Shown here: positions 1 to 54,373 of the stretch, piece by piece
Position numbering within the stretch: position 1 is the stretch's first letter
Layout: every line of letters begins with the position of its first letter
NCBI GenBank assembly: GCA_021647705.1
Contig: JAKIUF010000031.1
Span: 1 to 54,373, forward strand
From: Gammaproteobacteria bacterium
GTDB lineage: Bacteria > Pseudomonadota > Gammaproteobacteria > SZUA-152
Length of the DNA: 54,373 nucleotides
Direction: 5' to 3'
Notes under the pieces: generated by a model
Seen by the model: the letters and a program-made list of their open reading frames with translations, nothing else
Databases searched by the model: none
Told to the model about the DNA's origin: nothing
Position numbers and translations under genes: made by a program

Positions 1-2
1 AC

Positions 3-74
3 ACCGACACCGGAAAAGACGAGCGGCGACAGAATCTGCTTTACGAAAACAAAATCGACAGCGAAGAAAAATAG
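3..74 (+). CDS. C-terminal end of an unidentified protein (partial)
   Basis: An open frame enters from the left edge and ends at a TAG at 72-74, giving 23 residues that finish in a charged tail (..LLYENKIDSEEK). The composition, with acidic and basic residues and no rare-residue runs, is compatible with a true protein C-terminus, but the fragment is too short to identify. It is encoded on the opposite strand from cheR. So the flgBCDE block that follows cheR in many gammaproteobacteria does not directly follow here. A chance open frame is possible. Confidence 0.35.
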   Translation, partial: TDTGKDERRQNLLYENKIDSEEK

Positions 75-125
75 CACGCGCCACCTAAATGATTGAAATT
101 TAATAAAATGAATGTGACAAAGTAG

Positions 126-380
126 AACTATTCAACACAGAATAAAATCATAGAGTGGAACAAGCGCAGCGGTTCTATACCGGATAAAGGGTGCGGTTGG
201 CATTTATCGATTTTTTTGTATCGCTCTATTCAACACAGAGTAAAATCGTAGGGTGAAACAAGCACAGCGGTTCCACTACCCGGATAAAGGGTGCGGTTGG
301 AGCGTTTACCGATTTTTTTGTATCGTTCTATTCAACACAGAGTAAAATCGTAGGGTGGAACAAGCGCAGCGGTTCCACCA
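126..380. repeat. Three tandem copies of a roughly 100-bp palindrome-bearing repeat
   Basis: CTATTCAACACAG recurs at 128, 226 and 328, so the unit is 98 to 102 bp. Each unit continues with a GTGGAAC-aagcgcagc-GTTCCAC type inverted repeat. The stem is perfect in the third copy (GGTGGAAC / GTTCCACC, about 355-380) and imperfect in the first two. Copies one and two then carry a GATAAAGGGTGCGGTTGG segment and a T-run; the third copy is cut after the palindrome. This resembles REP-like or miniature intergenic repeats. It fills the space between the partial gene on the left and the end of cheR, and may also act as a transcript-end hairpin. Confidence 0.8.
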
Positions 381-433
381 AATTGGATGAGAGTGACGAC
401 TATGCCCATACGGTGGCTCCCCACCGTTTGAAA

Positions 434-1261
434 TTAGGATTTTAATTGATAAATCACACCATTACGCCAGCGAATCAGATCAAACTCATTGGAATAATTG
501 GTGATAGATTCTGATCCACCCAGCACTAAAAACCCACCAGGGTTGAGGCATTTTGCCATACGCGCCAAAATATCGCGTTTCAACTCTGTGGAAAAATAGA
601 TCAATACGTTTCGACAATAAATAATATCGAAACGACCCAGTAATGTATAATTTTGCATGAGATTCAATTCACGAAAACTCACACGTTTTTTAATATCCGC
701 ACTGACTTCCCAACTTTCACTGGTTTCCTGAAAAAATCGAGCCTTTCTTTCCTCCGGTAAACCACGGGAAACCGCAACACCTTCATATACCCCTGATTTT
801 GCGACAGCTAAAACAGAAGGGGAAATATCAGTACCAATAATCTGTACCGCATTCGTTGATAAACTACCAGGTTTTGACTGTGAGTATTCCTGTACCATCA
901 TACTCAGGGAATAAGGCTCCTGACCGGTTGAGCACGCAGCAGACCAAATGCGTATTGTTCGTGGTTGTGCTTTTATCAACTCAGGCAGTAGCTTCTCTTT
1001 GAGAATATCGAAAGGATATACATCCCGAAACCAGGATGTTTCATTGGTCGTCATCGCATCCATAATGCAATTACGCAACTTCCCATCAACTTTCATCCGT
1101 TTCATTAATGTACTGAATGAATCTATCTCATTGTCAGAAATAAGTTTCGTCAATCGGCTGGTCACTAAATATTGCTTATTATCACCCAGCACAATACCAC
1201 AGGCATCTTCCAAGAATTTCCTGAAAGATTGATAATCCTCTGTTGTTATTGTACTAGTCAC
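434..1261 (-). CDS. cheR: Chemotaxis protein methyltransferase CheR
   Basis: This is an S-adenosylmethionine-dependent glutamate methyltransferase that adapts chemoreceptors in the flagellar chemotaxis pathway, acting in the cytoplasm. The 275 residues have the usual family length. There is an N-terminal helical CheR domain (about 8-75), then a Rossmann-type domain with the SAM motif IWSAACSTGQEPYS (about 105-118) and the late motif DIIYCRNVLIYF (about 213-224). The start is a GTG preceded by GAGAAAG a few bases upstream; the nearby ATG at 1265 is out of frame. It lies 41 bases downstream of cheV on the same strand and is probably cotranscribed. A second CheR with TPRs (47020-48318) belongs to the Wsp pathway, so this copy is likely the one serving motility. 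Confidence 0.95.
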   Translation of the reverse strand: MTSTITTEDYQSFRKFLEDACGIVLGDNKQYLVTSRLTKLISDNEIDSFSTLMKRMKVDGKLRNCIMDAMTTNETSWFRDVYPFDILKEKLLPELIKAQPRTIRIWSAACSTGQEPYSLSMMVQEYSQSKPGSLSTNAVQIIGTDISPSVLAVAKSGVYEGVAVSRGLPEERKARFFQETSESWEVSADIKKRVSFRELNLMQNYTLLGRFDIIYCRNVLIYFSTELKRDILARMAKCLNPGGFLVLGGSESITNYSNEFDLIRWRNGVIYQLKS

Positions 1262-1302
1262 CCATCTTTCTCATTGGTTATTTTTTCAGAAATGACGCTA
1301 CT

Positions 1303-2235
1303 TCAGGATTGAAGTTCATCTTGTTTATTAATAGCTTCCAACACAGCACTCGCTAATTCATCGGCATCAAATTTGGCAATAAATTTATTTGCACCAACTT
1401 TTTCAACCATGCTTTGATTAAACACACCACTTAATGATGTATGTAAAATAACAAAAAGGTCTTTTAACCGTGGCTCTCTACGAATTTCTGTCGTCAATGT
1501 GTAACCGTCCATGTTCGGCATTTCAACATCGGAAATAACCATTGTCAGATGTTTGGCAATATCCGGGTCATCATCTGCCCAATCTAATAAAGTATCCAGG
1601 GCTTCCTGACCATCTTTTACCAACGTGGACTCTATACCCAACTGGTCTAATGTGCGTTTAATCTGTTTTCTGGCAACATTGGAATCATCTGCTACCAGAA
1701 TATTCGCACCCGCCTTTATGTGGTTTTCATCAATGATTTTATCCGATATTTTTTCGGTAACGCCGACCACCTCGGATAAAACCTTCTCAACATCGATAAT
1801 TTCAACCAGTTTTTCATCAACACGTGTCACTGCCGTCATGTAACTGTTGGCTCCTGACCCTTTTGGCGGTGCCAGAATTTCTTCCCAGTTCATATTCACA
1901 ATACGCTCAACGCTATCAACCAAAAAACCCTGAGTCGTACGATTGTAATCCGCAATAATAACGAAAGCCTCTTCGGTCGCCGGGGTCTCGGCACCTTTCA
2001 ATGCAAGACTCAAATCAAGCACTGGAATGGTACGGCCACGCATATTGGCAATACCTTTTACAACACTGTTGGAATTTGGTATATGCGTCAGTTCTGGGCA
2101 TCGAATCACTTCTTGCACCTTGAACACATTGATCCCGTACATCTGCGGACCTTTTAAACGAAATAACAACAACTCCAGGCGGTTTTCGCCTACCAACTGC
2201 GTTCGTTGGTCAACACCGTCAAGGATTCCAGCCAT
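1303..2235 (-). CDS. cheV: Chemotaxis coupling protein CheV (CheW-receiver fusion)
   Basis: CheV couples chemoreceptors to the CheA kinase and carries its own phosphorylatable receiver used in adaptation. The 310 residues match the family length. The CheW-like domain spans about 15-165 (LLFRLKGPQMYGINVFKVQEVI; GIANMRGRTIPVLDLSLAL). The receiver spans about 178-305 (ILVADDSNVARK; VISDVEMPNMDGY as phospho-acceptor loop; the LHTSLSG and KF motifs). The ATG at 2235 has AGGAG about seven bases upstream. It is first in a cheV-cheR pair that diverges from flgA, a common gammaproteobacterial arrangement. Confidence 0.95.
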   Translation of the reverse strand: MAGILDGVDQRTQLVGENRLELLLFRLKGPQMYGINVFKVQEVIRCPELTHIPNSNSVVKGIANMRGRTIPVLDLSLALKGAETPATEEAFVIIADYNRTTQGFLVDSVERIVNMNWEEILAPPKGSGANSYMTAVTRVDEKLVEIIDVEKVLSEVVGVTEKISDKIIDENHIKAGANILVADDSNVARKQIKRTLDQLGIESTLVKDGQEALDTLLDWADDDPDIAKHLTMVISDVEMPNMDGYTLTTEIRREPRLKDLFVILHTSLSGVFNQSMVEKVGANKFIAKFDADELASAVLEAINKQDELQS

Positions 2236-2631
2236 AAGAATGCTCCTGCATCAGATTTTTCCAAAAATGCCAAGATGCCCACTTATCGACAAGCGCTTGT
2301 TCTTTCTGAAGACTTCGGCACAGAAATATCCTTCGTGTATTGGCACAGGTATTGCTCAACCACAATAAGGCTCTCTGGTTGGCGGTTTTTAATAATGAAA
2401 TGACTTAGGCGTGGAAAACAGGGTGGAACACGGTGGAAAGCCTTACAAACACAGTGTCAAAAAATCAATTGACAGAAATTTCAATAATTTACGAAATAAA
2501 ACCTAAAGTCGGCCAATTTTTTGACGATAGGGTACACAGACAGAAAATGCACACTACGCAGCATAGAAATATGTGCATGAATAAACCGGCCAAAAATGGC
2601 CAGAAAACGGCAATTTATCGCAGGAAAGACC
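2236..2631. other. Divergent cheV / flgA intergenic region
   Basis: About 400 bases lie between the divergent starts of cheV and flgA. Short open frames on both strands show no protein-like composition. A small inverted repeat, GGCCA-aaaa-TGGCC, lies at 2588-2601, just before flgA. I looked for sigma-28 and sigma-54 signatures. Only a poor sigma-28-like match (GTCGATAA on the minus strand near 2289, with a badly spaced -35) is present. Confidence 0.5.
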
Positions 2632-3375
2632 ATGGCCCAGCCCGTTGACAAAATTCACACCGCCACAAGCTGGCTTGGCATACGGGCAAATACTTGCCTG
2701 ATCAGCGGCCTCCTGCTCCTGATGCCCACCGTTGTCACCGGCAAACAATCCACAGAAACTCTCCGCCAAACCGTACTGAAATTTTTACAGGTTCAGACGG
2801 AAAAGCGTGCCGAACAGGATATCGAAATCAGCGTGGGTCGTATTGATCGCCGTCTGAAACTTGCCACATGTCAAGAATCACCCATGGCCTTTCTCGCAGC
2901 AGGCGCAAAATTGCAAGGAAAGCTGACAGTTGGCTTACGTTGCACAGGCCCAAAACCCTGGACAGTTTATGTGCCCGCACACATTAAAATATTTGCAAAT
3001 GTCATTGCTGCTGCGCAGCCACTGCTCCGTGGCAGTGAAATATCTGCAACGGACGTCATATTTGTACGCCAAGAGCTCAGCCAACTACGCAGCGGTTATT
3101 TCATAAAAACAGAATCAGTGATCGGTAAAATTCTTACCCAAAACCTTTCCGCCGGGCATGCCATCACTCCCAAGCGGGTTAAGGCTGCTTTCCTCGTACG
3201 TCGTGGAGAAAAAGTCACTATAGAGGTCTCTATTGGCACATTGAAAGTCAGAGGAAAAGGTGAAGCGCTAAAAGATGCTGCACGAGGTGAGTTGGTCTCC
3301 GTGCGCAACAGCCAGTCAAAACGTATTGTTCAAGGTGTTGTCACAAAACCCGGCACCGTAAATATACAAATGTGA
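2632..3375 (+). CDS. flgA: Flagellar P-ring assembly chaperone FlgA
   Basis: FlgA is a periplasmic chaperone needed to assemble the FlgI P-ring around the flagellar rod. I place the start at the ATG at 2632 because it has AGGAAAG five bases upstream. The in-frame ATG at 2596 has no such site. This gives 247 residues with an N-terminal signal-like hydrophobic stretch (CLISGLLLLMPTVVTG). The C-terminal SAF/ChapFlgA region is clear: LLRGSEISATDVIFVRQEL, GYFIKTESVIGK, LVRRGEKVTIEV, GEALKDAARGELVSVRNSQSKRIVQGVV. The last 140 residues match the family well. It begins the plus-strand flgA-flgM-flgN-PilZ run. Confidence 0.93.
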   Translation: MAQPVDKIHTATSWLGIRANTCLISGLLLLMPTVVTGKQSTETLRQTVLKFLQVQTEKRAEQDIEISVGRIDRRLKLATCQESPMAFLAAGAKLQGKLTVGLRCTGPKPWTVYVPAHIKIFANVIAAAQPLLRGSEISATDVIFVRQELSQLRSGYFIKTESVIGKILTQNLSAGHAITPKRVKAAFLVRRGEKVTIEVSIGTLKVRGKGEALKDAARGELVSVRNSQSKRIVQGVVTKPGTVNIQM

Positions 3376-3410
3376 CCCAAATCATACAATGACTAGCACT
3401 GGGACACAGA

Positions 3411-3437
3411 TAAAGAATTTGCCAAAAAGGCCGATAA
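3411..3437 (+). promoter_or_regulatory. Consensus sigma-28 (FliA) promoter for flgM
   Basis: TAAAGAAT at 3411-3418, an 11-base spacer, and GCCGATAA at 3430-3437 match the enterobacterial FliA consensus in both the -35 half (TAAAG) and the -10 half (exact). It lies about 30 bases before the flgM start codon. FliA-dependent expression of its own anti-sigma factor, FlgM, is the known feedback arrangement. Confidence 0.9.
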
Positions 3438-3465
3438 ATTAACATAGAAAGCAGAGGAGAATGGC

Positions 3466-3798
3466 ATGGCTGCCGAAATTACAGGCATTACGAAGACACC
3501 GCTGTCTAGCAATAAAGTCGATAACAGCAAAACTGTTTCGAGCAATAGCATTGGTGAGAAAAACCAGGGTTCAGAGCACGTACAAACAACTGCCACTCCT
3601 GCACCGATTGACAAAATCACCCTAACGCGACAAGCAGAAGAATTACGCATGATTGAAAAATCTATTAATGATCAGAGCGATTTTGACAATGAACGTGTCG
3701 AAGACCTGCGACTGGAAATTGATGCCGGGCGGTATGACATCGACTCTCAACGTGTTGCAGAAAAACTCATTGCGTTTGAAATGATGTTTGTCGCATAA
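3466..3798 (+). CDS. flgM: Anti-sigma-28 factor FlgM
   Basis: FlgM binds and holds off the flagellar sigma factor FliA until the hook is complete, then is exported through it. The 110-residue product has a disordered Ser/Thr/Asn-rich N-terminal half. The conserved C-terminal helices (IDKITLTRQAEELRMIEKSI .. RVEDLRLEIDAGRYDIDSQRVAEKLIAFE) are the sigma-binding part of the family. The ATG at 3466 has GAGGAG six bases upstream; the ATG at 3461 is out of frame. It is preceded by a near-perfect sigma-28 promoter and followed by flgN. Confidence 0.95.
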   Translation: MAAEITGITKTPLSSNKVDNSKTVSSNSIGEKNQGSEHVQTTATPAPIDKITLTRQAEELRMIEKSINDQSDFDNERVEDLRLEIDAGRYDIDSQRVAEKLIAFEMMFVA

Positions 3799-3845
3799 AT
3801 ATACTGCGTAAACACTCTATTAACATTTAATTAAAAGCATAAAAA

Positions 3846-4358
3846 ATGAAACAGACCACAGGTTATTTTACTGGCGATATTCATAACCTGAAAACGGTTC
3901 TGGATCAGCAGCACGTTCATTTGCTGAAAATGCTCACTATTTTGAAACAAGAGCATCAAGCTTTACAAAATAGCAACCTAACTCAGTTTGAAGACATCGT
4001 ACAACAAAAACATCAGCAGGTTAAAAACCTCGAAAAAATACAACCTTTGCTGAGCACCGTTGAAAAAACAGTGGGTGGTGTACTGTCAAAATCGACATTC
4101 TCTGCCTTTATTCAGCGCATGCCAGATGATGAAGAAAAATCTGGTCTGGAAACATTATGGAATAAATTTCAGGAAACACTGCAACAGTGTAACCTACAAA
4201 ATAAAATCAATAATCGAATATTAAACGCTTCCGCAATCAATCTGAAACAAGCACTCAGCATTTTGCGTGGCAACACTGATCAACCCTCATCAAACATCTA
4301 CAATAAAACCGGGCAACCACAGGATAAGCCGCAAGGCCAGTCTATTGCCGTTGCCTGA
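3846..4358 (+). CDS. flgN: Flagellar export chaperone FlgN
   Basis: FlgN is a cytoplasmic chaperone for the hook-filament junction proteins FlgK and FlgL. The 170 residues are almost entirely helical and Gln-rich (LDQQHVHLLKMLTILKQEHQALQNSNLTQFEDIVQQKHQQVKNLEKIQPLL), as in the FlgNH-type family. A second helix ends in NRILNASAINLKQALSILRG, which is typical of FlgN, before a short disordered tail. Sequence conservation in this family is low, so the call rests on helical pattern, length and position directly after flgM. It probably shares the sigma-28 transcript. Confidence 0.9.
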   Translation: MKQTTGYFTGDIHNLKTVLDQQHVHLLKMLTILKQEHQALQNSNLTQFEDIVQQKHQQVKNLEKIQPLLSTVEKTVGGVLSKSTFSAFIQRMPDDEEKSGLETLWNKFQETLQQCNLQNKINNRILNASAINLKQALSILRGNTDQPSSNIYNKTGQPQDKPQGQSIAVA

Positions 4359-4389
4359 GCCGGCTTGGACTATGTCATAGAGTGCAGAC

Positions 4390-5145
4390 ATGGTAGATCG
4401 TCCCCCATCACATAATGCTATAGCTGAGAATGATTATACTCAGCAATATGAAACCATTACCTCAACGGCAAGAATTTCAATGGTGTTGCGCCCTCTGATG
4501 GAAAAACATGCCATCATCACCGCCATACTACCCGGCTCCAACTGTTTTTTTAATACCGCACTACTTTCAATTGACCTCCAGGATTCCACCATCACTATCG
4601 ATGGCCTGCATCCATCCGAAGGTCATGCACTTTTTTTGAAAATAGGGAGACTCACTCTGCGCACCATGTACGAGGGTGTTGAAGTTAGTTTTACTGTCAA
4701 CCTGAAGAAATCAGACTCAGAAAACAACATGGCTTTTTATCTCATTGATTTTCCACAAAGCATTCGTTATTTGCAACGTCGTAATGCGTTTCGTGTTCCT
4801 GTCAGTGCGGCGAAAGAAGTCACTGTGGAAATTAAAACCAATGATGGAAAATCATTTACCGGGGAATTAAGTGACATATCGGCCGGTGGAATATGTGTAC
4901 GCTTCGCCAAAAAAAGGGAACTTGATTTATCAACTCATACAGAGGAAACACAGTGCTGTATTTATTTACCCGATAAGCGAAAAATTCACTGTATTTTTAA
5001 AGTACGCCATTCTAATTATTTTGAAATAAACAATAGCTTACATATCGGCGGAAGTTTTGAACATCTCGATAAAATACAACGCCGCACTATTGAGCGATTT
5101 GTCATTGAATTACAACGACTGGCGCGTAAAAGTCTAGCGCGTTAG
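4390..5145 (+). CDS. YcgR-like flagellar brake protein (YcgR-N and PilZ domains)
   Basis: This is a predicted cyclic-di-GMP receptor that slows or biases the flagellar motor when c-di-GMP is high. In the 251 residues, an N-terminal YcgR-type barrel (about 25-130) precedes a PilZ domain (about 132-245). The PilZ domain carries both c-di-GMP-binding motifs: RNAFR (RxxxR) and DISAGGI (DxSxxG). It sits 31 bases after flgN and is probably in the same motility transcript. The window also encodes a WspR-type cyclase (42000-43004), so production and read-out of the messenger occur close together. The stop codon TAG is also the first unit of a (TAGG)7 tract. Confidence 0.88.
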   Translation: MVDRPPSHNAIAENDYTQQYETITSTARISMVLRPLMEKHAIITAILPGSNCFFNTALLSIDLQDSTITIDGLHPSEGHALFLKIGRLTLRTMYEGVEVSFTVNLKKSDSENNMAFYLIDFPQSIRYLQRRNAFRVPVSAAKEVTVEIKTNDGKSFTGELSDISAGGICVRFAKKRELDLSTHTEETQCCIYLPDKRKIHCIFKVRHSNYFEINNSLHIGGSFEHLDKIQRRTIERFVIELQRLARKSLAR

Positions 5146-5172
5146 GTAGGTAGGTAGGTAGGTAGGTAGGTA
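5143..5172. repeat. (TAGG)7 tetranucleotide microsatellite between convergent genes
   Basis: Seven uninterrupted TAGG units plus TA run from 5143 to 5172. The first unit supplies the stop codon of the PilZ gene on the plus strand. The tract ends directly before the TGA of the convergent transferase gene on the minus strand. Because the reading frames end at each edge, gain or loss of units should not change either protein. Confidence 0.97.
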
Positions 5173-5829
5173 TCACGATAATGTCAATGTCTTCAAATAC
5201 GTCTGAAACTGCTCGCCCAATGGTATATCATCTGTAGCAGATAATCGTCGCAAGTCCGTAATATAATCGATATCCCATAGCGGCATTAATGTTTCAACCT
5301 CACCCGTTACCCGCGTCATTGTTTTCGCATAAACCTGTGATGTCCCCCAAGGCATATCAACAAATAGTTCTGGCTGTAATTTATTCATACCTAAAAGTAC
5401 ATAACCACCATCCTCTGCGGGAACGATAACGGTTTTATTTTGGCTGGCCGCGGAGCAGGCCGACTGTAAATAATCGGCGGTCAATGCCGGGCAATCCGTG
5501 CCAATCAATACAACTGGCGCATGATTACGCAAAGTTTCGTTTATGGCGTGTTGCATGCGTTGCCCCAGATCATTGCCGACTTGCTGTTTGAGTGGAATAC
5601 CCAGCTCTATGTGGCAATAACTAAAAAAATCATGATCCGTATCCGGCGCGCACCAAAGCTCCACTGGTGCAACAGCAAAATCCAACATCTGATGCAGACA
5701 ATGCAGTGCGAGGTGTTCATGTACTATTTTTGCCGCCGTTTTACCAATATTTTTTGCCAGACGTGTTTTTACTTTTCCTGCCTGGGGGGCTTTACAAAAA
5801 ACCAGAATCCGCGCTTGAGGATACTCCAT
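5173..5829 (-). CDS. rSAM/selenodomain-associated transferase (TIGR04282 type)
   Basis: A nucleotidyl/glycosyl-transferase-fold protein of the DUF2064 family, related to CofC-like guanylyltransferases. The 218 residues show RILVFCKAPQAGKVKTRLAKNIG (nucleotide-binding N-terminus), LIGTDCPALTADYL (metal-binding Asp and the DCP motif) and PAEDGGYVLLGM, all typical. In known clusters this transferase accompanies the ArsS radical SAM enzyme and is thought to take part in building arsenosugars or related products. The exact reaction is not settled. Its ATG overlaps the TAA of the upstream gene by one base (TAATG), so translation is probably coupled. It is last in the arsS-transferase-transferase operon. 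Confidence 0.88.
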   Translation of the reverse strand: MEYPQARILVFCKAPQAGKVKTRLAKNIGKTAAKIVHEHLALHCLHQMLDFAVAPVELWCAPDTDHDFFSYCHIELGIPLKQQVGNDLGQRMQHAINETLRNHAPVVLIGTDCPALTADYLQSACSAASQNKTVIVPAEDGGYVLLGMNKLQPELFVDMPWGTSQVYAKTMTRVTGEVETLMPLWDIDYITDLRRLSATDDIPLGEQFQTYLKTLTLS

Positions 5830-6503
5830 TAGCGGTATTGACGTGCAAGCGTGCTCGGATCAGCGCCCAACCAATAGGCCAATCGCAAACGCCACATCAG
5901 CCAGATGGTTTTAAAGACCCCGCCCAACTCCCAACGCCGACTTGAGGTAATCACTCGTTGTGAAAGACAGACGGGTGACTGAATTTTTTTCAATCGCCGA
6001 CATAACTCCACATCTTCCATCAATGGAATATCTGCAAAACCCTGCATACGCTGAAATAAATGACGTGTAATAAATATAGCTTGATCACCTGTGGCGATGC
6101 CCGATACCCGGGACCGCCAATTCATCATGGTTTCAATCACCCGAAAAAATCTCCGGTTACCGGACAAGCACACGTCAAAACGACCCCAAACGTCCTGATC
6201 GGAATCGACCTTGCCAATAATTGCAGCAATGCCATCGTCCGGCAAAACCGTATCAACGTGTAAGAATAGAAGTACATCACCGCTTGCCACTTCCGCACCT
6301 TTATTCATTTGCAATGCACGGCCCCGCGTTGAAACCAGAAGGTGATCTACCTGAGGCTCCGCAAGACACTGACTGTCGTCCTTACTGCCTCCATCAACCA
6401 CAATAATCTCATGGCCTTGTGTACGTATAGTTTGTAATTTTTGTAAATTAGCCGCCAGCACTTCGGCTTCATTCAAAACAGGGATAACAATGGAAATACG
6501 CAT
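5829..6503 (-). CDS. rSAM/selenodomain-associated family 2 glycosyltransferase (TIGR04283 type)
   Basis: A GT-A fold family 2 glycosyltransferase. I start it at the ATG at 6503 (MRISIVIPVLNEAEVL), where the family begins, rather than at 6563; that leaves a five-base gap after arsS. The 224 residues show the IPVLNE start, the IIVVDGGSKDDS nucleotide-binding segment, and a DxD-like LHVDT in LLFLHVDTVLPDD. GDQAIFITRHLF and MEDVELCRRL follow, the latter being the ED acceptor-side motif. The C-terminus has a hydrophobic amphipathic stretch. It sits between arsS and the TIGR04282-type transferase, the usual trio, pointing to transfer of a sugar in the same modification pathway. Confidence 0.88.
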   Translation of the reverse strand: MRISIVIPVLNEAEVLAANLQKLQTIRTQGHEIIVVDGGSKDDSQCLAEPQVDHLLVSTRGRALQMNKGAEVASGDVLLFLHVDTVLPDDGIAAIIGKVDSDQDVWGRFDVCLSGNRRFFRVIETMMNWRSRVSGIATGDQAIFITRHLFQRMQGFADIPLMEDVELCRRLKKIQSPVCLSQRVITSSRRWELGGVFKTIWLMWRLRLAYWLGADPSTLARQYR

Positions 6504-6508
6504 CAGGT

Positions 6509-7471
6509 TTAACTTAATGCACCGCCACAACTGCTGCCTTGCCCAGCTGTACAGCCATAACAATGGCCACGCACCACTATCGATGCACCCGACACATCCT
6601 GATTCAATACATCACGCAGATGCGGCCTTTTTATCGGTGCCAGCTGCATCGGCAAATCCAGCATTTGGTTGAAATCGCAGTCATAAAGATACCCCTGCCA
6701 ATCAACACTGATGAGGCTGCGACACATTACAGTTTGCAGGTTTTCATCTTTGTGGGCGGTTTGCAGAAGCGCCATGTAATCATGAAATTTCCCGGTCGAA
6801 ATCAGGCTGCTGCCAAACCGTTGAATGGGCATATTGGCCAGCGTCAACAATTGTGTAAAAACAATGCCATGTTCAGCGAAAAGTTTTTGCTTGTAATCCG
6901 CCTCCAGTACATCCTGCGGCGGTGGTAGAAATGGCCCCGTGGGGTTATAGACCAAATTCAGTTCCCGCTTGTTATCTGCCTGCCCATAACCCAGCTGATT
7001 CAGCTTTTTCAGTCCGGCAATACTTTTTTCAAAAACCCCTTTACCCCGCTGACCATCCACATTTTCTTTTTGATAACAGGGTAACGATGCCGTCACCTGC
7101 ACATCATGTTCGGCCAAAAACTCAGCCAAATTTTCCTGGCCGGGTTCATCCAAAACAGTGAGGTTACAGCGATCAATCACCGCAACATCTCTGGCGCGTG
7201 CTGCTTTAACCAATTCTCGAAAATGGGGATTAAGTTCGGGAGCACCTCCAGTAAGGTCCAGCAACTTCACATTAGATGCATCAAGATAATCAATCACACT
7301 CTGAATATTATCTGCGCTCATTATTTCAGTCCGTTTAGGACCAGCATTGACATGGCAATGCAAACATTGTTGGTTACATAAATAACCAAGATTCACTTGC
7401 AAAGTGGACACCGTTTCGCGCTGCAATGCAGGAAAAATAGTTTTTTCCAATAAGGGTAATGTTTCTAACAT
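6509..7471 (-). CDS. arsS: ArsS-like radical SAM/Cys-rich domain enzyme
   Basis: A radical S-adenosylmethionine enzyme of the TIGR04167 type, named ArsS for its proposed role in arsenosugar (dimethylated arsinoylriboside) synthesis. The 320 residues start with TLQVNLGYLCNQQCLHCHVNAGPKR, whose C32-x3-C36-x2-C39 motif binds the 4Fe-4S cluster. The LLDLTGGAPELN motif follows. The C-terminal Cys-rich domain has MCRSLISVDWQGYLYDCDFNQML and ends in HCYGCTAGQGSSCGG. In many relatives the Cys of GSSCGG is selenocysteine encoded by UGA; here it is an ordinary cysteine codon. It is followed at five bases by the two partner transferases. No arsM-type methyltransferase gene is next to it in the window, so the substrate is uncertain. 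Confidence 0.87.
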   Translation of the reverse strand: MLETLPLLEKTIFPALQRETVSTLQVNLGYLCNQQCLHCHVNAGPKRTEIMSADNIQSVIDYLDASNVKLLDLTGGAPELNPHFRELVKAARARDVAVIDRCNLTVLDEPGQENLAEFLAEHDVQVTASLPCYQKENVDGQRGKGVFEKSIAGLKKLNQLGYGQADNKRELNLVYNPTGPFLPPPQDVLEADYKQKLFAEHGIVFTQLLTLANMPIQRFGSSLISTGKFHDYMALLQTAHKDENLQTVMCRSLISVDWQGYLYDCDFNQMLDLPMQLAPIKRPHLRDVLNQDVSGASIVVRGHCYGCTAGQGSSCGGALS

Positions 7472-7755
7472 GCTTCTGATTATCTCCTGTAACTGCCTTA
7501 GTTACTGTATTTTACTGTGCAACTATACCCATAGCGTTTGGGATTTAGGTATATTTCATAACCGACAGGTCGAACACGCAATAATTCAATTTGTATGTAT
7601 GGATGATAGAACAAGGGATTGCAAGAACCAATGTCATGGGCCCGTGTCTCATCTGCGGCTTGCTGGAACTCTGACAAATTGGCAGAATGCATTCCCTCGA
7701 CTCGACTTCCAGCCTGTCGTTACAAACAAAATCCAATAATGATAAAGGTAAATAA

Positions 7756-8367
7756 GTGGCACACCCCACGCTTCCTAGTGATGATGAGCTGATTCCCAGA
7801 CTTCTGGCCAATGATGAAACAAGCTATGCCCAGATTGTCACAGCCTATCATGGGCTTATGGTGCATTTGGCACGCGCCATTGTGGGCGACGCTATTGCCG
7901 ACGAGGTCGCACAGGAAGCCTGGGTTGCTGTGCTACGCGCTTTACCCAAGTTTGAACGCCGCTCCAGCCTGAAAACCTGGATTCTGCGTATTGTCAGCAA
8001 CACCGCCAAAAGCCGTTTGCGTCATGAATCCCGCACAGTGAGCCTGGATGAATCCCTTGAGGAAAGTCCTATTATTGACCCGGCACGCCTCAAACCCAAT
8101 GCCCATTGGGCCAGTCCACCTGCCATGTGGCATGCTGATACACCTGATGCCCTGCTCGCCAGTACGGAATTACGTCGTTGCATCAGCGATGCACTGGCTA
8201 CACTACCACCGCTGCAACGTGCAGCCGTCACGCTTCGAGACATGCAAGGATTAAGTATGGAGGCAATTTGTAAGATTTTAGAGGTTTCTGAGTCTAACGG
8301 AAGAGTCTTGCTCCATCGAGCCAGAAGTCGTATCCAAATGGCCATTGAGGAGCACGAAGGACAATGA
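7756..8367 (+). CDS. ECF-type RNA polymerase sigma factor
   Basis: A group 4 (extracytoplasmic function) sigma factor that directs RNA polymerase to a small stress-type regulon. The 203 residues have sigma region 2 (YAQIVTAYHGLMVHLARAIVGDAIADEVAQEAWVAVLRAL .. LKTWILRIVSNTAKSRLR). A linker containing PIIDPARL and PPAMW precedes region 4 (LRRCISDALATLPPLQRAAVTLRDMQGLSMEAICKILEVSESNGRVLLHRAR). The start is a GTG with AAAGGT about seven bases upstream. It overlaps the next gene, a zinc-finger anti-sigma factor, by ATGA, the usual co-expression. The inducing signal is not evident. Confidence 0.92.
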   Translation: MAHPTLPSDDELIPRLLANDETSYAQIVTAYHGLMVHLARAIVGDAIADEVAQEAWVAVLRALPKFERRSSLKTWILRIVSNTAKSRLRHESRTVSLDESLEESPIIDPARLKPNAHWASPPAMWHADTPDALLASTELRRCISDALATLPPLQRAAVTLRDMQGLSMEAICKILEVSESNGRVLLHRARSRIQMAIEEHEGQ

Positions 8368-8618
8368 TGCCCAGTTGCAAAGACATTACCGAACACTCCA
8401 GTGATTATCTGGATCGCAACCTGCCCTGGTGGAAACGCATGGGTTACTGGCTGCATCTTGCCATGTGTGTGCATTGCCGACGATATGTCGATCAACTCAA
8501 GCTGACAATTGACACCATCGGAAAATCCCCCGAGGCTACGACTCCCAACGTCAGTCAGGAAGAAATACAAGCAATTGTCGAAAAAATGAAGCAATCAACA
8601 AAAAACAAGGATGGCTGA
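8364..8618 (+). CDS. Small zinc-finger anti-sigma factor (zf-HC2/ZAS type)
   Basis: An 84-residue partner and inhibitor of the overlapping ECF sigma factor. The ZAS signature H-x3-C-x2-C is visible as HLAMCVHC (about residues 31-38), which binds zinc. A first Cys occurs at CKDITEHSSDYLDR, as in other zf-HC2 proteins. There is no transmembrane segment, so it is a soluble cytoplasmic anti-sigma and possibly redox- or zinc-responsive. The C-terminal half (VSQEEIQAIVEKMKQSTKNKDG) is helical and charged. Translation is coupled to the sigma gene through a four-base overlap. Confidence 0.87.
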   Translation: MMPSCKDITEHSSDYLDRNLPWWKRMGYWLHLAMCVHCRRYVDQLKLTIDTIGKSPEATTPNVSQEEIQAIVEKMKQSTKNKDG

Positions 8619-8711
8619 GAACCTGCCAAACAAGTGCTCTTTAAAAGCACGGTCCTGGCGACATCTGCCTCGCGGGTGCTACACTCAGTGCCAGTGATTT
8701 TGAGGAGTTTA

Positions 8712-8786
8712 GGAGCGTAGCTCAGCAGGGAAAGCGCGCCGTTCGCAATGACGAAGTCGGGAATTCGATCCTCCCTGGCTCCACCC
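8712..8786 (+). pseudogene. Degenerate tRNA-like sequence (Ala-like, CGC in anticodon position)
   Basis: The sequence keeps a D-arm (TAGCTCAGCAGGGAAAGC), a T-arm with TTCGATC loop and GGGAA/CTCCC stem (8759-8775), and an end GGCTCCACC like tRNA-Ala. The predicted anticodon loop at 8742-8748 would read CGC. Defects: the 5' acceptor strand is one base short (GGAGCG before TAGCTC), acceptor pairs 6 and 7 fail, the anticodon stem has a C-A mismatch, G3:U70 is absent, and the 3' end reads ACCC rather than ACCA. I call it a tRNA pseudogene, 31 bases before an intact tRNA-Arg. A divergent functional tRNA is less likely. Confidence 0.6.
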
Positions 8787-8817
8787 ATTCACACTTTTTT
8801 GCATCCGCATCACCTCT

Positions 8818-8894
8818 GCCCCGGTAGCTCAGTAGGATAGAGCAATCGCCTCCTAAGCGATAGGTCGGACGTTCGAATCGTCTCCGGGGCACCA
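8818..8894 (+). tRNA. tRNA-Arg(CCT)
   Basis: A complete cloverleaf. The acceptor GCCCCGG pairs with CCGGGGC (8884-8890) and is followed by discriminator A and encoded CCA. The D-arm is GCTC..GAGC. The anticodon stem is ATCGC/GCGAT with loop CTCCTAA, so the anticodon is CCT, reading AGG (Arg). The T-arm has the TTCGAAT loop. There are 77 bases including CCA. Confidence 0.95.
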
Positions 8895-8898
8895 CATT

Positions 8899-9213
8899 TC
8901 AGCGTTGTACTTTGGTCAGTTTGCAGGAAATCACATATTGATGTTCGTCGTTGATTTCGCTACGCATCACAATGCCTGTGGCAGATAGCTCAGGTACGAT
9001 TTTCCGGCTGCCGGGTTTAATTTGCAGCGAAACTTCAGAGCCAACATTCAACGGGTCATCGCAGACCATGCTAATGCCCGTTGCCGAAAAATCCACCAAC
9101 TTGGCCACCTGCCAACGCTTGGCAGGCGGCAATAAATACAACACGGGACAGGTCACAGCAATGCGTGGAAACGCCCGTTGGTTTTGCTTGTTGTTGTCGG
9201 TGACGCTGGACAT
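8899..9213 (-). CDS. Stand-alone PilZ domain protein
   Basis: A 104-residue single-domain PilZ protein, a predicted cyclic-di-GMP adaptor. The RxxxR motif is seen as RAFPR (about 13-17) and the DxSxxG motif as DFSATG (about 43-48), both required for ligand binding. The strand pattern then follows (GSEVSLQIKPGSRKIVPELSATGIVMRSEI). No other domain is fused, so it probably acts on a partner by contact. It is transcribed toward the tRNA-Arg gene and stands alone. The partner could be the polysaccharide export or motility machinery elsewhere in the window, but nothing in the sequence ties it to one. Confidence 0.87.
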   Translation of the reverse strand: MSSVTDNNKQNQRAFPRIAVTCPVLYLLPPAKRWQVAKLVDFSATGISMVCDDPLNVGSEVSLQIKPGSRKIVPELSATGIVMRSEINDEHQYVISCKLTKVQR

Positions 9214-9457
9214 TCCCGCTCCGATTCGATTTAAGTCATAATGCCCCGTGCTGCAATGGATTTACGACTGCATAGTGGCGTATGACTCTGCTAATGAACT
9301 GAAAACCCACGAAATTTATCGGCACAAGCGAATAAAAATTAAGCTTATTCACCCATAAAACCCGTGATACTCACTGGCCCTTGCGGCTAAAAATTGAATG
9401 TATAATCCACCACGTTGACTTAACTGACTCTCACCCATCCACCATTGGAAACACGCC

Positions 9458-9733
9458 ATGTCGCAAATCACCGTCGAGCACAACGTCTCACCCGCCAAGC
9501 TGGATGCTATGCACGTAGATAGCTGGGCGACATGGCACAAGGAAATTTCCATTTTTGATTGGACATATGAGACGGATGAAATATGTTACATCCTGGAGGG
9601 GGAAGCCGTGATCACTCCTGATGAAGGCGAACCCATAAGCATACAACGCGGTGACTTGGTGCAATTTCCAGCAGGCATGTCCTGCATCTGGAAGATCATT
9701 GAGGACATGAAAAAACATTACATCTTTAAATAG
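9458..9733 (+). CDS. Small cupin domain protein (DUF861/cupin_3 type)
   Basis: A 91-residue single-domain cupin, similar to the EutQ-like DUF861 group. The cupin motifs are YETDEICYILEGEAVITPDEGEPISIQRGDLVQFPAGMSCIWKI, with the Gly-Asp-Leu-Val-Gln-Phe-Pro-Ala-Gly turn of motif 2. Metal-ligand histidines of motif 1 are replaced by Asp/Glu in this group. The enzymatic role, if any, is unknown. It stands alone between the divergent PilZ gene and the convergent Sel1 gene, with only 15 bases to the latter. Confidence 0.85.
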   Translation: MSQITVEHNVSPAKLDAMHVDSWATWHKEISIFDWTYETDEICYILEGEAVITPDEGEPISIQRGDLVQFPAGMSCIWKIIEDMKKHYIFK

Positions 9734-9748
9734 GCTGTCAGCAATTTT

Positions 9749-10351
9749 TTATTTCACCGCGCGATTCTGATCAACAAAAGCCGTCTGGGTTTTCACCAAA
9801 CGCTTTACCATTTGGTCAAATGCTGTGCGGGCCGGAGCATAATTCGCCGCCTTGGCCTGCCCCAGCCACTTCAGTGCCTGCGGCTCACTACGTTTGATCA
9901 CTTTACCGGAAAAGAACAAACGCCCCAATTCATACTGGGCCGGAGCATACCCCGCAAGCGCCGCTTTTCTGATCCAGGGCAATGCCTGTTTGGGGGATGT
10001 GTCGGGCGGAAGGGCGTTGCTGTATAGATAAAGGTGACCTGCCTTGTAGGCAGCTTTGCGATGCCCCTGTTCCGCCGCCAGTAAAAACCAGTACAGCGCC
10101 TTGGCAGCATTTTTTACTGTACCACGGCCACGTAAATACATATCACCAACGGCGTATTGGTCTTTTGCCTGATGGCTGGAGCGCGCCTTCGCAAGACTTG
10201 TCTTAAAACGCGCCTCCCAGACATAGTCCCCTTCAAAAGCCATAACCTGCTGTATATTGAATGACAAAATCAGCAGCAACACGGGTAACAATAAAACGCG
10301 CAACATCAACCGGCAATTTTTGTGTATTTTGTCCATTGGCCCCCCAGCCAT
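9749..10351 (-). CDS. Secreted Sel1-repeat (TPR-like) protein
   Basis: A 200-residue protein with an N-terminal signal sequence (RLMLRVLLLPVLLLILSFNIQQVMAFEGDY) followed by about three Sel1-like repeats: YAVGDMYLRGRGTVKNAAKALYWFLLAAEQGHRKAAYKAGHLYLYS, KQALPWIRKAALAGYAPAQYELGRLFFSG and PQALKWLGQAKAANYAPARTAF. Such repeats form a periplasmic protein-binding solenoid. The start may instead be the ATG at 10336, which has a GGGGGG run just upstream and gives a more standard signal peptide. It is a single gene with no clear functional link to its neighbours. Confidence 0.8.
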   Translation of the reverse strand: MAGGPMDKIHKNCRLMLRVLLLPVLLLILSFNIQQVMAFEGDYVWEARFKTSLAKARSSHQAKDQYAVGDMYLRGRGTVKNAAKALYWFLLAAEQGHRKAAYKAGHLYLYSNALPPDTSPKQALPWIRKAALAGYAPAQYELGRLFFSGKVIKRSEPQALKWLGQAKAANYAPARTAFDQMVKRLVKTQTAFVDQNRAVK

Positions 10352-10557
10352 TACTACCTACCGCATCCGCATTTTTTATAATCCGAGGCGGTCAACCTGA
10401 TACTATCCATCCGACACAGTCGCTATACCTGCAACCATAGCAAATTACTGGGTCTTTTGTGGAAGCAATATGTTAAGTAATAAGCTATTCATGGTTATTT
10501 TGCAAAAAATGTCCGTCAACAAGCCAATTTCAGTCGAAAATACCCTATAAAAACAGC

Positions 10558-10785
10558 ATGATTATCCCCTACCAGGAACTATCACCGGATGCCTTACAAG
10601 CCCTTGTGGAAGAATTTGTCACCCGCAATGGTACCGATTACGGCAACTGCGAAACCTCGCTGGCAGAAAAAGTGCGGCAGGTGGTGCAACAGCTGGAAAA
10701 AGGTGAAGCGGTGATTGTTTATGACACGGCGATGGAAAGCTGCAATATCACCACCGCTGCACAGGCACAGACCCATAACGATTGA
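10558..10785 (+). CDS. YheU family protein (UPF0270)
   Basis: A 75-residue conserved small protein that begins MIIPYQELSPDALQALVEEFVTRNGTDYG, the diagnostic start of UPF0270/YheU. It continues with SLAEKVRQVVQQLEKGEAVIVYDTAMESCNI. Function is unknown. In gammaproteobacteria it is widespread as a single small gene. The C-terminus is slightly extended. It is followed after 66 bases by an S24-like gene on the same strand. Confidence 0.92.
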   Translation: MIIPYQELSPDALQALVEEFVTRNGTDYGNCETSLAEKVRQVVQQLEKGEAVIVYDTAMESCNITTAAQAQTHND

Positions 10786-10851
10786 AACCTAAGACTGGAA
10801 ACTGAATAATTTATACCATTTTCAGTCTTTAGACATTAGAGAGGAAAGCAA

Positions 10852-11226
10852 ATGTCACACACAGGTTGCAGTTCTGAAGGTATGGAAGCCTTTGTTTTAC
10901 GTGTCATTGGTGACAGTATGTCGCCTGCTTTCGAGGATGGTCACATTATCGTAGTGGACCCAGGTTACCCGCTGATCAGCAACAGCTACGCGGTACTGGT
11001 CAACAAATCAGAAGTGCTGTTTGGTTTATATATGCGTGATGAAAACGGCAGTCGGTTGGAATATCTGAAACCCGGTGAAACACCGATAATGCTGGAAGAT
11101 GATTTTCATCTGAAGGGGGTGGTTACCCAACGTAATGGGCGTCGGCGCAAGGATACCGTGTATTTTGAATATCCATTAACATCTGGCGAAACACCACCCA
11201 ATAAAAAAGATTCGCTATGCCGCTAA
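10852..11226 (+). CDS. Small S24/LexA-like protein, possible pseudo-protease
   Basis: A 124-residue S24-like fold without any DNA-binding domain. The Ser box VIGDSMSPAFEDGHIIVVDPG (about 18-38) matches the LexA/UmuD nucleophile region. The catalytic Lys expected after strand EVxxK lies where this protein reads EVLFGLY, so Lys seems replaced by Gly. LexA-like self-cleavage would then be lost. The family context (small S24 proteins near yheU) is not one I can assign a function. The start has a strong AGAGGAAAG ribosome site. A disordered basic segment (RNGRRRKD) comes near the end. Confidence 0.72.
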   Translation: MSHTGCSSEGMEAFVLRVIGDSMSPAFEDGHIIVVDPGYPLISNSYAVLVNKSEVLFGLYMRDENGSRLEYLKPGETPIMLEDDFHLKGVVTQRNGRRRKDTVYFEYPLTSGETPPNKKDSLCR

Positions 11227-11256
11227 TCTTTCCGGTTTTATTGAGCCAACCTGAAC

Positions 11257-11466
11257 TCAGACACGTTCATCAACATAACGCCCCACGGTGCTAGACTCAT
11301 CGCGTGAACCTCCTGGAGTGCCACTGCCCCCTGTATCGGCCTGTGGGTTATTTTGCGCTGACTCGCCTTGTGCAGCCTCAGGCACCGCTGTTTGCAGTTG
11401 GGCATCACGAGGAGGCTCAGCTTTCACTTCAGGTACCACCGGAATTGGAATATTATTAATTTCCAT
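11257..11466 (-). CDS. Small disordered hypothetical protein
   Basis: A 69-residue product rich in Pro, Glu, Gln, Ser and Gly (PVVPEVKAEPPRDAQLQTAVPEAAQGESAQNN). It has no hydrophobic segment, so it is predicted disordered. The reason to believe it is the start: the ATG at 11466 has AGGAG about nine bases upstream, and the N-terminus MEINNIPIPVVPEV looks like a short conserved head. I do not recognise a family. The plus-strand open frame in the same place has no ribosome site and is Ser/Cys-rich, so I regard it as the shadow. Confidence 0.6.
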   Translation of the reverse strand: MEINNIPIPVVPEVKAEPPRDAQLQTAVPEAAQGESAQNNPQADTGGSGTPGGSRDESSTVGRYVDERV

Positions 11467-11671
11467 GCCCTGCTTCTCCTTTCACTGACGTAAGCAACAC
11501 TTAAAAAATATATTTTAACCTATTGATTCAACAACGAATAACACCATAAAAAAACATCGTATCAACCTCGTTATCGTCCAGCACCCACCCAACTTGAGTG
11601 GTTATTGTACGTTTTTCGCACAACCGATGAACCCCTGAATTTTCCCGCGTCAACCCGTTTGCTGCGCTGCA

Positions 11672-11699
11672 TTGCGCAAGCAAGCCGGACAGGTATACT
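11672..11699 (+). promoter_or_regulatory. Candidate sigma-70 promoter for the 11751 gene
   Basis: TTGCGC at 11672-11677 and TATACT at 11694-11699 are separated by 16 bases, about 50 bases before the ATG at 11751. The -10 matches the consensus closely and the -35 keeps TTG. This is inferred from sequence only. Confidence 0.45.
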
Positions 11700-11750
11700 G
11701 TGTCCCGCAATGCGATACCAAACCCCACAGATCACCGACACTATTAAGCA

Positions 11751-12668
11751 ATGAATCCGGTTCCATTGTTAATTGTGATGGGCACGATCCTGGCTCTGCT
11801 GGCTGTGCAGCGTTGGCTGATCCACATAGGGTCACCGCGAAATAAAAACCTGCACAAAGAAAACATTCCTCCAAAACCAAAAAAAGCATCTGCGCAACCT
11901 CTAACAGTCACACAACCGAATCAACAGTCTCCCCGTCAACATGGCCGAAAATTAACCGAGGGACTGTCCGTTACCGGACTGGATGAGCGGGGCATTGATA
12001 GCCTGAAAGCATTAATCGACAAAAAAGAGACTGATGCTATCAGCACTTTTCTGGCCTTTAACCGTCCAGTTTTTGTGGAAATTGATACCTATCTGGCCCA
12101 GCAACGACAGCAGAAGGAAAACGAAGCGCCACCTTCACCCACACAAGCACTGCTCATAAAGCTGCTGGAACCGCTCACCAAAACCGAGCGTAAACTGCTG
12201 ATGGAATTCAACCCAAAAGCAACACGACTGATTTCCCGGGATTTGATGTCCCGCTTTGGCGGCCACGAATTTGGCATTTATTTTGGCCACTACGCGGCTC
12301 GCCCGCAATCAGTAACTCTGCACATTCCGCCACTTGACCCGGATCGCAAAATTCTGGAAGACCTGACGAAATCCCGAATTGCCAGCAAGGGCCGACACAT
12401 TCCATTAAGCGCACGACTGACGGTATTAAAAATGAGCCAGCTGCGACAAATGGCCAAAGACCTCAACCTGGATAAAAAATTCACCCGCAAACAGGCTGCG
12501 GCAGAAGCGTTGGCTACCGTACCCGGTGCCGCTGTACTACTCTCAATGCAATACGTGATCGACGATTTATTCATGCTCATGCCCATTAAGGAAGACGTTG
12601 TCCTCGTCAAACATGAATGGTCGTATCTCCAAGCCTACGCGAAAATGCTCAGCGGTCTAAAGCTGTGA
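11751..12668 (+). CDS. Hypothetical membrane-anchored protein
   Basis: A 305-residue protein I do not recognise. It starts with one transmembrane segment (PLLIVMGTILALLAVQRWL, about 4-22), then a basic, Pro/Gln-rich linker to about residue 68. A helical soluble part follows (GLDERGIDSLKALIDKKETDAISTFLAFNRPVFVEIDTYLAQQRQ; LLIKLLEPLTKTERKLLMEFNP). A mixed region follows (FGIYFGHYAARPQSVTLHIPPLDPDRKIL), ending in a helical domain with FTRKQAAAEALATVPGAAVLL. N-in topology with a cytoplasmic body seems likely from the positively charged residues after the segment. It is monocistronic, 106 bases before the M16 protease gene. No catalytic motif is evident. Confidence 0.75.
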   Translation: MNPVPLLIVMGTILALLAVQRWLIHIGSPRNKNLHKENIPPKPKKASAQPLTVTQPNQQSPRQHGRKLTEGLSVTGLDERGIDSLKALIDKKETDAISTFLAFNRPVFVEIDTYLAQQRQQKENEAPPSPTQALLIKLLEPLTKTERKLLMEFNPKATRLISRDLMSRFGGHEFGIYFGHYAARPQSVTLHIPPLDPDRKILEDLTKSRIASKGRHIPLSARLTVLKMSQLRQMAKDLNLDKKFTRKQAAAEALATVPGAAVLLSMQYVIDDLFMLMPIKEDVVLVKHEWSYLQAYAKMLSGLKL

Positions 12669-12774
12669 CATGATCAAATTACTGATTCAATATCAACCCA
12701 TCATTGTTCTTTAACTATAACTATTCACGCGGCATCAACAAACTGATGCACGCTGCTAACCACGAGACCCTTTA

Positions 12775-15717
12775 ATGAGCGCACCCGCAAACACTACGCA
12801 GGAAATTCCAGCCCACACGGGCTTTCGCCATCTTCGTCGAGAATTCGTCGAGTCACTGAACCTGAGCATTGATGAATTTGAACACACCAATACTGGTGCA
12901 AAACATTTTCACCTTGCGGCAGACAACAGTGAAAATGTTTTTCTGGTCGGCTTGCGCACCGTACCGACCGACTCAAATGGCGTTGCGCATATTCTTGAAC
13001 ACACGGCTCTTTGTGGCAGTCAGCGTTATCCCGTACGCGACCCGTTTTTTATGATGATCCGACGTTCGCTCAACACCTTTATGAATGCCTTCACCAGCAG
13101 TGACTGGACGGCTTACCCCTTTGCCAGCCAAAACCGCAAAGATTTTTTCAATCTGCTCGATGTTTATCTGGATGCCGTGTTTTTTTCCAACCTGGACGAG
13201 CTCGATTTTGCTCAGGAAGGTCACCGCATTGAATTTGAGACACCGGACGATCCCGACAGTGAACTGACGTTTAAAGGTGTGGTTTTCAATGAAATGAAAG
13301 GTGCCATGAGTTCACCCGTCAGTACTCTGTGGCAGGCGCTGACAAAATACACTTTCCCTACCAATACTTATCATTTTAACAGCGGGGGCGAACCCGCTGA
13401 CATCCCCGATTTAAGCTATGCCGAACTCAAGGCTTTTTATAAAAAACACTACCATCCCTCCAATGCCATTTTTATGACTTATGGCGACATTCCCGCAGTG
13501 GAATTGCAACAACAATTTGAAGAGCGGGTGCTGAATCAATTTCAACAATCAGATGAGCATATTTTTGTGCCCGATGAAAAGCGCTTTGTGGCACCACTTA
13601 ACGTGGAAGAGTTTTACGCGCTGGATGAATCCGAACAGGATGGTGACAAAACGCATATTGTGGTGAACTGGTTATTAGGTGCTTCCACCGATTTACGTAC
13701 AGCACTCACCGCAGAATTATTGGAGGGAGTCTTACTGGAAGACAGTGCATCTCCCCTGCAACATGCTTTGGAAACCACAAACCTCGGCACCGCCCCCTCC
13801 CCTCTTTGTGGCTTGGATAACTCCAATAAGGAAATGACCTTTATTTGTGGTGTGGAGGGTAGCAATACGGACAACATGCAAGCTGTTGAGGACTTGATCA
13901 TTTCAACCCTGGAAAAGGTTGTCAGTGACGGTATTCCACAACAACGTGTTGAAGCCGTGCTACACCAACTGGAGTTGCAACAGCGTGAAATTACCGGTGA
14001 TTCCTATCCTTACGGGCTACAACTGATTCTGGATGCCCTGCCTACTGCCATACACTATGGCGACACCCTGAAAGCCTTCAACCTAGAGCCTGCCCTCAAA
14101 CAGTTGCGCTCAGACATTGAAGACCCGGCATTTATCACCCGTCTGATTCAGGAACAACTATTGGATAACCCGCATCGTGTCCGTCTGACATTAAAGCCTG
14201 ATGCACAATTGGATGCCCGTCGCGATGCCGCAGAGGCAGCCCGTCTGGCAAAAATCAAGGCAAGTCTCAGCGAAGAAGAAAAACAGAATGTTGTGCAACT
14301 CGCCGGGAAACTTGAAAAACGCCAAAACCAACAGGATGATGAAAGTATCCTGCCCAAAGTAGGGTTGGAAGATGTGCCACATCAACTCAATATCGCCACT
14401 GGCAAAAAAACCACGATACAGGGACGGCCAACCCACAGCTTTGCACAAGGCACCAATGGCCTTGTTTATCAGCAGTTAATCGTTGACCTGCCAAAAATGG
14501 ATGATGAGCTGCTGGCCATCCTACCTTATTACACCAATTGTCTGACAGAACTCGGTTGTGATAAACGCGACTACCTCACCATGCAGGAATTGCAAAGCAG
14601 TGTAAGTGGCGGTATTGGTGCTTACACCGCATTACGCGGCGCTATCGATAACGAGCAAAACAGCAATGGCCATTTCATTTTATCCGGCAAAGCACTAGCA
14701 CGAAATCACTCCGCATTCAGTGAGCTCATGCGTGATATTTTCCATCACACACGTTTTGATGAACACGAACGCATTCGTGAACTCATGGCGCAGTTACGCG
14801 CCAGTCGCGAACAAGGTATTACCGGCCGTGGTCACATGCTGGCCATGCAGGCTGCCGGCTCAGGAATGAGTCCGGCTGCGGCACTGAAATATCGTTTGTC
14901 CGGTTTACTGGGTATCACTAATATTAAACAACTGGACGACAGTCTTGATGACAAAACCGCACTGTCTCAATTGACTGAAAAAATGGCGGCATTGCATAAC
15001 ATATTGCAAAGCAGTCCCAGCCAGTTTTTATTAATCGGTGAAGATGAAAACCTGAATGCCTTGCAACAAGACTGCGACGCACTTTGGAACACTGGCAAAC
15101 AAGAAAAAACCGCACCTTTCACCTTGTCGAACAAACGTGAAACGGTAAAAGAGCTATGGACCACCAGTACATCGGTGAATTTTTGCGCCAAAGCCTACCC
15201 AACAGTGCCGGTTGCTCATCCCGATGCGGCCGCTCTGGCCGTACTCGGCGGATTTTTACGCAACGGGTTTCTGCACCGTGTTATTCGTGAGCAGGGGGGA
15301 GCTTATGGCGGTGGTGCCAGCCATGATTCCGACAGTGCCAGTTTCCGTTTCTATTCCTACCGTGACCCACGGCTGGTAGAAACATTGAATGACTTTGATC
15401 ATGCCATTGACTGGCTACTGACGGAAAAACACGAATGGCGTCAGGTGGAAGAAGCCATTCTTGGCGTTATTAGCAGCCTGGACAAACCCTCTTCCCCAGC
15501 TGGCGAAGCCAAAGACGCCTTTCACAGTGCGCTTTATGGTCGCACACCGGAACAGCGTCACCAGCACCGCCAGCGTATTCTGGCCGTAACGCTGGAAGAC
15601 TTGCAACGGGTAGGAAAGACTTATTTAAAACCGGAGCTGGCCAGCACAGCGGTGATCAGCAATCCGCAGTCAGGTGAAATAGCCGATGAACTGGGTTTGA
15701 CGTTGCATCAGGTGTGA
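12775..15717 (+). CDS. M16C family zinc metalloprotease (presequence protease-like)
   Basis: A 980-residue peptidasome of the PreP/insulinase type that would enclose and degrade short unfolded peptides. The inverted zinc motif HILEH (H72-x2-E75-H76) is intact. The distal Glu comes from the following helix (GHRIEFETPDDPDSELTFKGVVFNEMKGAMSSPVS). The four-domain layout of M16C is visible: the active half up to about 500, a helical hinge (ARLAKIKASLSEEEKQNVVQLAGKLEKRQNQ, about 487-520), and an inactive half with VIREQGGAYGGGASHDSDSASFRFYSYRDPR (R/Y residues that contact peptide). There is no signal peptide, so it is cytoplasmic. It stands alone. Confidence 0.93.
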   Translation: MSAPANTTQEIPAHTGFRHLRREFVESLNLSIDEFEHTNTGAKHFHLAADNSENVFLVGLRTVPTDSNGVAHILEHTALCGSQRYPVRDPFFMMIRRSLNTFMNAFTSSDWTAYPFASQNRKDFFNLLDVYLDAVFFSNLDELDFAQEGHRIEFETPDDPDSELTFKGVVFNEMKGAMSSPVSTLWQALTKYTFPTNTYHFNSGGEPADIPDLSYAELKAFYKKHYHPSNAIFMTYGDIPAVELQQQFEERVLNQFQQSDEHIFVPDEKRFVAPLNVEEFYALDESEQDGDKTHIVVNWLLGASTDLRTALTAELLEGVLLEDSASPLQHALETTNLGTAPSPLCGLDNSNKEMTFICGVEGSNTDNMQAVEDLIISTLEKVVSDGIPQQRVEAVLHQLELQQREITGDSYPYGLQLILDALPTAIHYGDTLKAFNLEPALKQLRSDIEDPAFITRLIQEQLLDNPHRVRLTLKPDAQLDARRDAAEAARLAKIKASLSEEEKQNVVQLAGKLEKRQNQQDDESILPKVGLEDVPHQLNIATGKKTTIQGRPTHSFAQGTNGLVYQQLIVDLPKMDDELLAILPYYTNCLTELGCDKRDYLTMQELQSSVSGGIGAYTALRGAIDNEQNSNGHFILSGKALARNHSAFSELMRDIFHHTRFDEHERIRELMAQLRASREQGITGRGHMLAMQAAGSGMSPAAALKYRLSGLLGITNIKQLDDSLDDKTALSQLTEKMAALHNILQSSPSQFLLIGEDENLNALQQDCDALWNTGKQEKTAPFTLSNKRETVKELWTTSTSVNFCAKAYPTVPVAHPDAAALAVLGGFLRNGFLHRVIREQGGAYGGGASHDSDSASFRFYSYRDPRLVETLNDFDHAIDWLLTEKHEWRQVEEAILGVISSLDKPSSPAGEAKDAFHSALYGRTPEQRHQHRQRILAVTLEDLQRVGKTYLKPELASTAVISNPQSGEIADELGLTLHQV

Positions 15718-15822
15718 CGAAACGGTAGCGCCTCTAATGCTTTAATGTCGAAACTAAGGGAGTAAGATGTTTTTCATATCGTCGCCAGCGATCTACAGAA
15801 GATTTGTAGATGGGCTGGCGCA

Positions 15823-15862
15823 CTTGCAAGTTGCTTGCAAGTTGCTTGCAAGTTGCTTGCAA
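15823..15862. repeat. Short tandem repeat, 11 bp x about 3.6
   Basis: CTTGCAAGTTG is repeated from 15823, 15834 and 15845, with a last partial unit at 15856-15862. Each unit contains the self-complementary CTTGCAAG. It lies between the end of the M16 protease gene and the small ORF after cysC, so it is intergenic. Related CTTGCAA words occur at about 27183 and 27210. Confidence 0.9.
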
Positions 15863-15921
15863 TGATAGCATTCAGAAGCATCTGCAAAATAAAGCCAATC
15901 ATGAGGAAATTCAGGAGTGTT

Positions 15922-16098
15922 TTATCTACAATACGTGCCCTCTCCCCATTTAAGCCCCCTTCTCATATTTTCAACGTAAGATTTACCTGCCATTTGTAAA
16001 GCGCTTTCAGTAATGCCATCCAGTAGTTTGTAGAAATTTTGAGCGCTGTTTAGTCGTTTATAGAGTGCTGTAAGAGCTGCGCTGCCGTATATATTCAT
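15922..16098 (-). CDS. Small ORF (58 aa) coupled to cysC
   Basis: The ATG at 16098 overlaps the TGA of cysC as ATGA, the classic coupling overlap. The frame runs 58 codons to a TAA at 15922. The product ([23 protein letters not shown] .. [30 protein letters not shown]) looks amphipathic-helical and soluble, with several aromatic and basic residues and no obvious domain. I do not recognise it. Evidence for reality is the overlap and the protein-like composition. The alternative is a chance frame after the operon's last true gene. Confidence 0.45.
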
Positions 16099-16715
16099 GC
16101 CCTGACCAAAATACCGCGCGCATGTAACAGACTAATAACTTCATCAACACATTCCTCAATGGACTGCGTTCCCGTGTCCACATTTATTTCGGGATTAACT
16201 GGTTCTTCATAGGGTGATGAAATACCGGTGAAGTTTTTGATTTCACCAGCACGGGCGCGTCTGTATAAACCTTTCACATCACGTTGCTCACAAATGGCAA
16301 TGTCGGCGCAGCAATAAATTTCAATGAACTCGCCATGTGGCACCAGCTTGCGCACCATCGCACGCTCAGTACGAAAAGGGGATATGAAAGCTGTCAGGGC
16401 AATCACACCAGCTTCCAAAAACAACTTGGCCACTTCACCGATACGACGAATGTTTTCTTTACGATCATTATCAGAAAAACCAAGATCGCCACTCAGGCCG
16501 TGACGGACGTTATCGCCGTCCAGAACACAGGTACGACTGCCAAGCTGGTGTAACTGCTCTTCCACAGCATGGGCCAAACTGGATTTTCCTGCACCGGATA
16601 ATCCCGTAAACCACAAAATCACACTTTTATGACCATTCTGTTGCTCTCGGCGACTTCTGGTCACTGTCGCATTGTGCCAAACAATGTTGCTGTTACCCGG
16701 TTTTTCATTCGACAT
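16095..16715 (-). CDS. cysC: Adenylylsulfate (APS) kinase CysC
   Basis: CysC phosphorylates adenosine 5'-phosphosulfate to PAPS, the donor for sulfation and the substrate for assimilatory reduction. The 206 residues show the P-loop GLSGAGKSS (about 37-45), [19 protein letters not shown] (APS-binding), [29 protein letters not shown] and [11 protein letters not shown], all family motifs. It is a single-domain kinase with no sulfurylase fused. It lies 44 bases downstream of a Wzz-like gene at the end of a polysaccharide export cluster, not with cysDN or cysHIJ. The context suggests PAPS supply for sulfating an exported polymer (inference), but no sulfotransferase is seen here. Confidence 0.93.
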
Positions 16716-16759
16716 AATCGATACCCGTAACGTTTGGGGTTTTTCTTTCTGGCAACGCT

Positions 16760-17752
16760 TTACGTTACTTCACTTTGTGCAAGCTGCTGCCTGAAAACTT
16801 TCAGCCCATGCAACAGAAAAACAATAAAAATACCCGCCATTACACTGAGTACTGTACCCAGCACCAAAATCAGGCCACGCTGTGGTCTCACCCTTTTTTC
16901 TGGTGCCAGTGCTGGGTCTATTATTTGCATCACATATTCTTTTTTCACATTAGCCAGCATAATGGCTCGGGTTTGCGATTCAATGAGCCGGTAGATGGCT
17001 TGCTGCATATCCACCACACTGGTCTTCGACAACTGCTGATTAAGATAGTCAATACTCTGCTGTGCTTCTTTGATGGCGGCCTGCCGCTGATGTTCGTTAA
17101 GGCGTGCCACCAACGTATTAGCCCAATGAGCGGCTAATACCGGATCACGCCATTCAACACCCAGAGTCATCAGCCCCGTTTTATTATCTTTACGAATATC
17201 CAGCACATCTTCCGAGAAGGTTTCATACACATCCAGCGTACTGGGCGTTTCACTGCTCAGCCCCCGCGCAAACAATGGCACAATTTTTTCCTGCTGCAGA
17301 AATGGCACCAGAAAAACACGCGATTTTAACGTTGCCAACACCCTGTCCACATCATTACCACCGCCACTCAGGTTGACTCCCGCTAACGAGGCCAGACCAC
17401 CAAATTGTCCAGCCAGCGATGACAGCCCTCCGCTTTTTTCTTCTGTGGACGGGGCCATCACCAATTCGGCACGATAAATCGGTGTTGATAAGAAGGCAAA
17501 GCCTATGGCCAGTAACATGCCGAAAAAAAAGACACTCAATAATACGTGTTTGTATTGAGCCAGCACTCGCCATAAGGCAAGCAAGTCAATGCTGTCATCT
17601 TCTGCATAAGGTCCGACATAATCCGGCCCATAACCGGGAACGGCAACATAACGCACCGACAGCTGGTCTTCTTGACCCTCTGGCAGTTCCGGGGTGGCCG
17701 GATGCTCCTTCCTGGAACTCAATTTGTGAATTTTTAAGTCGGGCTTGTCCAT
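16760..17752 (-). CDS. Wzz/GumC-type chain-length determinant protein
   Basis: An inner-membrane polysaccharide co-polymerase that sets chain length. The 330 residues have a cytoplasmic N-terminus of about 65, a first transmembrane segment ([19 protein letters not shown], about 69-87) and the Wzz domain ([33 protein letters not shown]). A periplasmic coiled coil follows ([72 protein letters not shown]), and the second segment is [21 protein letters not shown]. The PxxP-like region before it ([10 protein letters not shown]) is typical. No tyrosine kinase domain is fused, unlike Wzc. It lies 40 bases after the SLBB export gene. Confidence 0.9.
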
Positions 17753-17792
17753 TGATTAATCATTCTACGTCAATTTTTCTTGTGTGGGTCAC

Positions 17793-20669
17793 CTAAAAAA
17801 TACCCACCGCGTTCCAACTCGCCGCTGCAATACCAATTTGATAGATGATCTGGCTGACATTGGTCCACAAGGTCAGAGGTTTCATACGCTCCGCGTCCAG
17901 AGGTACCACAATGGTATCACCAGGGCGCACCTCCAGATTAGTGCCGAACCAGTTTGTGCTGTGGCTGGGCACCACTGCCCCATTAGCTCGAACCACATAA
18001 ACACGGTCTTCGTCGGCGCGATACGTCATACCTCCGCTGCGGTTAATGTACTGTTGTACACTGCGGCCTTCGCGGAACAAGTGCGAGGTAACGTGCTGCA
18101 CTTCGCCGAGAATGGTGACCTCCTGGGTCAGCCCAGGAACCATTAGCTTATCACCATCCTTGAGCAGAATATCCTCTTCAAACTCAATATCTTCTTCATC
18201 CTCATCCCTGTCCCAACCGCTGTTGCGACTGGCCAACAGCAGGGGCAAATCGATAACCAGTCGCCCTACTGCTTTGGTAGCCTTGAGCTGCTTTAACAGC
18301 GAGCCAGCCATACCTGCCGAGCGCTGGGTTTCATCGCTGGCTTGTGCCTTTTCCAGATCAATGGCCGCCAGATCCGATTCCAACCGTAAACTCATGGCAT
18401 CCAGTTGGTCCTGTTCTTTTTTACGCAGACTCTCACGTAAAAATACCGCGCCCTCGGCAAAAGCCTCTTCGGTCAGGCCACCCGCCCGTTCAAGCAATTC
18501 CAGCAATGTTTCACCTCGCTTCACCGGGTAACTGCCGGGAAAACGTACCTCTCCTATAATTTCCACCACACGCTGAGCTGTCCAGTTAGGTAAGCGTTTG
18601 ATGTGCAGAGAGTCATAAGATCGCAAACGAAGCTGGTCTTCTGTTTTATTCCACTCGGCTGCCGACATGAAGGCAGCCAGTTGAACAGAAACATGATGTG
18701 TCAGTCGTCCCTTTTCCTGATCAATATGATATCGGCTCAATTCTGCTTCCAATGTATAAGCTGATTCAGTAAGGCCGCCTGCGGCCCGCAACAAATCGGC
18801 TACGCCCATATTTTTTTCCAATGGGTATTCACCGGGTGACTTCACCAAACCACTGACACGCACCACTGCCGTCGGCGCGCCACTGTTTGCCTGTTCCTTG
18901 ATTTGCACAATCACCGATCCCAGCAACACAGAACGATCATCATCTTTTGAAAATACATAAACTTCATCACGCGGACTGAGTAACGTATCGCCTGCAGCAA
19001 GATTATCCGGAGCAGAATCGGGTGTGCTGATATCAAATGACTGTGCTGCCAGATAGCGGCCCTGTGCATCTTTGCGCATCAGCAATACATAACGTGTGTC
19101 ACTATTCGCCGTTATATCTCCAGCAAAGCGCAGTAAATCACGCAAACGCATTTGGGCCGCCAACGGGTATTCACCTGGCCAGCGCACGTTGCCCGCAATC
19201 TGCACGATGGTTTCCGGGCGTTCAAAATTCGCTTGCTGCCGCAGCTCCTGTACCAGCGTCGCAAGTATCTCATTACGTTCCTGCTCTGCCTCAAATGACA
19301 AGCCGAACACAAAAACCCGGTCGCGGGATTGCAATGTTAAATCTGCCGCAGAGTCCGGAGTAGCAAAAATCTTATCCAGGCGCGAGACCAGCACTTCAAT
19401 AATGCGATCCGGTTGCCGTTCACGACGGATCAGCACCATGCGTAAATCGGGCTCAGGCAACAACGCCTTAATTGAAGGAAGAACATCAGACACACGCATG
19501 TTGGCATGCCATTGCAATTCACCGGGGCGCTGCACATGGCCTGATATAAATATCGCATTTTCCATACCGTCTAATACGGAATAAACACGCAGTACATCAC
19601 CGTTTGTCACGGGCTGTGCAACGGAGAGCGCAGACGACAAATCAATGTCAATAACGGATTTTTCACCCATGGCATTGATACGCTCCAACTGACTCTTTAC
19701 TTGATAAGCCGTGGGCAACATGCCACCTGACATGGTCAGCACCTGCTGTATCGTGCGTTCTTTTTTCAGCTCATAAATAGCGGGCCGACGCACTTCCCCG
19801 TCAACACTGACGGTATCGCCAACGGGCGGTACAAAAATCACATCACCCGGTTGCATACGTGCATCGGCACTGGTATCACCACGCAGTAATAAATCATACA
19901 GATCCAGTTGCTGAATCAATTTACCACGCCGTTTGAGTTGTACATTACGTAGCGAGCCGATAGGCCGCACACCACCACTGACAAACAACGCGTTGGTCAT
20001 AGTGGACAACGAACTCACCGTGTACGCGCCGGGTCGATTGACATCACCCAGCACAAAAATGCGCATGGAGCGCAGCTCCCCAAGAGAAACATGAATCTGC
20101 ACACCCGGCATTTGTTCTTTGATGCGCCGTTGCAGGTCATTTTTCAATTCATCAAAACGCATACCAGTAACCGCGATGGGGCCGATACCTGGAAACTGTA
20201 ACAGTCCCTCACGATTAACCATCAATTCATGCTGCTGGTTTTCTTTACCGTACAATTGCACCTGCACGGTATCTCCAGGGCCAATAACATACTCAATGGG
20301 AATGGGAATTTCAGTGACCGGTGAAAAGGTGGTGGGTACACCCGCAAACAAATCGTAACCAAAGGGTTTGAGTGCATTATCCACCGTTGCGAGTCCCATA
20401 ACACTGTCTTCCCGCATGGGCATAGGCACAACCACTTCAGGTTGTTCCAGCGGTATCACCTTGTCGGCACCGGGTGTCTTTTTAAATGTCTGTAGTAACT
20501 CCGCTTGCTGCTCAGGAGATAACTGATCCAGCATTTGCATCTGCTGCGCCGACGGTACAGCAGCCTGCGATACAGCAGAAATCAACAGAACAAATAATGC
20601 GCAAAGTATTGCTGAGCCACGACGCCCGGCAACATGAATCAAAAAAATTTCTCGCAAATCGATAAACAC
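17793..20669 (-). CDS. Multi-SLBB polysaccharide export protein (Wza-like)
   Basis: An outer-membrane or periplasmic export protein for capsule or exopolysaccharide. At 958 residues it is far longer than Wza (about 380) because several SLBB (beta-grasp) domains repeat. A signal segment (AILCALFVLLISAVSQAAVPSA) comes first. The poly-export domain follows (EYVIGPGDTVQVQLYGKENQQHELMVNREGLLQFPGIGPIAV, about 125-205). After that come six or so SLBB units with the recurring pattern VxGxVxxPGxYxL (FVLGDVNRPGAYTV; ISGHVQRPGELQW; IAGNVRWPGEYPL; VSGLVKSPGEYPL; IIGEVRFPGSYPV; ILGEVQHVTSHLF). It ends in VRPGDTIVVPLD. No lipobox is seen. It is 49 bases after yjbH, in the same transcript. Confidence 0.92.
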   Translation of the reverse strand: MFIDLREIFLIHVAGRRGSAILCALFVLLISAVSQAAVPSAQQMQMLDQLSPEQQAELLQTFKKTPGADKVIPLEQPEVVVPMPMREDSVMGLATVDNALKPFGYDLFAGVPTTFSPVTEIPIPIEYVIGPGDTVQVQLYGKENQQHELMVNREGLLQFPGIGPIAVTGMRFDELKNDLQRRIKEQMPGVQIHVSLGELRSMRIFVLGDVNRPGAYTVSSLSTMTNALFVSGGVRPIGSLRNVQLKRRGKLIQQLDLYDLLLRGDTSADARMQPGDVIFVPPVGDTVSVDGEVRRPAIYELKKERTIQQVLTMSGGMLPTAYQVKSQLERINAMGEKSVIDIDLSSALSVAQPVTNGDVLRVYSVLDGMENAIFISGHVQRPGELQWHANMRVSDVLPSIKALLPEPDLRMVLIRRERQPDRIIEVLVSRLDKIFATPDSAADLTLQSRDRVFVFGLSFEAEQERNEILATLVQELRQQANFERPETIVQIAGNVRWPGEYPLAAQMRLRDLLRFAGDITANSDTRYVLLMRKDAQGRYLAAQSFDISTPDSAPDNLAAGDTLLSPRDEVYVFSKDDDRSVLLGSVIVQIKEQANSGAPTAVVRVSGLVKSPGEYPLEKNMGVADLLRAAGGLTESAYTLEAELSRYHIDQEKGRLTHHVSVQLAAFMSAAEWNKTEDQLRLRSYDSLHIKRLPNWTAQRVVEIIGEVRFPGSYPVKRGETLLELLERAGGLTEEAFAEGAVFLRESLRKKEQDQLDAMSLRLESDLAAIDLEKAQASDETQRSAGMAGSLLKQLKATKAVGRLVIDLPLLLASRNSGWDRDEDEEDIEFEEDILLKDGDKLMVPGLTQEVTILGEVQHVTSHLFREGRSVQQYINRSGGMTYRADEDRVYVVRANGAVVPSHSTNWFGTNLEVRPGDTIVVPLDAERMKPLTLWTNVSQIIYQIGIAAASWNAVGIF

Positions 20670-20718
20670 AATAATGCTCTCATTCCGTACAACGGTTTTA
20701 TTTTGTTACCGATAACGC

Positions 20719-22887
20719 CTATTTATGAAAAGCCGACAACAAATGACGACCACTCCAATCGAATAACAGGGGATCTTCCACGATAGTGTATAAATCACCG
20801 GGAGATTTTACCATCTGCCCCACATCGCGTGTCCATGGCGAAATGGCAAAGCGCGCGACAGCCTGAGTATCCCGGGTCAACATGCTCCCCAGGGGGATGG
20901 AAAGAAAAATGCCTTTGTCATTATACGGATCATCCGGGCTACCCGGCGAGGTGATGTCCCGCCCGTCTGTGACCGTATACCAGGCACCAATACGCACACC
21001 GGAACGAAAACGGCGTTGTATTTCATAACGCACACCGACATCCTTAGCCAGAAAACGCCCGCCGCGCGCAGTAAACGTCAAACCCTGTTGTTGCAGACGA
21101 TAATGTACAGCTGCAATCGCGGTGGTGGTACGGTAATCACGAAAACCAAAACCGCCATCGGTATTCCGTTGGCGCAAGGTATCCACACTGAAATCCATAG
21201 CCCAGGGACTGGATTTGGAAAAATACAACAACTGGCCACCCAGCCCGGCAAACATACGCTCATAATAGCCTGCCGAGGCACGGGCATAAAAACGGGGCCG
21301 TAATTGTAAATACTGGTTCAGCATCAGCTGGTCAAGAATAAACTGGCCATCACGGGTGTAATCACCCACATCAGAACGCACATGGGGCAGTACGCTATTA
21401 GAACGATCCTCTACTTTGCTGACATCCTCCAACAGACGCAAACGCAACCCGCCCTGCACAAACAAGCCACGTCCCAGTTGCCGGGTATATGTTGCCAATG
21501 CAAAAGTCTCATAACGCAACGCACCGTTAGCATCGTTAAAATAGATACCGGCGTTAAGGGGAATAAAGCGCACCCGATCCAATGCACGGCTCTCACGGCG
21601 CAAACTGAGAACATGGCCTTCCTCATTAGGTACCCACTGGAAGTGTTCAAAGGATTCTGTTTTTTTAGAAATGGGAGGTTGTGCTGCTGATTGACGCTCA
21701 GTAAGAGCAGGAGCTCCGGCCAGTTGTTTCGCGGCATCAGGACTGCTGTAACTCACTGTTATACCCTTGAGCAACTCACCGTAAGTGACGTTACCGGCAA
21801 AAAAACCTTCCAACAAAGGTAAATCATGAAAATCATAAGTCACCAGCGCCAGATCTGTGGGTGTAAACCAAGTAATGTGAATGGCATCGAGGTCACGCGG
21901 ACCCAACGACAACACCGTGCGTAATGCACGGCCGACAGCACGAGCCACCAGAGAGATACGCCGGTGAGCAAAACCCATGTGCAGTTCTCGGCCCACCAGT
22001 AAAATTTGCACGTTACGAAAACCCTGCTGCTCCAGAGCCGCAATCAGCTGTTCGCGTGATTCGGAAGAACCGCGCCATGTCAGCAGATCTACTCGCTCGA
22101 TTTTTGCCATAAATGGTGGAGGTTCATCCACCTTGGGAATAAACTCACGCTGCATCAACGGGATGGAAACATAAGCGTTAAGCCCCACATCCCCACTCTG
22201 CCAAGCCAGCCGCCCACCCAACCAGCCCCAGCGATAACCGATGGAGAATGTATCTGCACCCTTGCGCCTGACTGCGCCACTGGTGGCAGCAAAGCGGTCG
22301 TTGGCATAATCCGTAGCATCGTATTCATAAACCAAATCAAAACCGGGGGCCCAGTCAGGCTGGTATTGCAGGCCACCAAAACCGCCATCGAGGCGTCCCC
22401 GCCCCAGACCCAGACTAAAGTCCACTGAAGCAAACTGCTTACTCATCACCACAAAATCCGCATCAAACACCCGAGTACCCAAAAAATCCCAGGTGCCTAC
22501 GCTGATTGCAGGAAGATAACGCTGCTCTTGTAACAACAACAACTTGGCATCGAAAGCCTTGTCTTTAAACGTGCCGAAGTTGGGATTCGTCAATCCCCGG
22601 GTCTGGCTCACCGAAGTATACCGCGCACCCAGCTCCAACCGTGGGAAAACACTCAAACTGCTCCAAAAGGCTCGGTAGGGTTCAAATCGGCTGAAACCAA
22701 AACGCAGTGAGCCATCCTCCGCCACTCGCGCCGTTGGCATATTCACCAAGCCGGTTTGTCCTGCTTGAGTAGGGGTAGCCAGCGATGCGGCAGACAACGG
22801 CAAGCTGCCCGTCCATAACACAGCACACAGTAAAATATCGTTAAGCCTCTGCCTGCCGGACATGTGATTATTTTTCGCCCACACCAT
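20719..22887 (-). CDS. yjbH: YjbH family exopolysaccharide-associated outer membrane protein
   Basis: A 722-residue YjbH/GfcD-type protein, predicted as an outer-membrane beta-barrel lipoprotein-like partner of polysaccharide secretion. A signal segment (LLCAVLWTGSLPLSAASLATPTQAG) precedes the diagnostic GLVNMPTARVAEDGSLRFGFSRFEPYR, the conserved start of the family. The body is rich in Tyr/Phe/Arg strands (FDLVYEYDATDYANDRFAAT; RFYARASAGYYERMFAGLGGQLLYF). The LGRGLFVQGGLRLRLLEDVSK and GVRIGAWYTVTDGRDI motifs occur near the end. In E. coli, yjbH ends the yjbEFGH operon; here it sits between a YjbE-like gene and the SLBB gene. Homologues of YjbF/GfcB and YjbG/GfcC are not present as separate genes. 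Confidence 0.92.
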   Translation of the reverse strand: MVWAKNNHMSGRQRLNDILLCAVLWTGSLPLSAASLATPTQAGQTGLVNMPTARVAEDGSLRFGFSRFEPYRAFWSSLSVFPRLELGARYTSVSQTRGLTNPNFGTFKDKAFDAKLLLLQEQRYLPAISVGTWDFLGTRVFDADFVVMSKQFASVDFSLGLGRGRLDGGFGGLQYQPDWAPGFDLVYEYDATDYANDRFAATSGAVRRKGADTFSIGYRWGWLGGRLAWQSGDVGLNAYVSIPLMQREFIPKVDEPPPFMAKIERVDLLTWRGSSESREQLIAALEQQGFRNVQILLVGRELHMGFAHRRISLVARAVGRALRTVLSLGPRDLDAIHITWFTPTDLALVTYDFHDLPLLEGFFAGNVTYGELLKGITVSYSSPDAAKQLAGAPALTERQSAAQPPISKKTESFEHFQWVPNEEGHVLSLRRESRALDRVRFIPLNAGIYFNDANGALRYETFALATYTRQLGRGLFVQGGLRLRLLEDVSKVEDRSNSVLPHVRSDVGDYTRDGQFILDQLMLNQYLQLRPRFYARASAGYYERMFAGLGGQLLYFSKSSPWAMDFSVDTLRQRNTDGGFGFRDYRTTTAIAAVHYRLQQQGLTFTARGGRFLAKDVGVRYEIQRRFRSGVRIGAWYTVTDGRDITSPGSPDDPYNDKGIFLSIPLGSMLTRDTQAVARFAISPWTRDVGQMVKSPGDLYTIVEDPLLFDWSGRHLLSAFHK

Positions 22888-22914
22888 TTACCGTTGAATG
22901 CAAAAAATCAGATA

Positions 22915-22947
22915 CAAAAACGCCTCTGGCCGGTAAGGCCAGAGGCG
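22915..22947 (-). terminator. Strong intrinsic terminator after the YjbE-like gene
   Basis: On the minus strand a perfect 11-bp stem (CGCCTCTGGCC 22921-22931 with GGCCAGAGGCG 22937-22947, five-base loop) is followed by a U-run (the plus-strand AAAAA at 22916-22920). It lies after the small secreted-protein gene and before yjbH, inside the cluster. It should therefore limit read-through and make the small gene the most expressed one. Confidence 0.88.
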
Positions 22948-22983
22948 TTAATAAAACAAACCCTGTAGTAGAAAGATAAAGAA

Positions 22984-23280
22984 CTAATGACTTGAGGTGC
23001 TGGAACCGCCACCAGAGCTTGCCAAGGCAGCAATCGCGCCTGCGGCCAACGCACCAATAGCCACCATAGTACCAGTACCCATCGCCGCTGCCGAACTCGC
23101 TGCACTGCCTGCTTCTTCTGTACCTGTAGTGGTGTTCGCAGCACTCGTATCTGCCTCCGGATCCGGAACAGTCGCGCTGGCACCCGCACCAATAGCGGCG
23201 GCCAACTGAATGTCCTCTCCCGCAGAAGCAAAGTTACTCAGTGCTAAACTAACAGCGACAGCGATAAATAATTTTTTCAT
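22984..23280 (-). CDS. YjbE/GfcA-like small secreted Ala/Gly/Thr-rich protein
   Basis: The 98-residue product starts at the ATG at 23280, which has GAGGG about eight bases upstream; the longer frame has no site. A cleavable signal (MKKLFIAVAVSLALSNFASAGED) leads to a low-complexity Ala/Thr/Ser stretch. A hydrophobic Ala/Gly segment (GTGTMVAIGALAAGAIAALA) and a Gly/Ser tail (SSGGGSSTSSH) follow. This layout matches YjbE/GfcA proteins that precede yjbH or gfcD in enterobacterial polysaccharide operons, whose role is not clear. It is followed by a strong terminator, then yjbH. Confidence 0.75.
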   Translation of the reverse strand: MKKLFIAVAVSLALSNFASAGEDIQLAAAIGAGASATVPDPEADTSAANTTTGTEEAGSAASSAAAMGTGTMVAIGALAAGAIAALASSGGGSSTSSH

Positions 23281-23365
23281 CTTGTTTCCCTCAAAAATAA
23301 CCGTCCATGCCCCCGAATATAACACTACTATGTTAACGCTGCATGAACCATATGCCCGCTTTTAT

Positions 23366-26300
23366 TCAACCTTTATATTCAGAGAAGGCAAAGTGAGTAA
23401 TCTGTATCCCGCTCTCTCTTCGTTCTATCTGGATCCACAGCGGTCCTTGATAATGATCGCGTTTATTTTGACCGTTAGCCTGTACTTCAACATTATAAAT
23501 ACCTTCACCTCGGGCAATATCGCCATCCCATGTCCATCGCACGTCTTTAAAGGCTATCGTTCGGAATGAAGTACCATTAAACAGTCCAACATAATCTTCC
23601 CGAATACCCTTTACCGTAGCTCGATCATTAGTTTGGGCATCTTTTGCAAAAAGTTTCATGAAAGCTTCAATGTCGCCCGCCGCATAGGTGCTAATAAGCG
23701 TGCTCAATAATGCGTCCAGTTCTTTTTCTGGAATATGGCTAATAGGATTCGCGCCTACACTCGATTTGCCTGCATCAATTACAGGCTGCGTTTCCGCACG
23801 TTCAGTCACCACAACATTGGACGCGTAATAACGAATGATCTGTAACTCACCAGAATGACTTTCCACCTGTAGTGTCACGTCCCCATTTTCTTCATAGGTA
23901 GGCTGCCCATCCTTGCCCTGCACCGAAACCATATATTGCCCACCGCCACGGACATAACCGGTTTTTTGTTCCCAACTCATATTTCTAAATTGCATGCTAC
24001 GCCCGGTGCTACTTTTGAATAACGTTTGGTATTCACTTCGCACACCGGCTATATCAATCGATTTATTAGTACGCACTACAGGTGAATACAACCCTAACAG
24101 CGTATTCAAATCACCCGCTTGATATGCGGTAGTAAGCACCGTGAGCATTTTATCCAGGCTTGCAGGGCTGATCAGGCCAACTGATGCTGCCTGTGCAGCC
24201 GCCTTCGCTTTTGCCTCTTCCGCTGCCTTTGCCTGCGCTTTAGCGACGGCTTTTGCCTTGGCCTGCTCCTCTGCTCGAGCCTTGATTTCAGCCTCACGCT
24301 GGCGCTTGGCTATCGCTGTCGCTCTTAGTCTCGCTTGTGCGTCTGCTTTTGCGTCTGCTTTTGCTTGTGCGTCTGCTTTTGCTTTTGCTTGAGCCTCTGC
24401 TTCTGCCTTGGCTACCTCAGCTTGCGCTGCCGCTTTGGCAGCTTCTTCAGCAGCACTTGATAACAAAGCTGCCTGAGCTGCCTGTACCATTTCTAATGTC
24501 GCTACGTCTTCGTCGCTATTGACTTCATTAGCCAGTGGTTCCACTACAGGGGCAACAGCCGGTTTCGTTACCGGTTCTGCTACAACCACTGGCGCACTCG
24601 GCAAGCCAGCGGCCATTTCTGGCTCAGCGTCTCTCGTCATTTTGATTTGAGTCAACCACAAAACAAATACAATGACCGCAACACCAGCAATCAACATCAT
24701 ATTGCGAACGGTTGGGGCTGTGCGTGTACCCTCAGCAATCATTTCATTCGCATTCGCAGGCGGAGGACGCAACCCCGAATTAGTCGCACGGCCCATATTG
24801 GGCGACAAATCCAGATCTAATTCCTCTTCGAGATCCTCAACATCACTTGAAGGTTTCGCAATTTCTTCCGGGCGTGCTGTTATTTCAGAGCGACACAGAC
24901 ATTCATAAGCTGCGCCCACTCGTGATACACCACTTTCATCATTAAGCTTTTTATCCTGGCGTAACAGTTTCATCAATAAACCGTAGTGCGCTTCCACCTC
25001 GGTTAGGCTTGCATCCGATGCAAGACCTAATACACGAAAATCATCTCCGCCCGGTAAAAACAACACACGGCGCACAAAGAAGCGTACAGCCGCTCGCAGC
25101 ATGGCGGGGGAAATTCCCATTACAGCAATTTGACGCAAACCCAACAACATCTGGTCTTCGGCAATCGCCAACTCCAAAATCGCCTTAATACCTTTAGGTA
25201 GAGGCTGACTGGGATCGTCCAACCCCGGAAAACTCCGTGGTGAACGATGAAAAGCCAACACCAAACGCAGAATTTTGCGTAATACCACTTCTTTAGGATC
25301 TCCCGGCGCATCCGGCAGCGGTGCCATCACGCTCGGCGAAGGCTGATTGGCAGGACGTTCTGCCGTTGTTTCGGGCATGCTTACAGCAGCCTCTCTACCA
25401 CCGGCAATAACTCGAAAGCGCTCCATTTCCGCAGGCGCGTTGTTATTGCTGTCATCAATTTCAATATCATCCGGTTGCGCCTGCGCCACATGCTGCATCC
25501 ACCCATCATCAGGCATTACACGCTCCATCATGCCGCCATCTTCTGGGAAGGGAACAGCCACAGCAGCATGGCTGCTGTCGATATCCACAGTCTCAGGTTC
25601 ACGTGGTGAACTAACATCCGGTTTATCTATGTTAACTTCCCCAACTTCAACTCCCTGTGCGGGAACAGAGTCAGCAGCGGCTGTTTTGGATACACCGTTT
25701 ATTGCTTGAGGCGCATCCGCGGTTTCGTCAGGCACAATGTCAGGTAATACATCTGTGTTTATTTTTGCGGGCCGGGCAATTGGCCTACCAGAAATCTCAC
25801 TTTGCAACTCATCGGTAACTTCATGTAGTACATCCGCATTAATCGTATGCAGTTCTTCAAGGCTGCTAAACAGCAAAACCCGATCACATAACATATTGAT
25901 GCGTCGCGGCACACCCTCGGTATACCGGTAAATAATCTCAAACGCTTCATCGGTAAAATGGGGATCATCATTCCACCCAACATGCGCCAAACGGCTCTCC
26001 ACGTAGTTTTGACATTCATCTTCACCCAGCGCACTGAGGTGATAATTGGCAATCACACGTTGACGGAGTTGTTCCAGATCTGGGTGATCCAGCATTTGAC
26101 GAAATTGCACCTGACCAAGCAGGAAAGTCTGTAGCAACGCCTGCTCACCCACTTGCAGGTTAGAAAGCATGCGTAATTCTTCCAGCGAGCGGGCAGGCAG
26201 ATTCTGAGCCTCGTCCACTACCAGCAGTACCCGCTTGCGCTCACGGGAACGGGCCATGAAAAAAGCTTCCAGGGTTTTCAGCAAACCTGCCTTATCTTGA

Positions 26301-26602
26301 CCTTCATAGCGCAAGCCAAAAGAAGCCAGCACCATGCGCAGCATTTCGTCAGCTTCTAACTGAGTTGTGGTCAAATGAGCAACCACCACATCAGACTGAT
26401 CCATATCCTGCAAAAGAATTTGTGCCAGGGTCGTCTTACCCGTGCCCGGCGCACCGGTGATCACCACAAACCCTTCGGCCTGACTCAGCCCGTAACGTAA
26501 ATAAGCCAGGGCACGCTTGTGCCCACGACTGGCGAAAAAGAAGCTCGGGTCAGGACTAAGACGGAAGGGCTTGGCTCGCAGCTGATAAAAATTCTCGTAC
26601 AC
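23366..26602 (-). CDS. ExeA-type AAA ATPase fused to J-like, coiled-coil and two NTF2-like domains
   Basis: I start at the GTG at 26602 (read V in MYENFYQLRAKPF), the place where ExeA/GspA-type ATPases start, with AAGGGAA upstream; an ATG at 26650 adds 16 residues. Length is about 1078. The AAA part (about 1-270) has Walker A GAPGTGKTT, Walker B VLLVVDEAQNLP and RRINMLCDRVLL. A disordered acidic linker (to about 440) precedes a J-domain-like region without HPD (FRVLGLASDASLTEVEAHYGLLMKLLRQDKK). One transmembrane helix (MMLIAGVAVIVFVLWLTQI) and an Ala/Lys/Glu-rich coiled coil follow. Two tandem NTF2/SnoaL-like domains end the protein (LDKMLTVLTTAYQAGDLNTLLGLYS; LDALLSTLISTYAAGDIEAFMKLFA). The layout suggests an inner-membrane ATPase whose periplasmic part spans the wall and binds a ligand. 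It heads the polysaccharide cluster. Confidence 0.85.
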   Translation of the reverse strand: MYENFYQLRAKPFRLSPDPSFFFASRGHKRALAYLRYGLSQAEGFVVITGAPGTGKTTLAQILLQDMDQSDVVVAHLTTTQLEADEMLRMVLASFGLRYEGQDKAGLLKTLEAFFMARSRERKRVLLVVDEAQNLPARSLEELRMLSNLQVGEQALLQTFLLGQVQFRQMLDHPDLEQLRQRVIANYHLSALGEDECQNYVESRLAHVGWNDDPHFTDEAFEIIYRYTEGVPRRINMLCDRVLLFSSLEELHTINADVLHEVTDELQSEISGRPIARPAKINTDVLPDIVPDETADAPQAINGVSKTAAADSVPAQGVEVGEVNIDKPDVSSPREPETVDIDSSHAAVAVPFPEDGGMMERVMPDDGWMQHVAQAQPDDIEIDDSNNNAPAEMERFRVIAGGREAAVSMPETTAERPANQPSPSVMAPLPDAPGDPKEVVLRKILRLVLAFHRSPRSFPGLDDPSQPLPKGIKAILELAIAEDQMLLGLRQIAVMGISPAMLRAAVRFFVRRVLFLPGGDDFRVLGLASDASLTEVEAHYGLLMKLLRQDKKLNDESGVSRVGAAYECLCRSEITARPEEIAKPSSDVEDLEEELDLDLSPNMGRATNSGLRPPPANANEMIAEGTRTAPTVRNMMLIAGVAVIVFVLWLTQIKMTRDAEPEMAAGLPSAPVVVAEPVTKPAVAPVVEPLANEVNSDEDVATLEMVQAAQAALLSSAAEEAAKAAAQAEVAKAEAEAQAKAKADAQAKADAKADAQARLRATAIAKRQREAEIKARAEEQAKAKAVAKAQAKAAEEAKAKAAAQAASVGLISPASLDKMLTVLTTAYQAGDLNTLLGLYSPVVRTNKSIDIAGVRSEYQTLFKSSTGRSMQFRNMSWEQKTGYVRGGGQYMVSVQGKDGQPTYEENGDVTLQVESHSGELQIIRYYASNVVVTERAETQPVIDAGKSSVGANPISHIPEKELDALLSTLISTYAAGDIEAFMKLFAKDAQTNDRATVKGIREDYVGLFNGTSFRTIAFKDVRWTWDGDIARGEGIYNVEVQANGQNKRDHYQGPLWIQIERRESGIQITHFAFSEYKG

Positions 26603-27311
26603 GCTGAATTCCCTTATATATGGTTGATCTGGCTCTCTATCGGCCGTCATGAGGTCTACTTCACTCGGTTATCCGAAAACATCCGTTTAGCTCTAAAAGC
26701 GCTGAGATTCCGAGAAGACTATTTTACCACTAAATTCCGGTTTTTAAAGTAAAAACTTAAGGAAAAATGACCATTTCCACACAAATATTCACACTCTTAC
26801 TGTGGAAAATGTAAAACCAAACAATCTCAGACTAATTTCATCAGGAAACACCGTTTAAAATATGGGCCATGCCGAGGAGGACATTCGCCATCATTTTAAA
26901 ACTTCAAACCATTGTCGCTATTTGCAGCAATTAACTTAAACCAGCTCCAAACGACAGGACGTTCCTTAACATTCGTGATTTCACACACCGCACCCATTCG
27001 CCGAAACGGGAACTCGCAACCAAAACCCAAAAAAACGAGGATGCGCGCACACAGATAAGCTGGCGCATGAATGTCGATATAGGGTGATTGATGCTAACCC
27101 TACAACCGCCTAATCTCGACATAACAGCAAATCTATTTACTCGCAAAAAAACCGTAGCGCTGATTTTTCAAGCCACACAAAGACTTGCAAATTCGATATC
27201 CCTTTTGACTTGCAAGAATGTACAAATAATCGCCAGCTAATAACACTCACTAACTGCTGGTAGCTGACATTCAAGCATCAGAACTGTAATATCACGCACT
27301 GCTAGTGCCGC

Positions 27312-27374
27312 TGCGGAAATTGTCGGGCGAATCTCATCGAATAAGTTATCTCGATAACTTACGCCCCTTCCGCA
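27312..27374. other. Nested inverted repeat (possible structured RNA or cruciform)
   Basis: The outer arms TGCGGAA (27312-27318) and TTCCGCA (27368-27374) enclose GGGCG (27325-27329) paired with CGCCC (27362-27366). The inner stem is AAGTTATC-tc-GATAACTT (27343-27360). All three stems are perfect and nested, which is unlikely by chance in AT-rich DNA. There is no U-run after it on either strand, so it is not a simple terminator. Its orientation and role are unknown. Confidence 0.6.
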
Positions 27375-28272
27375 GAAAGAAAAAAGGCAGCAAACAGTTT
27401 AAAAACAATACCTTGAATTAACTGACAAATCAGCAAGGTTTTTATTGAAAATAACGGGTACTTCTGACAACTTTTTTGACAGCAAATTTCCGCCCAGTGG
27501 CAACAATGAGTTTTTAGAAAAAAAATAAATTATATCCCCATAATCCAACCCAAAATGACCATGTGCAAGCCAAGTGATTTATATATTTAACAATCGGTTA
27601 AGGCGTTTTATTTAAACTAAAGAGGCCAATGGGGTATGAGATCGGTTTGAATGGATACAGAGACACGAAATAAAAAAATAGGATTAGCAAATTTTATAAC
27701 TCAAATCACCTCACTGAAAACTTTAACAGGTTGACACATTGCGAGTAATCACCGATCATAACTCGCGATTACTATTTAGTGGTAATAGGAATATCACGTA
27801 GTGGCATTGGGAATATTACGCAGGCGGTGCATTTGATGACATATCTTTAGCCATTCAAGGTTAAGACACTCAGCCATACGATCATGGACGAAACAAAATA
27901 TGAAATACGACACTCTACCTACCTCTCACACATATCCACCAACACGGTCTCTGCGACCCCGAATCAGGGAAGGCGCAATGGTAAATCCTATGCTGGGTAT
28001 GCGAATACCATTCAGCGATTAAATAGACAAAATTGGGACGTATTATTTCTCCACTTAACTTTTAGTCCAACACCCATACTCAAACCTCCTGCAAAAACAA
28101 GGGGGCAGTTTGAAGCGCAGATGTTATCTCATGAATGAGAATGCGACCAGCTAGGGTGATGAGATATTTAATAAATCGAAAAATACGCTATGTACTGTGT
28201 ACCAGCATATTTAAGTGATTGTTTAATAGGCATATTCGCGTATTAACAAAGCGCTACTCGATCTTGTTAAAC

Positions 28273-28302
28273 ATATTTACACATCAATAGATGTGTAAAT
28301 AT
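28273..28302. promoter_or_regulatory. 13-bp perfect palindrome upstream of the GTPase operon
   Basis: ATATTTACACATC (28273-28285), loop AATA, and GATGTGTAAATAT (28290-28302). It is AT-rich with no long U-run, which fits a dimeric regulator's operator as well as an RNA hairpin. It lies 360 bases before the likely start of the TPR gene. Confidence 0.55.
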
Positions 28303-28664
28303 ATGGATACATTTTGTGATGGATAGCGTTAAGCGCCGAAATAAGCCTACACATGTTAATAACGTAATTTACAGATACACATACCAAGAAGCGTCGGGGT
28401 CAATGTTGAGGGTATTTTCAAGCCAGCTTGGGCGACCAAGCCTAACTTGATCTGCCTTACCCAATCGTAATGACAGAGGCATGCTTAATCTACATACCAC
28501 CGCTAGGCGCTGCTGACTTTTTGAGCAAAATTGCACATGCTTTCTGTAACATAAAGGAATATGCAGGTAACCCTTCTTTGAAGAATCGTTCAATGTATTT
28601 GACAAAAACACACAAACAATCAGACCTCCAGCACCATAATGACGACAAGCCTGAGGTTATGTTT

Positions 28665-29330
28665 ATGGTCTCAAATAAACCTGCACTTATTCTCAATTTG
28701 GGTGAATACAGCGATAAAGCGATTGAAGTACTGGAGTACAAGGTAACGCGCAATCCCCTGTATTTACGAAGCCATGTTCAAAGAATCTATCTTTACAGGA
28801 AAATTAAAAATGGCGAAGCTTTATATGGAGCCTTATTGGACTTATTCATAGCGCTCAACACTAAAGGTTTCGAAATAAGGCAGCGCTTATTGTTTGAATC
28901 CAAATGTTGCCTGGATTCTCATCATTTCAATGTGCTATACCAACGTTTAGGCAATGGCATAAATGCAGCAAGTGTATTGCCGTTAAGCCAATACTCGCGA
29001 CTCTCAAAAGGCTTGATCGGCACAATCAACTTACTCATCAACAATCATCAAGCCACACATGAGGCACGCGACCCTCAAGTGGAAGCGCATGAATATTTGG
29101 AATATGGGGAAGTTGATGAAGCAAGAAACATTTTAGAGGTCGCGGTATTAAAAGAGCCTTGGCGCAAAGAGTTACATATAGACTTACTTGAAATATATAA
29201 AGTATCTCGTGATGCGGACAATTGTGACGCAATGTATCGTCGACTGGCTGATAAATTTATTCCTGACCATCATGCATGGATACAAACGGCAAAACACATT
29301 CATCTGGCCACAGGAGATATAGATGGATAA
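28665..29330 (+). CDS. TPR (FimV-C-like) protein, first gene of the GTPase operon
   Basis: The frame is open from 28470. I favour the ATG at 28665 (MVSNKPALILNLGEYSDKAIEVLEYKV), with GAGG eight bases upstream; 28659 and 28593 are alternatives. This gives 221 residues. The N-terminal part (SDKAIEVLEYKVTRNPLYLRSHVQRIYLYRK) and the C-terminal DPQVEAHEYLEYGEVDEARNILEVAVLKEPWRKELHIDLLEIYK are TPR-like helical pairs, the latter resembling the FimV C-terminal motif. FimV-type proteins act at the cell pole. It has no signal or membrane segment. The stop overlaps the next gene by eight bases. A scaffold for the GTPase module is my inference. Confidence 0.68.
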   Translation: MVSNKPALILNLGEYSDKAIEVLEYKVTRNPLYLRSHVQRIYLYRKIKNGEALYGALLDLFIALNTKGFEIRQRLLFESKCCLDSHHFNVLYQRLGNGINAASVLPLSQYSRLSKGLIGTINLLINNHQATHEARDPQVEAHEYLEYGEVDEARNILEVAVLKEPWRKELHIDLLEIYKVSRDADNCDAMYRRLADKFIPDHHAWIQTAKHIHLATGDIDG

Positions 29331-30567
29331 TCACACAAGCCCTGTAAAAATTGCGGCATTAGGTATGGAGCAACGCACCTACAGTACGCTGCAGTTATTT
29401 TTTCATGAGCATTGCAAGGATAGTTACGTTCTGGTAGAGGAGAATTCTGCTGATATCAGCATAATAGATATGGATGGGTTCCAAGCGCGCAGAATGCTGG
29501 AAGAACATAAAAAGCACTACCCCAATCAACCTTCAATCCTGATTTCTCTCTCTCATGACAAGGCGCATGATGCCGTATATATTCGCAAACCAATTATGTT
29601 GGAAGCTCTTTCCTCAGCCTTGCTCAAAGCGAAAGAACGATTACAGCAATCCACGATAAAAGCGCCCACACTAAAAACACCTACTGTGGAAACAACCCCA
29701 CAATTACAAATGACTGCTACCCCCCCTGAAACAGCCGCTCCACTATTGCGGAATAATAATAATGTTGCGCATAACCATGACTCACACAAAACAGCGGGGC
29801 AGGAAAAATCAAGTTCCAAGCATTTTAATCAATACCGGTATTCAGCAAATTTTCTAACTGAAGACGCCGACCTGGAGCAGATCAACACCAAGCTGGCTGA
29901 AAACTTCAACCCCGACAACCCCATACAAACCGCCAAGTTTCAATATCAACCTGAGCAAACACTACAAGGTTATTTTCAGCAAGCATATTTCACCGCGCTG
30001 CAAACACAACAAAATGTACTCTTAAAAGGGGTTTGGCGTCCAATAACCATACTTCACAAATCAAAACAATTGAGAGTTGAAAAAAACTTTCGTCATTTAT
30101 ATGCGCTGTCTGGCATGCTTTTTGATAAATCCGACGTTTCCATCACTATCTTGGACAATAGCGTGGACTGTGAACCCCGCCTACATGAAACGGTCTTGCC
30201 GGCAGAACCTTTTTTATGGAAGCTGGCCATGCGCACATCACGCGGGCGTGTACCAGCAGACACAAATTTCACCGCACCCATCAAACTGATACGCTGGCCT
30301 AATTTCACACGGACAATCATCACACCGCATGCGCTCAGAATTGCTGCGCTATGGGCAAAGCAACCAACATCCCTGATGGACACAGCGAGCTATTTATCAG
30401 TTCCATTACAACATGTATTTATATTTTATACCGCAGCCGTTTCACTCAACTTTGTAACGCCTGTAATGACTGAAAAAAATCATGCAGCCGCTGCACTACC
30501 ACCGGCCAACCGTCACCGATACCGAAAAATCTTTCAAAATTTACTTGAGCGATTACGCAACAATTAA
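29323..30567 (+). CDS. Receiver-like protein with unknown C-terminal domain
   Basis: A 414-residue protein. Residues about 7-105 fold like a CheY receiver: IIDMDG gives Asp49 in the phospho-acceptor place, LISLS gives the Ser of strand 4, and YIRKP gives the conserved Lys89-Pro. The paired acidic residues after strand 1 are missing (ALGMEQ), so phosphorylation may be lost. A Thr/Pro/Asn-rich linker (about 108-170) precedes a domain of about 220 residues (GYFQQAYFTALQTQQNVLLKGVWRPITILHKSKQLRVEKNFRHLYALS .. PAEPFLWKLAMRTSRGRVP). The end LRIAALWAKQPTSLMDTASYLSVPLQHVFIFYTAAVSLNFV looks like a winged helix. I do not know this C-terminal family. It overlaps the TPR gene by eight bases and lies 33 bases before the GTPase gene. 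Confidence 0.7.
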   Translation: MDNHTSPVKIAALGMEQRTYSTLQLFFHEHCKDSYVLVEENSADISIIDMDGFQARRMLEEHKKHYPNQPSILISLSHDKAHDAVYIRKPIMLEALSSALLKAKERLQQSTIKAPTLKTPTVETTPQLQMTATPPETAAPLLRNNNNVAHNHDSHKTAGQEKSSSKHFNQYRYSANFLTEDADLEQINTKLAENFNPDNPIQTAKFQYQPEQTLQGYFQQAYFTALQTQQNVLLKGVWRPITILHKSKQLRVEKNFRHLYALSGMLFDKSDVSITILDNSVDCEPRLHETVLPAEPFLWKLAMRTSRGRVPADTNFTAPIKLIRWPNFTRTIITPHALRIAALWAKQPTSLMDTASYLSVPLQHVFIFYTAAVSLNFVTPVMTEKNHAAAALPPANRHRYRKIFQNLLERLRNN

Positions 30568-30600
30568 CATTGCGCCGAGCATTTGAAGTAATAAAAAACT

Positions 30601-31146
30601 ATGACAAATTATAAAATAATATTCACTGGTCCTGTTGGAGCCGGAAAAACGACCGCAATATCTTCGATTTGTGATCGCCCCCCTCTATCAACTGATAAAA
30701 TTGCAAGCGATATGACACGGGATGTCAAAAAAACAACGACTGTTGCATGCGACTATGGCACGGTTCGTTTAAGTGGAGGAGATTGCCTCCATCTCTATGG
30801 CACCCCAGGCCAGGAGCGCTTTGATTTCATGTGGGACATCCTGACATCAGGTGGAATCGGTTTAGTTTTACTGCTGGACAATACACGAGCAAACCCTTTC
30901 CAGGATATGGATTTTTTTCTTGAACAGTTCCAGGACTTTATCAACCAAACCCAAATCGCGATCGGTGTCACGCAAATGGACCGTAAGTCGGTACCCTGTA
31001 TTGATGATTACCATAACCATCTGAGCAAACAGGGATTGACTATTCCCATTTTTGATGTCGATGCCCGCAAACGACAAGATGTTTCATTATTGATTAAAGC
31101 ACTACTTTTTTCGCTTGACCCTGGCCTGATAGAAAACAATGACTGA
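30601..31146 (+). CDS. MglA-like small Ras-type GTPase
   Basis: A 181-residue prokaryotic small GTPase of the family that includes MglA (polarity switch of Myxococcus) and the Streptomyces conservon CvnD proteins. The P-loop is GPVGAGKT (10-17). Switch-2 is TPGQERF (68-74), with Thr in place of the DxxG Asp, as in this subfamily. TQMD (124-127) replaces the usual N/TKxD guanine motif. It has no lipid-anchor or membrane signal. Such GTPases cycle with roadblock/LC7 proteins as their activators, and two roadblock-type products lie directly downstream. The stop overlaps the next start by eight bases, so the products are probably made together. Confidence 0.88.
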   Translation: MTNYKIIFTGPVGAGKTTAISSICDRPPLSTDKIASDMTRDVKKTTTVACDYGTVRLSGGDCLHLYGTPGQERFDFMWDILTSGGIGLVLLLDNTRANPFQDMDFFLEQFQDFINQTQIAIGVTQMDRKSVPCIDDYHNHLSKQGLTIPIFDVDARKRQDVSLLIKALLFSLDPGLIENND

Positions 31147-31780
31147 TTTCACTATTAAAGAAAACCTCTACATTTATCCTACACCTGCTGGCGCATATTA
31201 TGCGGTATCAAGCCCTACGAATGATCCTGCAAAAAGATTATTACGTACACTGTTTCAATTCATGGAAACGCCATGCTTGACCATTGATGAATTACATCTA
31301 TACACAGGCATAAAAGATAAAAATGAGATTACTGCGCTATTAAAACGCATGCAAAGCCTGGATTGGCTACAAGGCTGCGAAGAACCACAGACCGCACCTT
31401 TAGGTGATTTTGAAGAAATATTACCCGGGTTGTTATCACCATTATCCAACAGAGGCAATGTATTGCTGGCTGACAACTTGGGATTCCATATTGCCTACAA
31501 TGGTTTTAATTACGAAACGGTGGAACAATTGTCCGCATTAAGCGCTGATATATCCTCTTTGCATGAACGACATATAGGGTTATTAGAAAATAACCTTGGT
31601 TTGAACTCCAGCGCTTGGGCCATCGTAGATGCTGCCGGGAACAGTCAAGTGGGGTTTTGGCCGTTGTATATCGGCGAGCAACGATTCGTATTGGTTATAG
31701 GCGGATTACCCCGCATGAACCAACCCATATTGATATCACTAATATGGGCTTTAAATATACGCTTTGCCAAAGAAAACTGA
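31139..31780 (+). CDS. Winged-helix plus roadblock-like protein
   Basis: A 213-residue protein. Its N-terminal third has a helix-turn-helix pattern (ETPCLTIDELHLYTGIKDKNEITALLKRMQSLDWLQGCEEP, about 42-82), like the winged-helix parts found beside conservon GTPases. Residues about 85-210 read like a roadblock/LC7 fold (LLSPLSNRGNVLLADNLGFHIAYNGFNYETVEQLSALSADISSLHERHIG .. WPLYIGEQRFVLVIGGLPRMNQP). No catalytic residues are seen. It is translationally coupled to the GTPase, so a direct regulator (GAP- or scaffold-like) is likely by context. Family assignment is by pattern only. Confidence 0.65.
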   Translation: MTDFTIKENLYIYPTPAGAYYAVSSPTNDPAKRLLRTLFQFMETPCLTIDELHLYTGIKDKNEITALLKRMQSLDWLQGCEEPQTAPLGDFEEILPGLLSPLSNRGNVLLADNLGFHIAYNGFNYETVEQLSALSADISSLHERHIGLLENNLGLNSSAWAIVDAAGNSQVGFWPLYIGEQRFVLVIGGLPRMNQPILISLIWALNIRFAKEN

Positions 31781-31819
31781 CACCGCCCTTTAATTCCAAC
31801 AGACGATAGAGAAAGATAG

Positions 31820-32410
31820 ATGATAGATAAAAAAGGAAATATTATTAAGCCCGACTTTATTGAGCTTACACGTTATGCTAAACAATTTTCAGGTTTAACA
31901 ATTGAAAAAGAAAATGTACTATTAAGCGCTAATGATGAGCTTGCTCCATTACTTAATGTAGTAACTGATAATTTTTACGAGGCAATGAGCAATATACCTG
32001 AGGCCGCATCCTATCTGGAAGGACGTATAACGGGACTGAAACAAACCCATTTAAACTGGATGAACAGCATTTTCACCGGTCCTTATAATGAAAAATATAC
32101 AGAGTCAATGTATGATGTTGGCGACATTCACGTCCGAGTTAATCTACCCGTGGAATTCATGAGTGGTGGTGTTACTCTTATATGCAACGAGCTTTATCGA
32201 ATAATTTTTGAGGTGTATGGTACGGATTCTGCGAAAGCACACAGCATCATTAGCGCCGTAAACTCTGCGCTGGGGTTTTCCCTATTTGTAATGCAAAAGT
32301 CCTATAATGCTTCCGTCGATGAAGCGCTGGATAAATTTTTATTAATAACAGGCATGAGCGAAGCCTTATTTGCAAAATTATCTTCCTCATTCAACACAAC
32401 AAAACCTTGA
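31820..32410 (+). CDS. Protoglobin-type heme sensor domain protein
   Basis: A 196-residue stand-alone globin of the protoglobin/globin-coupled-sensor type. The hallmark segment DVGDIHVRVNLPVEFMSGG carries the likely proximal heme His (His104). The preceding LKQTHLNWMNSIFTGPYNEKYTESM (71-97) is the conserved helix before it. No output domain is fused, which differs from most globin-coupled sensors; the signal must pass to a partner. It lies between the winged-helix/roadblock gene (39 bases upstream) and the roadblock gene (42 bases downstream). It would bind O2, NO or CO. The link to the GTPase is inferred from the operon. Confidence 0.8.
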   Translation: MIDKKGNIIKPDFIELTRYAKQFSGLTIEKENVLLSANDELAPLLNVVTDNFYEAMSNIPEAASYLEGRITGLKQTHLNWMNSIFTGPYNEKYTESMYDVGDIHVRVNLPVEFMSGGVTLICNELYRIIFEVYGTDSAKAHSIISAVNSALGFSLFVMQKSYNASVDEALDKFLLITGMSEALFAKLSSSFNTTKP

Positions 32411-32452
32411 ATCTTATTCAACCTGACACCTTACTAGTAGGAGCACATAATA

Positions 32453-32815
32453 ATGCGACAAGAAATGCTTGGTTCAATTCTCAACGAGCTGAACGGCTCA
32501 TCAGTAGACATAGAAGCGTCAGCAGTAATTTCAACTGATGGATTGTTGATTTCATCCGTATTACCACAAGACATGGACGAGGACCGTGTCGGCGCAATGA
32601 GCGCAGCCATGATCTCGCTCGGAGATCGAACGGCGCAAGAATTAGCTAGGGGTGACTTAGAACAAGTACTTGTTAAAGGCAACACAGGCTATATTCTGAT
32701 GACCTACGCGGGTCAGGATGCGGTAATCACTGTACTAGCCAAACCAAAAGCAAAGCTTGGTTTAATTTTTCTTGATGTAAAGCGGGCAGCGGAAAATATT
32801 GCCAAGGTGCTTTAA
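32453..32815 (+). CDS. Roadblock/LC7 domain protein (MglB-like)
   Basis: A 120-residue single-domain roadblock/LC7 protein, the family of MglB-type GTPase-activating or nucleotide-exchange partners. The sequence follows the fold closely: MLGSILNELNGSSVDIEASAVISTDGLLISSVLPQDMDEDRVGAMSAAMISLGDRTAQELARGDLEQVLVKGNTGYILMTYAGQDAVITVLAKPKAKLGLIFLDVKRAAENIAKVL. It has AGGAG nine bases before the ATG. It is the last gene of the GTPase operon and is followed by a GC-rich hairpin. Partner: the GTPase encoded at 30601-31146 (by context). Confidence 0.92.
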   Translation: MRQEMLGSILNELNGSSVDIEASAVISTDGLLISSVLPQDMDEDRVGAMSAAMISLGDRTAQELARGDLEQVLVKGNTGYILMTYAGQDAVITVLAKPKAKLGLIFLDVKRAAENIAKVL

Positions 32816-32844
32816 ACAGGTGATACAACGAACATAGGTAGGTC

Positions 32845-32860
32845 GCGCGCTACTGCGCGC
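32845..32860 (+). terminator. GC-rich hairpin after the GTPase operon
   Basis: GCGCGC (32845-32850), loop TACT, GCGCGC (32855-32860), then GCTTTATC. The U-run is short, so it is a weak or factor-assisted terminator at the end of the operon. Confidence 0.5.
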
Positions 32861-32944
32861 GCTTTATCATGCTACCCCGATCGAAGCCATAAACAAGACG
32901 CTACGCAAAGCGTTTCCCGATAATCTTCAGTCAATCATGCCACA

Positions 32945-33634
32945 TTATTTTTCATCTACCGATGATTTCAGACTAAAACAATAACCACGGCCACGCAGCG
33001 TCTCAATGATATTCAGCGAATTTTGTGGGTCCAGCTTGCGTCTCAAACGTCCGACAAATACTTCAATCACATTACTGTCACGATCAAAATCCTGATCATA
33101 AATATGCTCCGTCAATTCCGCCTTAGAAACAACCTGACCGGCGCGTACTATCAAATACTCTAAGACTCGATATTCATACGCCGTAAGTTCAACCGGCTCA
33201 TCATGCATAGTGACTTTTTGTGCCAATGAATCCAACGTTAAGGGGCCAAACATCACTACTGATTGCGTCCAACCGACAGCCCTGCGCAATAAAGCTCTGA
33301 TACGCGCAATCAATTCTTCCATATGGAAGGGTTTCACCAGATAGTCATCACCACCTGCATCCAGCCCTTCCACCTTATCTTGCCAGCGATCACGTGCGGT
33401 TAAGATAAGAATAGGGAAATCTCGCCCCGCTGCACGCAGCTGGCGAATCACTTCAATACCCGAAATTTCTGGCAATCCTAAATCTACAACCCCTACATCG
33501 ATAGGGTATTCCTGACCAAGAAACAACCCTTCGCGACCACCCGCTACTTCATCAACGGCAAAGCCTTCCTGGCGCAATCGTGTCGCCAATTGCGTCCGCA
33601 GCTGCTCTTCATCTTCAACAATTAATACGCGCAT
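32945..33634 (-). CDS. OmpR/PhoB-family response regulator, apparently orphan
   Basis: A 229-residue two-domain regulator. The receiver (1-115) has EDEEQLR, VVDLGLPEISGIEV with Asp51, ILTARD and KPFHMEEL. The DNA-binding winged helix (about 128-222) has TLDSLAQKVTMHDEPVELTAYEYRVLEYLIVRAGQVVSKAELTEHIYDQDFDRDSNVIEVFVGRLRRKLDP, typical of the QseB/PmrA-type branch. It would activate or repress genes when phosphorylated by a histidine kinase. No kinase gene adjoins it on either side, although a downstream kinase is the usual partner. It runs convergent to the GTPase operon. Confidence 0.9.
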   Translation of the reverse strand: MRVLIVEDEEQLRTQLATRLRQEGFAVDEVAGGREGLFLGQEYPIDVGVVDLGLPEISGIEVIRQLRAAGRDFPILILTARDRWQDKVEGLDAGGDDYLVKPFHMEELIARIRALLRRAVGWTQSVVMFGPLTLDSLAQKVTMHDEPVELTAYEYRVLEYLIVRAGQVVSKAELTEHIYDQDFDRDSNVIEVFVGRLRRKLDPQNSLNIIETLRGRGYCFSLKSSVDEK

Positions 33635-33967
33635 TTATCTGTAGCTGCTAATGTTTTAAAAAAATTTCCGGTATGACAGGGCTAAAGTCCCAACATATCT
33701 AGGGGCTTTCCATCAATCACATTAAGAATTATCGCACGAATATCAAGCATGCATAGAAAATACGGGGAAGAATCAGGCAGAGATGCCACGATCAATAGAA
33801 AAAATAAGGATAGTTGGCTTGAGACAAGGATCACTCATCCCAAGCAAACCAAAGGTGGTGGTACTCACCAAAAATGCGGACTAGGCACCCAGGGGGTTGA
33901 GCGCCATTTCCTTGTCCTTTTAAAAACCGGGTTTGCGTCCGTAAACACAAACCGAAACAACTTGTTT
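33635..33967. other. Intergenic region between cytochrome c and the response regulator
   Basis: About 330 bases with no convincing gene; the plus-strand frame at 33749-34027 is not protein-like and covers the cytochrome's end. It holds the cytochrome terminator (33922-33954) and should hold the promoter of the response regulator gene. Confidence 0.5.
33922..33954 (-). terminator. Intrinsic terminator of the cytochrome c gene
   Basis: On the minus strand CGGTTTG (plus 33948-33954) pairs with CAAACCCG (plus 33928-33935), with one extra base, and is followed by a U-run (plus A-run 33922-33926). It begins 13 bases after the cytochrome stop codon. Confidence 0.65.
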
Positions 33968-34273
33968 TTAGAGCGCCAGTATAAAATCAACCAATTTTTC
34001 AATATTTTCATCGGAAACACGCGGTGAATACGGAGGCATAGGAGCTGCTCCCCATGCGCCTTTACCACCAGCTTTCACTTTTCCGATCATGTTTTCTTTG
34101 GCTCCAGCATCACCCTTGTACTTGTCAGCCACTTCCTTCCATCCAGGCCCAACAATCTTTTTATCGATACTGTGACAGGCCAGACAACCACTCTTCTTGG
34201 CCAATTCCAGGTCAGCCATTGCACTACCTGAGGCCAACATCATCACACTTGCTGCTAAAATGATTTTTTTCAT
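33968..34273 (-). CDS. Small periplasmic c-type cytochrome
   Basis: A 101-residue class I cytochrome c of the c551/c5-like size. A signal peptide (MKKIILAASVMMLASGSAMA) is followed by KKSGCLACHS, whose CLACH is the heme-attachment motif. VGPGWKEVADKYKGDAGAKENMIGKVKAGGKGAWG comes next, then the axial Met in APMPPYSPRVSDENIEKLVDFILAL. It would shuttle electrons in the periplasm to a terminal oxidase or reductase; no partner is encoded next to it. It is followed by its own terminator. Confidence 0.93.
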   Translation of the reverse strand: MKKIILAASVMMLASGSAMADLELAKKSGCLACHSIDKKIVGPGWKEVADKYKGDAGAKENMIGKVKAGGKGAWGAAPMPPYSPRVSDENIEKLVDFILAL

Positions 34274-34388
34274 TTTAAATCTCCATCGTTTTTATTTGGA
34301 ACGATTTCTCAACCGATGAATACAAGGTACAGGGAAGAAGCTGAACGCAAACTGAACGTGCGGACTAAAGCAATGATAAAACCGACGA

Positions 34389-35594
34389 TTATACTAAATT
34401 ATTATAATTTCGAGCATTTTTCACCAGTCGGATACGCATTTTTTGCCAGGGGTCAGACCAAGACAACCCCGAAGCCATCAGTGCCCGACACAATTTCAGC
34501 TCACCGTTAACGTCATCAAGATGCACAAATTCTGGAGCTGGCCCCTCTGCTCGCGGGCAATCCATACCCCCTTCAAAGCCCTGATTGTGATAATTGCCCA
34601 GCGGCAACGTAATACCCACTGTGGGCAAGCCCCAAGCGGTCGCCGCTGTGGCTTCACAGGCACCGCCATCCATCAACCGGCGTTGGTGGGCCTTAGGCAA
34701 AACCTTTTCTGCTATCTCCGAAAGCACCTGTAGCGCACCACTTTCAAATGGCGTACGTCGATCCCCCAAGCGTACCACCGGACCTTTGCCGACACGGGCA
34801 CCCGGTAATGTGCGGGATGCCTCAAGACTGACACACACTAGTGGACGTTTTGCCGCCGCCAGCCAACCCAGCTCAAAATGCTGCACAGCACCCACAAAGC
34901 CTACCTCTTCCGCCCGTGTCAGCAAACCGATAAATGGTGCACCTGCATTGCGCCGATGCAAATCAATGGCCGTGGAAACAATGGCAAACACGCCCACCAA
35001 ATCATCCGCAGCCCGGGTATACAAACGTTTACCGCTAACCCAACAATGGGAACGAAAGGCGAAACTGCCAAACAGGCTTTTTGCCTGACGCCCGGCATAA
35101 CGTTCCGCCAGCAACATGCCATCCGGCACTTGAAACTGTACTTCGGCACGATCTATGGCCCAGCCTGCTTTCAGTAGCTTTGGTTTGATCAATCGGGCCC
35201 GCACTGTGGAATTCGTAATCTCGCCGTCATCATCAGCCAACCACAACCGGGCATCGGAGAGGTGTTTGAGTGGAGAACCGCCATGCCATTTCACAGCCAG
35301 CCGATTGGCGGCCAGCCACTTTACGCCGTGAAACCCAGGATGATCCATATGCGCAATAAAAATGCGTACCGGTTCGTTTTTATTCGCACTTGTTGTATGC
35401 CGGTTCAGCAAACGTTGATAAGCCGTTGCTGTGGCTACGCCTACGACCAAATTGCCCACTGGATCAAAAAAATGTGCGACACCGGCCTGTTTCAGATGGG
35501 CTGACACACAACGTGCCACGTGCTGTTCACGAAAAGGGGCCGCTGGCTGGCGAAGGATATCTTTGAGCAAAGAGAGACGTTTAGCTGTCAGCAT
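34389..35594 (-). CDS. M42-like (FrvX-type) metallopeptidase
   Basis: A 401-residue zinc/cobalt peptidase of the M20/M28/M42 clan, probably a cytoplasmic aminopeptidase. Metal ligands can be traced: IFIAHMDHPGF (first His and Asp), AADDLVGVFAIVSTAI (bridging Asp), RAEEVGFVGA (Glu pair) and VSLEAS. A late His is seen in GNYHNQGFEGG. The N-terminus LLKDILRQPAAPFREQHVARCVSAHLKQAG is typical. A residue stretch with WHGGSPLKHLSDARLWLADDDGEI forms the inserted dimerisation part. It is single and codes from the divergent side of the cytochrome gene. The exact substrate is unknown. Confidence 0.83.
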   Translation of the reverse strand: MLTAKRLSLLKDILRQPAAPFREQHVARCVSAHLKQAGVAHFFDPVGNLVVGVATATAYQRLLNRHTTSANKNEPVRIFIAHMDHPGFHGVKWLAANRLAVKWHGGSPLKHLSDARLWLADDDGEITNSTVRARLIKPKLLKAGWAIDRAEVQFQVPDGMLLAERYAGRQAKSLFGSFAFRSHCWVSGKRLYTRAADDLVGVFAIVSTAIDLHRRNAGAPFIGLLTRAEEVGFVGAVQHFELGWLAAAKRPLVCVSLEASRTLPGARVGKGPVVRLGDRRTPFESGALQVLSEIAEKVLPKAHQRRLMDGGACEATAATAWGLPTVGITLPLGNYHNQGFEGGMDCPRAEGPAPEFVHLDDVNGELKLCRALMASGLSWSDPWQKMRIRLVKNARNYNNLV

Positions 35595-35627
35595 TATTGC
35601 AGCAGGCTAAAGGTAAATTGGGCGAAT

Positions 35628-36044
35628 TCAGTCTCGATCACGTTGATCTGTGAAACGTTTCACTTTAGCCATGTGGATTTCACCTTCATGCACTGCACCT
35701 TCAGCAATGGCAATGAACGGGCTGGTAAGACTGCCGCGAATCTTCGCCGTACACACAATTTCCATTTTTTCCCGAGCAGTGATCGAACCTTCCACCTGCC
35801 CGGCAATAACAACGTATTTAGCGGTAATGTCACCGACCCAGCATCCACCTTCACCGATGACCAACGCCCCGTCGAGTTCGCTACTACCTTCCACCCGACC
35901 CAGTACAATGGTATGCCCTCTACCGCCAATAGTACCGGTGAAAATACTTTCCAAGCCAATACTGGTGGTGAAGCCAGCAACGCTATCCAAGCTACGACGG
36001 CCCTTGTTGTTGGTCAGGTGGATTTTCGGGTCTTCGCTGGCCAT
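35628..36044 (-). CDS. Bactofilin (polymer-forming cytoskeletal protein)
   Basis: A 138-residue bactofilin (DUF583). A disordered head (MASEDPKIHLTNNKGRRSLDSVAG) precedes a right-handed beta-helix of repeating short strands: TSIGLESIFTGTIGGRGHTIVLGRVEGSSELDGALVIGEGGCWVGDITAKYVVIAGQVEGSITAREKMEIVCTAKIRGSLTSPFIAIAEGAVHEGEIHM. Bactofilins polymerise without nucleotides and place wall or polysaccharide enzymes in the cell. It lies only 12 bases after fabB and may be on its transcript, an unusual link. Other bactofilins pair with M23 peptidases; none is present here. Confidence 0.9.
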   Translation of the reverse strand: MASEDPKIHLTNNKGRRSLDSVAGFTTSIGLESIFTGTIGGRGHTIVLGRVEGSSELDGALVIGEGGCWVGDITAKYVVIAGQVEGSITAREKMEIVCTAKIRGSLTSPFIAIAEGAVHEGEIHMAKVKRFTDQRDRD

Positions 36045-36056
36045 GGTGCTGAGGAA

Positions 36057-37274
36057 TCAGTCGCGAAACCGCTGAAATATGAGACAGGCATTGGTGCCAC
36101 CAAAGCCGAAGCTATTGGACATCACTCTATTTAGCTGAACATCATCCACGCGTGTTTGTACAATGGGCATACCCTGCGCATCTTCGTCAAGATTTTCCAC
36201 ATTGGCTGAGGCTGCCACAAAATCACCTTGCATCATCAGCAACGAATAAATCGCTTCATTGACGCCCGCTGCACCCAGCGCATGCCCAGTCAGCGATTTA
36301 GTGGAACTGATTTTGGGAATATTATCGCCAAACACCTCACGTACAGCACCCAGTTCACGGGTATCCCCCACTGGCGTGCTGGTCCCATGGGCGTTGATGT
36401 AATCAATATCACTATCAACCGTCGCCATGGCCTGCTGCATACAACGTACCGCACCTTCGCCGGAGGGCTGCACCATATCGTAACCGTCACAGGTGGCACC
36501 ATACCCCACAAGTTCACCGTAAATTTTTGCGCCGCGAGCCAAGGCATGATCTAACTCTTCCAGTACCAGTAGACCACCACCACCGGCGATCACAAAGCCA
36601 TCACGGTCGGCATCATAAGCCCGCGAAGCCTTTTCAGGTGTCTCATTATATTTGGATGACATGGCACCCATGGCATCAAACAACACCGACTGACTCCAGT
36701 GCAACTCCTCGCCACCACCAGCAAAGACAATGTCCTGTTTGCCCATCTGGATCAATTCCGCGCCGTTGCCAATACAATGCGCGCTGGTGGAGCAAGCCGA
36801 GCTGATGGAATAGCTTACGCCTTTGATTTTAAAGGCAGTGCCCAAACAGGCAGAAGTGGTGCTGCCCATAGTGCGTGGCACCATGAACGGACCGACTTTG
36901 CGCACACCTTTGGAGCGCAGCAAATCGGCAGCCAACACCACGTTTTCGTTGGAGGCACCACCAGAGCCAACCACCAGACCACTGCGCGGATTGGAAATGT
37001 CATCTTCTGTGAGTCCGGCATCTTCCAAGGCTTCTTTCATCGCCAGATAATTATAGGCGGCAGCCCCTCCCATAAACCGGTATAACCTGCGATCAATCAG
37101 TTCCTTGGTATCCAATGCCACATCGCCATACACACAACTGCGAAACCCAAGATCTGCATATTCTTGGCTAAAGCTGATCCCTGAACGGCCTTCACGAAGG
37201 GACTCTGCCACTTCTTGTTGATTATTTCCAATGCTGGACACGATGCCCATACCAGTGACGACGACACGTTTCAA
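36057..37274 (-). CDS. fabB: Beta-ketoacyl-ACP synthase I (FabB)
   Basis: FabB condenses malonyl-ACP with acyl-ACP and is needed for the anaerobic unsaturated-fatty-acid pathway. At 405 residues it has the family length. The catalytic triad is visible: Cys in [16 protein letters not shown] (about 160), His in [13 protein letters not shown] (about 296) and His in [12 protein letters not shown] (about 331). The N-terminus [18 protein letters not shown] and the C-terminus [14 protein letters not shown] are typical. It follows fabA by 72 bases, forming the standard fabA-fabB operon that lets the cell make unsaturated fatty acids without oxygen. Confidence 0.97.
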
Positions 37275-37346
37275 AACTGTTTCCTCCTGCCGGACGCTTT
37301 ACTTAATTTCTGCTGTTTACTTGAATTCTGCTAACACACTCTTCGA

Positions 37347-37862
37347 TTAAAAATTTTCTGTCGAGGTAAACAAACCTACCCGCAAATCGTTGGCAGAATA
37401 AATCTCGCGGCCATCAACTTCCATTACCGCATTGCCTATGCCCATTACCAATTTGCGCAAAATGACGCGCTTCATGTTAATACGGTAGGTGATTTTTTTA
37501 TTTTCCGGCGTTACCTGACCAAAAAATTTCACCTCACCTGCTCCCAGCGCCCGTCCTCGACCTGGCCCACCCATCCAACCCAGAAAAAACCCCACCAGCT
37601 GCCACATAGCATCAACGCCCAGGCAGCCAGGCATCACCGGGTCATTTTTGAAATGACAATCGAAAAACCATAGATCGGGAGTAATATCCAGCTCGGCAAC
37701 AATTTCACCCTTGCCAAACTCACCACCTTCATCAGATATATGGGTGATGCGATCACACATCAACATCGGAGGCAGGGGTAATTGTGCATTACCCGGCCCA
37801 TACATTTCACCGCGTGCGCAGGCTAACAGTTCTTCTCGTGAAAATTGGTTTTGCTTTGACAT
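37347..37862 (-). CDS. fabA: 3-hydroxydecanoyl-ACP dehydratase/isomerase FabA
   Basis: FabA dehydrates 3-hydroxydecanoyl-ACP and isomerises the trans-2 product to cis-3-decenoyl-ACP, committing it to unsaturated fatty acids. The 171 residues show [32 protein letters not shown], containing the active-site His (in CHF) and Asp (in GVDAMWQ). The C-terminal [12 protein letters not shown] is typical. It is first in the fabA-fabB pair. The 297-base upstream region has inverted repeats described separately. Confidence 0.97.
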
Positions 37863-38159
37863 AGCTACTTGTTTTCGCCACCTAATAGTGGCTCCTCCCC
37901 AGGATGGTTAACACCATTTTGTTGTTTGAGCATTTGCACACTAATTTTATTTATGATCTAAATCGCCATATTCTGAACAGCTGTATACGATTAAAGACGG
38001 GCAAGGGTATCACATCAGCTGTGTATTTTGGAGCACACCCGAGCCGGGGTCAACGACTCCCGGCCATAGCCGAATGTTAACCGGACATTACATTCGGGAC
38101 TCATTGCTGTTTAGAACCCGTGCAAGCGAAATCAACTGGAAATCAATCTGTGCATGTGT
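37863..38159. promoter_or_regulatory. fabA upstream / relA downstream region with inverted repeats
   Basis: Two tandem hairpins occur: GCCGGG..CCCGGC (38043-38048 with 38059-38064) and CCGAATGT..ACATTCGG (38070-38077 with 38090-38097). Neither is followed by a U-run. Closer to fabA, ACAGCTGT centred near 37981 lies in a partly symmetric CTGAACAGCTGTATACG, loosely like a FabR/DesT-type operator. That assignment is weak. Confidence 0.4.
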
Positions 38160-40361
38160 TCATGGCTCCTGTTTTTCAGGAAGATCGCGTACGGCCTCCA
38201 TAACATTGGGCAATTGCTCCAATTTGGCCAATGCCTGACTCAATTGTTCAACATCATGAATATCCAGCGTCAGAGTCATATTAGCAAGGTTGCTTCTGGG
38301 GTCTGTCAGGGTATTCACCGCCGAGACATTCAATTGTGCGTTACTCAACACTTCCGTAATATCGCGCAGTAAACCTTGGCGATCAAACGCCCGTACACAG
38401 ATGTTCACAGTATAGGTTTGCTGGCTGCCACGACTCCATTCAACATCAATTAACCGCTCCGGCTCTTCCCGCTTCAGACGCAATAAATTCCGGCAGTCAT
38501 TACGATGCACAGTAATTCCACGGCCACGCGTGATGTAACCAACAATTTGGTCATAAGGTACGGGTTTGCAACATCGTGCAACATGGGTAACCAGCTCACC
38601 CACACCCATAATGCGAACGCCATCGGATTGATCATTTTTAGCTGCGGAAGCCCTTGCCCGTGGAGAAGTTTTTCCCGGCTGCCGTGTGGCTGGCAAAACC
38701 AACGCAGACAAACGCCCGGCAATTTGCGCACTGGTGATATCCCCACAACCTACCGCAGCAAAAAACTCATCTATCGAGGAACGCTTAAATTGCTTTGCAA
38801 GAGAGTCAAAGTTGACCTCAGAAAGACCAAGGCGCTGAAATTCCTTTTCCACCACATCACGACCATCCGCAGCGTTATTAGCAAAGTCCTGCTGCCGAAA
38901 CCATGCACGTACTTTGGCACGCGCACGCGCACCGGTGAGATAACCAAGATGCGGATTCAACCAATCCCGGCTCGGCTTACTTTGCTTTGAGGTCAGAATT
39001 TCAACCTGCTCGCCGTTTTTTAATGCATAACCAATAGACACAATCTTCCCATTGACTTTAGCCCCCCGAAAACCGTGCCCTACATCGGTGTGTATGTGGT
39101 AGGCAAAATCCAGTGGTGTAGAGCCTTTGGGCAGATCCAGCACCTTGCCTTGCGGCGTTAATACATAAACCCGGTCCTGAAAAACTTCAGACTTGAAACG
39201 ATCAATAAAGTCGTCCATATCTCGCTCTTCATCTTTCCATTCCAATATTTGACGCAACCAGGATATTTTCTCCCGATAAACATCATTTTGACGGCCGCCC
39301 TCTTTGTATCCCCAGTGTGCCGCTACACCGTGCTCGGAATGTTGGTGCATTTCATGGGTACGAATCTGTATTTCCAGCGTCTTCCCATCCGGGCCAATCA
39401 CTGCTGTGTGCAAAGACTGGTAGCGGTTTTCTTTGGGTGATGCGATATAGTCATCAAACTCGCTGGGGATGGGCTGCCATAAGGTATGCACCAAACCTAA
39501 CGCGGCATAACACGCCGCCACATCGTCGACTAAAATCCGTACTGCGCGCACATCAAACAAGCCCTGAAACTCCACCGACTTGCCTTCCATTTTTCGCCAA
39601 ATGCTGTAAATGTGCTTCGGTCGCCCCACAACCTGCCCATCAACACCGGCCACATCAAGCTCATGGCGCAACTGTTTTACAACACCGGCAATGTACTTTT
39701 CACGATCCTCCCGGCGCTCATCCAGTAATAGTGCAATACGCTGATAATTTTCGGGCTCAAGAAAGCGAAAACTTAAATCTTCCAACTCCCACTTTAGTTG
39801 CCAGATACCCAGGCGATTAGCCAATGGTGCAAAAATATCCATTGTTTCACTGGCCACCCTGCGCCGGGACTCCTCCGGCATGGTCTTTAATTCACGCATG
39901 ACCTGCACACGCTCTGCAAGCTTGATCAACACCACGCGCACATCTTCTGCCATACCCAGCAACAGCTTGCGCAAACCTTCAAGGTGGATGAATTTTTCAT
40001 CGCTGCTTTGCTGTTGGAGCCGGTAATCATCGACAACGCGCAGCTCGCGAACACCCGCGACCATTTCGGCCACACTGGCACTGAAAAGGGGCTCCAGTTG
40101 CTCCGGAGGCAACATTACCGGGGGAATATCACTGAATAATGCAGCAACCAGAGGATCAGCATCCACATGCAGCGTCATTAAAATCTCAACCACACCCCGG
40201 GCGTGTAGCAGCAATGGCTCAACCGAAATACCCTGTGTTTTTGCCACAGCAACGATAAGAGCATCTGCTTCCAGCAATGCATCGTGCGCACCCTCGGGCA
40301 ACTGCGTGCTAATTTCACGCAACCAGTGTGATGCTTCAGGCAGCGTCATGCGAGAAAACAC
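38160..40361 (-). CDS. relA: GTP pyrophosphokinase RelA
   Basis: RelA makes (p)ppGpp on stalled ribosomes. The 733 residues match the family. The N-terminal hydrolase half is degenerate: LHVDADPLVAALFSDIP lacks the His-Asp pair, as in RelA and unlike SpoT. The synthetase domain (about 230-360) is intact (RAVRILVDDVAACYAALGLVHTLWQPIPSEFDDYIASPKENRYQSLHT .. EIQIRTHEMHQHSEHGVAAHW). The TGS domain (RVYVLTPQGKVLDLPKGSTPLDFAYHIHTDVGHGF), zinc-finger region (HVARCCKPVPYDQIVGYITRGRGITVHRNDC) and C-terminal ACT (RQGLLRDITEVLSNAQLNV) follow. The start is a GTG at 40361, or the ATG at 40349; neither has a clear ribosome site. Confidence 0.95.
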   Translation of the reverse strand: MFSRMTLPEASHWLREISTQLPEGAHDALLEADALIVAVAKTQGISVEPLLLHARGVVEILMTLHVDADPLVAALFSDIPPVMLPPEQLEPLFSASVAEMVAGVRELRVVDDYRLQQQSSDEKFIHLEGLRKLLLGMAEDVRVVLIKLAERVQVMRELKTMPEESRRRVASETMDIFAPLANRLGIWQLKWELEDLSFRFLEPENYQRIALLLDERREDREKYIAGVVKQLRHELDVAGVDGQVVGRPKHIYSIWRKMEGKSVEFQGLFDVRAVRILVDDVAACYAALGLVHTLWQPIPSEFDDYIASPKENRYQSLHTAVIGPDGKTLEIQIRTHEMHQHSEHGVAAHWGYKEGGRQNDVYREKISWLRQILEWKDEERDMDDFIDRFKSEVFQDRVYVLTPQGKVLDLPKGSTPLDFAYHIHTDVGHGFRGAKVNGKIVSIGYALKNGEQVEILTSKQSKPSRDWLNPHLGYLTGARARAKVRAWFRQQDFANNAADGRDVVEKEFQRLGLSEVNFDSLAKQFKRSSIDEFFAAVGCGDITSAQIAGRLSALVLPATRQPGKTSPRARASAAKNDQSDGVRIMGVGELVTHVARCCKPVPYDQIVGYITRGRGITVHRNDCRNLLRLKREEPERLIDVEWSRGSQQTYTVNICVRAFDRQGLLRDITEVLSNAQLNVSAVNTLTDPRSNLANMTLTLDIHDVEQLSQALAKLEQLPNVMEAVRDLPEKQEP

Positions 40362-40390
40362 TCATTGAAAAAGATAATTTTGCGGCAGAA

Positions 40391-41038
40391 TCACCAGGCT
40401 GGCGGCAGACGCTCATTAAGCGTGATAATTTTGTTCTCAATCGTAATGTAACCGCCAATGGACAGATCTCGTAAAATACGGCTGACCATTTCCCGTGATG
40501 CGCCCACCATACTGGCGATATCACGCTGCGTCAGTCGTTGTCTGATGACATTTTTCCCGTTTTCTTCTTCGGACATCTCCAGCAACAAGCGAGCAACCCG
40601 ACCATACACATCCATTAAAGCCAGACTGCGTACATTTTCAGTCAGCTCACGCAAGCGGCACGCCAACCCACGCATCACAACCAAAGCGATTGTCGCGTGC
40701 TGCTCCATACATTTTTCAAAGGCCGCTTTTGACAACACCGCCAGCTTAGTATCTTCCACCGTCATTACCGATGCCGAGCGCGGAGCCTCATCGAGAATAG
40801 CCAACTCACCGAAATACTCCCCGGCCCCTTGCATATTCAAGGTCACTTCCTTGCCCTCTTCGTCCGACAAAAACACCTTCACCTTGCCTGACAGCACCAC
40901 ATATAACGAATCCGATACATCACCCTCGCAGATCACCAAGGTATTTTTCGGAAAACTACGTGTAACCGCCAGACTGGATACAGCCGCCATCTCTGTCTCT
41001 GATAGTCCCGAAAATAGCGCAATATTTCTGAGTGCCAC
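40391..41038 (-). CDS. Crp/Fnr-family transcription regulator
   Basis: I place the start at the GTG at 41038 (read as M in MALRNIALFSGLSETEMAAV), which has AGGAG eight bases upstream, nine codons inside the longest frame. The 215 residues have a cyclic-nucleotide-binding fold (about 5-120): GDVSDSLYVVLSGKVKVFLSDEEGKEVTLNMQGAGEYFGELAILDEAPRSASVMTVEDTKLAVLSKAAFEKCM. A C-terminal HTH follows (RQRLTQRDIASMVGASREMVSRILRDLSIGGYITIENKII), with the E-R recognition helix. The Cys ligands of an FNR iron-sulphur cluster are absent, so it is more Crp-like. The arrangement GELAILDE-APRSA is like the cAMP phosphate-binding cassette. The ligand is not certain. Confidence 0.9.
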   Translation of the reverse strand: MALRNIALFSGLSETEMAAVSSLAVTRSFPKNTLVICEGDVSDSLYVVLSGKVKVFLSDEEGKEVTLNMQGAGEYFGELAILDEAPRSASVMTVEDTKLAVLSKAAFEKCMEQHATIALVVMRGLACRLRELTENVRSLALMDVYGRVARLLLEMSEEENGKNVIRQRLTQRDIASMVGASREMVSRILRDLSIGGYITIENKIITLNERLPPAW

Positions 41039-41355
41039 GTAAATACTCCTTACAGTAAGTCTCACTTTAAAATTGGACTATGTCTAAAAAAACCATTAAC
41101 CAAAAATGGGAATTTTCACAATAAACAAGTGTACTACCACCTTTCCCCGCAAAGCCCTCAAGCCTATCCTAATAAGCAGAAAAGGGGGAATCGGGTGAGG
41201 AATGACAAGGGTGTCATTACAGACTCGCGATTCTGGCACCACATAATGCAGCATGGCAAGTCGCGTTGCGACTTAACTTGTAAAATCGTTACACAGATAT
41301 CCCATAACAGCAACCATTACTAAAGAAAGCCAAAATAGAAACCGGACAACCCATA
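41039..41355. other. Divergent intergenic region with two short palindromes
   Basis: Between the Crp-type regulator (minus) and the 41356 gene (plus). Two perfect inverted repeats are seen: AATGACA-aggg-TGTCATT (41201-41218) and AAGTCGC-gtt-GCGACTT (41258-41274), 40 bases apart. They could be operators for the regulator or for the plus-strand gene. No other gene is evident. Confidence 0.5.
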
Positions 41356-41970
41356 ATGATCACTACACACGAAATCACAGGTTTCCCGCCCAGCCCACTC
41401 ATGGCGTACAACGGCGAAACATCAATTGCCCCCTCATCCCTCTCCGCCTGGAAAGCATTTCAGGCGGGCATGCAAATGCTACAGCGGTATGCGGATCGTT
41501 CACCCGTTGACATTCCTGCGATCGCAAAATCGAATCTACAGTTATTGCACCAGTCATTATCTTACGACTCACAATACAGTGACAATATCGACTATATCCG
41601 GCGGGAGGGAGTGGAAAGCGAGCAACCAATATTACGACGCCTGTATGCAGACCAAGGGCTTACGGCAGATCTGTTGGCATTCCAGGAAGGAACATCGATC
41701 AATTTAGCAACACTCCCACAGCGCTACACAATGCACCTGCTGATTTCAGGCAGCGCACAACTTGAACCGGAAAATAAAATCAGCAGTCCGGTACGGCATT
41801 GGTGGAATCGTATCGGTTCAAATAGCAATAAAAACTATTTGCGTAGCGGAGACGTTATCATTCGCTCATACAAACAAAAAAACAACCGACTCATTGCCCG
41901 TGGGAAAGATTGTTTGTTGTTGAGGGTACATACACCGACAGTAGAAGCATCCAGAAAAACGGCTTCGTAA
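41356..41970 (+). CDS. Hypothetical protein with cupin-like C-terminus
   Basis: A 204-residue protein I do not recognise. The N-terminal half is helical (SLSAWKAFQAGMQMLQRYADRSPVDIPAIAKSNLQLLHQSL). The C-terminal half could be a small beta-barrel of cupin or cyclic-nucleotide-binding type: LLAFQEGTSINLATLPQRYTMHLLISGSAQLEPEN .. NYLRSGDVIIRSYKQKNNRLIARGKDCLLLRVHTP. This resembles the ligand barrel in its LxSGDV and LLLRV strands but lacks metal ligands. It has no signal or membrane segment. It is a single gene, convergent with the Wsp operon. Confidence 0.65.
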   Translation: MITTHEITGFPPSPLMAYNGETSIAPSSLSAWKAFQAGMQMLQRYADRSPVDIPAIAKSNLQLLHQSLSYDSQYSDNIDYIRREGVESEQPILRRLYADQGLTADLLAFQEGTSINLATLPQRYTMHLLISGSAQLEPENKISSPVRHWWNRIGSNSNKNYLRSGDVIIRSYKQKNNRLIARGKDCLLLRVHTPTVEASRKTAS

Positions 41971-41986
41971 TGAAAATAAGCTTTAT

Positions 41987-42009
41987 GGGGAAAACTGAAT
42001 CAATTCCCC
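41987..42009. terminator. Bidirectional hairpin between the 41356 gene and wspR
   Basis: GGGGAA (41987-41992) pairs with TTCCCC (42004-42009). Short T-rich tracts follow on the plus side. It overlaps the stop codon of the cyclase gene, so it may serve both converging transcripts. Confidence 0.45.
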
Positions 42010-43004
42010 TTTGATATTTTGTAACAATTTCGGCCCAACTCTTTCGCCAGATAAAGCGCCTTATCCGCCTGTAAAATCAAATCGGAAGGTGAGGCTCCCT
42101 CACACGCCACCCCACTGGTGATCCCCAAGCTCACAGTAATATGATTTGTCACTTCGGAAAACTCATGCAGGATTTTTAACGAGCGAATTTTCTTACAGAG
42201 CTTTTCCGCAAGCTTTTCCGCCCCCTTAATATCAGTATTTGGCAAAACGACAGCAAACTCTTCTCCTCCATAACGGGCAACAAGATCAGCAGGACGATGA
42301 ACCATTTCATCTAACGCAGCAGCAACTTGGCGGAGACAACCATCGCCAGCAAGATGTCCATAATTATCGTTAAACGGTTTGAAAAAATCGATATCAATAA
42401 GGATAAGTGAAAGAGTGCTATTCTCGCGAGCAGAGCGTAAACATTCCTTATCAATAAACTCATCAAAACTGCGGCGATTTGCAATGCCCGTCAAGCCATC
42501 GAGACTACTCAACTTTTGCAATTCGACATTACTTTTTTCCAGCTCAGACTGTAACTCCCGCAAAGCTTTAAAAGCTTCGTCTCTTTGAAGCTGAGTCAAG
42601 TAACTCTTGGAATGCGCACGAATTCTTGCAATCAATTCAATTTTATCGGGCAACTTTACAAGATAATCATTTGCACCCCTCTCAAATGCCAGGCTTTTAT
42701 CTTCCGGGTCTTCTTTCGTTGACAGTACAATGACCGGGATATTTTTTGTTTTTTCATTATTTCGATAAGCATCAACCAAAGCATAGCCATCAATATCAGG
42801 CATAATCAAATCTTGTAAAATAACGGTTGGCTGTAATGCTATCGCTTTTTCCAGCGCCTGATTTGGGTCATTGCAATAATGAAAAATAATATCTGATTCA
42901 TCCACGAGCATACGCCGAATGCCCTCGGTCACCATCATTTGATCATCAATCAATAATACAATCGCAGTAGATTCTGAATTGCTCATTGTATTTTTTTCAT
43001 CCAT
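42000..43004 (-). CDS. wspR: WspR-type response regulator diguanylate cyclase
   Basis: It makes cyclic-di-GMP when its receiver is phosphorylated by the WspE-type kinase. I use the ATG at 43004; a TTG at 43016 would add four residues. The receiver (about 12-130) has [24 protein letters not shown] with the Asp phospho-site, LSTKED and KLPDK. A coiled linker ([20 protein letters not shown]) joins the GGDEF domain (about 170-330), with active-site RYGGEEF. The inhibitory-site motif RPAD stands five residues before it ([14 protein letters not shown]), so product feedback is likely. This matches the P. aeruginosa WspR layout. It is last in the Wsp operon, 52 bases after wspF. Confidence 0.94.
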
Positions 43005-43068
43005 ATTGTTTATCAATATAATTTATAGCTATGCCTGTCCCTGTTAACGTCCCACAGAGTGTGTTCCA

Positions 43069-44082
43069 TTAACGTTTTTTTAACAATGCATTGACAACAT
43101 CATCAATCGGTAACACATCTATTGCCGCATCCAGATCAACTGCCGCTTTTGGCATGCCATAAACGGCACAGGTTTCTTCATTCTGTGCAATGGTATACGC
43201 CCCGCTCTGCCGAAGACTCAACATGGACTTGGCACCATCCCTCCCCATTCCAGTCAACAAAATCGCAGTTATCCTCCCCTTCCAATGCTGCTCAAGAGAC
43301 TGCCAAAAAACATCAACTGAAGGTCGATATGGTGTATCACGTGGTATCGGCGAATAATGAAATGTACCATTTTCAGCCAATATCAAATGATTATCTGAGC
43401 CCGCAAGAAAAACAGTCCCAGCTACAGGCCGGTCACCATCACAGGCAATACGCACAGGAATATTCGACAACGTGCTCAACCATTCAGCCAAACCATGGGC
43501 AAATTGTACATCCACATGCTGAACAATAACGATAGGAGAATCAAAATCATCAGGGATAGATTGAAGAATAGTCGCCAATGCTTGCGGGCCCCCTGATGAA
43601 GACCCAATAGCAACCAGTGAACCATTGACTAAAGATACTTTTCTGGGCTGTGCAATATTGAAATGTGATTGAGAACCCAGTGGACCCGGTTGAGTCAGGA
43701 TACTTAACATTGCAATTTTTTTCAGCAATGGTGCCTGCGAACCATACGCATTATTGCCGGTAAGTACGGGAGTATTAATGGCATCAAGCGCCCCACAGCC
43801 CATCGCCTCAAACACCAATGCCGAATTTGTATTCACCGATGAAGTGACCAATAATATTGGGCAAGGCGACATCCGCATAATTTCACGGGTGGTATCAACC
43901 CCGTTCATTCCCGGCATAATAATATCCATTAATACCAAATCAGGGACGTCTTCACGACAAGCATCAATGGCTTCATGTCCATTAAATGCAGTCCAGGCAA
44001 CCTGATGAATCCCAGCACTTTCAATAACGCGTCGCAACCCCTCAATAGCCATTGGCATATCATTGACAATAGCAATCCTCAT
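43069..44082 (-). CDS. wspF: WspF-type CheB methylesterase
   Basis: A 337-residue receiver-methylesterase that demethylates the WspA-type receptor and resets the pathway; loss of WspF is known to lock the system on in pseudomonads. The receiver (1-115) has DMPMAIEG, VLMDIIMPGMNGV and LVTSS. The catalytic domain (about 150-335) shows the Ser in GSSSGGPQALA, the His in VIVQHVDVQFAHGLAEWL and the Asp in LLTGMGRDGAKSM. The ATG overlaps the wspE stop as ATGA, so it is translationally coupled. It is intact, hence no sign of a constitutively active mutant. Confidence 0.95.
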   Translation of the reverse strand: MRIAIVNDMPMAIEGLRRVIESAGIHQVAWTAFNGHEAIDACREDVPDLVLMDIIMPGMNGVDTTREIMRMSPCPILLVTSSVNTNSALVFEAMGCGALDAINTPVLTGNNAYGSQAPLLKKIAMLSILTQPGPLGSQSHFNIAQPRKVSLVNGSLVAIGSSSGGPQALATILQSIPDDFDSPIVIVQHVDVQFAHGLAEWLSTLSNIPVRIACDGDRPVAGTVFLAGSDNHLILAENGTFHYSPIPRDTPYRPSVDVFWQSLEQHWKGRITAILLTGMGRDGAKSMLSLRQSGAYTIAQNEETCAVYGMPKAAVDLDAAIDVLPIDDVVNALLKKR

Positions 44083-46331
44083 TTTTCCGCCACACCGATT
44101 AAATCTTCAACCGCATCAATAAGCGTATCATCATGAAAGCTACCTTTGGTCAAATAATAATCAGCCCCCGCATCCAGACCACGCCGACGATCTTCCGAAC
44201 GATCTTTATAAGAAACAATCATGACGGGTAATGTTTTTAAATGTAAATCCTGCTTGATAGACTTCACCAAATCAATACCATCCATACGTGGCATATCCAC
44301 ATCCGTAATCACCAGGTCGTAAGAAACACGACGCACCGCATTCCAGCCATCCATGCCATCCACTGCCAAGTCAACAAAATATCCTTTCGACAATAAAAGA
44401 TCTTTTTCTACTTCGCGTACAGTTAAAGAGTCATCAACAACCAATATACGTTTACGGCTTGTCTTCAAGTAATTTTCAGCGGCACGATAAACATCAGCTA
44501 AAACACCGTCATTAACCATATAATTGATACTTCTCACCAAATCATCAACATCTAAAATAAATAATGGCTCACCATTTTCCATCAAAGCCACAGAACTTAC
44601 ATTAGGCACCTTTCCTAATCTTTCATCGAGCGCAGAAACAGAAAGCTGTTTCTGATCAATATAACGATCTACAACAACACCATATGTATCCATCCGATCA
44701 CTTAACAACAACACCGTTAATGTATCGTTTGTCGAATCAATTTGCTCAAACCCCAGCACTTCGGCAGCAGAAATAAGTCCAATATTTTCGCCATCCAGTG
44801 CAATAAACTGTCGGCCTTCCATTTCTGTAATATCTTTTGTATTTATTTTTAATATTCTATCCACTTTAGCCAAAGGAAAGGCGTACGGCTCGTTTGATAT
44901 TTCCACTAACAATGCCGATATTACTGACAAAGTCAGCGGCAATTTCAAAATAAATTTAACACCCTTGCCGGGTGAATTATTAATAACCACCGAGCCACCA
45001 AGCTCTTTAACCATGTCCCTTACTACATCCAGACCAACACCCCGGCCAGAAACTTCTGTGACTTCATCCCGCGTAGAAAAATCAGGAAGAAATAAAAACT
45101 CTAATAATTCATCATTGGAAAGGTTTGGCAAAATTTTCCGGGTAACCAGCTTTTTGTTAACCAGTTTTTCACCCAGCATAACCAGGTTTATTCCAGCCCC
45201 ATCATCTGTCACTGATATACGCAACATTCCACCAGCATGAGTGGCCGATAGTTTTATTGTGGCTACTTTTTCTTTTCCTGATGCAGCGCGATCCTCAACA
45301 GACTCAATACCATGGTCAATGGAATTTCGTAATAAATGATTTAATGGGGCTTTGATTTTTTCCAATACATCTCTATCTACCGCACATTGCAGACCATCAA
45401 TTTTCAATACAACTTCTTTATTCAACGAACGTGCAAGATCCCGCACCATACGCTGAAACCCAACAACACCATCCTCAAACGGCCGCATTCTGCTACCAGC
45501 AACTTCACTATAGAGTTTCTTGCAAAGATAACCATTTTTCCGGTCATATTCATCCAATAAAAGCAATTGATCCGATACGTCACGCCGACACTCATCCAGA
45601 CGAAGCAAGGCCGTTTTTTGTATTTCATCACTATTTGAAATATTGTGTTGCACTGATAATTCCCGCCAGGTTTCCAACACCGTAAATAACTCATCCTGAT
45701 GCCGCTTAATCTGAAACAAAGAATCAGAAAAACTTTTTACCTCCCGTGACTCCACCAGAAGCTCGCTGGTCATGCCGAGAATTTTCGACATCCTTTCAGC
45801 ACTAATTCGCAAAAATCGATCAGTTTCTGTAGCGGGAGATTTTATGTCTGTTGTAACATCATCAGCAATTGATATTTGCGGTGTGCTGGCAACCTCTCCT
45901 TCCATTTGTATATTTTTTCCAGCCAGAACGTGTTCGAGAGAAGTGACAATATGATCAACAATAGAACCATTCTCACCCATCCACTTGTCAATATTTTCTT
46001 CATTAATCAATGAAATTGAAATAATGGTATCCACAGCCTTCAGCAAAAGGTCAATGTCATTACTTTGTAAATTTAATTTATTTTTTTGCGCCGAAACAAA
46101 ACAATCTTCCATTACATGCGATATTTTCACAACAGGCTCAACAGACACCATTCTCGCTGCACCTTTAATGGAATGAGATGCACGCATTACAGATTCCAAG
46201 AGTGTGGCTGAGGTGGCATCCTTTTCAAGTGCCAATAAATCTTTACTTAATAATGTTGTTTGCCCTTCGATCTCCATTCGAAAAAGGTCAAACATTGACA
46301 AATCACCCATGCCGCCACTTGATGGACTCAT
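44079..46331 (-). CDS. wspE: WspE-type CheA-receiver hybrid histidine kinase
   Basis: A 750-residue hybrid that phosphorylates WspR and WspF. The Hpt domain holds the phospho-His in MRASHSIKGAARMVS (His near 50). The kinase body has the N-box HLLRNSIDHGIESVEDRA, VTDDGAGINL and GRGVGLDVVRDMVKELGG. A CheW-like domain (about 470-610) and a C-terminal receiver (ILVVDDSLTVREVEKDLLLSKG; VITDVDMPRMDGIDL; VSYKDR) follow. No CheY-binding P2 domain is evident, as in WspE. It overlaps wspD by four bases upstream and wspF by four downstream. Confidence 0.95.
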   Translation of the reverse strand: MSPSSGGMGDLSMFDLFRMEIEGQTTLLSKDLLALEKDATSATLLESVMRASHSIKGAARMVSVEPVVKISHVMEDCFVSAQKNKLNLQSNDIDLLLKAVDTIISISLINEENIDKWMGENGSIVDHIVTSLEHVLAGKNIQMEGEVASTPQISIADDVTTDIKSPATETDRFLRISAERMSKILGMTSELLVESREVKSFSDSLFQIKRHQDELFTVLETWRELSVQHNISNSDEIQKTALLRLDECRRDVSDQLLLLDEYDRKNGYLCKKLYSEVAGSRMRPFEDGVVGFQRMVRDLARSLNKEVVLKIDGLQCAVDRDVLEKIKAPLNHLLRNSIDHGIESVEDRAASGKEKVATIKLSATHAGGMLRISVTDDGAGINLVMLGEKLVNKKLVTRKILPNLSNDELLEFLFLPDFSTRDEVTEVSGRGVGLDVVRDMVKELGGSVVINNSPGKGVKFILKLPLTLSVISALLVEISNEPYAFPLAKVDRILKINTKDITEMEGRQFIALDGENIGLISAAEVLGFEQIDSTNDTLTVLLLSDRMDTYGVVVDRYIDQKQLSVSALDERLGKVPNVSSVALMENGEPLFILDVDDLVRSINYMVNDGVLADVYRAAENYLKTSRKRILVVDDSLTVREVEKDLLLSKGYFVDLAVDGMDGWNAVRRVSYDLVITDVDMPRMDGIDLVKSIKQDLHLKTLPVMIVSYKDRSEDRRRGLDAGADYYLTKGSFHDDTLIDAVEDLIGVAEK

Positions 46332-47017
46332 AATACAGCCTCTTCAAGTTTATCCTGAAATTTACTGATATTAAAAATAGCAATTTGATGATTAAACTTA
46401 TTTATTGTCCCCAATAATAAAGATGCATTAATATCATTTAGCGTGGAAGGAACGGGAAGCAAATCAGAATCGCCATATAAATATAACCCTTTCACTTCAT
46501 CAACTAAAAAAACATAATCTTTTTCATCTAGCTCAATCACTACTAACCTTTTAGGTTTATGCTTATCTTCTTTATTAGTAGCATTGACCACATTACTTAA
46601 CCCCAACAATTCACTTAATGAATAACATACTTTTATTTCACCATTGATATTTACAATACCGGATATAAAATAATTCATATTTCTGGGAATGCGGTGAACA
46701 GTTCGCTCAGTTGCTATTTCATCAAGGACAGCCGCAGGTAACGCAAACCACTCATGGTCAACACGAAATATCAGTACACTATTATTTCTGGAGCTGTCAA
46801 AAACTTCCTTTGCTGAAATTTCTTTTCGCCACTGGGACAAATACCCAGGGGGCGCTACTCGTTCAAACACAGAGTGTCCACCCTTTAAAAAAACTGGGCA
46901 ATTTCTACAGTGAACGTATTCTTCTAATTTCTCACATTTTCTTCGCGAACGGCTCCACACACCAATAGTATTCCAACAATTAGTAATATGTGGCGATGTT
47001 TTATTTTTTTTAGCCAT
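46328..47017 (-). CDS. wspD: WspD-type CheW coupling protein
   Basis: A 229-residue CheW-like protein that links the receptor to the kinase. The N-terminal Cys-rich head (NCWNTIGVWSRSRRKCEKLEEYVHCRNCPVFLKGGHSVFERVAPPGYLSQWRKEI) is the WspD hallmark. The CheW fold follows (VLIFRVDHEWFALPAAVLDEIATERTVHRIPRNMNYFISGIVNINGEIKVCYSLSELL). It is separated from wspC by two bases and overlaps wspE by four. The four cysteines in the head could bind a metal, but this is not shown. Confidence 0.92.
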   Translation of the reverse strand: MAKKNKTSPHITNCWNTIGVWSRSRRKCEKLEEYVHCRNCPVFLKGGHSVFERVAPPGYLSQWRKEISAKEVFDSSRNNSVLIFRVDHEWFALPAAVLDEIATERTVHRIPRNMNYFISGIVNINGEIKVCYSLSELLGLSNVVNATNKEDKHKPKRLVVIELDEKDYVFLVDEVKGLYLYGDSDLLPVPSTLNDINASLLLGTINKFNHQIAIFNISKFQDKLEEAVL

Positions 47018-47019
47018 GA

Positions 47020-48318
47020 TTATGAATTACGGTTCCGTGCTTTTTGTTCACGCCGACGCAATGATTTTGCACTATCATTATCACCCCGTTTTTCTGCCAA
47101 AACAGCAGATAATTCCAATGCCTTGTGATGACCAGGTGATAAATAAATTGCCTTCCTAAGAAGTTCTTCAGCTTCATCATTATTGCCATGTAAAGCGCTA
47201 ATCACCCCCAAATAATAATATGCTTCTGAATTTTCAGGCTGTTTTTTCAAGGATTTTTTGCACAACTGGGATGCCTCAACCAAGTTATTTCCATCTATTA
47301 ACGAGTTTATTTTATAAAATACGTTATCATTTTTTGTTTCATTATTATTATAATTTTCCATCAATCTATTTTTTGGATCATTAATCTTCTTTGATAATTC
47401 AATATCTTTTTTGGTAACCTCAACCAACTGATCATAAATATCCTTAAGTTTATTCACCGGATGCTCACTCAATTGAGCAGAAGATTTCACAAAATTCCTT
47501 GCTATTTTTTTACGGAAAGAAAATGCCTTGGCCACACGAATTTTAGAAAAATTATCTTTATCAATCTGCCCTGACTCTGCATGACCAACAAACAATAACC
47601 CTCCACACTTCAGCATTGTTGATAATTTATTCAATACTTTTTGTTGTGTTTCACGATCAAAATAAATCAATAAATTACGGCAAAATATTATATCGTAATA
47701 CTCATCCATAGGACTTATTGAGTCAGTGACTATATTGCCTCTCTGGAAAGACACACAATCACGAATATTTTGCACCAGTTGAAATCCTGTCTTCACCGGA
47801 TTAAAATATTTATTCTGGAAATCCATTCCTTTCTCTCTAAAAGAATGCTTTCCATAAATAGCACGTTGGGATTTTTTCAGGGCTTGTTTGCTAATATCAA
47901 TGGCATCAATCAAAAAGTCATCACCTTTCAAACCCGCCTCACTAAGCATCATCGCAATGGAATATGGCTCTTCACCACTCGAGCATGGGATACTTAATAT
48001 TCTAAGAGGGCTTGGGTATTGGTTATTATATTTTTTTGATTTTTCGAAATTCACATGGCTTTTTAGTGCATTATCACGCAGCATTTCAAATGGTGTAATA
48101 TTCCGAAAAAACCATGTTTCAGGAACAACAATTTCTTCAATTAATTCATCCAATTCCAGCTTGTCTTTTTTTACTAATTTGTAATATTCGCTAGCATTAC
48201 CACAAGTTGTTGCATGCATTCGGTGACTTATTGCTCTATCAACACTTGATTCTCCTACAGTATCAACATGTAAACCAATAACTTTATGCAACAAGTTTTT
48301 GATATGAACAAATGCCAT
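47020..48318 (-). CDS. wspC: WspC-type CheR methyltransferase with C-terminal TPRs
   Basis: A 432-residue receptor methyltransferase, the counterpart of WspF. The CheR catalytic part (about 5-270) has LRILSIPCSSGEEPYSIAMML (SAM loop) and YDIIFCRNLLIYFDRETQ. An Asn/Lys-rich linker follows, then two TPR-like repeats (NNLVEASQLCKKSLKKQPENSEAYYYLGVISALHGNNDEAEELLRKAIYLSPGHHKALELSAVLAEKRG), the feature that marks WspC/FrzF-type CheRs. Its ATG overlaps the wspB stop by one base (TAATG). The base composition is more AT-rich than in its neighbours. Confidence 0.94.
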   Translation of the reverse strand: MAFVHIKNLLHKVIGLHVDTVGESSVDRAISHRMHATTCGNASEYYKLVKKDKLELDELIEEIVVPETWFFRNITPFEMLRDNALKSHVNFEKSKKYNNQYPSPLRILSIPCSSGEEPYSIAMMLSEAGLKGDDFLIDAIDISKQALKKSQRAIYGKHSFREKGMDFQNKYFNPVKTGFQLVQNIRDCVSFQRGNIVTDSISPMDEYYDIIFCRNLLIYFDRETQQKVLNKLSTMLKCGGLLFVGHAESGQIDKDNFSKIRVAKAFSFRKKIARNFVKSSAQLSEHPVNKLKDIYDQLVEVTKKDIELSKKINDPKNRLMENYNNNETKNDNVFYKINSLIDGNNLVEASQLCKKSLKKQPENSEAYYYLGVISALHGNNDEAEELLRKAIYLSPGHHKALELSAVLAEKRGDNDSAKSLRRREQKARNRNS

Positions 48319-48794
48319 TACGGTATTGTCTCACTGGCGAACGTTTCAGCTTGCTGAAAAAACCTTTTATCCAGTTTATCAAATATATCCTCGATTGAAA
48401 TTTTTGTTACCAATTCTCCCTGATATTCTATAATTGGCCCATTCGTAGGTCCATCAGGATTCCTCATTGCCGTAGGGTTATATAAACTTTCATCAACAGT
48501 GATCATTTCAGTCGCTTTTTCAACCATGAAACCCATCGTCATTGATTTCCCTGAACCTTCCCCTCTGTTCACCAAAATTATCCTTGTACTTAGTTTTTTC
48601 CGACACGCTCGATTCAATAACAAATAACAAATATCAATCACTGGTACCTGGCTACCATGGTAATTCATCAGCCCTGCTGCATAATTTGGTAACATTGGCA
48701 CTATTTTTAGCTGCACAACAGGAACAATTTCAACAATATCTTTTACCGAGATGACATAACGGTCCTCATCAACAAAAAATTGGGCATATAGCAC
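48318..48794 (-). CDS. wspB: WspB-type CheW coupling protein
   Basis: A 158-residue CheW-fold protein. It has MLYAQFFVDEDRYVISVKDIVEIVPVVQLKIVPMLPNYAAGLMNYHGSQVPVIDICYLLLNRAC, the standard barrel start, and TMGFMVEKATEMITVDESLYNP. It joins the WspA-type receptor and the WspE-type kinase. It lies 21 bases after wspA and is followed without gap by wspC. Confidence 0.93.
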   Translation of the reverse strand: MLYAQFFVDEDRYVISVKDIVEIVPVVQLKIVPMLPNYAAGLMNYHGSQVPVIDICYLLLNRACRKKLSTRIILVNRGEGSGKSMTMGFMVEKATEMITVDESLYNPTAMRNPDGPTNGPIIEYQGELVTKISIEDIFDKLDKRFFQQAETFASETIP

Positions 48795-48815
48795 GTTATT
48801 TACCTTATTACGTGG

Positions 48816-50801
48816 TTAACTGACACGAAATTTTGAAACACCGCTTTGTAACAGTTGTGCAGCTTCATTCAATAAATCAATTGCTGATGTGGAATGGTGA
48901 ATTGATTCTACCGACTGCTGTGCCGACTCATTCAATTGCACCATAGCCTCGGTAATCTGCTGTGCGCCCTGTGCCTGAAAATGCATACCTTGCTGTACAT
49001 TTTCAAATCGCGGGGTAAACTCCTGCACTTGCTCAATAATTTCTGCAAGTTGTGAAGACACCTGGTTCACATCTTCAGCGCTGCTACGCACTTGATCTGT
49101 AAATTTCTCCATACTCAACACACCCGATGATACTGCCATCTGCATTTCTTTTACCATTTGCTCGATATCCAATGTTGCTACTGCGGTTTGATCCGCCAGA
49201 CGACGAACCTCTGTCGCCACCACAGAGAAACCCAGACCATATTCACCCGCTTTTTCGGCTTCTATTGCCGCATTTAATGATAAAAGGTTTGTCTGATCAG
49301 CAACCTTGGTAATGGTAGTCACCACACTGTTAATATTTTTCGCTTTGTCATTCAGCACCTCAAACCGGGAAGCAATCGATTTTGCAGCCTCAACAATTTG
49401 CTGCATGGTTGATTCCATACGCCCAAGGTCTTCATGACCACTGGCTGCTGACGAGCGCGTGCGATCTGCCACTTTAGCAACCTCGTCCATGGTATTGGTC
49501 AATTCTTTTGTGGTAGCCGATATCTCAGTTGCTGTTGTCACGATTTCATTGGTTGTCGCCGCCTGTTCCGCAATAGTCGCTTCTTGCTGCTTTGCCGTTG
49601 CCGCAATTTCTGTTGCGGATGACGTTACTTGAATACCTGAACGTTGCACTTGTGCTACCAATGTATTCAAGCTTGTCAACATAACCTGCACACCCTCTGC
49701 CAACTTACCGATGGCATCATCACCACGCACATCAACTACACCGGTTAAATTACCTTGCGCAGCCATGGTGACCACATGCAGAATGGCATCCACTTTTTTC
49801 TCTAAAACTTCAACTTCTTCCTGTTTCTGTTCTGTTGACCGGGCAATAAAATTGGTCATTATCTGCAAACTTTCGGCAAGCTCACCTATCGCACCTTCAC
49901 CATGCAGGTCAATTTTTACATTAAAATCTCCCTCTGCCACCTGATTAACCGCCGACAATAATTGGTCAACCTTCTTGCGAAGGTCTTCAGCAACCTGACT
50001 TTCTCTGTCTACTGCTGCATTCACATTATCGGCCATGGTATTAAAGGCTTTTTTCATTTGGCCAATTTCATCGTCACGATCAACCGTTGCACGAATGTCC
50101 GTATCTCCCTGCGCCCGTTTAACCAATACATTATTCAAACTAGCCAGTGGCTTCACTATCCATATTTTCAATAACGCATTAATCACCAAAAGACCAACAA
50201 AGAAAAACCCGACATTAAATAAAACAGTTACCCAGAATTCACGCGCCACAGCTTCGTCAATATCTGACAGCGAATAACCAATACGAATGGCACCATTTAT
50301 TGCGCCACTGGATACATTATGGCAATTTAGACAATTCACCCCACGCGTATTTTCCGTTGCTTTAAATGGAGTAATCACGATCATCATGCGCTCACCAAAA
50401 CGCTTTTCAATGCGGATAATTTCCTCACCCGACAGTGCCCGCTTATCCAGTTCATCCAGCGGTACCTCATCCGCATAACCAGGGCCAAATTGTGTAATGA
50501 CGGGCTGTCCGCGAATGACACGAGCTTCCAGTATTTGTGTCCTGGCCAACATTTTGTCACGCAAGATACTACGCTGATCCATCGTGCCCGTGAGCATCAT
50601 CGTATTCAGACTATCGAAATACAGTGTCGTCATTTCTTTCACCTGACTTTCTGCCATTTCCATCAGTCTTTTTCGCTCATGGGTCACCGCGGCAGTTGTC
50701 ACCAGAACCAGCATTGCCAAAAAAACCAGAGCAATTGTCAAATTGACTTTAGTTCGTAATGAATACTGACCGGCAAAGCTCATGGATTTATGTGTGCTCA
50801 T
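48816..50801 (-). CDS. wspA: WspA-type chemoreceptor with a periplasmic CxxCH heme motif
   Basis: A 661-residue methyl-accepting protein, first in the Wsp operon. It has a first membrane helix (LTIALVFLAMLVLVTTAAV, about 21-39), a periplasmic domain of about 150 residues and a second helix (LFNVGFFFVGLLVINALL, about 194-211). HAMP-type repeats follow (WIVKPLASLNNVLVKRAQGDTDIRATVDRDDEIGQMKKAFNTMADNV and two more). The long signalling hairpin carries the tip VTTITKVADQTNLLSLNAAIEAEKAGEYGLGFSVVATEVRRLADQTA. The periplasmic domain contains GVNCLNCHN (Cys157, Cys160, His161), a c-type heme attachment site, preceded by a PAS/DUF3365-like fold (ILEARVIRGQPVITQFGPG). P. aeruginosa WspA, as I know it, lacks this. 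Confidence 0.93.
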   Translation of the reverse strand: MSTHKSMSFAGQYSLRTKVNLTIALVFLAMLVLVTTAAVTHERKRLMEMAESQVKEMTTLYFDSLNTMMLTGTMDQRSILRDKMLARTQILEARVIRGQPVITQFGPGYADEVPLDELDKRALSGEEIIRIEKRFGERMMIVITPFKATENTRGVNCLNCHNVSSGAINGAIRIGYSLSDIDEAVAREFWVTVLFNVGFFFVGLLVINALLKIWIVKPLASLNNVLVKRAQGDTDIRATVDRDDEIGQMKKAFNTMADNVNAAVDRESQVAEDLRKKVDQLLSAVNQVAEGDFNVKIDLHGEGAIGELAESLQIMTNFIARSTEQKQEEVEVLEKKVDAILHVVTMAAQGNLTGVVDVRGDDAIGKLAEGVQVMLTSLNTLVAQVQRSGIQVTSSATEIAATAKQQEATIAEQAATTNEIVTTATEISATTKELTNTMDEVAKVADRTRSSAASGHEDLGRMESTMQQIVEAAKSIASRFEVLNDKAKNINSVVTTITKVADQTNLLSLNAAIEAEKAGEYGLGFSVVATEVRRLADQTAVATLDIEQMVKEMQMAVSSGVLSMEKFTDQVRSSAEDVNQVSSQLAEIIEQVQEFTPRFENVQQGMHFQAQGAQQITEAMVQLNESAQQSVESIHHSTSAIDLLNEAAQLLQSGVSKFRVS

Positions 50802-51130
50802 TAAATTTTCCCGTGTTTTTTATCTGTTTTTCTGCTCAAAAAACCCCAACTCATTATTTCCAACCTGAAAATTTCTTTCCAGCGAACAATACAACCCACA
50901 ACACACCCGCATAACCATTTGATTTATTTAATTTTTATACAGGCACCGCAATATAAGCCATGCACTGGCAGACAAAGAGATTGACAACTGATTAAGGCGG
51001 TAAAGAAGGGGAAAACTTTAGTACTCCCAATACCTTGGGAAAGGCAATAGGCTCTCTGCCATTTACAGGGCAAGCCGCATTAGAAAGCAAGAAAGGTGGG
51101 GGATTTATGTCGGCAGAGGGTTCTTGTCTA
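50802..51130. other. Intergenic region upstream of the Wsp operon
   Basis: About 330 bases with no protein-like frame. It must hold the wspA promoter; I see no strong sigma-70 or sigma-54 signature. Confidence 0.4.
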
Positions 51131-51510
51131 CATTTGTTAGAAAACTGTCTTTTGAGCCAGCGCTGGCCAGTCGTTCGGTAAATTACCTAGTTTTTGACAT
51201 TGCGCCAAGAGCCTGAAAGATCTCCGGTTATAGTGCTCAACTGTACCCAGGCGACCCCGTTATTCAATCTCCAGCCTGTACAGAATCGTCGATAGCCTAT
51301 CCGGTATCGCCCTAGCCTTATCATCACGTACCGCCTGGTTGGCCCATTCCAACCGATCGAGATTACCCGAAGATGAAACATTTAAAGGCTCTGACTCGAA
51401 TACGGCTTCTTTAAGGCAATATATTCATAGGTATCAATAGCTTGTAAAGTGAGTTTCGATTTTTTAACAAATGCAAAAACACTATTTCTATAGGATCTAA
51501 AACATCAAAC
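51130..51510 (-). pseudogene. Decayed protein-coding remnant of unknown family
   Basis: On the minus strand, protein-like stretches occur in different frames: RSYRNSVFAFVKKSKLTLQ then AIDTYEYIALK (from about 51500 to 51420). After a one-base shift comes EAVFESEPLNVSS then RLEWANQAVRDDKARAIPDRLSTILYRLEIE, to a TAA at 51260-51262. Beyond the stop the same frame goes on as GTVEHYNRRSFRLLAQCQK and NDWPALAQKTVF. The frameshift and in-frame stop indicate a broken gene. I do not recognise the family. Its position beside intron and IS sequences suggests a mobile-DNA remnant. Confidence 0.35.
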
Positions 51511-51654
51511 GGACACTTAGCAATGACGTTTAACCACACAGCAATGCCCACAACTTGTTGATAGTATTAAATAAACCCTCAAAGAAACAGTATTCGGCTC
51601 TACCCTCTTAAATGACTCTTTTGACAAACTGGCGATAGTGTTGCTCTATATGGA

Positions 51655-51770
51655 TGGCTGGGTCAGATTCAATCAAGTTTTGAGGGCTTTAGCCGTATGA
51701 TGGAAACTATCATGTACGGTTCTTTAAGTAGGGGCTAAGGGCCGCGAGACCCTTAGCTACCCGGCGTAGC
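51655..51770 (+). mobile_element. 3' end of a group II intron (domains V and VI), RT not present
   Basis: The segment 51690-51723 has the domain V signature: AGCCGTA pairing with TACGGTT around a TGAT..ATCA hairpin with a GAAA loop and a two-base bulge, including the AGC triad. Directly after it, a CTAAGGG..CCCTTAG hairpin (about 51735-51760) ending in GCTACCCGGC fits domain VI with a bulged A near the end. No reverse transcriptase frame lies upstream in the window, so this is a truncated remnant whose 3' boundary would be near 51769. The lipoprotein gene starts about 40 bases further. Confidence 0.7.
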
Positions 51771-51810
51771 AAGCAGCCACCGGTTTACTCTCGCGCAAGT
51801 GGGTCATTCA

Positions 51811-53160
51811 ATGTTCAAAAAACAACACATACTTTTCATCTCCTGCATTGTGCTGGCTAGTTGCTCAAACGAAAGCATTCCTGAAGGTGACTGGTTTGTC
51901 ACATTCCCCAGCACTTCAATAGATATCAGAATCGCAACACCAACTACGATTTCAGCGCAAATCGATGCAAAAGGTGCAAGTCTAACGGAAAAATGGAAAC
52001 TTCAATCCAAGACTGCTGACGTTGACTGTGGATTCCTAATTCAGGAGCAGACAGCAACCAGCATCACGCTTACCATTCCTGGCGATACAGATCCGCGTTG
52101 CGCAGATGAACTCACTCTTACACTTACCCTGACAGAAGATGGCACGAGACAAACAGAAACGCCGCTCACACTGTCTGTCATTCCCACTCCAGACCGCATC
52201 ACTTCATTTACCGAACAGGCGGGTAACCCGCAACCCGACATCCAAACATGTCCCGCTTGGGACTGTCTCAACCATTCCGACCCAACCTTAGGGCGTCTTC
52301 CATCCGGTGAACTTGCAATCTGGTTTGCTGCGGGGGGAGATCGATCGACAGAAAAACCGGTTGTCGGGCGAGCTGTACAACATCAGGAAATCTGGGAGCT
52401 CGATACAGACCCTGTCATGCTCCCCACCGATGCGGAAGCCGAAGCCTGGGACACTGTCCGCGAAACGCCTTCCGTACGTTGGAACGCCACAGCCAACGCA
52501 TGGGATATGTGGTACCTGGGCTACAACATTTCTTTCTTTGACGACCCAGCCATTGGACAAGCTCAATCTCTTGATGCAGACGGAATGAAATGGCCACGCC
52601 CCAGCGCTCCCATTTATCGCCCCAAGGCCGACCAGTGGGATGAAAATTTCCTGACCTCCCCTGGTGCAGTTCTAGGCAGTGATGGGACCTGGAGGCTCTA
52701 TTACACCGGAGCCTCGTTCGCCCGAAACAGCGGATTAATGTCTGTGGGAGTCTTGACCTCAAAGGATGGCGAGACCTGGGAACCACATGCAAATAACCCG
52801 GTATTCGAAGGAACGGCAAACCAGTGGGATGCTTCCATCATCGATCCACATGTTCAATTCATCGGAGGCCGCTATGTCATGTGGTATTCCGCCCTCGCCG
52901 GACAGCTTCAGAACAACACGCCAATTTCTGTGGGTGTTGCCACATCCGAAGATGGATTCACTTGGAAACGTGTTCAACAAACACCGGTTATTGCGCCAAC
53001 GGTTAATACTTGGACAGACTTCCGGGTTTTGGATGTCGAAGTGTTCCCACAAGCGAATGGCTCACTGCTCATGGTTGGATATGCCACATCCAATATTGCT
53101 CCCAATCCTAGCTTCCCTGACTTCAAACCCGGTCGAATTGGGTTCTGGGTATCTCATTGA
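51811..53160 (+). CDS. Lipoprotein with beta-propeller (glycosidase-43/32-like) body
   Basis: I use the ATG at 51811 (MFKKQHILFISCIVLASCSNES), as the alternative GTG at 51799 only adds four residues. The lipobox VLASC (Cys at about 18) marks lipidation. Residues about 35-130 form an Ig-like strand-rich domain. About 150-449 are repeats of GLGxxxxS/G-DG-xxW type blades (GQAQSLDADGMKWPRPSAPI; GVLTSKDGETWEPHANNPVFE; GVATSEDGFTWKRVQQTPVI), each with a W-x-M-W-Y strand (WDMWYLGY; YVMWYSAL). This looks like the five-bladed GH43/GH32/GH130 clan. Catalytic acids are not identified, so it may bind rather than cut sugar. It follows the intron remnant and differs from its neighbours in style, possibly acquired. 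Confidence 0.72.
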   Translation: MFKKQHILFISCIVLASCSNESIPEGDWFVTFPSTSIDIRIATPTTISAQIDAKGASLTEKWKLQSKTADVDCGFLIQEQTATSITLTIPGDTDPRCADELTLTLTLTEDGTRQTETPLTLSVIPTPDRITSFTEQAGNPQPDIQTCPAWDCLNHSDPTLGRLPSGELAIWFAAGGDRSTEKPVVGRAVQHQEIWELDTDPVMLPTDAEAEAWDTVRETPSVRWNATANAWDMWYLGYNISFFDDPAIGQAQSLDADGMKWPRPSAPIYRPKADQWDENFLTSPGAVLGSDGTWRLYYTGASFARNSGLMSVGVLTSKDGETWEPHANNPVFEGTANQWDASIIDPHVQFIGGRYVMWYSALAGQLQNNTPISVGVATSEDGFTWKRVQQTPVIAPTVNTWTDFRVLDVEVFPQANGSLLMVGYATSNIAPNPSFPDFKPGRIGFWVSH

Positions 53161-53413
53161 TCAAACCGCGTAAAATAAGCGTTGTGACAACCTTACACCC
53201 AATAAAAATAGTGAAAACATAAGGAAAAAATAGCAGTTTTTCTTTGTGCCTTTATCTTTCAAAAGTGATATATCCACAAATAATAGCGAGGGTATTTTCA
53301 GTACCGTTTTTGTCAGTGGTTACCCCCTGCCTTGCTCTTAACTTTTTCCCATAGCCCTCTGGCCATGGGCGAAATATGACAAAATTAAGTACCCCCTATG
53401 TCCTCTTATCTGT
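53161..53413. other. Short convergent intergenic region
   Basis: About 250 AT-rich bases between the lipoprotein gene (plus) and the methyltransferase-like gene (minus). An imperfect CCCATAG..CCATGGG hairpin near 53349-53370 is the only structure seen. No gene is evident. Confidence 0.5.
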
Positions 53414-54091
53414 TCATACGTTTTTTGCCACTAACATTTCAACTGCACCTTTTTGGAACTCATATTTCACAGGGTGAAATGAAACATCAATACCAATATC
53501 TGTTAATGCGGACAACACAGGACTTAGATGCATTGATTTTTTTCCATCAAGTGACAACAATGGATAAACCCTAACCTCTTTGGCCACACGGCATAACTCT
53601 TTCATTGATGCAATATGTTGCGCTTGATTTACATGGTTACTGTATAAAAACAAATAATGCGAGCATAAGGCCAATTCAAACGCCTCATTTTCAAATGTTA
53701 ATGCTGGCAGTGATTCGTTTACATATCTCCCAGATTTTTTTCCATCTTCATAGTCATCCAGAAATTTACACATAGCTTCCATTCTGGTTTTTCCCAAATT
53801 TTCAACACTGCCAATGGTGTCCCAGACATAATCATTCTTATTTTTTGTTACCTGCTCCATTATTTTTGGGTAAACCTCCTCAATTCTTTCCCCTATTAGC
53901 TCAGAATTGAATTGGTAAATGGGGTCTACAGATATAACGCTACCGCCAATTTTTGTCAGCTCTGCATTGAAGCAAGCAGGCCCATCACCACAGCCAAGTA
54001 TTGTTTTTTTCAGATCACTCTCAGATAACGAGAACATTTTCTTATATTCTTTGAATGTCCTTCCCCAAGGCACTACTTTCGATAATTCCAT
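53414..54091 (-). CDS. SAM-dependent methyltransferase-like protein
   Basis: A 225-residue class I Rossmann-type protein. The SAM-binding glycine motif is ILGCGDGPACFNAELTKIGGSVISVDPIYQF (about 31-61), with the acidic end of strand 2 (VDP). The later part reads FELALCSHYLFLYSNHVNQAQHIASMKELCRVAKEVRVYPLL, the motif III region, and resembles other SAM methyltransferases. The substrate is unknown. The start has GGGAGAG a few bases upstream. Between strands an extra helical insertion (YPKIMEQVTKNKNDYVWDTIGSVENLGKTRMEAMCKFLDDYED) could hold the substrate. It stands alone next to an IS110-type element. Confidence 0.78.
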   Translation of the reverse strand: MELSKVVPWGRTFKEYKKMFSLSESDLKKTILGCGDGPACFNAELTKIGGSVISVDPIYQFNSELIGERIEEVYPKIMEQVTKNKNDYVWDTIGSVENLGKTRMEAMCKFLDDYEDGKKSGRYVNESLPALTFENEAFELALCSHYLFLYSNHVNQAQHIASMKELCRVAKEVRVYPLLSLDGKKSMHLSPVLSALTDIGIDVSFHPVKYEFQKGAVEMLVAKNV

Positions 54092-54338
54092 GACTCTCCC
54101 GGTTTTACATATAACGCTGTGCTAAAGGAAAAATGGGGTCAACAAAACGAAGGTTGAGCCGAAATAAAAAAACCGGGTAACCGTGCCATCGGCAAACCCC
54201 TCTCAAATAATTAACTGGAGGCAGCATAGCAAACTTTCTGAAATCAATCGAGTCTGATGAGATGGACACGCTCCTTATATGAGGCTCATCATAGCCAGGA
54301 AAAGAAGCGTTCATTCAATTCCATCAGGAGCGAGTCCA
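54092..54338 (+). ncRNA. Candidate left end and bridge RNA region of an IS110-family element
   Basis: This non-coding stretch of up to 247 bases precedes an IS110-type transposase start. In the IS110 group (not IS1111), the left-end non-coding part encodes a bridge RNA with two internal loops. A hairpin is visible: TGATGAG (54255-54261) with CTCATCA (54285-54291), enclosing CCTT-atat-GAGG (54273-54284) and an asymmetric loop. The element's left boundary is not evident and could lie near 54130. Confidence 0.45.
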
Positions 54339-54373
54339 TGAACAAGACTAATATCATTGGTGTCGATTTGGCA
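54339..54373 (+). CDS. IS110-family transposase, N-terminal fragment
   Basis: An ATG at 54339 with AGGAG nine bases upstream opens a frame reading MNKTNIIGVDLA, cut by the window's right edge. The Ile-Ile-Gly-Val-Asp-Leu-Ala start is typical of IS110-family transposases, whose RuvC-like DEDD domain has its first Asp exactly here. With 12 residues the family call is tentative but the motif is distinctive. Confidence 0.65.

Follow-up and report, generated by a model that had tools for sequence, protein, structure and literature searches.

We found a single-domain protoglobin encoded as a true member of a six-gene operon, the remainder of which is a system of known kind, the 'Group 3 MglA' type described in 2014 (PMC4316618). 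The operon lies in a window (the whole stretch of DNA analysed) of 54,373 nucleotides from a gammaproteobacterial genome. With moderate confidence, we read it as a Group 3 MglA-type switch equipped with a free globin heme sensor, which would dock on the roadblock protein encoded beside it and thereby bias the switch. This reading builds on gene content, conserved gene order, co-occurrence, conserved heme positions and fold assignments, all of which are directly supported by our data.

Operon layout and the Group 3 MglA core

The six reading frames and a terminator-like hairpin are arranged as follows:

28593–29330, + strand: TPR-like protein, probably 245 aa; N-terminus conserved in relatives, first listed from 28665
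29323–30567, + strand: receiver-like protein (REC), 414 aa, with receiver-like domain, variable linker and C-terminal helical region (alignment, AlphaFold model, structure matches)
30601–31146, + strand: MglA-like small GTPase with Group 3 motifs (Pfam, motif comparison)
31139–31780, + strand: winged-helix/roadblock protein (WHR), winged-helix-like at ~10–80 (secondary structure only), roadblock/LC7 fold at ~89–211 (model)
31820–32410, + strand: stand-alone, single-domain protoglobin, 196 aa (Pfam, structure alignment, conservation)
32453–32815, + strand: roadblock/LC7 (MglB-like) protein (ROB), 120 aa (Pfam)
32844–32861, + strand: terminator-like hairpin 3' of ROB, weak T tract (consensus match only)

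As the initial annotation had stated, the six genes share one strand and overlap or lie within 45 bases of each other: 8-base overlaps join the TPR-like to the receiver-like gene and the GTPase to the WHR gene, and gaps of 33, 39 and 42 bases follow the receiver-like, WHR and protoglobin genes, respectively. Its start for the first gene, 28665, had to be moved to the ATG at 28593, which is probably the correct one because relatives conserve the protein from there. Against the relative L055, dN is well below dS in all six genes (globin 0.050/0.534), and the same holds for each of the five genes compared with L043. Terminator-like sites matching the consensus numbered 10 (5.0 expected), while sigma-70-like promoter sites showed no excess (12 found, 12.6 expected). 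An Rfam search of the window returned one tRNA, at 8818.

The GTPase matches the Pfam families ATP_bind_1 (E 3.5e-10) and Ras (E 1.5e-6) and contains the P-loop GPVGAGKT and the switch TPGQERF quoted in the initial annotation. By the published definitions (PMC4316618) its motifs are those of Group 3, with a G3 (TPGQ) lacking the usual Asp, a G4 (TQMD) without Lys and a G5 (VDAR) containing DAR. The Group 3 arrangement, a receiver-linker-wHTH protein with MglA and one or two MglB (PMC4316618), has the following counterparts here: the 29323–30567 product has a receiver-like N-terminus and a variable linker, two MglB-like proteins are present (ROB by Pfam, WHR by structure), and the nearest named relatives, at 80–90%, are Gammaproteobacteria, in keeping with the beta/gamma-proteobacterial hosts of this group. 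The idea of a wholly unprecedented operon is rejected because this core matches Group 3 MglA. The earlier claim that no described system has a single-domain heme globin among its operon members reaches too far, as the core has precedent; the operon differs from published Group 3 systems in its stand-alone protoglobin and TPR-like gene, and no word beginning 'globin' occurs in the main text of PMC4316618.

The receiver-like protein has no Pfam match above the cut-off, and its residues ~5–117 match receiver domains structurally (Z 13.5, rmsd 1.9, 107 aligned), with Asp51 and Pro90 invariant among 20 aligned sequences and Lys89 found in at least 90% of them. The linker (113–169) is variable in the alignment and has a pLDDT below 50 in the model. 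The C-terminal part of the protein, modelled as helices within 337–374 and a strand, lies outside the listed structural matches; this region of Group 3 receiver proteins has been published as wHTH-like (PMC4316618). In the TPR-like protein, TPR models scored only below the Pfam cut-off (E 0.006), and none reached E<=0.001 in 28593–29327.

Robl_LC7 matches ROB at E 4.2e-16 and WHR only at E 0.25. The AlphaFold model of WHR (pLDDT 88.7) matches roadblock-fold chains over ~89–211 (Foldseek best E 1e-4; VIA Z 10.5, rmsd 3.1, 108 aligned), the listed structural matches falling outside its winged-helix part. Of the winged-helix/roadblock architecture first assigned to WHR, the roadblock fold is thus borne out by structure, and the winged helix is indicated by secondary structure only. 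The sequence profiles of WHR and ROB show no link (hhalign probability 0.9%); judged from the predicted structure, the two are related by fold only.

The protoglobin and its genomic company

Pfam and fold matches confirm the combination of an MglA-type GTPase, roadblock partners and a single-domain protoglobin proposed in the initial annotation. The globin matches Protoglobin (PF11563) at E 2.8e-20 (73.3 bits, cut-off 25), has no second domain and includes the quoted histidine motif DVGDIHVRVNLP. Its predicted heme positions, distal Tyr53 (B10), His77 (E11) and proximal His104 (F8), are nearly invariant in relatives. His104 and Tyr53 align to positions 99 and 45 of 5ohe, where we take the F8 His and B10 Tyr to be heme residues of the aligned chain, and His77 aligns to position 66 of 2w31, presumably GsGCS. 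The C-terminal tail (~165–192) is also conserved: a tail motif, defined after looking at the sequences, occurs in 81 of 91 short ORFs vs none of 35 long ones, and a stricter first pattern gave 62/91 and 0/35.

The initial annotation had tied its interpretation to a gene order conserved across genomes, and this tie holds, because the order (TPR-)REC-GTPase-WHR-globin-ROB recurs in relatives and other families, several in number. Among 57 named loci with globin relatives, clustered with bit thresholds that we set, a roadblock gene is clustered with the globin in 26, and 15 place the globin inside the operon. The globin precedes or follows ROB within the operon or forms an isolated pair with it, the latter in Methylomonas, Methylobacter, Methylophaga, a Bathymodiolus endosymbiont, Thiothrix, Acidocella and Acidithiobacillus. 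No operon gene lies near 30 of the 57 loci (including L202, a long protein below the globin threshold); Marinobacterium, for instance, has one to three globins beside other genes such as ilvC, away from operon genes.

The WHR marker was found in 40 of 45 named globin genomes, compared with 40 of 369 genomes of the class overall. Among the 12 genomes of the class that match the globin at E<=1e-8, 10 have WHR; at E<=1e-17, a cut-off chosen with the matches in view, all 9 have it (P 8.6e-10, kinship ignored). Conversely, 7 of the 40 WHR-bearing genomes of the class have the globin in their operon. We take the globin to be a genuine partner of the operon, though not an obligatory one. On the globin tree, whose long branches make deep placement unsure, in-operon rows need five changes, at least three of them forced by well-supported branches, a pattern open to either repeated gains or a single gain followed by losses.

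Related associations occur elsewhere. Two Acidocella encode roadblock-protoglobin fusions, both with Lys at F8. In another class, four loci of one genus have an ODP-ROB-globin arrangement, and two of these loci also have an MglA-like GTPase nearby. ODP, a diiron protein that adjoins the globin in three lineages, acts as an O2 sensor in the chemotaxis of Treponema denticola (PMC7666581). The second such GTPase cluster of the present genome carries an unrelated truncated hemoglobin fused to 2Fe-2S/FAD/NAD domains. We regard the ODP neighbourhood, the fusions and this truncated hemoglobin as signs of gas or redox input. The recurrence of this pairing of globin and GTPase switch in distant bacteria points to gases as possible steering signals for such switches.

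A candidate sensor and its alternatives

In the mechanism that we propose, the protoglobin would bind heme via His104, opposite the distal residues Tyr53 and His77, and would change shape on binding O2 (or NO). It would dock on the neighbouring ROB, probably via its conserved tail, and docking would alter what ROB and WHR do to the GTPase and to the receiver-wHTH output protein. The output would probably be transcription and/or type IV pilus behaviour. Transcription control was suggested for Group 3 by the 2014 authors (PMC4316618), and for Snodgrassella, whose MglA belongs to Group 3, the authors took a mutation of an orphan mglB to alter motility by type IV pili (PMC11112851). A search of the present genome gave six PilT-family matches over the cut-off. 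Heme binding, ligand, ROB contact, GTPase effect and output are steps that we infer, and the polarity or motility role first suggested for the operon is one such possible output.

In weighing a sensory role, we counted in its favour the conserved order, globin-ROB clusters, WHR co-occurrence, Acidocella fusions, ODP neighbours, the 2w31/5ohe alignment, the second-cluster truncated hemoglobin and the PilT-family matches. Counted against it were the 30 loci lacking operon genes, the optional nature of the globin, GTPase-less operons and the Lys at F8 in the fusions.

It is unlikely, in our view, that the globin controls only the roadblock/receiver-wHTH part, and hence transcription, with the GTPase as a separate, dispensable input. 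The GTPase is not needed for the globin pairing, because loci L156, L158 and L163 are REC-WHR-globin-ROB operons without it; no related GTPase was found in these genomes at E<=1e-6, all three being MAGs (L156 coincides with G338, 79% complete, and L158 with G123). It is also absent from all four Marinobacterium TPR-REC-WHR-ROB operons looked at (L223–L226), and was found nowhere in the genome for two of them, one a complete chromosome. The suggested wHTH output (PMC4316618) would fit such a role, but 12 of the 15 globin-bearing operons keep the GTPase, and the 2014 survey found an MglB coupled to 390 of the 449 small MglA proteins (PMC4316618).

We also consider it unlikely that the globin is a redox sensor, in which a bis-histidyl heme (His77 and His104) would switch by the oxidation state of its iron. 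His77 is conserved in 78 of the 81 globin rows and aligns with position 66 of 2w31, presumably the His66(E11) of GsGCS that is named as hexacoordinating (PMC4476040), and the domains fused to the second-cluster hemoglobin point the same way. The distal Tyr, however, is found in all 80 rows that have a letter at that position, the neighbouring ODP binds O2, and bis-histidyl sites may still do so.

A detoxifying enzyme for NO or O2, or an O2 store, that is merely co-expressed is improbable: globins can act as NO dioxygenases (PMC3820574) and the second-cluster hemoglobin has reductase domains attached, but none of the six gene products matches a reductase in Pfam, the presence of the globin goes with that of ROB and of the WHR operon in different families, and catalysis would leave the conserved tail unexplained. 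Very improbable is a globin inserted and inherited without functional link, since the varied arrangements, isolated pairs, fusions, recurrence in another class and low dN relative to dS weigh against it, even if the order is simply inherited within its own family, the globin is optional and its tree fits a single gain with losses as well as several gains.

Relation to known systems and meaning

The protoglobin is homologous to the globin domain of globin-coupled sensors (the globin-coupled histidine kinase 5ohe, DosC, HemAT), with the same heme-pocket positions. Globin-coupled sensors are globins fused to a transmitter; unlike them, this globin is a free protein of globin domain and short tail, and was not assigned to their class. 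Actinobacterial conservons (CvnA-D) similarly combine an MglA-type GTPase and an MglB-type roadblock protein in one operon, but the present operon has receiver-like and winged-helix/roadblock proteins and a globin, and conservon identity was rejected because no kinase (CvnA) was matched among the six genes. The Myxococcus MglA/MglB/RomR polarity module (Group 1) shares the logic of GTPase, roadblock and receiver-containing partner; it belongs to another MglA group, and Myxococcus mglA lies apart from the genes encoding AglZ, FrzS and RomR (PMC4316618).

A globin-roadblock link has also been described before: HGbRL of Methylacidiphilum couples a heme globin of a different family to a Roadblock/LC7 domain, and its authors propose signal relay to that domain (PMC4476040). 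HGbRL differs in being one fused protein whose globin is a relative of HGbI in the bacterial Tyr(B10)/Gln(E7) group; its operon has a methyltransferase, and the MglA-like gene of that genome adjoins another roadblock gene (PMC4476040). The openly licensed PMC literature yielded nothing joining protoglobin with roadblock and GTPase or with MglB, a globin-coupled sensor with MglA only in the HGbRL paper, and for globin with roadblock/LC7 only HGbRL, HGb-I and wheat-germ translation; since 2015 it contains nothing on MglA and MglB in gammaproteobacterial twitching, and three of its papers bring together MglA, roadblock proteins and Xanthomonas.

More tentatively, the free globin could be the sensory subunit of a roadblock/Ras-like module, with globins recruited more than once and O2, NO or redox state a general input of MglA-type GTPases. 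For this we cite the protoglobin here, the ferredoxin-reductase-linked truncated hemoglobin of the second cluster, and protoglobin with diiron ODP elsewhere. To our knowledge, the signals feeding prokaryotic Ras-like GTPases are poorly known. No input to Group 3 systems is proposed in the published passages considered here. The conserved heme protein next to a roadblock regulator is a concrete candidate for such an input (O2, NO or redox), with globin-roadblock contact as the point of entry. Methylomonas and Methylobacter, which carry both the globin-ROB pair and the operon, are culturable, and some are genetically tractable. If our reading is true, a globin could signal without a fused output domain.

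Composition of the operon

The window is contig C42 of a genome of 82 contigs and 4.44 Mb, and its ORF listing includes a set of closely spaced genes:

about 28593-32815, plus strand: six same-strand genes encoding a TPR-like protein, a receiver-like protein (REC), an MglA-like GTPase, a winged-helix/roadblock protein (WHR), a stand-alone protoglobin and a small MglB-like roadblock protein (ROB)

Intergenic gaps measure 33, 39 and 42 bases, and two gene pairs overlap by 8 bases. In relatives the first protein is conserved from a start at 28593, which is therefore the probable start of its gene. Pfam assigns the globin to the protoglobins (E 2.8e-20), the last gene product to the roadblock proteins (E 4.2e-16) and the Ras-like GTPase to ATP_bind_1 (E 3.5e-10) and Ras (E 1.5e-6); the TPR-like, receiver-like and WHR proteins gave no Pfam match above cut-off. 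The first 117 residues of REC match receiver domains, with Asp51 and Pro90 invariant and Lys89 kept in at least 90% of 20 relatives. The AlphaFold model of WHR, the fourth protein, was built from 14 sequences; past residue 89 it has the element order of a roadblock and matches roadblock-fold chains including MglB, while for the first 80 residues a winged-helix-like character is indicated by the secondary structure alone. Comparison with two relatives gave globin dN/dS values of 0.050/0.534 and 0.112/0.832, and dN is also well below dS in the remaining operon genes tested. Elsewhere in the window (23366-26650, minus strand) lies a gene whose 1094-residue product has an AAA domain at its N-terminus and a long stretch rich in Ala and Lys.

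The GTPase carries the motifs TPGQ (G3), TQMD (G4) and VDAR (G5). Motifs of this type mark the 'Group 3' MglA of beta- and gamma-proteobacteria, whose genes adjoin that of a receiver-linker-wHTH protein and one or two MglB genes, according to the sections consulted of PMC4316618. By its motifs and this gene setting, the operon core is therefore predicted to be of an already known kind, a Group 3 MglA system.

In the globin alignment (81 rows, a few drawn from overlapping loci), Tyr53 (B10) is kept in all 80 rows with a letter at that position, His77 (E11) in 78 and His104 (F8) in 79. In 5ohe, a globin-coupled kinase chain, Tyr53 and His104 align to positions 45 and 99, which we take to be its heme residues; His77 aligns to position 66 of 2w31, presumably GsGCS. 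His66(E11) of GsGCS is described as hexacoordinating in the consulted part of PMC4476040. Beyond the globin domain extends a tail of about 25 C-terminal residues, whose motif, defined after looking, occurs in 81 of 91 short globin reading frames and in none of 35 long ones. On a globin that stands free, such a conserved tail would fit a docking element.

Association of the globin with the operon

Within its own family, the globin was found at 80-100% identity in 6 of 24 genomes (own included), each time set in REC-GTPase-WHR-globin-ROB; two further genomes gave distant matches only (22-26%). Across a class sample of 369 genomes, with globins counted at E<=1e-8, the globin matched in 12 and WHR in 40, and ten of the 12 had both. 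The remaining two are G213, where a roadblock gene lies immediately upstream of the globin although WHR is absent, and G252. At E<=1e-17, a cut-off chosen post hoc, WHR accompanies the globin in 9/9 genomes (P 8.6e-10, uncorrected for kinship); by family the figure is 7/7, with P about 4e-7 to 8e-7 for an assumed, uncounted total of 165 or 181 families. The globin is an optional member of the operon, since it lies inside it in just 7 of the 40 WHR-bearing class genomes; in two more of them (G325, G326) the closer globin form is sited away from it.

A scan of named genomes yielded 57 loci with relatives of the globin, some duplicating places in the class sample (e.g. L146-L150, L156, L158, L164, L199). 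The globin clusters with REC and WHR at 15 of these (the GTPase also present in 12) and with ROB at 26; L162, where the contig stops right after the globin, is counted apart from the latter. As isolated pairs, in either order, the globin and ROB genes are found in Methylomonas, Methylobacter, a Bathymodiolus endosymbiont, Methylophaga, Thiothrix fructosivorans, Acidocella and Acidithiobacillus. A genome search from 46 of the loci covered 45 genomes, 40 of them with WHR.

Against a tight link, 30 of the 57 loci have the globin without any operon gene nearby, a few of them at contig ends. They comprise 13 loci of Marinobacterium and relatives, several Thiothrix-like genomes, Wohlfahrtiimonas and others, and two (L201, L202) encode long multi-domain proteins. 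Three tandem single-domain protoglobins occupy seven of the 13 Marinobacterium-type loci (L166, L168, L172, L175, L182, L184, L189), flanked in L175 by ilvC and a CDP-alcohol phosphatidyltransferase gene.

The GTPase, too, may be missing. Three loci (L156, L158, L163) have REC-WHR-globin-ROB without it, and their genomes gave no related GTPase at E<=1e-6, a provisional absence as these are MAGs. All four Marinobacterium operons examined (L223-L226) lack the GTPase and keep REC, WHR and ROB; in two of these genomes, one a complete chromosome, it was not found elsewhere either. The roadblock/receiver part is therefore the steadier partner of the globin, rather than the GTPase.

Other putative sensory genes beside roadblocks and GTPases

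Related gene arrangements were found at the following places and, like the conserved heme positions and the tail of the globin, are taken as independent hints at a sensor role:

own genome, contig C75 (L054 4453-10216), minus strand: GTPase cluster of the same kind, the second in this genome
L192 7561-8478 and L195 2160-3041: Acidocella Roadblock/LC7-protoglobin fusions with Lys, not His, at F8
L276, L277, L279, L280: ODP (oxygen-binding diiron protein)-roadblock-protoglobin clusters, another class of the same phylum, GTPase close in two

The C75 GTPase has VDAR as G5, and the gene order is REC, GTPase, an ABC ATPase+phosphatase protein, a small protein, a CxxCxxCC protein and a 2Fe-2S+FAD+NAD+truncated hemoglobin protein. 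Among 12 examined clusters of this type the hemoglobin is present in six (as a separate protein in L297) and absent in three; three reach a contig end. In the two Acidocella loci the fusion stands alongside a separate pair, and the fused globin copies may be heme-free because of the Lys at F8.

As a control, protoglobins were sought in 359 genomes of the phylum and matched in 99; we fetched 11 loci besides the window, with reading frames of up to 260 residues, together with the own genome's longer one. Among these, G718 is a Marinobacterium from the family described above. ROB adjoins the globin in four of the 11, all from one genus of another class, as judged by a custom ROB profile that may have missed distant roadblocks in the other seven. 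An ODP gene lies next to ROB in these four, with an MglA-like GTPase near in two, and ODP genes also adjoin the globin in an Acidithiobacillus and a Polyangia MAG. ODP of Treponema denticola serves as O2 sensor for chemotaxis, according to the consulted part of PMC7666581. The own genome also encodes a protoglobin-GGDEF protein (C82, about 28650-29690; L283 2448-3491), by domain make-up a predicted ordinary globin-coupled diguanylate cyclase.

In 12 of the 37 listed WHR clusters, L165 (7766-9031) among them, the operon core is trailed by genes for a PAS protein of a single domain and a substrate-binding protein of PhnD type, which suggests that WHR operons collect several sensory inputs; this pair is not present after the cluster in the window. 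The N-terminus of the L165 PhnD-like protein has no evident signal peptide.

A possible heme-dependent control of the GTPase

The genes, their order and co-occurrence, the conserved heme positions and the folds are established here, and a mechanism can be proposed from them. The globin would bind heme, and O2, NO or the redox state could alter its form. It might then dock on ROB, whereupon ROB and WHR would alter the GTPase cycle and the receiver-wHTH protein, with transcription or pilus behaviour as the possible outcome. We found little experimental work on Group 3 MglA systems in the literature. The MglA of Snodgrassella belongs to this group, and on soft agar a strain mutated in an orphan mglB formed motile flares, which its authors interpreted as a change in the motility driven by type IV pili (PMC11112851, consulted in part). 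The own genome has six above-cut-off matches to the PilT family.

While the Group 3 core is known, we rate the joining of a stand-alone protoglobin to a roadblock/MglA-type operon as new, because a search of open-licence literature for protoglobins or globins together with roadblock, MglB or MglA gave on this subject only the globin-Roadblock fusion HGbRL and a paper on a related globin. A bolder reading, which we offer tentatively and consider somewhat short of probable, is that this operon represents a heme-gated small GTPase, to which globins may have been recruited more than once.
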